Shown here: in pieces, positions 1-24,898 of the stretch
Layout: each line of letters opens with the position of its first letter
How positions within the stretch are numbered: the stretch's first letter is position 1
Origin: a virus
Reading direction: 5' to 3' (one strand)
IMG/VR virus record: IMGVR_UViG_3300013093_000261
Span: 1-24,898 of that record
Length of the DNA: 24,898 bases
Notes under the pieces: generated by a model
Databases searched by the model: none
Told to the model about the DNA's origin: nothing
The model's input: only the letters and a program-made list of their open reading frames with translations
Made by a program: the position numbers and the translations under genes

Positions 1-1
1 A

Positions 2-787
2 GTTTCAAGCGGTGGTACGGGCGCTTCAACGCTCACAGCAAACAATGTCATTCTTGGAAACGGAACCAGTGCTGTTCAATTTGTGGCCCCCGGCACAAGC
101 GGTAACGTACTTACATCTAACGGAACAACTTGGACATCCTCATCCTTGGCATCCGGCGGAACATTAATTCGCGCCCCGCAAGTCCTTACCAATACGGGTG
201 GTGGAACTTACACAACTCCGGCTGGCTGTAATCATATTCTTATTGAAATGATTGGCGCTGGCGGGGCTGGCGGTGGAACCACAGGAAATTATGGTGGTCT
301 TACATATGGTGGCGGTGGCGGCGGCTCTGTGTTTGCCACTAAATACGCAACTGTTGCAGCATCCACTGGCTATACTTACGCCATAGGTGCAGGGGGGATT
401 GGTGGAACAGGCGCTGGTGGGGCAGGTGGCACAACCTCCATAACAATTAGTGGAACAACATATTCTATTTCAGGTGGCACTGGCGGTGGTTACGGAAGTG
501 GCGGGGCTGGGACTGCCGGAACAACTGGTTCTGCGTCTAATATGGATTATACAATTTCCCCAGTAAACCCAGTAAATGCTTATATTGGTGGATCAGTAGA
601 CACTCCTTATAGTATTAATATTGGCGGGTGGTTAAATAGAAGCACAGGCCAAATTACAAGTGGGGCATATGGTTACGGATGGGGCGCTGGCGGCGGCGGT
701 GCATACAACAACGCATATACAGGCGCTGGGGCATTGAGTGGCGGTAATGGTTACCAAGGTATGATCCGCATTTGGGAATACACCTAA
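2..787 (+). CDS. Tail fibre protein, glycine-rich C-terminus (5' partial)
   Basis: The frame is open from the first bases, so the gene enters from outside the window; 261 residues are seen. The first part reads as a low-complexity beta-rich fibre repeat (ILGNGTSAVQF, then GTSGNVLTSNGTTW), a pattern I know from many phage tail fibres. From about residue 60 the chain becomes very rich in Gly, Thr, Tyr and Ser (runs such as GAGGAGGG and GGGGGG), matching the glycine-rich C-terminal domains of tail fibres and adhesins that contact the host surface. It ends IRIWEYT. The stop codon TAA overlaps the ATG of the next gene (TAATG at 785-789), implying coupled translation. The receptor target cannot be read from the sequence. 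A GTG at 83 could be taken as a start but is an ordinary internal valine. Confidence 0.85.
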   Translation, partial: VSSGGTGASTLTANNVILGNGTSAVQFVAPGTSGNVLTSNGTTWTSSSLASGGTLIRAPQVLTNTGGGTYTTPAGCNHILIEMIGAGGAGGGTTGNYGGLTYGGGGGGSVFATKYATVAASTGYTYAIGAGGIGGTGAGGAGGTTSITISGTTYSISGGTGGGYGSGGAGTAGTTGSASNMDYTISPVNPVNAYIGGSVDTPYSINIGGWLNRSTGQITSGAYGYGWGAGGGGAYNNAYTGAGALSGGNGYQGMIRIWEYT

Positions 788-1095
788 TGCAATATACGTG
801 GGAGTTTCCTCAGTTTATTGTAAACCCATCCTTTGATGGCCTAACCAATGTGGTTACGGCTATTAATTGGGTTTGCACGGGAACGGATGGAACATTTACG
901 TCATCTTCATCTGGTACGGCTAAATTAGGTACGCCAAATCCCGCAGAATTTGTTCCATATGCTGACATTACTCAGGCCATGGCGTATAATTGGGTATCGC
1001 AATGTATTAGCATGCCTGCCGTTGAGTCTCAGATTGCCGCGCAAATAAATCAGTTGTCGCAGCCCGTTACGCAATCGCAGGCCCCACCTTTCTGA
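787..1095 (+). CDS. Small fibre-associated phage protein, DUF7936-like
   Basis: 102 residues. The ATG at 787 overlaps the stop of the tail fibre gene; an upstream in-frame TTG at 772 is less likely. The layout W-x-F-P-x-F, then DGLTNVVTAINWVCTGTDG, a Ser/Thr-rich stretch, then FVPYADIT and YNWV, resembles a small beta-sandwich family (as I recall, DUF7936) that sits next to tail fibre genes in aquatic podoviruses. The C-terminal third (PAVESQIAAQINQLSQPV) is helical, as in that family. Coupling to the fibre gene suggests a fibre partner, chaperone or accessory protein, but its role is not established. No catalytic motif or signal peptide is seen. Confidence 0.7.
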   Translation: MQYTWEFPQFIVNPSFDGLTNVVTAINWVCTGTDGTFTSSSSGTAKLGTPNPAEFVPYADITQAMAYNWVSQCISMPAVESQIAAQINQLSQPVTQSQAPPF

Positions 1096-1102
1096 GGTTG
1101 TT

Positions 1103-1570
1103 ATGGACCCATTTACCCTAATCGCTGGCGCGACTGCAATTTATAACTCTATCAAGTCCGCCGTCGATGCTGGTCAGGATATGATGGCGACTGCCGAAAA
1201 GGTGAGCAACCTCTTTGGCAAGGTAGGACAGATCGTTACGATCGCGTCAACGCCTCGCAAGAAAAAACTATTTCAATCACAAGCCGAGTTTGAGGCCGAG
1301 GCGGTAAAGATATACGCCGTCAAAGCCAAAGCCCTTGATATGCAACTTCAGGTAAAAAACCTGTTTGTTGGCCAATATGGTCCTGCGGCATGGGAAGGTA
1401 TCCAAAGGCAGGTGATTGAAATGCGTAAGGAAGCAGCTCGTCAGGCTGCAGCTGCTTTAAAAGAGCAGGAAGAGGCCAGAAAGGACCTAATTATGGTTAG
1501 TAGCATAGTTGGTTTTCTGGTATTGGGTATTGCTGCAATTGGTGTTTTTCTCATGCTAACGGTGAAATGA
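1103..1570 (+). CDS. Phage protein with C-terminal membrane anchor, unknown role
   Basis: 155 residues. GAGG at 1094-1097 precedes the ATG at a good distance. The N-terminus (MDPFTLIAGATAIYNSIKSA) is followed by helical, Lys/Glu/Ala-rich sequence. A short conserved-looking block, FVGQYGPAAWEGIQRQV, lies around residues 88-104. A long charged helix (about 105-127) leads to one membrane segment at about 129-152 and a short tail (TVK). I recall similar proteins in marine podoviruses, always annotated hypothetical. Its place just before holin and endolysin genes, and its tail-anchored topology, fit a membrane or lysis accessory (for example an antiholin or spanin-like role) or a minor virion protein. 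This is inference only; no lipobox or spanin signature is present. Confidence 0.75.
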   Translation: MDPFTLIAGATAIYNSIKSAVDAGQDMMATAEKVSNLFGKVGQIVTIASTPRKKKLFQSQAEFEAEAVKIYAVKAKALDMQLQVKNLFVGQYGPAAWEGIQRQVIEMRKEAARQAAAALKEQEEARKDLIMVSSIVGFLVLGIAAIGVFLMLTVK

Positions 1571-1571
1571 C

Positions 1572-2102
1572 ATGGACATTTTAAAGACTTTTGGACCATT
1601 GATTGGTTCAGTTGCACCTACCATCGCTACTGCCCTTGGCGGCCCAGTGGCGGGATTGGCTGTAAAAGCAGTATCAAATGCCCTTTTCGGCCATGAAAAT
1701 GGTACCGAGGACGACATTATGTCGGCTCTTGCCAACCCAACGGGCGATCAGTTGGCACAGCTTAAAAAGATTGACGCTGACTTTAAAGTTCAAATGAAGT
1801 CTTTGGACATCGATTTAGAACGCATTTCTGAACAGGATCGCGATTCAGCCCGCAATATGCAGATTGCAACGCGCGACTGGATTCCCCGCGTGTTGGCGGT
1901 AGGTGTTACGGTCGGTTTTTTCGGCATCATTGCGTACATCCTTCACTTTGGCCTTCCGGCCACGGGTGGTGAGGCATTGCTTATGTTGATCGGTACGCTT
2001 GGCACAGCTTGGACGAGCGTCATGGGTTTTTATTTTGGCTCGTCCGCTGGCTCCAAACAAAAGACAGATGCCCTGACGGCCTCTTTGGGGAATAAGCAGT
2101 GA
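1572..2102 (+). CDS. Holin, GTA 3TM-type
   Basis: 176 residues. It matches the layout of the 3TM holins known from gene transfer agents and phages of Alphaproteobacteria. An N-terminal Gly/Ala-rich amphipathic or weak membrane stretch (about 5-38) precedes an acidic and charged helical region (RISEQDRDSARNMQ, about 84-97). A conserved RDWIPR turn (101-106) follows, then two clear membrane segments (about 107-128 and 134-156) and the FYFGSSAGSKQK tail. Such proteins permeabilise the inner membrane so that the endolysin reaches the peptidoglycan. GGTGA at 1560-1564 precedes the ATG. The stop overlaps the GTG start of the endolysin gene (GTGA at 2099-2102), so holin and endolysin are translationally coupled. 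Confidence 0.85.
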   Translation: MDILKTFGPLIGSVAPTIATALGGPVAGLAVKAVSNALFGHENGTEDDIMSALANPTGDQLAQLKKIDADFKVQMKSLDIDLERISEQDRDSARNMQIATRDWIPRVLAVGVTVGFFGIIAYILHFGLPATGGEALLMLIGTLGTAWTSVMGFYFGSSAGSKQKTDALTASLGNKQ

Positions 2103-2611
2103 AAGAGAATTTTCCGCAATGCTTTGCCCTCGTCCTTAAAAACGAAGGCGGGTACGTCGATAACCCTGCCGACCCCGGCGGGGCCACCAACCTTGGCTGC
2201 ACTAAGGCAACTTGGGAGGCTTGGGTTGGCCATCCTGTGACCAAAGACGACATTAAGGCTTTAACGCCCAATGACGTCATGCCCCTATACAAAGCCAAGT
2301 ATTGGGATACGATAAAGGGCGACGATCTGCCAGAGGGCGTGGACTATGCCGTCTTCGACTATGCAATTAACTCGGGTCCGTCCCGTGCCGCAAAAGCCCT
2401 TCAGTCGGTACTCAGTGTTAATGTCGACGGGCAAATCGGGGACGCCACGTTACGCGCTCTTGAAGCGGCAAACCCTCGTGAGGTTGCTACAGCAGTCTGC
2501 GAAGCCCGATTAGCCTTCTTACAATCTCTTCCAACCTATGCTACATTCGGCAAGGGCTGGTCTAGGCGCGTTTCCGAGGTGGAAACCGTTTCCTTTAATA
2601 TGGTTGGGTAA
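2099..2611 (+). CDS. Endolysin, GH108 muramidase with C-terminal PG-binding domain
   Basis: 170 residues with a GTG start and GGGGA seven bases upstream. Near the N-terminus is the family signature NEGGYVDNPADPGGATNLG (residues 15-33), in which Glu16 corresponds to the catalytic acid of glycoside hydrolase 108. It is followed by TKATWEAW, and then ALTPNDVMPLYKAKYWD. The second half (VFDYAINSGPSRAAKALQ, then VDGQIGDATLRAL) matches the small peptidoglycan-binding domain usually fused to GH108. The enzyme should cut the glycan chain of host peptidoglycan at the end of infection. There is no signal peptide, consistent with export through the holin encoded just upstream. Length is normal for the family. 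Confidence 0.92.
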   Translation: MKENFPQCFALVLKNEGGYVDNPADPGGATNLGCTKATWEAWVGHPVTKDDIKALTPNDVMPLYKAKYWDTIKGDDLPEGVDYAVFDYAINSGPSRAAKALQSVLSVNVDGQIGDATLRALEAANPREVATAVCEARLAFLQSLPTYATFGKGWSRRVSEVETVSFNMVG

Positions 2612-2616
2612 CCTAT

Positions 2617-3330
2617 ATGTCACTGACTTACTCGTCATATGTCCAGCAAATTGCGACTTTGGCCGTTGTTCCGGTCACTGACCCCAATTACACGATCATT
2701 ATTCCTAGCATGATTGACTATGCCGAGTTGCGGATGCAGCGCGATCTAGACTTTTTGTCTACACAGATTAGCACATCTGCCTACACATTTACGTCTGGAA
2801 ACAACCAATTAACTTTACCAACGTCTCAATTTATTGTACCTCAAACCTTTGAAGTTATTGACGGATCAGGCAATTCGTCCCCCCTTTTGGCGGTAGGTAA
2901 AGAATTTATACAAAATGTTTACGGATCAGGTTCTACGACAGGCTTACCTCAGTATTTTGCTGTTTATGGGGGCGATACTGCTACTACAGGTAATACGAGC
3001 CAATATATGATTGTTGGGCCTACGCCCAACTCAAACTATACAGTACGCCTCACTGGAACCGTTCGATCGGCCTCGCTTTCGGCTACCAATACCACTACGT
3101 ATATATCAACATATCTTCCCGATATGTTTATTTTTGCATCCATGATCTACATCTCGGCCTATCAACGTAACTTTGGCCGAGCCAATGATGATCCGGCTAT
3201 GGCTCAAACTTACGAAAGCCAATATCAGGCTCTCAAGGCAAGCGCTCTTATTGAAGAAAACCGCAAGAAATTTGAAGCGGCTGCTTGGACGTCCTATTCG
3301 CCTGCTCCTGCCGCAACGCCGTCGAGGTAA
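2617..3330 (+). CDS. Head-tail/tail adaptor protein, SU10-like
   Basis: 237 residues. The opening SYVQQIATLAVV and the block IIIPSMIDYAELRMQRDLDF (about 28-47) match, from memory, the adaptor family of phage SU10-like podoviruses and other alphaproteobacterial phages. These proteins sit in a ring between portal and tail nozzle. A middle beta-rich part (residues about 55-155) ends with the block LPDMFIFASMIYISAYQRNFG, and a helical C-terminus (MAQTYESQYQALKASALIEENRKKFEAAAW) follows. The alternating all-helical ends and beta insertion fit adaptor proteins. Four bases separate it from the nozzle-type gene that follows, the usual partner. No portal gene is in view, so assembly partners are inferred. 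Confidence 0.75.
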   Translation: MSLTYSSYVQQIATLAVVPVTDPNYTIIIPSMIDYAELRMQRDLDFLSTQISTSAYTFTSGNNQLTLPTSQFIVPQTFEVIDGSGNSSPLLAVGKEFIQNVYGSGSTTGLPQYFAVYGGDTATTGNTSQYMIVGPTPNSNYTVRLTGTVRSASLSATNTTTYISTYLPDMFIFASMIYISAYQRNFGRANDDPAMAQTYESQYQALKASALIEENRKKFEAAAWTSYSPAPAATPSR

Positions 3331-3333
3331 CCT

Positions 3334-5577
3334 ATGCCTCATGCAACAATCAAATTAAAGCCCGGCGTTGAAACAACAACCACCTTTGCTCTTAACGAGG
3401 CGGCTTACTCCACATCGCAATTAGTTCGCTTTCTTCCTGAGCGAAACGGAATGGGCTTGGCACAAAAGCTTGGCGGATGGGTAAATTATTATACCTCGGC
3501 AATCGGTTCAAAAATTCGCGCACTCAAAGGATGGGCAGATTTAAATGCTGTAAACCATCTTGGAGTTGGTGCTGAATCATCTCTTAATATTTTGACAAGC
3601 AATAATTTACAAAACATTACGCCGCAAAATACAACTACAAATACGGCACCTGTTTTCTCAACAACATCTGGATCGGCAACTGTTACTGTAACAGACTCAA
3701 ATCTCTCTGCCTCCGTATTGGATTATGTTAATTACGTAACCCCAGTCGCGGTTGGCGGATTGGTTTTATATGGTCCATATCTTTTGCAGACGGCGGCAGG
3801 GACAACGTATTCTATTTTAGCATCATCCGCTGCGACATCGACAGCCAATACATCGACCAACACGACCGCCGGATCGTTTGTTGTTGGCAACACCTATCAA
3901 ATTGTAACGGTTGGAACCACTGATTACACCCTTATTGGCGCATCGGCCAATACGGTTGGTGTGATATTTAATGCGACAGGCGTAGGGTCCGGTACAGGAA
4001 CCGCAAAGCTTGTCGGTGTCCCGTCGTTTCAAACAATTTCAGGTTCACAAACCGTTACGTGTTACCTTGATAACCATGGATATTTGGTCGGTAACACATT
4101 TTATGTTGGCGTTTCAACAACCGTTGGCGGCATTACGCTATCGGGGCTTTACACTATTTTAACAGTCCCTAGTGCAAGTTCATTTACTTTTGCTGCTGCC
4201 AACACTGCTACATCATCTGCTGGCCCGACCGCCATGAATAGCGGTAATGTCAATTCCAACTTTTATATTGCCGTTGGCCCACAACCAACAGGTTCAGGTT
4301 TTGGTGTTGGCGGTTTTGGTACGGGCGGTTTTGGTGTTGGTACAACACAAACACCTTCTAACGGAACACCAATTACGGCGACCGATTGGACACTTGATAA
4401 CTACGGGTCTTATCTTCTTGCCTGCCCAGCTGGGGGCGCAATTTATTATTATGATCCAAGCGGGCAATTACAAAACGCTCAAATTATTGGTGGAAATGCG
4501 CCACTGGTTAATTCTGGTATGTTTGTGGCCATGCCGCAACGCCAAATTATTGCCTATGGATCATCGTTTACATTGCAAGCCGATCCTATGTTGGTTCGTT
4601 GGTGCGATGTAAATAACCTCCAAGTGTGGAACGCGACGGTTACCAACCAAGCAGGGTCATTTCGTATTCCTACTGGTTCAAAAATTGTCGCTGGTATCCA
4701 AGGGCCACAACAAGGTCTTTTGTGGACCGATCTTGATATGTGGGCAATGCAATATGTTGGCCCGCCACTGGTTTATGGGTTCAACAAAATTGGGTCTAAT
4801 TGCGGCGCAGTGTCTCGTCACTGCGTAGGGCAATTGAACGGTGCCGTTTATTGGATGAGCCAAAAACAATTCTTTATGTCCATGGGATCGGGGCCACAAT
4901 CTATTCCGTGCCCTGTTTGGGATGTAATTTTCCAAAATATTAACATGTCGTATCTTTACAAAGTATGCTGCGGCGTCAATTCTCAATTTAATGAGATTAC
5001 ATGGTACTATCCATCCGCCTCGTCCACCGAGAACGATAGTTATGTCAAATACAACGTCAGCCTCGGCCAATGGGACTACGGTACTCTTGGCCGCACTGCT
5101 TGGATTGATCAGTCTGTTCTTGGGCCTCCCATTGGTGCTGGCTCTGATAATTGGCTTTATCAGCACGAAGTAGGCAATGATGCAGTCTACAATGGCCAGA
5201 CAACTGGCATGCAGTCTTCCTTCCAGACAGGTTACTTTGAGCTGAACGAGGCCGATAACCTTGTCTTTGTGGATCAAATATGGCCTGACATGAAATGGGG
5301 AACATACAGTGGCAACCAAAATGCTACCGTATATTTGACCATTTATTATACCAATTACGCCACTGACACAGCCACCTCGCCATCAACTAGTTACTATTCT
5401 GGCTCTCCTTCCGGCGCGGTTAGTTCGGTTACTTTTCCGATGACGCAATCGACCGAGTACGTCTCTTGTCGTATTAGGGCTCGATATATGTCGTTTGCTT
5501 TATCATCAACCGATACGAATACTTTCTGGCGCCTTGGCGCGATTAAATACCGTTATCAATTGGATGGGAGGTTCTAA
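3334..5577 (+). CDS. Tail nozzle/tail tube-type protein
   Basis: 747 residues. GAGG lies just upstream of the ATG, inside the end of the adaptor gene. The start (MPHATIKLKPGVETTTT, then VRFLPERNGMGLAQKLGGWV and RALKGWADLN) is a signature I recognise from podoviral nozzle or tail-stabilisation proteins. So are the Gly/Phe turn repeats (GFGVGGFGTGGFGVG, about 320-334) followed by TDWTLDNYGSYLLACP, and the long beta-rich C-terminal half. The product should extend the tail below the adaptor ring. Residues about 100-310 are Thr/Ser/Ala-rich and look like an insertion of beta modules, including one widespread 50-residue module at 179-228 (see findings). The stop overlaps the next ATG (TAATG at 5575-5579). 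Confidence 0.8.
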   Translation: MPHATIKLKPGVETTTTFALNEAAYSTSQLVRFLPERNGMGLAQKLGGWVNYYTSAIGSKIRALKGWADLNAVNHLGVGAESSLNILTSNNLQNITPQNTTTNTAPVFSTTSGSATVTVTDSNLSASVLDYVNYVTPVAVGGLVLYGPYLLQTAAGTTYSILASSAATSTANTSTNTTAGSFVVGNTYQIVTVGTTDYTLIGASANTVGVIFNATGVGSGTGTAKLVGVPSFQTISGSQTVTCYLDNHGYLVGNTFYVGVSTTVGGITLSGLYTILTVPSASSFTFAAANTATSSAGPTAMNSGNVNSNFYIAVGPQPTGSGFGVGGFGTGGFGVGTTQTPSNGTPITATDWTLDNYGSYLLACPAGGAIYYYDPSGQLQNAQIIGGNAPLVNSGMFVAMPQRQIIAYGSSFTLQADPMLVRWCDVNNLQVWNATVTNQAGSFRIPTGSKIVAGIQGPQQGLLWTDLDMWAMQYVGPPLVYGFNKIGSNCGAVSRHCVGQLNGAVYWMSQKQFFMSMGSGPQSIPCPVWDVIFQNINMSYLYKVCCGVNSQFNEITWYYPSASSTENDSYVKYNVSLGQWDYGTLGRTAWIDQSVLGPPIGAGSDNWLYQHEVGNDAVYNGQTTGMQSSFQTGYFELNEADNLVFVDQIWPDMKWGTYSGNQNATVYLTIYYTNYATDTATSPSTSYYSGSPSGAVSSVTFPMTQSTEYVSCRIRARYMSFALSSTDTNTFWRLGAIKYRYQLDGRF

Positions 5578-5915
5578 TGGCGTCACTTGACGATATTCTC
5601 ACTACCCAAAAAAACGGCGTCGTGGGCATAAATTCTTATGTGAATTTGTTAACAAATCACGCGGGGTCGTATTCAACTAAAGAACTATCCGCGGGGTCGG
5701 TGGTTAAATCATCTTCAGGCTGGCTTGCAACGGTCAGTGTTATTGTGGCCGGATCAACTCAAGGGTATCTTTACGATGCCACATCCGCGGCCTCTGGTGC
5801 TCGTATCTATGCCGTGCCTAACACGCTCGGTGTCTATCAGGTGCAAATACCATTCGCCACTGGTCTTTATTTCTCACCCGGAAGTGGGTCAATCATTTCT
5901 GTAGGATATTCGTGA
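5577..5915 (+). CDS. Small conserved virion protein (LDDILTTQKNGVV type)
   Basis: 112 residues, coupled to the nozzle gene by TAATG and to the next gene by TGATG. The N-terminal block LDDILTTQKNGVVGINSYV is a short motif I have seen repeatedly at the start of small structural proteins encoded beside podoviral tail genes. The rest is predicted beta-rich (VVKSSSGWLATVSVIVAG, GYLYDATSA, then IYAVPNTLGVYQVQIPFATGLYFSPG), resembling small beta-sandwich tail or decoration proteins. No enzyme motif, signal peptide or membrane segment is present. It is probably a minor tail or capsid component; the exact location is unknown. Confidence 0.7.
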   Translation: MASLDDILTTQKNGVVGINSYVNLLTNHAGSYSTKELSAGSVVKSSSGWLATVSVIVAGSTQGYLYDATSAASGARIYAVPNTLGVYQVQIPFATGLYFSPGSGSIISVGYS

Positions 5916-6649
5916 TGCCATTAACGCCGGGTAAGTCACAAAAAACGATCAGTCACAACATCTCCGAAATGATCCACGCGGGCCATCCGCACGATCAGGC
6001 CGTGGCAACGGCGCTGTCGACCGCGCGCAAAACAAAAGCCGAGGGCGGCAATTTTACCATAACCAAAACTGGTCCCGGCGCTTTTATGGGTAATCCGTTA
6101 AAAGAAAAAATTGAACCCGTTAACGACACAACGGTCAAGCATCAGCACATGCTGCATGAAGGCCCGATCCGTTCGCCTGTCGCCGGCCGCACTGACCATC
6201 TTCCCATGACGGTGGCTTCTGGTTCATTTGTAATTCCCGCCGATATCATATCCAAAAAAGGTGAAGGAAATACCGAGGCAGGATTTAAAGTAGCCCAAGA
6301 ACTCTTTAATCCTAAAAGTGGGGGATATAAAATATCTCGCCACATGTTTGCCTCGTCGCCGTATTTTCAAGAAAGTAAACAACCTTACCAATCCGGTAAT
6401 ATGCCTTATTCCGCTGGTGCAACTCCTTATGGAGCCCATTTAGCGACAGGGGGCAGTACCCCCGAAGATTCCCTTCCCGTCGAAATTATAGCGGCGGGCG
6501 GCGAATATGTTATACCGCCACGGGTTGTCCGTGAAATTGGCGGTGGTGACATCGACTATGGCCACGACATCCTTGATCACTTTGTGGTCGAATCTCGTAA
6601 AGATTTAATTAAAACACTTCAAAAATTACCGGGGCCAAAGAGGGACTAA
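5915..6649 (+). CDS. Virion-associated protein with paired GxFVIP motifs
   Basis: 244 residues. The ATG at 5915 is chosen because AGGA at 5903-5906 is well spaced and the codon overlaps the preceding stop (TGATG); a GTG at 5912 is possible. The N-terminus carries SHNISEMIHAGHPHDQAVAT (about 13-32), like small phage domains with repeated His/Gln/Ala (DUF6496-like). Two related blocks follow. GRTDHLPMTVASGSFVIPAD lies at 91-110 and then GEGNT. LPVEIIAAGGEYVIPPRVV begins near 188, continues through GGGDIDYGHDILDHFV and ends LQKLPGPKRD. I recall both blocks from podoviral virion genes, without a proven function. It lies between tail and ejection genes and is coupled to the GNAT gene by TAATG. Confidence 0.7.
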   Translation: MPLTPGKSQKTISHNISEMIHAGHPHDQAVATALSTARKTKAEGGNFTITKTGPGAFMGNPLKEKIEPVNDTTVKHQHMLHEGPIRSPVAGRTDHLPMTVASGSFVIPADIISKKGEGNTEAGFKVAQELFNPKSGGYKISRHMFASSPYFQESKQPYQSGNMPYSAGATPYGAHLATGGSTPEDSLPVEIIAAGGEYVIPPRVVREIGGGDIDYGHDILDHFVVESRKDLIKTLQKLPGPKRD

Positions 6650-7134
6650 TGACAGATATTAGATTAGGCACACCTGACGACGAAGCCGCCATGCTAGATT
6701 TGGCTCTCCGCGCTTGGGAAGAAAATGGGATTAAAGATGTAAATCCCGAGAAAATGCTGGGCATGATCCGACCCGCTTTGTACCTCTGGGAAGGGCTTGT
6801 TGGGATCATAGGGGAACCCGGCAAAAAGATTGAAGGGGCGGTCCTTTTAAGAGTCAGCAAAATGTGGTATTCGGATAGCTTAATGCTTGAAGAAAAGGCC
6901 ATTTTTGTCGACCCTGAGTTTAGAAGCGCGAAAGGCGGCCGCGCTCGAAGGCTTTGTGAGTTCTCTAAAAAGGTAGCCGATGAATTGGGCTTGCCGCTCA
7001 TTATTGGTGTTCTTTCGAACAACAGGACCGCGGCTAAGGTAAAACTGTACGAGCGTTCGTTTGGTCCGCCAGCGGGGGCTTTTTTCTTATACAACGTCCA
7101 TACTGGACATGAAGAGCATATGACGGAGCAATAA
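6649..7134 (+). CDS. GNAT-family N-acetyltransferase
   Basis: 161 residues. It starts with IRLGTPDDEAAMLDLALRAW, the usual first strand and helix of the GNAT fold. It carries the acetyl-CoA binding strand and loop IFVDPEFRSAKGGRARRL (about 85-102), in which R92-x3-G96-G97-x-A corresponds to the pyrophosphate-binding loop. The later KKVADELGLPLIIGVLSNN and KVKLYERSFGPPAGAFFLY are typical of strands 5 to 7 in this fold. It should transfer an acetyl group from acetyl-CoA to an amine; the substrate is unknown. It sits inside the virion gene cluster, coupled to the gene before it and one base before the ejection gene. It may therefore modify a virion or host protein late in infection (inference). 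Confidence 0.85.
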   Translation: MTDIRLGTPDDEAAMLDLALRAWEENGIKDVNPEKMLGMIRPALYLWEGLVGIIGEPGKKIEGAVLLRVSKMWYSDSLMLEEKAIFVDPEFRSAKGGRARRLCEFSKKVADELGLPLIIGVLSNNRTAAKVKLYERSFGPPAGAFFLYNVHTGHEEHMTEQ

Positions 7135-7135
7135 G

Positions 7136-10100
7136 ATGGGTGGCAAGACTGGAACGACGACGTCTAGCGTATCTATCCCGCCCGAGGTACTGGCGCGGTA
7201 TAACTCCGTTAACGCTCAGGCTCAGACTGCGGCAGGTACGCCGTTCCAGCAATATAGCACCGACCCTAATGCCTTTGTAGCTCCTATAAACGAGCAGCAG
7301 CAGACAGGTATTAATAATATCAATCAACAAGCCACCGCTGCCCAGCCCGGTTATCAAACCGCTATGCAGGGCACTCAGGCCGCGTCTCAAGGATATAATG
7401 GTCAGAACTATCAACAGGGCGTTCAGGCTTATATGAACCCTTATTTGCAAAATGCCATGGGATCGACCGCGGCAATGTTGCAAAACCAAAACCAGCAACA
7501 ACAAAACCAATTAATGGGTAACGCCATCCAGCAAGGTGCCTTCGGCGGCGATCGGGGCAACATTGCTCAGGCCGCGCTTATGGGTCAGCAAAATCTTGCC
7601 ATGGGGCAAACGCTCGGCCAGATGGCAAATCAAGGTTACCAGCAGTCTGCTCAAAACTATATGCAAGGCCTGCAGCAACAGGGTGCGCTAGCCAATCAGT
7701 ATGGCAATCTCGCCGGCGCGGCCCAAACGGCTGGCTTACAGGGCGCTCAGGCGCAGCTTGGCGCAGGTACTCTCGGCCAACAGACCGAGCAGGCTGGCAA
7801 AACGGCACTGTACAACCAATTTCAACAGCAGCAGGCCTATCCGTTCCAAGTGGCTCAATTCCTTGCCAATATCGCGGAAGGCACCGGCGCTTTGTCTGGA
7901 TCGACCACGACGCAGACATCGCCCACGTCATTTTTCTCCGATCGTCGCCTCAAACACGATATCCATCGCATCGGCGAGACGGACGAAGGCTTGCCAATCT
8001 ACAAGTTCAAGTACAAAGGCGACGACAAGACAAACATCGGCTTTATGGCCGACGAGGTCGAAAAGGTTCATCCAGAAGCTGTCGGCGAATCACATGGCTT
8101 CAAGACTGTCGATTACGATCGTGCGGCGCGTTACGCGGGCGGCTTGGTCGGCAATTCCGAGGGCGGAATGGTCACGCCTATGCATGAAAAGGAAGGTTTC
8201 TTTGACGGCGGGGACGTGGCATCTAACCCCAATGACATCGCGGCCTTATTGGCATCACAAAAACAGTCTTACGCCCCTTTCCAACAGGGCGGCCTATACG
8301 GAGCCACAAGTGGCGGAACTCCGGGCGGTAAGGGCTTTGTCCCTGCAGCCAGTCTTCCTGTAGGCCACCTTGCCGTTGCAAGTCCATCCCGCACACAAGC
8401 TCCCGAAACGCTTATGGGCGACGTCCATGAAGCTTCGACCTTGGGCAAGGATGCTCAAGACCTTTGGGCACAAGGGCAAAAGTTTAAAAAGTTTGCTTCG
8501 GATTATGTTAATTCATCCACTGCGCCACAACAGGGCGCATATCGCGGTGGCCTCGTGCATGCTTATGCCGATGGTGGAGATGTAGAACCTTATTCTGAAA
8601 ACGACCCAATGTCGGACGTTGTCAAAGAAGGTGAGAAAAAGCCAACTGAATTGAAGCTTATGCAGTCTCAGCAGTTGCCTTCGGGCAGCTCTGGTTCGAA
8701 CGGCATGAACGATCTCAATAATGCCGTTTCATTTGGCAAAGACCTTGCTTGGATTGGTAGTTTATTCTCCAAGGGCGGCCGTGCAGGGTTTGCGGATGGC
8801 GGAGACGCAGAGGGATTTGATCCATTTGCTGCCGAACCGGGTGGTATTGTTGGGCTTTCAGGGGCGCAGGCTAAACAAATTCCGGGTTTTGATCTTTCCG
8901 CAGCAGAAGACCATGCGCGCAATGCTGGTATTAATCCTGTTGAATATACTCGCTTAATCAAAGGCGAAAGCGGCGGCAAACCCGTTCTTGGCGATGAAGG
9001 TTCGTCAGGTGGCGTTCTGCAGCTACACGTTGGCGGCCTGTCTAAGCAATATCCTAATCCCGGCCTTGGCGATGCCTACGTTGCTGAACGCAATCCAGAG
9101 CTGGCAAAGAGCGGTACTCCTCAGGATAAAATTAGCTACATTAACGACCCTGCCAATCAAAACGATATTTCTCAATGGGGCGCTAATTATATTGCGAAGC
9201 ACGGCGCAAACGCTTGGACAGTGGCACGCAATCAAGGACTTCTTGGTGCAACAAGTCCTGCCGATCGCCCTGTTCCGGGCGCCATGAATGCTCAGGCCGC
9301 TACAGGACAGCAAGGCTTTTCCGTGCCCGGCGAAGAGCAGCCTAAGTCCCTTGGCGATACGCTCACAAGCGAGAAATTCCTTGTGCCACTCCTGTCAGGC
9401 CTCGGCGCTATGGCTGGCTCCAATAGCCGTTATCTTGGTGCCGCGCTCTTGCAGGGCGTTGGTGCAGGCGCTAAGAGCTACGAAGATGTACAGAACCAAA
9501 TGCTCGAACGTCAGGCCCTCCAGCCTGTTGTGCAGCAACGTCAAATTGATACCCTCAACAAACTTGCAGGCGGCCTACAGGCATATAATGCCCAGACTGG
9601 ACAAAACGTATCGCTGCAAGATTATGCCAATATGGTTGGTTATAAGGGCTATCTTCCTTCTGGTGGCCAAGCGGCTCAATCAACCAATACTGGCACATCT
9701 ATGCCTCAGGCATTGAGCTTGCTTCAAATGCAGTCTGCTATAGTTAACCGTAATGGAGTGCAAATTCCTGCCATGAGTGACCCGCTTTCTTTGCAGGCTG
9801 CAATTCAAAAAAACGGTACATCCGTAGATGCGAACGTAAAAAATATCGTCGACAACATGAGAGTTCGTTTAAACGAGATTGAAACTCATGGATATACGAC
9901 AGATGTGAACGGCAACCGCATCAACCTCCCGGGCGCTATTGCAGCTGGTCAGCAATCTGTATATGCTGGCAACAAAGTGGCTCAAGCCAACAAATTTGTT
10001 GATCAAGGGAACGACTTTGCTGCAACTGTTGGTCCTACGCGGCAAGCCCTTCAAGATTTGCAAGATGCTTACAGCAAATATCGCGCTGGTACTTTCGGAA

Positions 10101-10624
10101 CAGCTCGTTCCGCCCTTGATCGCATTGCTCAAGAACTTGATCCAGACGGGAAGATTCCTGCGTTGCATGGCTTAAGCGAAGACAGCAGCTCGGAACAGTA
10201 CGATATTGCAATGAAGTCAGCGGCACAGCTCGTAGCACGTCAATTGCAAGGCATGAGCACTGCAGCGCCCAAGAGCGAAATTGGGTTGTTGAATAGCTTT
10301 GCTGCCAATCCAGATATGTCTCCGGGCGCGATCCGAAGCATCATCGTCCGCGGTAAGGCACTTGTGGATTACAATCAGGCTCTTCATTCTAACTTCCGTC
10401 CTGAAAATGAAGATTTTGACGTTCAAAATTACCAAAATAAATTCAATAGCCAGCACAATTACGCTAACGAATTTATTGGAAAGAACGAAAAAGAAACACC
10501 TTGGATGAAAGATCAGGCTCCGGCGGCAGTTCAAAATGAAAATGACATTGCTAGACTTCCTTCCGGCGCTCCGTTCATTGTTCCTTACGGTCCTTCAAAG
10601 GGCCAAATTAGATACGCACCATAA
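7136..10624 (+). CDS. Large ejection/internal virion protein with S74-like and lysozyme-like domains
   Basis: 1162 residues; GGAG at 7125-7128 precedes the ATG. Residues 1-260 are rich in Gln, Ala, Gly and Asn, with alternating Q runs (about 115-127), and finish QAYPFQVAQFLANIAEGTG, a layout seen in podoviral ejection proteins. Residues 266-330 match a short Peptidase S74 domain: SDRRLKHDI at 268-276, YKFKYKGDDKTNIGFMADEV, then KTVDYDRA. Next come glycine motifs of the DGGD type (357, 479, 554). Residues about 585-705 resemble a lysozyme or transglycosylase fold (YTRLIKGESGGKP, then GGVLQLHVGGL, then QWGANYIAKHG). The last 450 residues are mostly helical and end LPSGAPFIVPYGPSKGQIRY. Probable role: a virion protein that crosses or opens the cell wall during DNA entry. 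Confidence 0.75.
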   Translation: MGGKTGTTTSSVSIPPEVLARYNSVNAQAQTAAGTPFQQYSTDPNAFVAPINEQQQTGINNINQQATAAQPGYQTAMQGTQAASQGYNGQNYQQGVQAYMNPYLQNAMGSTAAMLQNQNQQQQNQLMGNAIQQGAFGGDRGNIAQAALMGQQNLAMGQTLGQMANQGYQQSAQNYMQGLQQQGALANQYGNLAGAAQTAGLQGAQAQLGAGTLGQQTEQAGKTALYNQFQQQQAYPFQVAQFLANIAEGTGALSGSTTTQTSPTSFFSDRRLKHDIHRIGETDEGLPIYKFKYKGDDKTNIGFMADEVEKVHPEAVGESHGFKTVDYDRAARYAGGLVGNSEGGMVTPMHEKEGFFDGGDVASNPNDIAALLASQKQSYAPFQQGGLYGATSGGTPGGKGFVPAASLPVGHLAVASPSRTQAPETLMGDVHEASTLGKDAQDLWAQGQKFKKFASDYVNSSTAPQQGAYRGGLVHAYADGGDVEPYSENDPMSDVVKEGEKKPTELKLMQSQQLPSGSSGSNGMNDLNNAVSFGKDLAWIGSLFSKGGRAGFADGGDAEGFDPFAAEPGGIVGLSGAQAKQIPGFDLSAAEDHARNAGINPVEYTRLIKGESGGKPVLGDEGSSGGVLQLHVGGLSKQYPNPGLGDAYVAERNPELAKSGTPQDKISYINDPANQNDISQWGANYIAKHGANAWTVARNQGLLGATSPADRPVPGAMNAQAATGQQGFSVPGEEQPKSLGDTLTSEKFLVPLLSGLGAMAGSNSRYLGAALLQGVGAGAKSYEDVQNQMLERQALQPVVQQRQIDTLNKLAGGLQAYNAQTGQNVSLQDYANMVGYKGYLPSGGQAAQSTNTGTSMPQALSLLQMQSAIVNRNGVQIPAMSDPLSLQAAIQKNGTSVDANVKNIVDNMRVRLNEIETHGYTTDVNGNRINLPGAIAAGQQSVYAGNKVAQANKFVDQGNDFAATVGPTRQALQDLQDAYSKYRAGTFGTARSALDRIAQELDPDGKIPALHGLSEDSSSEQYDIAMKSAAQLVARQLQGMSTAAPKSEIGLLNSFAANPDMSPGAIRSIIVRGKALVDYNQALHSNFRPENEDFDVQNYQNKFNSQHNYANEFIGKNEKETPWMKDQAPAAVQNENDIARLPSGAPFIVPYGPSKGQIRYAP

Positions 10625-10638
10625 GCGAGAGGTAAGCC

Positions 10639-13026
10639 ATGGTTGATGATCCTTTCGCAAAATATTCGGCAGCTCCTCCGCAATCCGCTCCGCCATCGGC
10701 CGCTGGCGGCGAAGACCCTTTTGCTAAATATGCAAGGGCTCCGGAAGGAGAGCAAGAACCACCAGAGCCAAAAGAAGTTGGTATGGGTTCTGCGGCTTTG
10801 CGTGGCGCTAAACAAGCCTTTACTCTTGGTTATAGTCCACAAGTAACCGCTGCCATTAAAACGGGCCATATGGTAGGCAGCGATGATCCAGAATACGCAA
10901 AAGCTGTTGCTGAAGAAAAAGCAGCCAACGAAGCGGCGTGGAATCAGCACCCATTTGCCTATGGCGCAGGAATGGTTGGGGCTGCAATACCGGCTGCTGT
11001 AGCGCAACTTTTTGCGGCTCCGGAAGAGGCGGCTGTGGCCGGGACAATTGGAGCTGGTGAGTTAATAGCAAACGCCAGCAATGTCGCCAGACTGGCAGGG
11101 ACAGGTGTACGCGCCGTTGCGGGTGCAGGAGAAGGCATTGCTCCTACATTGGCTCGGGGCGCTGCAGGGGCTCTTGAAAGTCCCCTTACAGAAGGTGCGA
11201 TTTATGGATCATCCACCGGCGATACTGCAGAAGAGAAATTAAAAGGCGCAGCAGAAGGCGCTATCGGTGCAAAAATCCTTCCGCCAATTATAAAGGGAGC
11301 TGCGGGAGTAGCTGGCGATGTAGCCAGCAGCGTTATTGGCAAACCTTTTATGCGTGCAATTAGCGGTGACCCAACTACTGCTGAAGTGGTTGGAAATGCG
11401 GCTAAAAATATTGAGAATTTGACGGGAACATCATTAGAAACGCCTGCCGCATCTGCATCTACAAGTCCGGTCATGGCATTGGCGACGAAAGCCGATCCGT
11501 TTTCTCAAGCTGCCAATAGTGCCGCTCGCCACTCGGCAAGTGTTGACAGTGTACTGTCTAACATCACTGGTGATAATCCACCGAACCCAGAAATGGCCGG
11601 CCGTGCAATCCAAAATTCATTTTATAATGATTTTATTACTGGATCGGGTCCAAAAAGTTTCCGTTCTCAAATGGATGCTATATATGCTCCCGTTCAATCA
11701 ATGGAAGCATCGCCTAAGCAGTTCAATCCTACCAATCTTATGGATGCAATTGGTAACCTTCGCACTGGGGACGATTATAAAATTAACCCAAAAGGAATTG
11801 ATAGCGCCATTGCTACCATTAAGGATGGCTTGGAATCTGCTCCCGATGGGATGACGCTTGGCTATATGCGTAAATTGCGTCAGTTCGTTAGCGATAAAAT
11901 GGATTTTAATACTTTGAACGGTATTGATTCCGATCAAAAAACAATGGCGGCACTTCGCAACGCATTGACGCAAGATATGCAGGCAACGGCTCAAAAATTG
12001 GCTGGAAGCGACACATCAAAAGCTTTTGCCTTTCAAAGGGCAGAGGCTAAAGCGTCGCAATTGTATGGCCTTAAAGATCAACTTATTGATAGCCTTGGCA
12101 ATATAACACCCGGGACCGCTGGGTCTCAAACGCCATCCAATGCGTTCTTTAATATGGTCGGAATGGCCGGGCAACGTCGTGCAGGTGATGTAGCTCAATT
12201 GAGCAATATTAAAGAAGCCATATCACCAGAGGCTTGGAATCAATTTCAGCGGGCATACATTAATCAAATGTCTCCTTCTGGAAAATTTTCTTACGGCAAT
12301 TTTGGTAAACAGTACTCAATGATGAGCGATCCGGCTAAAGACCTTATATTTGGTCAAGCCGGAGACAAGGGCGTTCGAGACGTTATGGAAAATATATCAA
12401 CTATTGGACGCCATGTTGGGCCAAAACTTGATAAATTAACCAGTCAGGCCGGAGGGATTTCTGGTCTTCAAACGCTCGAAGGTGTGGCTACATTTGGAGC
12501 CCCCGCGCGGGCATTGACAGCAATGGGGACGGCGGGCATTTTGGGCCGCGCTGGTGCTCGCAATATTACAGCATCTCTTCCGCCAGCAAGCACTTTGTCC
12601 AACTTATCTAGGGCCGTTCAAAGCAACCCTAAAGCTCAAGAAATCATTAATAGTCTTCAAACAAAACTTGCCGATCCCGTTCTTTCCGGAACTCGGACAG
12701 GACGTCAAGTTATTTTAAATGCGCTTCAAAAATCATCTGCAGCTTTAAGCGCTCAAACAGGTATTTCACTTAGCCCTGTCGCGCTTCATGCCATAATTGT
12801 GGCGGGCGGTTATGCTGCCCGTCATGCGCTTGGTCACGCAGCGGGTGGAAGAATTGGCCGCAAAACGGGCGGCGCTGTCAAAAAAGACGCTAAGGCCGAG
12901 GCTCATCGCTTGATTGCGTTGTCTGAAAAGATTAGAAAGAAACAGGCTCAACAGACCGAGCCTTTGTTGAATTTGGACGACACTACCGTCGCCAAAGCAT
13001 TGGAAATAGCCAATAGGGGTAAATGA
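10639..13026 (+). CDS. Large internal virion/DNA ejection protein
   Basis: 795 residues. AGAGG at 10628-10632 precedes the ATG. The N-terminus repeats a short motif, DPFAKY, at residues 4-9 and 26-31, separated by a Pro/Ala/Ser linker. Residues about 85-240 are Ala/Gly-rich and hydrophobic (AYGAGMVGAAIPAAVAQLF, AAEGAIGAKILPPIIKGAAG), able to insert into or cross membranes. The middle is helical and polar. The C-terminus has GGRIGRKTGG (736-745), a basic helix, then TEPLLNLDDTTVAKALEIAN (about 773-792), an ending I recall from many large proteins of alphaproteobacterial phages. It is placed directly after the other ejection-type gene and likely acts with it. No enzyme domain is recognised. Confidence 0.7.
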   Translation: MVDDPFAKYSAAPPQSAPPSAAGGEDPFAKYARAPEGEQEPPEPKEVGMGSAALRGAKQAFTLGYSPQVTAAIKTGHMVGSDDPEYAKAVAEEKAANEAAWNQHPFAYGAGMVGAAIPAAVAQLFAAPEEAAVAGTIGAGELIANASNVARLAGTGVRAVAGAGEGIAPTLARGAAGALESPLTEGAIYGSSTGDTAEEKLKGAAEGAIGAKILPPIIKGAAGVAGDVASSVIGKPFMRAISGDPTTAEVVGNAAKNIENLTGTSLETPAASASTSPVMALATKADPFSQAANSAARHSASVDSVLSNITGDNPPNPEMAGRAIQNSFYNDFITGSGPKSFRSQMDAIYAPVQSMEASPKQFNPTNLMDAIGNLRTGDDYKINPKGIDSAIATIKDGLESAPDGMTLGYMRKLRQFVSDKMDFNTLNGIDSDQKTMAALRNALTQDMQATAQKLAGSDTSKAFAFQRAEAKASQLYGLKDQLIDSLGNITPGTAGSQTPSNAFFNMVGMAGQRRAGDVAQLSNIKEAISPEAWNQFQRAYINQMSPSGKFSYGNFGKQYSMMSDPAKDLIFGQAGDKGVRDVMENISTIGRHVGPKLDKLTSQAGGISGLQTLEGVATFGAPARALTAMGTAGILGRAGARNITASLPPASTLSNLSRAVQSNPKAQEIINSLQTKLADPVLSGTRTGRQVILNALQKSSAALSAQTGISLSPVALHAIIVAGGYAARHALGHAAGGRIGRKTGGAVKKDAKAEAHRLIALSEKIRKKQAQQTEPLLNLDDTTVAKALEIANRGK

Positions 13027-13208
13027 TGGAAAATATTGAACTTGAACTTAAACTAACCGTTGCACACGTTAACGCTATTTTGAAGCATCTTGGCGCAGGC
13101 GCATATGCCGAAGTGGCAGAAGTTATTAACTTGCTACATGGCCAAGCAAAGCCCCAAATTGAAGCCGCTGCCGCGCCAGCGCCTGCTGCAGAAGCTCCTA
13201 CAGAATAA
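13026..13208 (+). CDS. Small conserved phage protein (about 60 aa)
   Basis: 60 residues. Two adjacent ATGs exist (13023 and 13026); the second is better spaced from GGGG at 13016-13019 and directly follows the stop overlap with the ejection gene. The sequence ENIELELKLTVAHVNAILKHLG, then YAEVAEVINLLHGQAKPQI, is the pattern of a very common small phage protein with one strand and two helices. Its function is unknown. The tail is Ala/Pro/Glu-rich (AAAAPAPAAEAPTE) and likely flexible. It is the last plus-strand gene of the virion block. Its stop lies inside an inverted repeat, and its 3' end overlaps the convergent minus-strand gene by 11 bases. Confidence 0.75.
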   Translation: MENIELELKLTVAHVNAILKHLGAGAYAEVAEVINLLHGQAKPQIEAAAAPAPAAEAPTE

Positions 13209-13542
13209 ACTTTCTGTAAGACAATTCGCGAATGATGTAGCCTTGCTGTTTAGTCGAATAGCGGGCTACATCAAACGCATCAAAATTATCCGATAAGTAC
13301 ATTACCATCATGGCAAAAATCATGATGTCGCCATAGTACGCAATGACGTCCTCGTTTGGATCAAAATCCGCCAGACGCTCCGCCACGCGGTGTTCAAAAC
13401 GGTGGATGTTGTCATCCCCGGCAAGATTATCAAACATGGGTAAGTCGCAAACGTAGACGATTGATGAACCAAGGCTAGCCAGCTCTTCTGGGTCAAACCG
13501 AAAGTTCGGGTTGGGCACGAACACCCTGTTGTATTTTTTCAT
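13198..13542 (-). CDS. Hypothetical phage protein
   Basis: 114 residues; AGGA eight bases upstream of the ATG supports the start. I do not recognise a named family with certainty. It begins MKKYNRVFVPNPNFRF and contains SIVYVCDLPMFDNL, FEHRVAERLADFDPNEDVIAYYGDIMIFAMMVMYL and YSTKQQGYIIRELSYR. The pattern is alternating strands and helices. The block D-P-N-E-D-V-I-A-Y-Y-G-D followed by a hydrophobic helix is reminiscent of a small alpha/beta family common in uncultured phages. It is the last gene of the minus-strand unit and overlaps the preceding gene by 50 bases in another frame, an unusually long overlap. Function unknown. Confidence 0.65.
   Translation of the reverse strand: MKKYNRVFVPNPNFRFDPEELASLGSSIVYVCDLPMFDNLAGDDNIHRFEHRVAERLADFDPNEDVIAYYGDIMIFAMMVMYLSDNFDAFDVARYSTKQQGYIIRELSYRKFIL
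13199..13218. terminator. Stem-loop at convergent gene ends
   Basis: TACAGAA (13199-13205) and TTCTGTA (13212-13218) form a perfect 7-bp stem with a 6-base loop. The stem contains the TAA stop region of the plus-strand gene and lies at the end of the minus-strand gene. It is symmetric, so it would form in both transcripts. It is AT-rich and lacks a U tract, so it may be a weak bidirectional terminator or a 3'-end stabiliser. The structure is seen; the function is inferred. Confidence 0.4.
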
Positions 13543-13699
13543 CTACAAATTCCTGCTCTACCAACCAAAATTGCCAAAGCGGCAATTCATTCTTTAATTC
13601 GCCAAGCATATACTCGGCCTCTTCTCTTTCCATATTATTATCTATTAACATAGACCCGCGGGATAAGAAACCGCGCTGTTCACCCATTATCTGGTACAT
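13493..13699 (-). CDS. Hypothetical phage protein
   Basis: 68 residues. The ATG at 13699 has GAAGGA ideally placed upstream; a second in-frame ATG at 13687 is less well supported. The sequence is acidic and helical (NNMEREEAEYMLGELKNELP, then WQFWLVEQEFVDEKIQQGV). No known family is recognised, and no membrane segment or signal peptide is seen. It overlaps the gene before it by 20 bases and the gene after it by 50 bases, so all three are probably translated from one message. The run of aromatic residues (LWQFWLVEQEF) in a helix suggests a protein-protein contact surface (inference). Confidence 0.55.
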   Translation of the reverse strand: MYQIMGEQRGFLSRGSMLIDNNMEREEAEYMLGELKNELPLWQFWLVEQEFVDEKIQQGVRAQPELSV

Positions 13700-13874
13700 T
13701 TTTTTCCTTCAACATTTTGTAGTAATGCATGAGCATGTCGAGAGCATTGTCCCGCTGGCGCTCGGCCTCCGCAAGCTTTTTTCTAAGCTCTATGATGTGG
13801 TCGATCGTCCTATCATCCGCATGGCGGTCGGTTGGGGCGTAAGGCCCCAACCAGTTAACTCCGTGTGTTTTCAT
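13680..13874 (-). CDS. Small coiled-coil phage protein
   Basis: 64 residues. The ATG overlaps the stop of the upstream DUF6378 gene (ATGA at 13871-13874), with AGAGG and GGGG upstream on the minus strand. The first 22 residues (THGVNWLGPYAPTDRHADD) look extended. The rest is a charged heptad-like helix (HIIELRKKLAEAERQRDNAL, then MLMHYYKMLKEKN), probably a coiled coil. Small coiled-coil proteins of this kind are frequent in phage early regions and have no fixed role. It could dimerise or bind a partner encoded nearby. Confidence 0.6.
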   Translation of the reverse strand: MKTHGVNWLGPYAPTDRHADDRTIDHIIELRKKLAEAERQRDNALDMLMHYYKMLKEKNVPDNG

Positions 13875-14209
13875 TGCCCCATAGCCTCTTGCAGGTCATT
13901 TGAGATGGTAGGCATGTTAACGGGCGATCCTTGACCACCAAGCTGTGCATAACCCACGATATCGTCCCAATGATCGCGGAAATTAGCATCACCTGTCAAC
14001 AAGCGTGACAACTTAACCGCTATCATCTCTAAAGCTTCCTTTTGCCCATCCGTTAAGCTTTCCCAGTTTTTACCGCTGCGGAGAACATCTTTAATGGACT
14101 GGCTGAGGCTGGCGTTATCCCGATATACCCCATGAGTTTTTTCGCGTTTAGTGAGCAGCATCGATGTATCCTCTTTTAATGGTTCTATTAATCTTAATTG
14201 GCCAATCAT
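13871..14209 (-). CDS. DUF6378-family phage protein
   Basis: 112 residues. The core LLTKREKTHGVYRDNASLSQ, then WESLTDGQKEALEMIAVKLSRLL, then GDANFRDHWDDIVGYAQL, matches the DUF6378 pattern: a THG-x-Y-x-D-N start, EALEMIA-K-SR and DHWDDI-GYA. These are small helical proteins common in phages. The conserved His, Asp and Trp resemble all-alpha NTP pyrophosphohydrolase-like folds, but no activity is proven. The frame stays open to 14455. However, ATG at 14209 overlaps the upstream stop (ATGA at 14206-14209) and has GGGGG upstream, so the long version, which would cover a neighbouring gene, is rejected. In-frame ATGs at 14221 and 14233 remain possible starts. Confidence 0.75.
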   Translation of the reverse strand: MIGQLRLIEPLKEDTSMLLTKREKTHGVYRDNASLSQSIKDVLRSGKNWESLTDGQKEALEMIAVKLSRLLTGDANFRDHWDDIVGYAQLGGQGSPVNMPTISNDLQEAMGQ

Positions 14210-14565
14210 TTTGGCCCCCATATCAAAGCCCATGAGGCTTTGATTCTTGTATAGAAGGTTTGCTTCTTCTGTTGTGATTTGTACTTCCGATCGGATATCA
14301 CCTTGTGCCAATCCAAATCTTTTTGACCTGTCGACTGGCGAACAAAAAGCTCGTTTAATATATCGTAACGCTCTTCCCATTCCCGTATCACTTTGCGAAG
14401 GCGCTTCTCCTCCGTTACCGTGCCCCTCAGAGGCTGCTCCTCGATGATGTCCCACCTTTTATCCTCCAAAGTTCGATCGCTGTGCTTGCCTTTCAACATG
14501 GCTAGCTCGACATTTAGATCGGCAACTTGGCGCACAAGGCGCTCGTAATCTAATAAATTAGGCAT
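14206..14565 (-). CDS. Hypothetical helical phage protein
   Basis: 119 residues. ATG at 14565 is preferred over a GTG at 14577 because GGAG lies six bases upstream of it and it follows the previous stop by two bases. The sequence is dominated by charged helices (LLDYERLVRQVADLNVELAM, KRLRKVIREWEERYDILNEL) and ends in a basic segment (KYKSQQKKQTFYTRIKASWA). It is likely a coiled-coil protein. The basic C-terminus with aromatic residues could bind nucleic acid or membrane (inference). No family is recognised. It belongs to the coupled small-gene series of this strand. Confidence 0.55.
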   Translation of the reverse strand: MPNLLDYERLVRQVADLNVELAMLKGKHSDRTLEDKRWDIIEEQPLRGTVTEEKRLRKVIREWEERYDILNELFVRQSTGQKDLDWHKVISDRKYKSQQKKQTFYTRIKASWALIWGPK

Positions 14566-14567
14566 CT

Positions 14568-14852
14568 TTAACTCCACTTCTTTGGGGCGATAAGGCGGAA
14601 AGTCTGACCAGCCTGACCATTTTGACCATCTGAATGATAATAATCTTCAGTCTCTATCGCGCCCGCTTCTTTTAACATCCATATCTGAGCGCGCACCGTA
14701 TATCGCTTGCTATGTACCTCTTCAGCCATTTCCTCATAAGAACCAGAAAACTGGTCATAACCGTACATAAGGTACAGTTTAATCCACAATAACTTGGTTG
14801 ATGAATTGAGGCCATTATAAAAAATGGCCTCGTAGTAAGGTGAAGGCAGCAT
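14568..14852 (-). CDS. Winged-helix DNA-binding protein
   Basis: 94 residues. The ATG overlaps the upstream stop (TAATG at 14850-14854), so a longer frame to 14918 is rejected. The N-terminus MLPSPYYEAIFYNGLNSSTK is followed by a helix (LLWIKLYLMYGYDQ). A winged-helix core comes next: GSYEEMAEEVHSKRYTVRAQIWMLKEAGAIETED (about 37-70), where helices 2 and 3 form the HTH and the strands after it form the wing. The ending TFRLIAPKKW is another strand. Proteins of this type act as transcription regulators or as replication initiators in phages. Its place in the cluster, downstream of a strong promoter, suggests a regulator, but the target is unknown. Confidence 0.65.
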   Translation of the reverse strand: MLPSPYYEAIFYNGLNSSTKLLWIKLYLMYGYDQFSGSYEEMAEEVHSKRYTVRAQIWMLKEAGAIETEDYYHSDGQNGQAGQTFRLIAPKKWS

Positions 14853-15148
14853 TACGCCGCCTCCTTCTTTTTGCACACAACCTTGAGAACTTCGAAAGGC
14901 TTGCCTTCCTTGGTGCATGCCGAGAACAGCTTGAACTGCTCTTCGGTGATGCCGTAGGTGGCAAACAATTTGTCAAAGTCCATAACGGAACGCTGGGAAA
15001 GGGTGACTTTGACGTCAACTTCGTCACCGGACACGAGGTCGGTGCCGAGGGCTACGATCTCAGCCTTGAGAGCTTTTTTGGCATCTGCAGCAGCCTTTTC
15101 GGCTTGGTCGAGATCGTAGTACTGGTCGGCGAGAGAGCGGTTCAACAT
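14852..15148 (-). CDS. Small conserved phage protein, first gene after promoter
   Basis: 98 residues; GGAGA six bases upstream supports the ATG. An N-terminal helix rich in Ala, Asp and Lys (DLDQAEKAAADAKKALKAEI) precedes LGTDLVSGDEVDVKVTLSQR, a short beta hairpin. VMDFDKLFATYGITEEQFKLF and a basic end KVVCKKKEAA follow. I recall this layout (helix, ALG-x-D-V-x-x-G-D, then V-x-LSQR/SER) from small phage proteins of unknown role, often near SSB or exonuclease genes. It is the first gene after the promoter at 15196-15224 and has a 5' leader with a hairpin. Confidence 0.65.
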   Translation of the reverse strand: MLNRSLADQYYDLDQAEKAAADAKKALKAEIVALGTDLVSGDEVDVKVTLSQRSVMDFDKLFATYGITEEQFKLFSACTKEGKPFEVLKVVCKKKEAA

Positions 15149-15171
15149 CTGTATTCTCCATCTAAAATCTA

Positions 15172-15188
15172 ATCAGCACCGCGCTGAT
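15172..15188. promoter_or_regulatory. Palindrome at predicted transcription start
   Basis: ATCAGC (15172-15177) and GCTGAT (15183-15188) are a perfect 6-bp inverted repeat with a 5-base centre. It begins about seven bases downstream of the -10 element of the minus-strand promoter, so it falls at +1 to +17 of the transcript. It could be an operator for a dimeric repressor or a stabilising 5' hairpin in the mRNA. Symmetry and position are seen; function is inferred. Confidence 0.45.
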
Positions 15189-15195
15189 GAACATA

Positions 15196-15224
15196 GGTAT
15201 AGAGTATAGTTTTTTACCCGTCAA
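15196..15224 (-). promoter_or_regulatory. Sigma70-like promoter for the 15148-13198 gene cluster
   Basis: On the minus strand TTGACG (15224-15219) and TATACC (15201-15196) are separated by exactly 17 bases. The -35 matches the consensus at five of six positions, and an alternative TATACT lies inside the spacer. It is followed by a leader of about 40 bases and the ATG at 15148. The -35 lies inside the end of the small ORF at 15214-15315. Confidence 0.65.
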
Positions 15225-15315
15225 TACCCCTGCACAAAATAATTCTTAGGACGTACCCTATCAATCCCATTGCCCAAAAAAATGCAACAAGTTCAGCTAT
15301 TTGTCTCGGTTCCAT
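15214..15315 (-). CDS. Candidate tiny membrane protein (33 aa)
   Basis: A short open frame on the minus strand from ATG at 15313-15315 to TAA at 15214-15216. It encodes 33 residues: a short polar start (MEPRQIAEL), a hydrophobic segment (about 7-27, VAFFWAMGLIGYVLRIIL) and a Cys/Arg/Gly end. GAGAGG lies about ten bases upstream, inside the preceding gene, which it overlaps by 19 bases in another frame. One membrane helix in so short a frame, filling a gap that would otherwise be empty, makes a real gene plausible. The prediction rests on this alone. The alternative is a non-coding leader carrying the promoter. Confidence 0.35.
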   Translation of the reverse strand: MEPRQIAELVAFFWAMGLIGYVLRIILCRGIDG

Positions 15316-15494
15316 AATCTTTTAACCTCTCTTTCTATATGCGGCCGGACAAGCTCCGGCTGCTCATCTAACAATTTTTTTCTTTGCTCCTTGTTCTTGC
15401 CAGCCATAACTTTCTTGGCTTCCAAATAAATATAAAACGAAATCACTGACTGCATGGCTTTGGATTGGTCTTCGAGGCGTTCCGCGCCCTCCAT
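15297..15494 (-). CDS. Small helical phage protein, start uncertain
   Basis: 65 residues from the ATG at 15494. The frame is open to 15614, but that would overlap the nuclease gene by 101 bases, and the translation there looks unlike a protein start. The Shine-Dalgarno sequence before 15494 is weak, so the start is uncertain. The product is helical and charged (EGAERLEDQSKAMQSVISFY, then EAKKVMAGKNKEQRKKLLDE) and ends HIEREVKRLWNRDK. I do not recognise its family with confidence. It follows the nuclease gene by 19 bases and is likely cotranscribed with it. Confidence 0.55.
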   Translation of the reverse strand: MEGAERLEDQSKAMQSVISFYIYLEAKKVMAGKNKEQRKKLLDEQPELVRPHIEREVKRLWNRDK

Positions 15495-15513
15495 AACCGC
15501 ATCGATCGCCGTA

Positions 15514-15927
15514 CTAGGCCTGACCTTGTTCGGCCAAATACTGTAAGAAAGCAGACCAAGCTGCCTCACACCCGAGCGCGATGCAGACAAAAGCGCCTTT
15601 TTCCTTCGCGACATTCAAGAACTCCTTTTGCCCATCTTGCCATGATGACTTGGTATGATCTCGACGTTTTATTTCACAAACAAATGACGGTGACGCAGGA
15701 ATAATAACATCCGACGCCCCCTTGGTCATGCCCTCGGCCCGTTCAAATGCCGCCTTCGTCCAGCTGCGCTTGCCCTCATTCCTTGGATGGAATGCGATAA
15801 GCCCCCACGAATCAGGATAATCCTTACGCAGCCTATTAAAGAACGTAACCTGCTCCATTGATTCGGACGGGCACTCGCCGCGATAGCTCATGTCGCCAAA
15901 TACTGGGATGTCATGCGGGAATTTCAT
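15514..15927 (-). CDS. VRR-NUC-like PD-(D/E)XK nuclease
   Basis: 137 residues. The ATG at 15927 has GGAGG close upstream; a TTG at 15948 is rejected. Motifs of a PD-(D/E)XK nuclease are present. Glu26 sits in an early helix (SMEQVTFFNRLRKDYP). A strand and turn, GMTKGASDVIIPA, carries Asp73, and FVCEIKRRDHTKSSWQDGQK carries Glu85 and Lys87 (E-x-K). The sequence then continues WQ-x-GQ-x-F, as in the VRR-NUC and phage nuclease group. Its role could be resolving branched DNA or degrading host DNA. It overlaps the helicase gene by 17 bases, so helicase and nuclease are made together. Confidence 0.8.
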   Translation of the reverse strand: MKFPHDIPVFGDMSYRGECPSESMEQVTFFNRLRKDYPDSWGLIAFHPRNEGKRSWTKAAFERAEGMTKGASDVIIPASPSFVCEIKRRDHTKSSWQDGQKEFLNVAKEKGAFVCIALGCEAAWSAFLQYLAEQGQA

Positions 15928-17692
15928 CTGCCCTCCGGTTGTATGCAAATACCTTATAGAACTTTGTGCTTACGTCTTTAGCATAAGTAATGGTGTCTGG
16001 CTTTTTCCCGCCAAGCGCCAAAAACGCGGCCCGGTCTGTGTAACCCTGAGACCACGTAGGCGCCTTAAACACCCAAAACGCAAATGATCGGTAAGGCGTG
16101 GTGACATTAATCCGCCAGCACTCGCGCCCAGATTGGCTAAGGGTGCTATTGACCTCCCAACCCGTCACAACGTCCGTTTGCCGCCGCGTAGGGTCTGCCT
16201 TCATCTCTTTAAACGCAGCAACAAGCTTCTCGTTCGGGTCGACAATCTCGCCCTTACACTCGCTACAATATCTTGATGCTATGTCGTTATCGGCCTCGCA
16301 GTGGGGGCATTGTTTCGTGGTCCACCTATAGCTACACTGCAAAAGCTGTCCCGCAACCAATACTCGACTACCGCACCGTCTTCCGTAATGTGCCGGGACG
16401 TCCCCATGTTCTGACGGAATTGGTTTACCGTCGAGATCGCAAAAATACCCACTAGCGTTAATTTTGAAACCTGAGGGGTTCGGCCTTGCAGTAAACTCAT
16501 TTTCAGCCTCGCATGTTGGACAAGTGCATTTAATGTAAGTGACGTCGGCGCCTTTTTTGACGGCCGTAATTTCAGGATTGAATACGTCGCCATCCGGGCA
16601 GTGCCGCTCAATGTTTTCGGCATAGTCCAAGATCAGACAATCATCCTTGCCGTCACTAATACGCAAACCGCGGCCGATGATCTGCTGCAATAGACCTACG
16701 GATTCCGTCGCCCGTAGCATTGCAATCAAATCCACATGTGGTGCGTCGAAACCGGTCGTCAGCACCGACACGTTCACGATGTACTTGATCTCGCGCGCTT
16801 TGAACCGAGCTATAATGTCTGCGCGCTCTTCTCTTGGTGTGTCACCGGTAACGATCGCAGAAAGCTCCCGTGGGAGGCTGGCAAAGCACTCGTGGGCATG
16901 TTGCACGGTCGCCGCAAAGATCATCACTCCCTGCCTGTTTCTGGCCTGTGCAACCACGTCTGCAATAATGTCGGACGTTGTCCTGCCCAGCCCTACATAT
17001 GCCCGATCGACATCAGCCGCGTCAAACTGCCCTCGGCTGTTCAACTTCATATCCAGCGTATGATAACTCTCGGCATGAATTTTACCAATGACCGGCTTGG
17101 TTAAAAAACCCTTATCAATAAGTTCCCGAGCAGTAATGCGATCGACACAAACGGCAAAATAAGGATCACTTGTTTCCCGTTCGGGAACGGGATTACCGTT
17201 CGGCCATTGGGCAAAAATATACCCTGTGCCCATCCTATAGGGCGTGGCCGTCATACCAACAACGCGGATATTGGGGTTTTGTTCCCGCATAGCCCATACA
17301 ATCTTGCGGATCGTCGGTGTGATGCCGTGACACTCGTCAATAATGATCATAGCAAACTGATTGCCAAAACGCTTGATCCGGTTGTGGACCGTCACAGGCG
17401 TAGCAAAGACCACCGGATGCTGCAGCGACTTCGCCCCGGCGCTCGCCGAGAAGATCGAGAACTTGTTGCCAGTGAGCGCGTATTTCTCGCTGTTCTGGAT
17501 CACAAGTTCTGCGCTGGGCGCAAGGCAAAGTATTCTTTTGCCGTTAGATATGCGGTGAATAGTCTCCGCCAACGCCGCAATAATGTGGCTCTTGCCTGCC
17601 CCAGTGGCAGCCTCGATCATGACAGGCTCAGTGGTTTTCTTGATCCACTGGATCAGCGCATCATGCGCCTTCTGCTGATAATCTCTTAACAT
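15911..17692 (-). CDS. SF2 DEAD/DEAH-type helicase with zinc ribbons
   Basis: 593 residues. N-terminal Q-type motif RDYQQKAHDAL, Walker A ATGAGKS (29-35), Walker B DECH (119-122), motif III TATP (148-151), motif V LTTGFDAP (311-318) and motif VI QIIGRGLR (337-344) define a complete superfamily 2 helicase of the Ssl2/RecQ-like phage group. After the helicase core come two metal-site candidates: C389/C391/C394, and C462-x2-C465 with C476-x2-C479. A C-terminal domain of about 90 residues follows, which I recall from phage helicases. It should unwind or remodel DNA using ATP. The ATG follows the methyltransferase stop with no gap. Confidence 0.92.
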   Translation of the reverse strand: MLRDYQQKAHDALIQWIKKTTEPVMIEAATGAGKSHIIAALAETIHRISNGKRILCLAPSAELVIQNSEKYALTGNKFSIFSASAGAKSLQHPVVFATPVTVHNRIKRFGNQFAMIIIDECHGITPTIRKIVWAMREQNPNIRVVGMTATPYRMGTGYIFAQWPNGNPVPERETSDPYFAVCVDRITARELIDKGFLTKPVIGKIHAESYHTLDMKLNSRGQFDAADVDRAYVGLGRTTSDIIADVVAQARNRQGVMIFAATVQHAHECFASLPRELSAIVTGDTPREERADIIARFKAREIKYIVNVSVLTTGFDAPHVDLIAMLRATESVGLLQQIIGRGLRISDGKDDCLILDYAENIERHCPDGDVFNPEITAVKKGADVTYIKCTCPTCEAENEFTARPNPSGFKINASGYFCDLDGKPIPSEHGDVPAHYGRRCGSRVLVAGQLLQCSYRWTTKQCPHCEADNDIASRYCSECKGEIVDPNEKLVAAFKEMKADPTRRQTDVVTGWEVNSTLSQSGRECWRINVTTPYRSFAFWVFKAPTWSQGYTDRAAFLALGGKKPDTITYAKDVSTKFYKVFAYNRRADEIPA

Positions 17693-18208
17693 CTATTGCC
17701 CTACAAAAATTGTTTCTGTTGGGCAATCTTCGAAAAGATACCAACAACAGTTGTCTTTACCCGCCGTATTACCAAACCACTTTACCCGCCCTACCGACAC
17801 GATCTTTTTGCAACGCGTAAGGTAAGGGATCGCTTGCCTCGTATGCATCCAGTCGGCGTCAAATAGAAGCCACGTCGGTGCCAGAAAAAAAGACCGCTCG
17901 ATGATCTGATGAAGCACTTCCCGTCCCCAAGGCGGATTCGTAATGATGACGTCAGCGCGATTGAGGTCTTCTTTTTTAAGAAATGTCGCATCAAGTTGTT
18001 TCACAATCTTATGTCTAGGGTCAACGTCATAAGCCGCCACGCATTTGTGGCCATGCTTTTGTAAAATCTTAATCAACGCACCATCGCCGGCACACGGCTC
18101 GGCATAGTACGTAACCTTATCTAAATGCTTTAGAAGCGGTAGAACCGCATCCTCTGGCGTCGAATAAAGATCAAGCTTGTGGCGCTTGAATTGCGATCTC
18201 TTGCCCAT
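17693..18208 (-). CDS. Class I SAM-dependent DNA adenine methyltransferase-like protein
   Basis: 171 residues. Basic N-terminus GKRSQFKRHKLDLYSTPEDA, then the SAM-binding motif AEPCAGDGALI (36-46), the acidic end of strand 2 (AAYDVDP, 59-65) and the catalytic motif NPPW (91-94), typical of N6-adenine or N4-cytosine methyltransferases. At 171 residues it is short. No separate target-recognition domain is visible, so the substrate may be loosely specified, or it may act on another molecule. It overlaps the exonuclease gene by 38 bases, with a weak Shine-Dalgarno. The likely role is protecting phage DNA from host restriction, but this is inference. Confidence 0.85.
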   Translation of the reverse strand: MGKRSQFKRHKLDLYSTPEDAVLPLLKHLDKVTYYAEPCAGDGALIKILQKHGHKCVAAYDVDPRHKIVKQLDATFLKKEDLNRADVIITNPPWGREVLHQIIERSFFLAPTWLLFDADWMHTRQAIPYLTRCKKIVSVGRVKWFGNTAGKDNCCWYLFEDCPTETIFVGQ

Positions 18209-18788
18209 CCCAATACTTCTCTGGTTTCTCGCGCTCGATCAAGTACTCATCATAAAACCGCTTTAACGCCATAAGCGCCGTGTCGGTATATGGCTTATCA
18301 AAGTGTACCGTTTCCAGCTCGTCTCCGTTTGGGGCCCATTGGTAGAAATGGCACCACTCGCGGCCCGTTACATACATCTGTATCTGCATCTGACTATAAT
18401 AATGAACTTGCATCTTTGCTGTTTTAAAAACAGGCTTTTCGGCACCCCGCAATCCAAAAGGACACTTCACCTCAATTAAACCTGTCGCACCAATTAGACC
18501 GTCCGGGCTCGCGCCTAACCAATCGTCCATGGTGTAAAAACCGCACTTTTCAACCATAGTGCCGGTTTTCATTTCATATTGAGAAATCGCACCATCTTCG
18601 TTCAATGTACCCCAATTTGTGGCTACATTTCCCGTGAACTCTGACGGCGCACCGTGCCAATCACGCACCATGCGGCGCATGACGTCAGCCCGCTTGGTAA
18701 ATGGAGACACACCGAGAATGGCCCCCACAGATGAACCTGTGACGCGACCCTTGCGGGCCTTAAACCATTCTTCGGTGCGCTGTTCCAT
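18171..18788 (-). CDS. YqaJ/lambda-type viral recombinase exonuclease
   Basis: 205 residues. ATG at 18788 overlaps the upstream stop (TAATG at 18786-18790); the longer frame to 18884 is rejected. It begins EQRTEEWFKARKGRVTGSSV and contains AILGVSPFTKRADVMRRMV, then WLGASPDGLIG (Asp96) and LIEVKCP (Glu106, Lys108), the PD-(D/E)XK catalytic set. VHYYSQMQIQMYVTG follows, the conserved helix of YqaJ-type nucleases. It should degrade one strand from a double-strand end to give ssDNA for annealing. A Sak4-like ATPase and SSB-like protein on the same strand fit this role. Confidence 0.92.
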   Translation of the reverse strand: MEQRTEEWFKARKGRVTGSSVGAILGVSPFTKRADVMRRMVRDWHGAPSEFTGNVATNWGTLNEDGAISQYEMKTGTMVEKCGFYTMDDWLGASPDGLIGATGLIEVKCPFGLRGAEKPVFKTAKMQVHYYSQMQIQMYVTGREWCHFYQWAPNGDELETVHFDKPYTDTALMALKRFYDEYLIEREKPEKYWDGQEIAIQAPQA

Positions 18789-19015
18789 TAAGATGGGTCC
18801 TGATTTGTATTTAAAAAAATTGAATAATTCCGTCTTTCCATCCCATTTGTATAATGAATAGATATAGGGCCGAAATCCCGCCATCCCACGCGCCGCGACG
18901 AACCAAATTTATCGGGATTAGTCCAATGGAGAAATTCCCCATTGTTAAAAAATCTTAACTTTTTCCATCCCTGCCATATAAATGTTATTGATGGAAATGC
19001 TTTATATTCATCCAT
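18788..19015 (-). CDS. Hypothetical protein coupled to exonuclease gene
   Basis: 75 residues. The ATG at 19015 has AAAGGTG upstream, and its TAA overlaps the exonuclease start. The product is rich in aromatic and basic residues (ITFIWQGWKKLRFFNNGEFL, then WTNPDKFGSSRRVGWRDFGP). No membrane segment or family is recognised. Tight coupling to the exonuclease suggests an accessory of recombination, although a small standalone protein is equally possible. It is the first gene after the predicted terminator at 19046-19067, with no clear promoter between them. Confidence 0.6.
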   Translation of the reverse strand: MDEYKAFPSITFIWQGWKKLRFFNNGEFLHWTNPDKFGSSRRVGWRDFGPISIHYTNGMERRNYSIFLNTNQDPS

Positions 19016-19033
19016 TATAATTTCACCTTTCCT

Positions 19034-19067
19034 ATTAAAATAACAGGGACGGCTCGTAAGCCGCCCC
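19034..19067 (-). terminator. Intrinsic terminator/attenuator after SSB-like gene
   Basis: On the minus strand GGGGCGGCT (19067-19059), loop TACG, then AGCCGTCCC (19054-19046) form a 9-bp stem with one G-U pair. TGTTATTTTAAT follows. On the plus strand the same position would be an A-C mismatch, so the structure fits minus-strand RNA better. The T tract is broken by G and A, so termination may be partial, allowing some read-through into the exonuclease genes. Confidence 0.55.
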
Positions 19068-19081
19068 CAACCCTTCCAGCC

Positions 19082-19615
19082 CTAGAAGGGTACTTCGTCG
19101 TCTTCCGTTACCGCTACAGCCTTGGGAGCAGCTGCGGCGGCCCCACCCCGCGGAGAGACTGACGAAATCCAATTCATGCCCGTGCCATCGTCACGTTTCA
19201 TGAGATTGATCTTGATCTGCATTGGCTTGTTCATTACCGATGCCTGAAGCAATTCCGACGTCGGTTCCTTACCCGATGCCTTCAGTTTGCCACCAGAATT
19301 GTTGTCGATCGCGAACAACATCTTCTTGGCCTTGTCCTGTTTGATGACAGGGTTTTTGGCCTGCGGGTCCTGATCAAACACCCAAAGCTTTTGAAACACC
19401 TTGCGGTTCTTATAATCAACCGGCGTCAAAATGCTCCAACGCAGCGAGATCAACTTCAACCCCGCTTGATTGGAAATAACGCCGGCCTCGTCGATCACGG
19501 CCACGCATTCAGTTTTATCAGGGATCGGCTCAAAATCATTGCCGCCCCCAACTTCAAACTTACCGCCTGTTTTTGCGACATCATCACCGTCGCTCAGTTC
19601 CCAAAAATTACTCAT
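19082..19615 (-). CDS. Single-stranded DNA-binding protein-like (DUF669-like), acidic tail
   Basis: 177 residues. The ATG overlaps the stop of the upstream ATPase gene (ATGA at 19612-19615). It begins MSNFWELSDGDDVAKTGGKF, then FEPIPDKTECVAVIDEAGV, GLKLISLRWSILTPVDYKNR and KVFQKLWVFDQDPQAKNPV, an OB-like pattern I recall for DUF669-type phage ssDNA-binding proteins. The C-terminal linker is Ala-rich and the chain ends in TEDDEVPF, very like the acidic tip of bacterial SSBs that recruits partner proteins. It should coat ssDNA during replication and recombination. The Ala-rich stretch before the tail fits a flexible linker. Confidence 0.85.
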   Translation of the reverse strand: MSNFWELSDGDDVAKTGGKFEVGGGNDFEPIPDKTECVAVIDEAGVISNQAGLKLISLRWSILTPVDYKNRKVFQKLWVFDQDPQAKNPVIKQDKAKKMLFAIDNNSGGKLKASGKEPTSELLQASVMNKPMQIKINLMKRDDGTGMNWISSVSPRGGAAAAAPKAVAVTEDDEVPF

Positions 19616-20379
19616 TGTGCCTTACCTTTCAAAGATGGAATATAATTCGCTAGTGGGTTTTCATTCAGTTTGACCGGGATCGGCTCAGTAATGCCGTAAC
19701 GGTTTTTGCTGACGTTTGCCGCCGTAGCGTAGGTGATCAGAATGCGTGTCCCGTCAGAGATCGCTTTCTTCTTGTCACCATCACCTGTCGTAAAGGTCTC
19801 AAGCTTTAGGAACCCTACCACGTCCACGTCATCGACGTAGGCTGGCATCGACTTCTCATGCAGGCGCAATGTATAGCGCATGTATGCATCGTCATCCGGT
19901 GGCTCAATCTTGGTTGTGTCCGCGTGAGCAATGAACACCGTGTTCATGCCGCGCTTCTCGGCCAGAATACCCGCCGCCTTACGCAAACGCTGGTGCATGC
20001 CTGCCACCGCGTCACGGCCTGCGCCGTAACCGCCGAGAGCCTGCTGTAGGCCCCGCGGCTTCTTAGGGTCGGTATCTACCACCCACTGGCCAAACATACG
20101 CTCAAGCGCCGTAACCGAATCAACGATCAGCGTCTGATAGTCGTGCTGTTCGTTAATTAACCCCTTGCACTGCTCCCAAAGGTCTTCGGGACCAGATAGG
20201 ACCGGAAACGAATCGGGACGGATGTTCGACGGAATAGCCTGCAGGCCATCCTCCGCACGGATCACGATTGGCTTCGGGAAGGTGGTGGCAAGCGTGGTCT
20301 TACCCATACCGCTGTCACCGCAGATCGTTACTAGGACCGGACGATCACCCGGCTTACTTACGCTATCTAAAATGCCCAT
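19612..20379 (-). CDS. Sak4-like RecA-type ATPase (single-strand annealing protein)
   Basis: 255 residues from ATG at 20379, which has AGGAG seven bases upstream; a GTG at 20412 lies at the promoter start and is unlikely. It begins MGILDSVSKPGDRPVLVTIC. Walker A is GDSGMGKTT (21-29) and the Walker B-like block is TLIVDS (83-88), followed by ALERMFGQWV. The block VAGMHQRLRKAAGILAEKRG, then NTVFIAHAD, corresponds to later RecA-core strands. Such small RecA-like phage proteins anneal or exchange single strands with help from SSB. It is the first gene of the minus-strand unit, in front of the SSB-like gene with which it is coupled. Confidence 0.85.
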   Translation of the reverse strand: MGILDSVSKPGDRPVLVTICGDSGMGKTTLATTFPKPIVIRAEDGLQAIPSNIRPDSFPVLSGPEDLWEQCKGLINEQHDYQTLIVDSVTALERMFGQWVVDTDPKKPRGLQQALGGYGAGRDAVAGMHQRLRKAAGILAEKRGMNTVFIAHADTTKIEPPDDDAYMRYTLRLHEKSMPAYVDDVDVVGFLKLETFTTGDGDKKKAISDGTRILITYATAANVSKNRYGITEPIPVKLNENPLANYIPSLKGKAQ

Positions 20380-20395
20380 TGGCACACTCCTCTGC

Positions 20396-20424
20396 TTCAA
20401 CGGGGTTGACACTACAGGTATGAT
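20396..20424 (+). promoter_or_regulatory. Candidate rightward promoter for the HTH-primase unit
   Basis: TTCAAC (20396-20401) and TATGAT (20419-20424) are separated by 17 bases. The -10 matches at five of six positions, the -35 at three of six. It would start near 20431 and reach the HTH gene at 20467. It overlaps the leftward promoter, so the two would compete for polymerase. Confidence 0.45.
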
Positions 20425-20439
20425 TGTGGGAATGTCAAC
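20405..20439. promoter_or_regulatory. Inverted repeat operator candidate in the divergent promoter region
   Basis: GTTGACA (20405-20411) and TGTCAAC (20433-20439) are perfect inverted copies with 21 bases between. The right arm, read leftwards, is the -35 of the leftward promoter. The left arm overlaps the -10 of that promoter and lies close to the rightward -10. The Cro-like gene starts 28 bases to the right, so a repressor of both promoters, possibly itself, could bind here. Binding is inferred. Confidence 0.5.
20411..20438 (-). promoter_or_regulatory. Leftward promoter for the recombination genes
   Basis: On the minus strand TTGACA (20438-20433) is a perfect -35. A 16-base spacer follows, then TGTAGT (20416-20411), matching the -10 consensus at four of six. 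Transcription should begin around 20404 and reach the Sak4-like gene start at 20379 after about 25 bases. Confidence 0.55.
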
Positions 20440-20466
20440 ATCGAAATGGTGAAAAGGAATAATGAA

Positions 20467-20646
20467 ATGGACGATTACCCATTAGAAAGGATTAGGCGCA
20501 TGCTGTCCGATCGCAATTTAGCGAAGGTGGCAGCCCAGACTGGTCTACACGAAAACACGATACGCGCGATTGCGTCAGGGAAAAACACCAACCCGACCCT
20601 CGCGACATTGGATAAGTTAATAGAGTATTTACGTCAGAAAGATTAA
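20467..20646 (+). CDS. Cro/XRE-like HTH regulator
   Basis: 59 residues from ATG at 20467, with AAAAGGAA upstream; the frame is open to an ATG at 20446 that lacks a Shine-Dalgarno. MDDYPLERIRRMLSDRNLAK leads into a helix-turn-helix: LAKVAAQTGLH (helix 2 and turn) and ENTIRAIASG (helix 3), residues about 18-38. KNTNPTLATLDKLIEYL, the usual last part of XRE domains, follows. At this size it is a single-domain Cro-like DNA binder. It is the first gene of the rightward unit, next to an inverted repeat and overlapping promoters, so a role as early repressor or switch is likely. It is five bases from the primase gene. Confidence 0.85.
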   Translation: MDDYPLERIRRMLSDRNLAKVAAQTGLHENTIRAIASGKNTNPTLATLDKLIEYLRQKD

Positions 20647-20651
20647 TTCAA

Positions 20652-22916
20652 ATGATGCACCGCGCTTTTTGGGAGGCAGGTCATCGCGTTTTTGGGCTTC
20701 ACCCAGTACGTCGTGACGGCAGCTGCGGATGTGGCCACAAAGATTGCAAGGCCGCGGGCAAGCACCCTCTTACTGCTAATTGGACATACACACCCGAATG
20801 GTCCGACGACCAGCTCGATGTCATGGAAGAGATGGGCAACTTCGCCACCGGTTATGGCGTTCTCGTTTACAAACTGCTTGTGATCGACGTTGATTCGCGC
20901 AATGGCGGCGTCGAATCATATGAGCGGCTTGTAGAAGATATTCCGCAGATCGCGGCAGCTGGCCTTATTGTCGAGACGGGATCAGGCGGCGGTTCAAAGC
21001 ATTTATATTTCAAGTGCGACGAGGGCCTCGCCCTGCTGACCCACCTTCCGCAGTACCCCGGCATCGACTTCAAATCCTCGGGCTTCGTGGTCGGCGCCGG
21101 CTCGCTACATGCCAGCGGCAACAGGTACAGCATCCTGTACGGGTCTGCGGCCGACATAGACGCTGCCCCGCCGGCATTGTTGCAGGCATTGCAAAAGCCC
21201 GAGCGCCACCGCGCGGACCTCGGCGGCACTACGATCGACGTGTCGCATGACGAGCTGGCCGAGATGCTTACTTATATCAATCCAGACATTGATCACGAGA
21301 CGTGGGTGCGCTGCGGGATGGCGATCCATCATTCGACCGGCGGCACCGGATATAACGTCTGGGACTTTTGGTCATCCAAGGGATCAAAATATCCCGGACG
21401 CGATGCCCTCATGAAACGCTGGCACTCGTTTGGTAAGTCAGCCAACCCCGTTACGCTCGGCACACTGGTCTACTACGCCCAGCAGGCCGGATGGGAGCAG
21501 CCTGTTACGTTTAAGCCTAACGAGGCGCTTGAAGAGTTCATTGTTAATCTTACTGACGAGATCGATATCACAGGCATTGACCTCAAGCGCCCGCCGGGCT
21601 TTGTGGGCGACCTTGCCCGTTGGATCGAAGATCAAGTGCGCTACGAACGTGAAACCATCTCGATGGGCACCGCGATCGTAACCGTGGGAAATCTCATTGG
21701 CCTAAAATACCGCGACCCACTGGCGCAAACCACGTCCAATCTGATCGGCTTCTGCGTGGCAGCATCGGCCACGGGTAAGGACAGCATCCTCGAGGCATCA
21801 ATTCAAATCCTGACCCTCGTGGGCCTGCAGCGCGCAGCCTATGGCGCGATCAAATCTGAGCAGGAAATCGTTCGTAACCTCGTCGAGCACCAGCCTACGT
21901 TTTACCTGCTCGACGAAGTGGGCTTCTTGTTGGCCAAGATCAACAACGCCAAAACCAAAGGCACCGCGGCCTATCTCGAAGGCATCCTCGGTATCGTCAT
22001 GTCGATTTATTCTAAGGCCAACGGCATGCTATTAGTGTCGGGCGACGTGCGTAAAGAAATCCGTAAGCAGCTGCTGGCCGAGATTACACAAATTGATCGG
22101 CAATTAGAAGAAGGTGCAAACCCTGCCTTGTCTGCGCGCCGCGATTCGGTCGAACTTGCTCTTGATCAAATCCAAACTGGCATCAAAAACCCGTTTCTTT
22201 CAATCTTGGGCTTTACCACAAACGTCAATTTCGACAGCGCCGTGAACTTCGAGAACGCCACCAATGGCTTCATCGGCCGATCAATGTTGTTCATCGAGCA
22301 AAACTCCACGCCGAAAGAAAAGGAAGACTTTGAAAAGCGGCCGATGGACGAGGCGATGAAGAACACCATCATCCAATTGGCCACAGGCGGGTCATTTGAT
22401 CTCGTGCAAGGCCGCATTGAAAACTACGGCGAGCGCATCTCAATACCAACCACTGACGACGCCAAGGCGATGCTCAAGAAGGCAAACAAGTGCTTCCAAA
22501 ACCTTGCCGAAGACCACGCCGAAAAAACAGGCCTTGAAGCCCTTTACCTGCGCGCCAAAGAGCTTGTTGGCAAGATATCGTTCATCCTTGCCACGCCTTC
22601 GGGCTTACGCACGGTCGAGCATGTTCGTTGGGCCTATGCCCTCGTTAAAGCCGACGTCGACACCAAGGCAAACATTGTTATCGGAAACGATCGCGCAAAG
22701 GATAGCCCAGAGCGTGCATTGTTTTCGAAGATAGAAAACCTTCTTAAAAACGAAGAAGGCGAAACACTCGGTGTGTTGGTTAACCGACTGCGGCCGAGCA
22801 AGAAAGACGAGATTGAACGCGCATTAGAAAAGCTCGTCGAGAAAGGCGCTATCGTCGTTGTGGAAACCGTTCACCCACGGCGCAAAGATAAAATCAAACG
22901 CTACAGAAAGGCATAA
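20652..22916 (+). CDS. Primase-polymerase fused to ATPase/helicase domain
   Basis: 754 residues; ATGs at 20652 and 20655 are both possible and the Shine-Dalgarno is weak. Residues about 5-185 match the bifunctional primase/polymerase fold: LHPVRRDG, a Cys/His cluster (C25, C27, H29, C32), LVIDVDSRNGG (76-86) and SGGGSKHLYF (111-120). Residues about 195-285 match PriCT-2 (LAEMLTYINPDIDHETWVRC, then SKYPGRDALMKRWHSF, VTLGTLVYYAQQAGW). The next part is a P-loop-like domain with ASATGKDS and a Walker B-like FYLLDEVGFLL, then a long helical insertion and a C-terminal region ending with a basic PRRKDKIKRYRK. It should prime, and probably drive, phage replication. Confidence 0.9.
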   Translation: MMHRAFWEAGHRVFGLHPVRRDGSCGCGHKDCKAAGKHPLTANWTYTPEWSDDQLDVMEEMGNFATGYGVLVYKLLVIDVDSRNGGVESYERLVEDIPQIAAAGLIVETGSGGGSKHLYFKCDEGLALLTHLPQYPGIDFKSSGFVVGAGSLHASGNRYSILYGSAADIDAAPPALLQALQKPERHRADLGGTTIDVSHDELAEMLTYINPDIDHETWVRCGMAIHHSTGGTGYNVWDFWSSKGSKYPGRDALMKRWHSFGKSANPVTLGTLVYYAQQAGWEQPVTFKPNEALEEFIVNLTDEIDITGIDLKRPPGFVGDLARWIEDQVRYERETISMGTAIVTVGNLIGLKYRDPLAQTTSNLIGFCVAASATGKDSILEASIQILTLVGLQRAAYGAIKSEQEIVRNLVEHQPTFYLLDEVGFLLAKINNAKTKGTAAYLEGILGIVMSIYSKANGMLLVSGDVRKEIRKQLLAEITQIDRQLEEGANPALSARRDSVELALDQIQTGIKNPFLSILGFTTNVNFDSAVNFENATNGFIGRSMLFIEQNSTPKEKEDFEKRPMDEAMKNTIIQLATGGSFDLVQGRIENYGERISIPTTDDAKAMLKKANKCFQNLAEDHAEKTGLEALYLRAKELVGKISFILATPSGLRTVEHVRWAYALVKADVDTKANIVIGNDRAKDSPERALFSKIENLLKNEEGETLGVLVNRLRPSKKDEIERALEKLVEKGAIVVVETVHPRRKDKIKRYRKA

Positions 22917-22917
22917 C

Positions 22918-23157
22918 ATGACGATCGACCTCAACGAACACATGAAAAAGAAACAGCAAGAAAAGCACATCAAAGCTTATGACACGATTGGCAAAGCCGT
23001 CGATGGTATGACGATCGGCACTATCCTGCATATCCTCGCTTCATTCACTTCTGCCGTCTTGTCCAACATGGACCCGGCGCAGCGCATGCAGGCGGCCATG
23101 ACGTTTTATGGAATGATCGCAAGCGATCCGCGCCAGCCTGATGAGCCGCTCCAATGA
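22918..23157 (+). CDS. Small helical phage protein
   Basis: 79 residues from ATG at 22918, with AAAGG seven bases upstream and one base after the primase stop; the frame continues upstream inside the primase gene but that part is rejected. It starts MTIDLNEHMKKKQQEKHIKA and continues YDTIGKAVDGMTIGTILHIL, then SNMDPAQRMQAAMTFYGMIA. All helical, with a hydrophobic middle (TIGTILHILASFTSAVL) that is too polar around it for a clear membrane segment. Family not recognised. Its stop overlaps the next start (ATGA at 23154-23157), so the pair is coupled. Confidence 0.65.
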   Translation: MTIDLNEHMKKKQQEKHIKAYDTIGKAVDGMTIGTILHILASFTSAVLSNMDPAQRMQAAMTFYGMIASDPRQPDEPLQ

Positions 23158-23645
23158 CGGATGACGAACTTTTTCAAGAGATCATTAAGCAAGAAGCTTT
23201 AGACAGGCACAATGCTCACCGCGGACATGCTTCGTCTCGGCCTCTATCCGAGAATTACGAATACATCGGACTGTGCGGCGAGGTCGAGTTTGCCAAGCTA
23301 ACTGGCCAAATGGTTGATCTCACACGGCGCCTGCGGGGCGATAAAGGTATTGATTTTATCGTTCCAATGATGTTCACTATCGACGTCAAAACTGCGCGTA
23401 GGGCGTTCAATCTAATACACGAGGAAGGCAAACCATTTGCCGACATCTACATCCTCGCGCAATATGACGATGAGTTAGATTTTGTAAGTTTAATAGGTTG
23501 GGAATGGGGCCATATTCTTAAAAAAGCTCCTGTCCAAGATTTCGGTTACGGTATCAACAATCACTACATCGCGGCCGAAGAATTAAGACCAATGGAAACA
23601 TTGATTAAACGTGTGGGGAATTTAAATGCCAAATTACATGATTGA
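23154..23645 (+). CDS. PD-(D/E)XK nuclease-like phage protein
   Basis: 163 residues. The order YEYIGLCGEVEFAKLTG (Glu43 and Glu45), GDKGIDFIV (Asp67) and FTIDVKTARRAF (Asp77 and Lys79) matches the helix-Glu, Asp, (D/E)-x-K arrangement of restriction-like nucleases. ADIYILAQYDDELDFVSLIGW, a strand typical of the fold, follows. The target is unknown. It may be a homing-type, restriction-like or host-DNA-degrading nuclease, or an inactive relative. It lacks a visible recognition domain. It is coupled to the genes on both sides, overlapping the next by 20 bases, so expression is probably shared with the primase unit. Confidence 0.65.
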   Translation: MTDDELFQEIIKQEALDRHNAHRGHASSRPLSENYEYIGLCGEVEFAKLTGQMVDLTRRLRGDKGIDFIVPMMFTIDVKTARRAFNLIHEEGKPFADIYILAQYDDELDFVSLIGWEWGHILKKAPVQDFGYGINNHYIAAEELRPMETLIKRVGNLNAKLHD

Positions 23646-23853
23646 AGCAGAAGCAGATCGCACCGTTTGTCCAATGGGCATCGGTGGCAACGCGGTGCAC
23701 ATAAGCGGTGTGCCAGTAGGAAAGTGCTGCATCGGTCACCGCTGCGCTGGATGGCGTTGGGCTACCGAAAAAGATGATTGGAATGAAAAAACCGAAACGT
23801 GGGATTTAGAATATAGCCAGACGCAGGGTTATTGCGGTTTTGTAGGAGAGTAA
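23626..23853 (+). CDS. Cysteine-rich small phage protein
   Basis: 75 residues; GGGGA lies seven bases before the ATG at 23626, inside the preceding gene. The cysteines are C15 (TVCPMG), C34 and C35 (GKCCIG), C40 (HRCAGWRW) and C70 (GYCGFVG). The order CP, C-x-G-x-x-C-x-x-WRW, then GYCG recurs in many phages, as I recall, with no known function. Four or five cysteines in 75 residues with this spacing suggest metal (zinc) or Fe-S binding. The middle (EKDDWNEKTETWDLEY) is acidic and variable-looking. It is encoded between a nuclease-like gene and DUF551 genes. Confidence 0.75.
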   Translation: MPNYMIEAEADRTVCPMGIGGNAVHISGVPVGKCCIGHRCAGWRWATEKDDWNEKTETWDLEYSQTQGYCGFVGE

Positions 23854-23854
23854 A

Positions 23855-24136
23855 ATGAGCGTTATATCAATGTCAGCAGAAGACGAGCATCATTTGTTTG
23901 GCACCGTAGAGCCAACGAAAGGCACATGGTACCCAATAGAAACATCGCCAGAAATGACCGATATTCTTGTTTATTCAAGTGATAGAAGACAAGCAGTTGC
24001 ATATTGCGATTTAACTGATATGGATGGTTTTTATGATGAACCAATTAGGGTTTGGAATGTTGGCGGCTTGTTTTTATCTGGCGATACAGAGTTTCAACCA
24101 ACCCACTGGATGCCATTACCGGAGCCGCCAAAATGA
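23855..24136 (+). CDS. DUF551-family phage protein, copy 1
   Basis: 93 residues; GGAG lies upstream of the ATG. It contains the DUF551 pattern: W-Y-P-I-E-T-S-P (about 25-32), then ILVYSS (37-42), and the closing THWMPLPEPPK. The domain is a small beta-rich module common in phages of Proteobacteria; its function is unknown. The N-terminus (MSVISMSAEDEHHLFG) differs from copy 2. Its last 30 bases, including the stop, are identical to the end of the next gene (24406-24435). The stop overlaps the next ATG (ATGA at 24133-24136). Confidence 0.8.
   Translation: MSVISMSAEDEHHLFGTVEPTKGTWYPIETSPEMTDILVYSSDRRQAVAYCDLTDMDGFYDEPIRVWNVGGLFLSGDTEFQPTHWMPLPEPPK
24107..24136 (+). repeat. 30-bp direct repeat, copy 1
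   Basis: The 30 bases from TGGATGCC to AAAATGA are identical to 24406-24435. They encode the shared WMPLPEPPK ending and include both the stop codon and the next gene's ATG. The distance between copies is 299 bases. Confidence 0.9.
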
Positions 24137-24435
24137 CTGATGAAATCAGAGCCTTATCAAAAGATGAACAGAAGATAATGAACACAGCCATGCGAAAGTC
24201 TGCAAAGATTGTTCATAAGGCATCTGCGTCTGATTGGCAACCAATAGAAACAGCGCCAAAAGATGGAACACGCATCCTTGCTTATGGTGTTTGTGGTTAT
24301 GAAGACGTAACAGGAATTGCAACGGTTAAATGGCATCGTGGATCATGGGTATGCGATCCCAATGAAGCGACTGAATATGATTATGAAGAGTGCAAGATAA
24401 CCTATTGGATGCCATTACCGGAGCCGCCAAAATGA
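24133..24435 (+). CDS. DUF551-family phage protein, copy 2
   Basis: 100 residues from ATG at 24133 (ATGA overlap); the frame extends back to 24052 but only through the previous gene. A helical N-terminus (TDEIRALSKDEQKIMNTAMR) precedes the DUF551 module: W-Q-P-I-E-T-A-P-K-D-G-T-R-I-L-A-Y, then IATVKWHRGSWVC, and the ending YWMPLPEPPK. It is clearly related to copy 1 in module and ending but differs in the first 50 residues, indicating duplication with divergence or recombination at the shared end. Function unknown. Its stop again overlaps the next ATG. Confidence 0.8.
   Translation: MTDEIRALSKDEQKIMNTAMRKSAKIVHKASASDWQPIETAPKDGTRILAYGVCGYEDVTGIATVKWHRGSWVCDPNEATEYDYEECKITYWMPLPEPPK
24406..24435 (+). 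repeat. 30-bp direct repeat, copy 2
   Basis: Identical to 24107-24136; it carries the end of the second DUF551 gene plus the ATGA overlap with the following ORF. Perfect identity at the DNA level in otherwise diverged genes points to recent duplication or gene conversion. Confidence 0.9.
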
Positions 24436-24599
24436 GGATGCGCGTTATCGGCGGGTTTAACACTGTTAACTTCTATTGCCTCGTGTGGTCGCGGTATTAT
24501 GAGGTGAAAATGCCACCTGATAATATGTTCTATGATTTACCAGATGGCGTATCAATATTTGAAAAATGGGTAATCGTTAAAAAAAGGGGAAGGCCATGA
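24432..24599 (+). CDS. Hypothetical small protein
   Basis: 55 residues. The ATG at 24432 lies within an ATGA overlap; a second ATG follows at 24438. The sequence RVIGGFNTVNFYCLVWSRYY, then FYDLPDGVSIFEKWVIVKK and a basic tail KRGRP, looks like a small beta protein. No family is recognised. It is in the run of tiny coupled genes at the right end; the next ATG overlaps its stop (24596-24599). Confidence 0.55.
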   Translation: MRMRVIGGFNTVNFYCLVWSRYYEVKMPPDNMFYDLPDGVSIFEKWVIVKKRGRP

Positions 24600-24715
24600 G
24601 ACAATGGATCGTGCGCCACGAACGTGATGGCGATAATGTAATGGCGCTGTGGGAGAATGACGACGGCGACAGGTGGTATGTGCAGGTCGTGATTAACGGG
24701 GAGGTGCAGTGGTGA
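24596..24715 (+). CDS. Tiny hypothetical protein (39 aa)
   Basis: 39 residues, MRQWIVRHERDGDNVMALWE then NDDGDRWYVQVVINGEVQW. It has an ATGA overlap at its start, with GGGGAAGG upstream, and an ATG overlapping its stop (TGATG at 24713-24717). It is acidic with many aromatic residues and beta-rich. Position and coupling on both sides support a real gene. No family is recognised. Confidence 0.5.
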   Translation: MRQWIVRHERDGDNVMALWENDDGDRWYVQVVINGEVQW

Positions 24716-24898
24716 TGGAAGAATGGCTTAGAACAACAGGCTATGGTGATTATTTGCCAATTTTGTTTTACATTGTATTTGGCATTGGTCCGCTAATCGC
24801 GTTTGCAATAGGTTTATACAAACAAACAAAAGATTTAGAAGAATATCACAAATTGAAATTAGACGTTATGAAAATGGAAGCAAACAAAAAGATATGCG
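24715..24898 (+). CDS. Small membrane protein (3' partial)
   Basis: The ATG at 24715 overlaps the previous stop, and the frame is open to the window edge (61 residues seen). After MEEWLRTTGYGDY comes one clear membrane segment (about 14-34, LPILFYIVFGIGPLIAFAIG). A charged helix (YKQTKDLEEYHKLKLDVMKM) follows, probably on the cytoplasmic side. Possible roles include a holin-like, antiholin or superinfection protein; none can be chosen without the remainder. The gene is truncated by the window end. Confidence 0.55.
   Translation, partial: MEEWLRTTGYGDYLPILFYIVFGIGPLIAFAIGLYKQTKDLEEYHKLKLDVMKMEANKKIC

Follow-up and report, generated by a model that had tools for sequence, protein, structure and literature searches.

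The window (the whole stretch of viral DNA analysed here, 24,898 nucleotides, IMG/VR record IMGVR_UViG_3300013093_000261) encodes on its + strand, as a single ORF, a fused ejection-type protein of 1162 aa and 122.5 kDa (7136..10624) with a reduced peptidase S74 domain far from its C-terminus. On balance, our analysis favours this domain being an active separator, which would cut the fused ejection protein before S268.

An S74 domain inside an ejection protein

PF13884 (Peptidase_S74) matches aa 268-316 of the ORF (7937..8083, +) with an E-value of 1.6e-9 and 38.3 bits, against a curated cut-off of 22, and is the sole Pfam family in it; a genome-level profile search places the domain at the same positions, 7937-8083, with 43.6 bits, and the AlphaFold core has a pLDDT of 81-87. 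Because the match opens at the dyad Ser, spans 57 of the profile's 58 positions and is followed by about 830 residues, the domain is both internal and far above chance; a chance match was ruled out by the scores and by family conservation. A sequence-only reading of this DNA had proposed a full S74 signature inside a large protein, to be given up if PF13884 found nothing there, and the match obtained bears it out, as the translation does for the intact Ser-x4-Lys spacing of S268 and K273. Profile score and dyad together place the protein in Peptidase_S74. The dyad motif S268-D-R-R-L-K273 occupies 7937..7954 (+; TCC GAT CGT CGC CTC AAA, with S268 from base 7937), the NIGFMADEV signature lies 3′ of it at aa 300-308, and the predicted scissile bond, F267-S268 (7934..7939, +), is placed by analogy with P586-S587 of MYRF and T1263-S1264 of T5. 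A 220-aa, Ser/Arg-rich frame is also open over the S74 region in another + frame (7701-8363) and is probably a compositional by-product.

The stretch preceding the domain (aa 1-267; 7136..7936, +; 21% Gln) is assigned as a gp7-like DNA-ejection part by PHROG matches and size. The ORF matches phrog_4287, ‘DNA ejection protein’, over aa 1-328 (E 3e-14) and phrog_6121, ‘virion structural protein’, over aa 49-331 (E 5e-21), both profiles having 392 positions with the S74 region as their last part; a search of the N-terminal part against the PDB gave no match. Membership in a DNA-ejection PHROG makes the ORF gp7-like, agreeing with the earlier view of the host as an ejection-type protein, and so does its place between a gene-14-like acetyltransferase and later ejection genes. 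The upstream acetyltransferase-like gene (6649..7134, +; phrog_1249, E 1e-7) stands where P22 has gene 14 and phage phiGT1 has phiGT1_16, and the downstream gene of 795 aa (10639..13026, +) is given the third ejection protein place, that of P22 gp16, by position; its product has no Pfam or PHROG match. The same architecture recurs in relatives, which contribute 64 distinct internal S74 domains, and a beta-proteobacterial MAG holds a close relative (78%).

Elsewhere in the window, the 2099-2611 protein matches phrog_315 endolysin (E 2e-50) over profile positions 331-494 of 677 only, and the 5912-6649 protein has a phrog_2423 match at its N-terminus and two similar stretches, GSFVIPADII and GGEYVIPPRVV. 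On the - strand, 15911-17692 encodes a RadD/YejH-like DNA helicase (NCBIfam NF053632, 483 bits, short of the 720 set as cut-off) whose C-terminus may be a zinc ribbon.

One gene or two at the S74 border

The S74 domain ends a separate gene in Sulfitobacter phages pCB2047-C and phiGT1, EBPR podovirus 2, Rhizobium phage RHph_I3_18, Pseudomonas phage PAE2 and Sinorhizobium phage phiM5, and in all six cultured phages the following gene encodes an ejection or muramidase-type protein; database records already annotate S74 at the ends of structural proteins from podoviruses. The S74-ended gp7-like genes of cultured podoviruses encode about 300-470 aa and keep the same gene order as the window, and in 52 of 55 loci with a terminal S74 the next start lies -8 to +3 nt from the stop. 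The N-terminal part of the window protein is homologous to the N-terminal parts of the two-gene systems (best E 6e-16). The link from the window to P22 gp7 (phrog_598) runs via PAE2 only, whose S74 gene matches phrog_598 up to aa 228 (E 6e-30), while P22 gp7 itself matches at E 2e-95. The domain is absent from P22 gp7 and from DSL-LC05 p32; P22 gp7 ends (...GLLGSLF) at the point where PAE2 reads ...GLYALL and then SDRRMK, the start of S74, and S74-less homologues of a Bradyrhizobium protein stop at the same border. Since a gp7-like protein ends at the S74 border, the window ORF would comprise a gp7-like protein, S74 and the next ejection protein. The idea that the domain sits internally stands, and the idea that it was dropped at random into a big protein does not, as it marks the C-terminus of the gp7-like protein. 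P22 and the two-gene phages phiGT1, pCB2047-C, phiM5 and PAE2 share the order acetyltransferase-like gene, gp7-like gene (with S74 in the latter four), next ejection gene, and they have PHROG families in common with the window; however, the first two ejection genes are separate in them and a single ORF in the window.

This border also bears on the suggestion that S74 serves as a one-time chaperone of oligomer assembly and that any cut is made elsewhere or by another protease. According to a note in its record, P22 gp7 is trimmed by host OpdA, which removes 20 residues from the N-terminus, and cleavage by the host may be needed for P22 gp20 (PMC8954989), but where S74 is naturally missing the homologues terminate at its border and not elsewhere, and we give this suggestion very little credence.

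C-terminal to the domain, a linker with repeated GG motifs (YAGGLV, FFDGGDV, YRGGLVHAYADGG, SKGGRAGFADGG) was delimited at 8129..8803 (+) from the translation and from relatives. Similar motifs were seen in HAAGGRIGRKTGG, near the C-terminal end of the 10639-13026 protein. It is within this linker that two products might arise without proteolysis, through an internal translation start 3′ of S74 in the fused gene: an in-frame ATG at codon 345, with a weak GAGG 5 nt upstream, lies close to where the junction falls in two-gene systems. As the one weak candidate site, and with dyad conservation left unexplained, it makes an internal start a highly improbable source of the second product.

The linker is followed by a putative lytic transglycosylase-like region (8894..9250, +) with a GES motif, GESGGKP..GDEGSSGGVLQ, at the position of the PF01464 SLT domain of the fused relative L082, where the match is strong (E 4e-26); relative L026 gives E 0.05 with PF01464. 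The lysozyme-like domain that had been read from the sequence was not recovered in the window protein itself, for which this region had no Pfam match, PF01464 included, even at E 5, a poor AlphaFold model without a Foldseek match, and no confirmation by hhalign. We infer the lysozyme part of the window protein from the SLT domain in the sequence of L082. The remaining C-terminal region (9251..10621, +), delimited from the translation, contains a conserved GLGAMAGSNSRYLGAA element. No homology was detected by HMM or hhalign between the C-terminal halves of the fused and two-gene systems, and the view that the same two genes were fused therefore rests on gene order and the L082 SLT domain. The window gene resembles two adjacent ejection genes fused into one, S74 occupying the joint between them.

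Fused ORFs can carry the domain twice. Two distinct S74 domains occur in at least ten ORFs, with the dyad present in all. In L045, L048 and L081 the second S74 lies at the joint where the linker ends (KDLAWIGSLFS-KGGRAGFADGG), and the window is without this second copy. On a tree of the S74 domain (73 columns, direction not given), at least four switches between terminal and internal architecture were counted, and second copies, on these few columns, were placed at least four separate times. Giant ORFs in which a pair of S74 domains shares one frame, both dyads kept, were seen in L042, L045, L048, L073, L075, L076, L077, L079 and L081, and further in L153, L200-L203, L205, L207 and L209; GG motifs were also seen 3′ of the second S74 in L045, L048 and L081.

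A conserved dyad in a reduced domain

Conservation was assessed over 129 distinct mini-S74 domains, of which 64 are internal, 63 end a gene and 2 are unclear. S268, D269, K273, A305 and P313 are invariant in all 129 and G302 is kept in 128, while positions 270-272 are variable. A profile biased towards S-D-x3-K was ruled out as the cause: with an unbiased profile, rebuilt with the first 10 columns (the dyad) left out, 150 of the 151 distinct domains found have S-x4-K, and in the sole exception, L102, SDRREK is shifted by an insertion. The profile aligns S268, D269, K273 and G302 with S587, D588, K592 and the essential Gly of MYRF, and with fibre chaperones of solved structure. MYRF is no longer cleaved when either catalytic residue is replaced (S587A, K592A), and is cleaved much less when the next Asp or the conserved Gly is changed (PMC8326128; PMC3742443). 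Conservation of the Ser and Lys almost throughout makes an exapted but inactive domain less likely; the invariance of Ser, Asp and Lys could nevertheless be structural and not catalytic.

Fold comparison with S74/ICA domains was supportive but weak. The modelled AlphaFold core (pLDDT 81-87) runs from a helix with the dyad through strands, a helix and a hairpin to an 8-residue last helix, a helix-strand order like that of ICA. The top PDB neighbour of the mini-S74 in Foldseek is the MYRF ICA (7dc3), a weak match (E 0.12, probability 0.84, TM 0.35), and the family sequence profile matches the solved ICA chains 6f45 (E 8e-5) and 7dc3 (E 5e-4). At 8084..8128 (+), predicted secondary structure and comparison with the tail-fibre S74 of relatives locate the final beta hairpin together with a stub of alpha-4, which is very short and reaches to about aa 331. 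In the AlphaFold model of the window S74 the long alpha-4 coiled-coil helix is absent, an approximately 8-residue stub leading into the GG linker; an alpha-1 collar helix is not predicted, and mini-S74 ejection proteins have no upstream beta-helix. From the Ser to the C-terminus, gene-terminal mini-S74 copies measure 64-82 aa, against 87-117 aa, alpha-4 helix included, for S74 copies in these phages' own tail fibres and 133 aa for T5. A survey of IMG/VR for tail-fibre S74 with the USDA76-2 fibre returned no relatives, and the tail-fibre S74 genes of the same phages were used instead. Tail-fibre-type genes ending in S74 with an alpha-4 helix were observed in phages that also carry mini-S74 (L218-L222, L225), and such genomes therefore hold two S74 forms. 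Arg is absent from the 30 residues upstream of the domain in 118 of 129 cases, so the oxyanion Arg of the endoNF/T5 type is missing there.

These losses bear on how far known S74 biochemistry can be carried over. The tailspike and fibre ICA domains of endoNF, T5 pb1 and the GA-1 appendage resemble the window domain in core fold elements, S-x4-K and the Asp after the Ser; however, they have an alpha-4 coiled coil and an upstream beta-helix, whereas the mini-S74 has neither and is internal in an ejection protein. The ICA of MYRF is similar in that its S74 lies mid-protein, it needs no upstream Arg and MYRF is cut into two functional parts, but its alpha-4 leucine zipper, needed for trimerisation and cleavage, has no counterpart in the mini-S74. 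MYRF is cleaved only as a trimer, which its C-terminal alpha-4 coiled coil holds together, and leucine-zipper mutants remain uncut (PMC8326128; PMC3742443); alpha-4 is the main trimerisation element of the MYRF (PMC8326128) and T5 chaperones. As the alpha-4 trimerisation helix, one of the features that define self-cleaving trimeric ICA chaperones, is missing from the mini-S74, what is known of tailspikes and MYRF biochemically is no warrant for assuming their usual trimeric activity, and the view that the domain works like a self-cleaving S74 is taken here as a working hypothesis.

A mini-S74 that does not cut, and is kept in the chain as a small folding or docking module of a protein acting as one long ejection protein, is the main competing account, and we regard it as possible but less probable than cleavage. 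The domain lacks the alpha-4 helix and upstream beta-helix that S74 systems known to be active possess, the two-gene phages keep S74 where the proteins are already separate, and some homologues do without it. Against this, 150 of 151 domains keep both Ser and Lys, whereas the intervening positions are variable, and a purely folding role has no obvious need for exactly the two catalytic residues.

A candidate built-in separator

If the domain does act as a separator, the gene would consist of a P22-gp7-like gene and the next muramidase/tunnel-type ejection gene joined via a mini-S74. Once the protein had folded and oligomerised, K273 would activate S268 for attack on the F267-S268 bond, which would release the 267-residue gp7-like part (27.9 kDa) from a remainder of 895 residues (94.6 kDa) on which the S74 core would stay as an N-terminal cap, so that a single translation product would supply the virion with two proteins at a constant ratio. 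Since the mini-S74 has no trimer helix of its own, assembly into the ejection-protein ring is proposed as the probable trigger. We infer the cut, its trigger and the roles of both products from these comparisons. The product split suggested by the sequence-only reading makes biological sense: of the T7 ejection proteins, the first localises to the outer membrane and others span the periplasm (PMC8954989), and separate chains are sensible where ejection proteins take such different places. For the family, the chances seem to us about even that mini-S74 domains without a trimer helix are active cis-separators, through which neighbouring ejection genes can be combined in a single ORF that has one S74 joint or two and still yields separate proteins, the trigger being assembly of the ejection ring and not a tailspike trimer.

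Internal and tandem S74 domains have precedents, the former in MYRF and the latter in the oenophage X27 Tal. As in the tandem mini-S74 ORFs, the two ICA domains of X27 Tal are internal and repeated with dyads kept; unlike the window protein, it forms a fibre-like device for adhesion, in which beta-prisms and triple beta-helices precede each chaperone (PMC12403621). Our literature search found no work combining ‘peptidase S74’ with ‘ejection protein’, nor a fused or tandem use in ejection proteins.

S74/ICA domains are chaperones known to release beta-helical trimers. If the separator account is true, reduced S74 domains at ejection joints would represent a different use, in which one gene supplies several injection proteins in a manner resembling viral polyproteins, and the giant ejection ORFs of podoviruses would be partly explained. 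The mini-S74 is a ready test case for S74 cutting without a coiled coil and, if it does cut, would be a very small self-cleaving tag.
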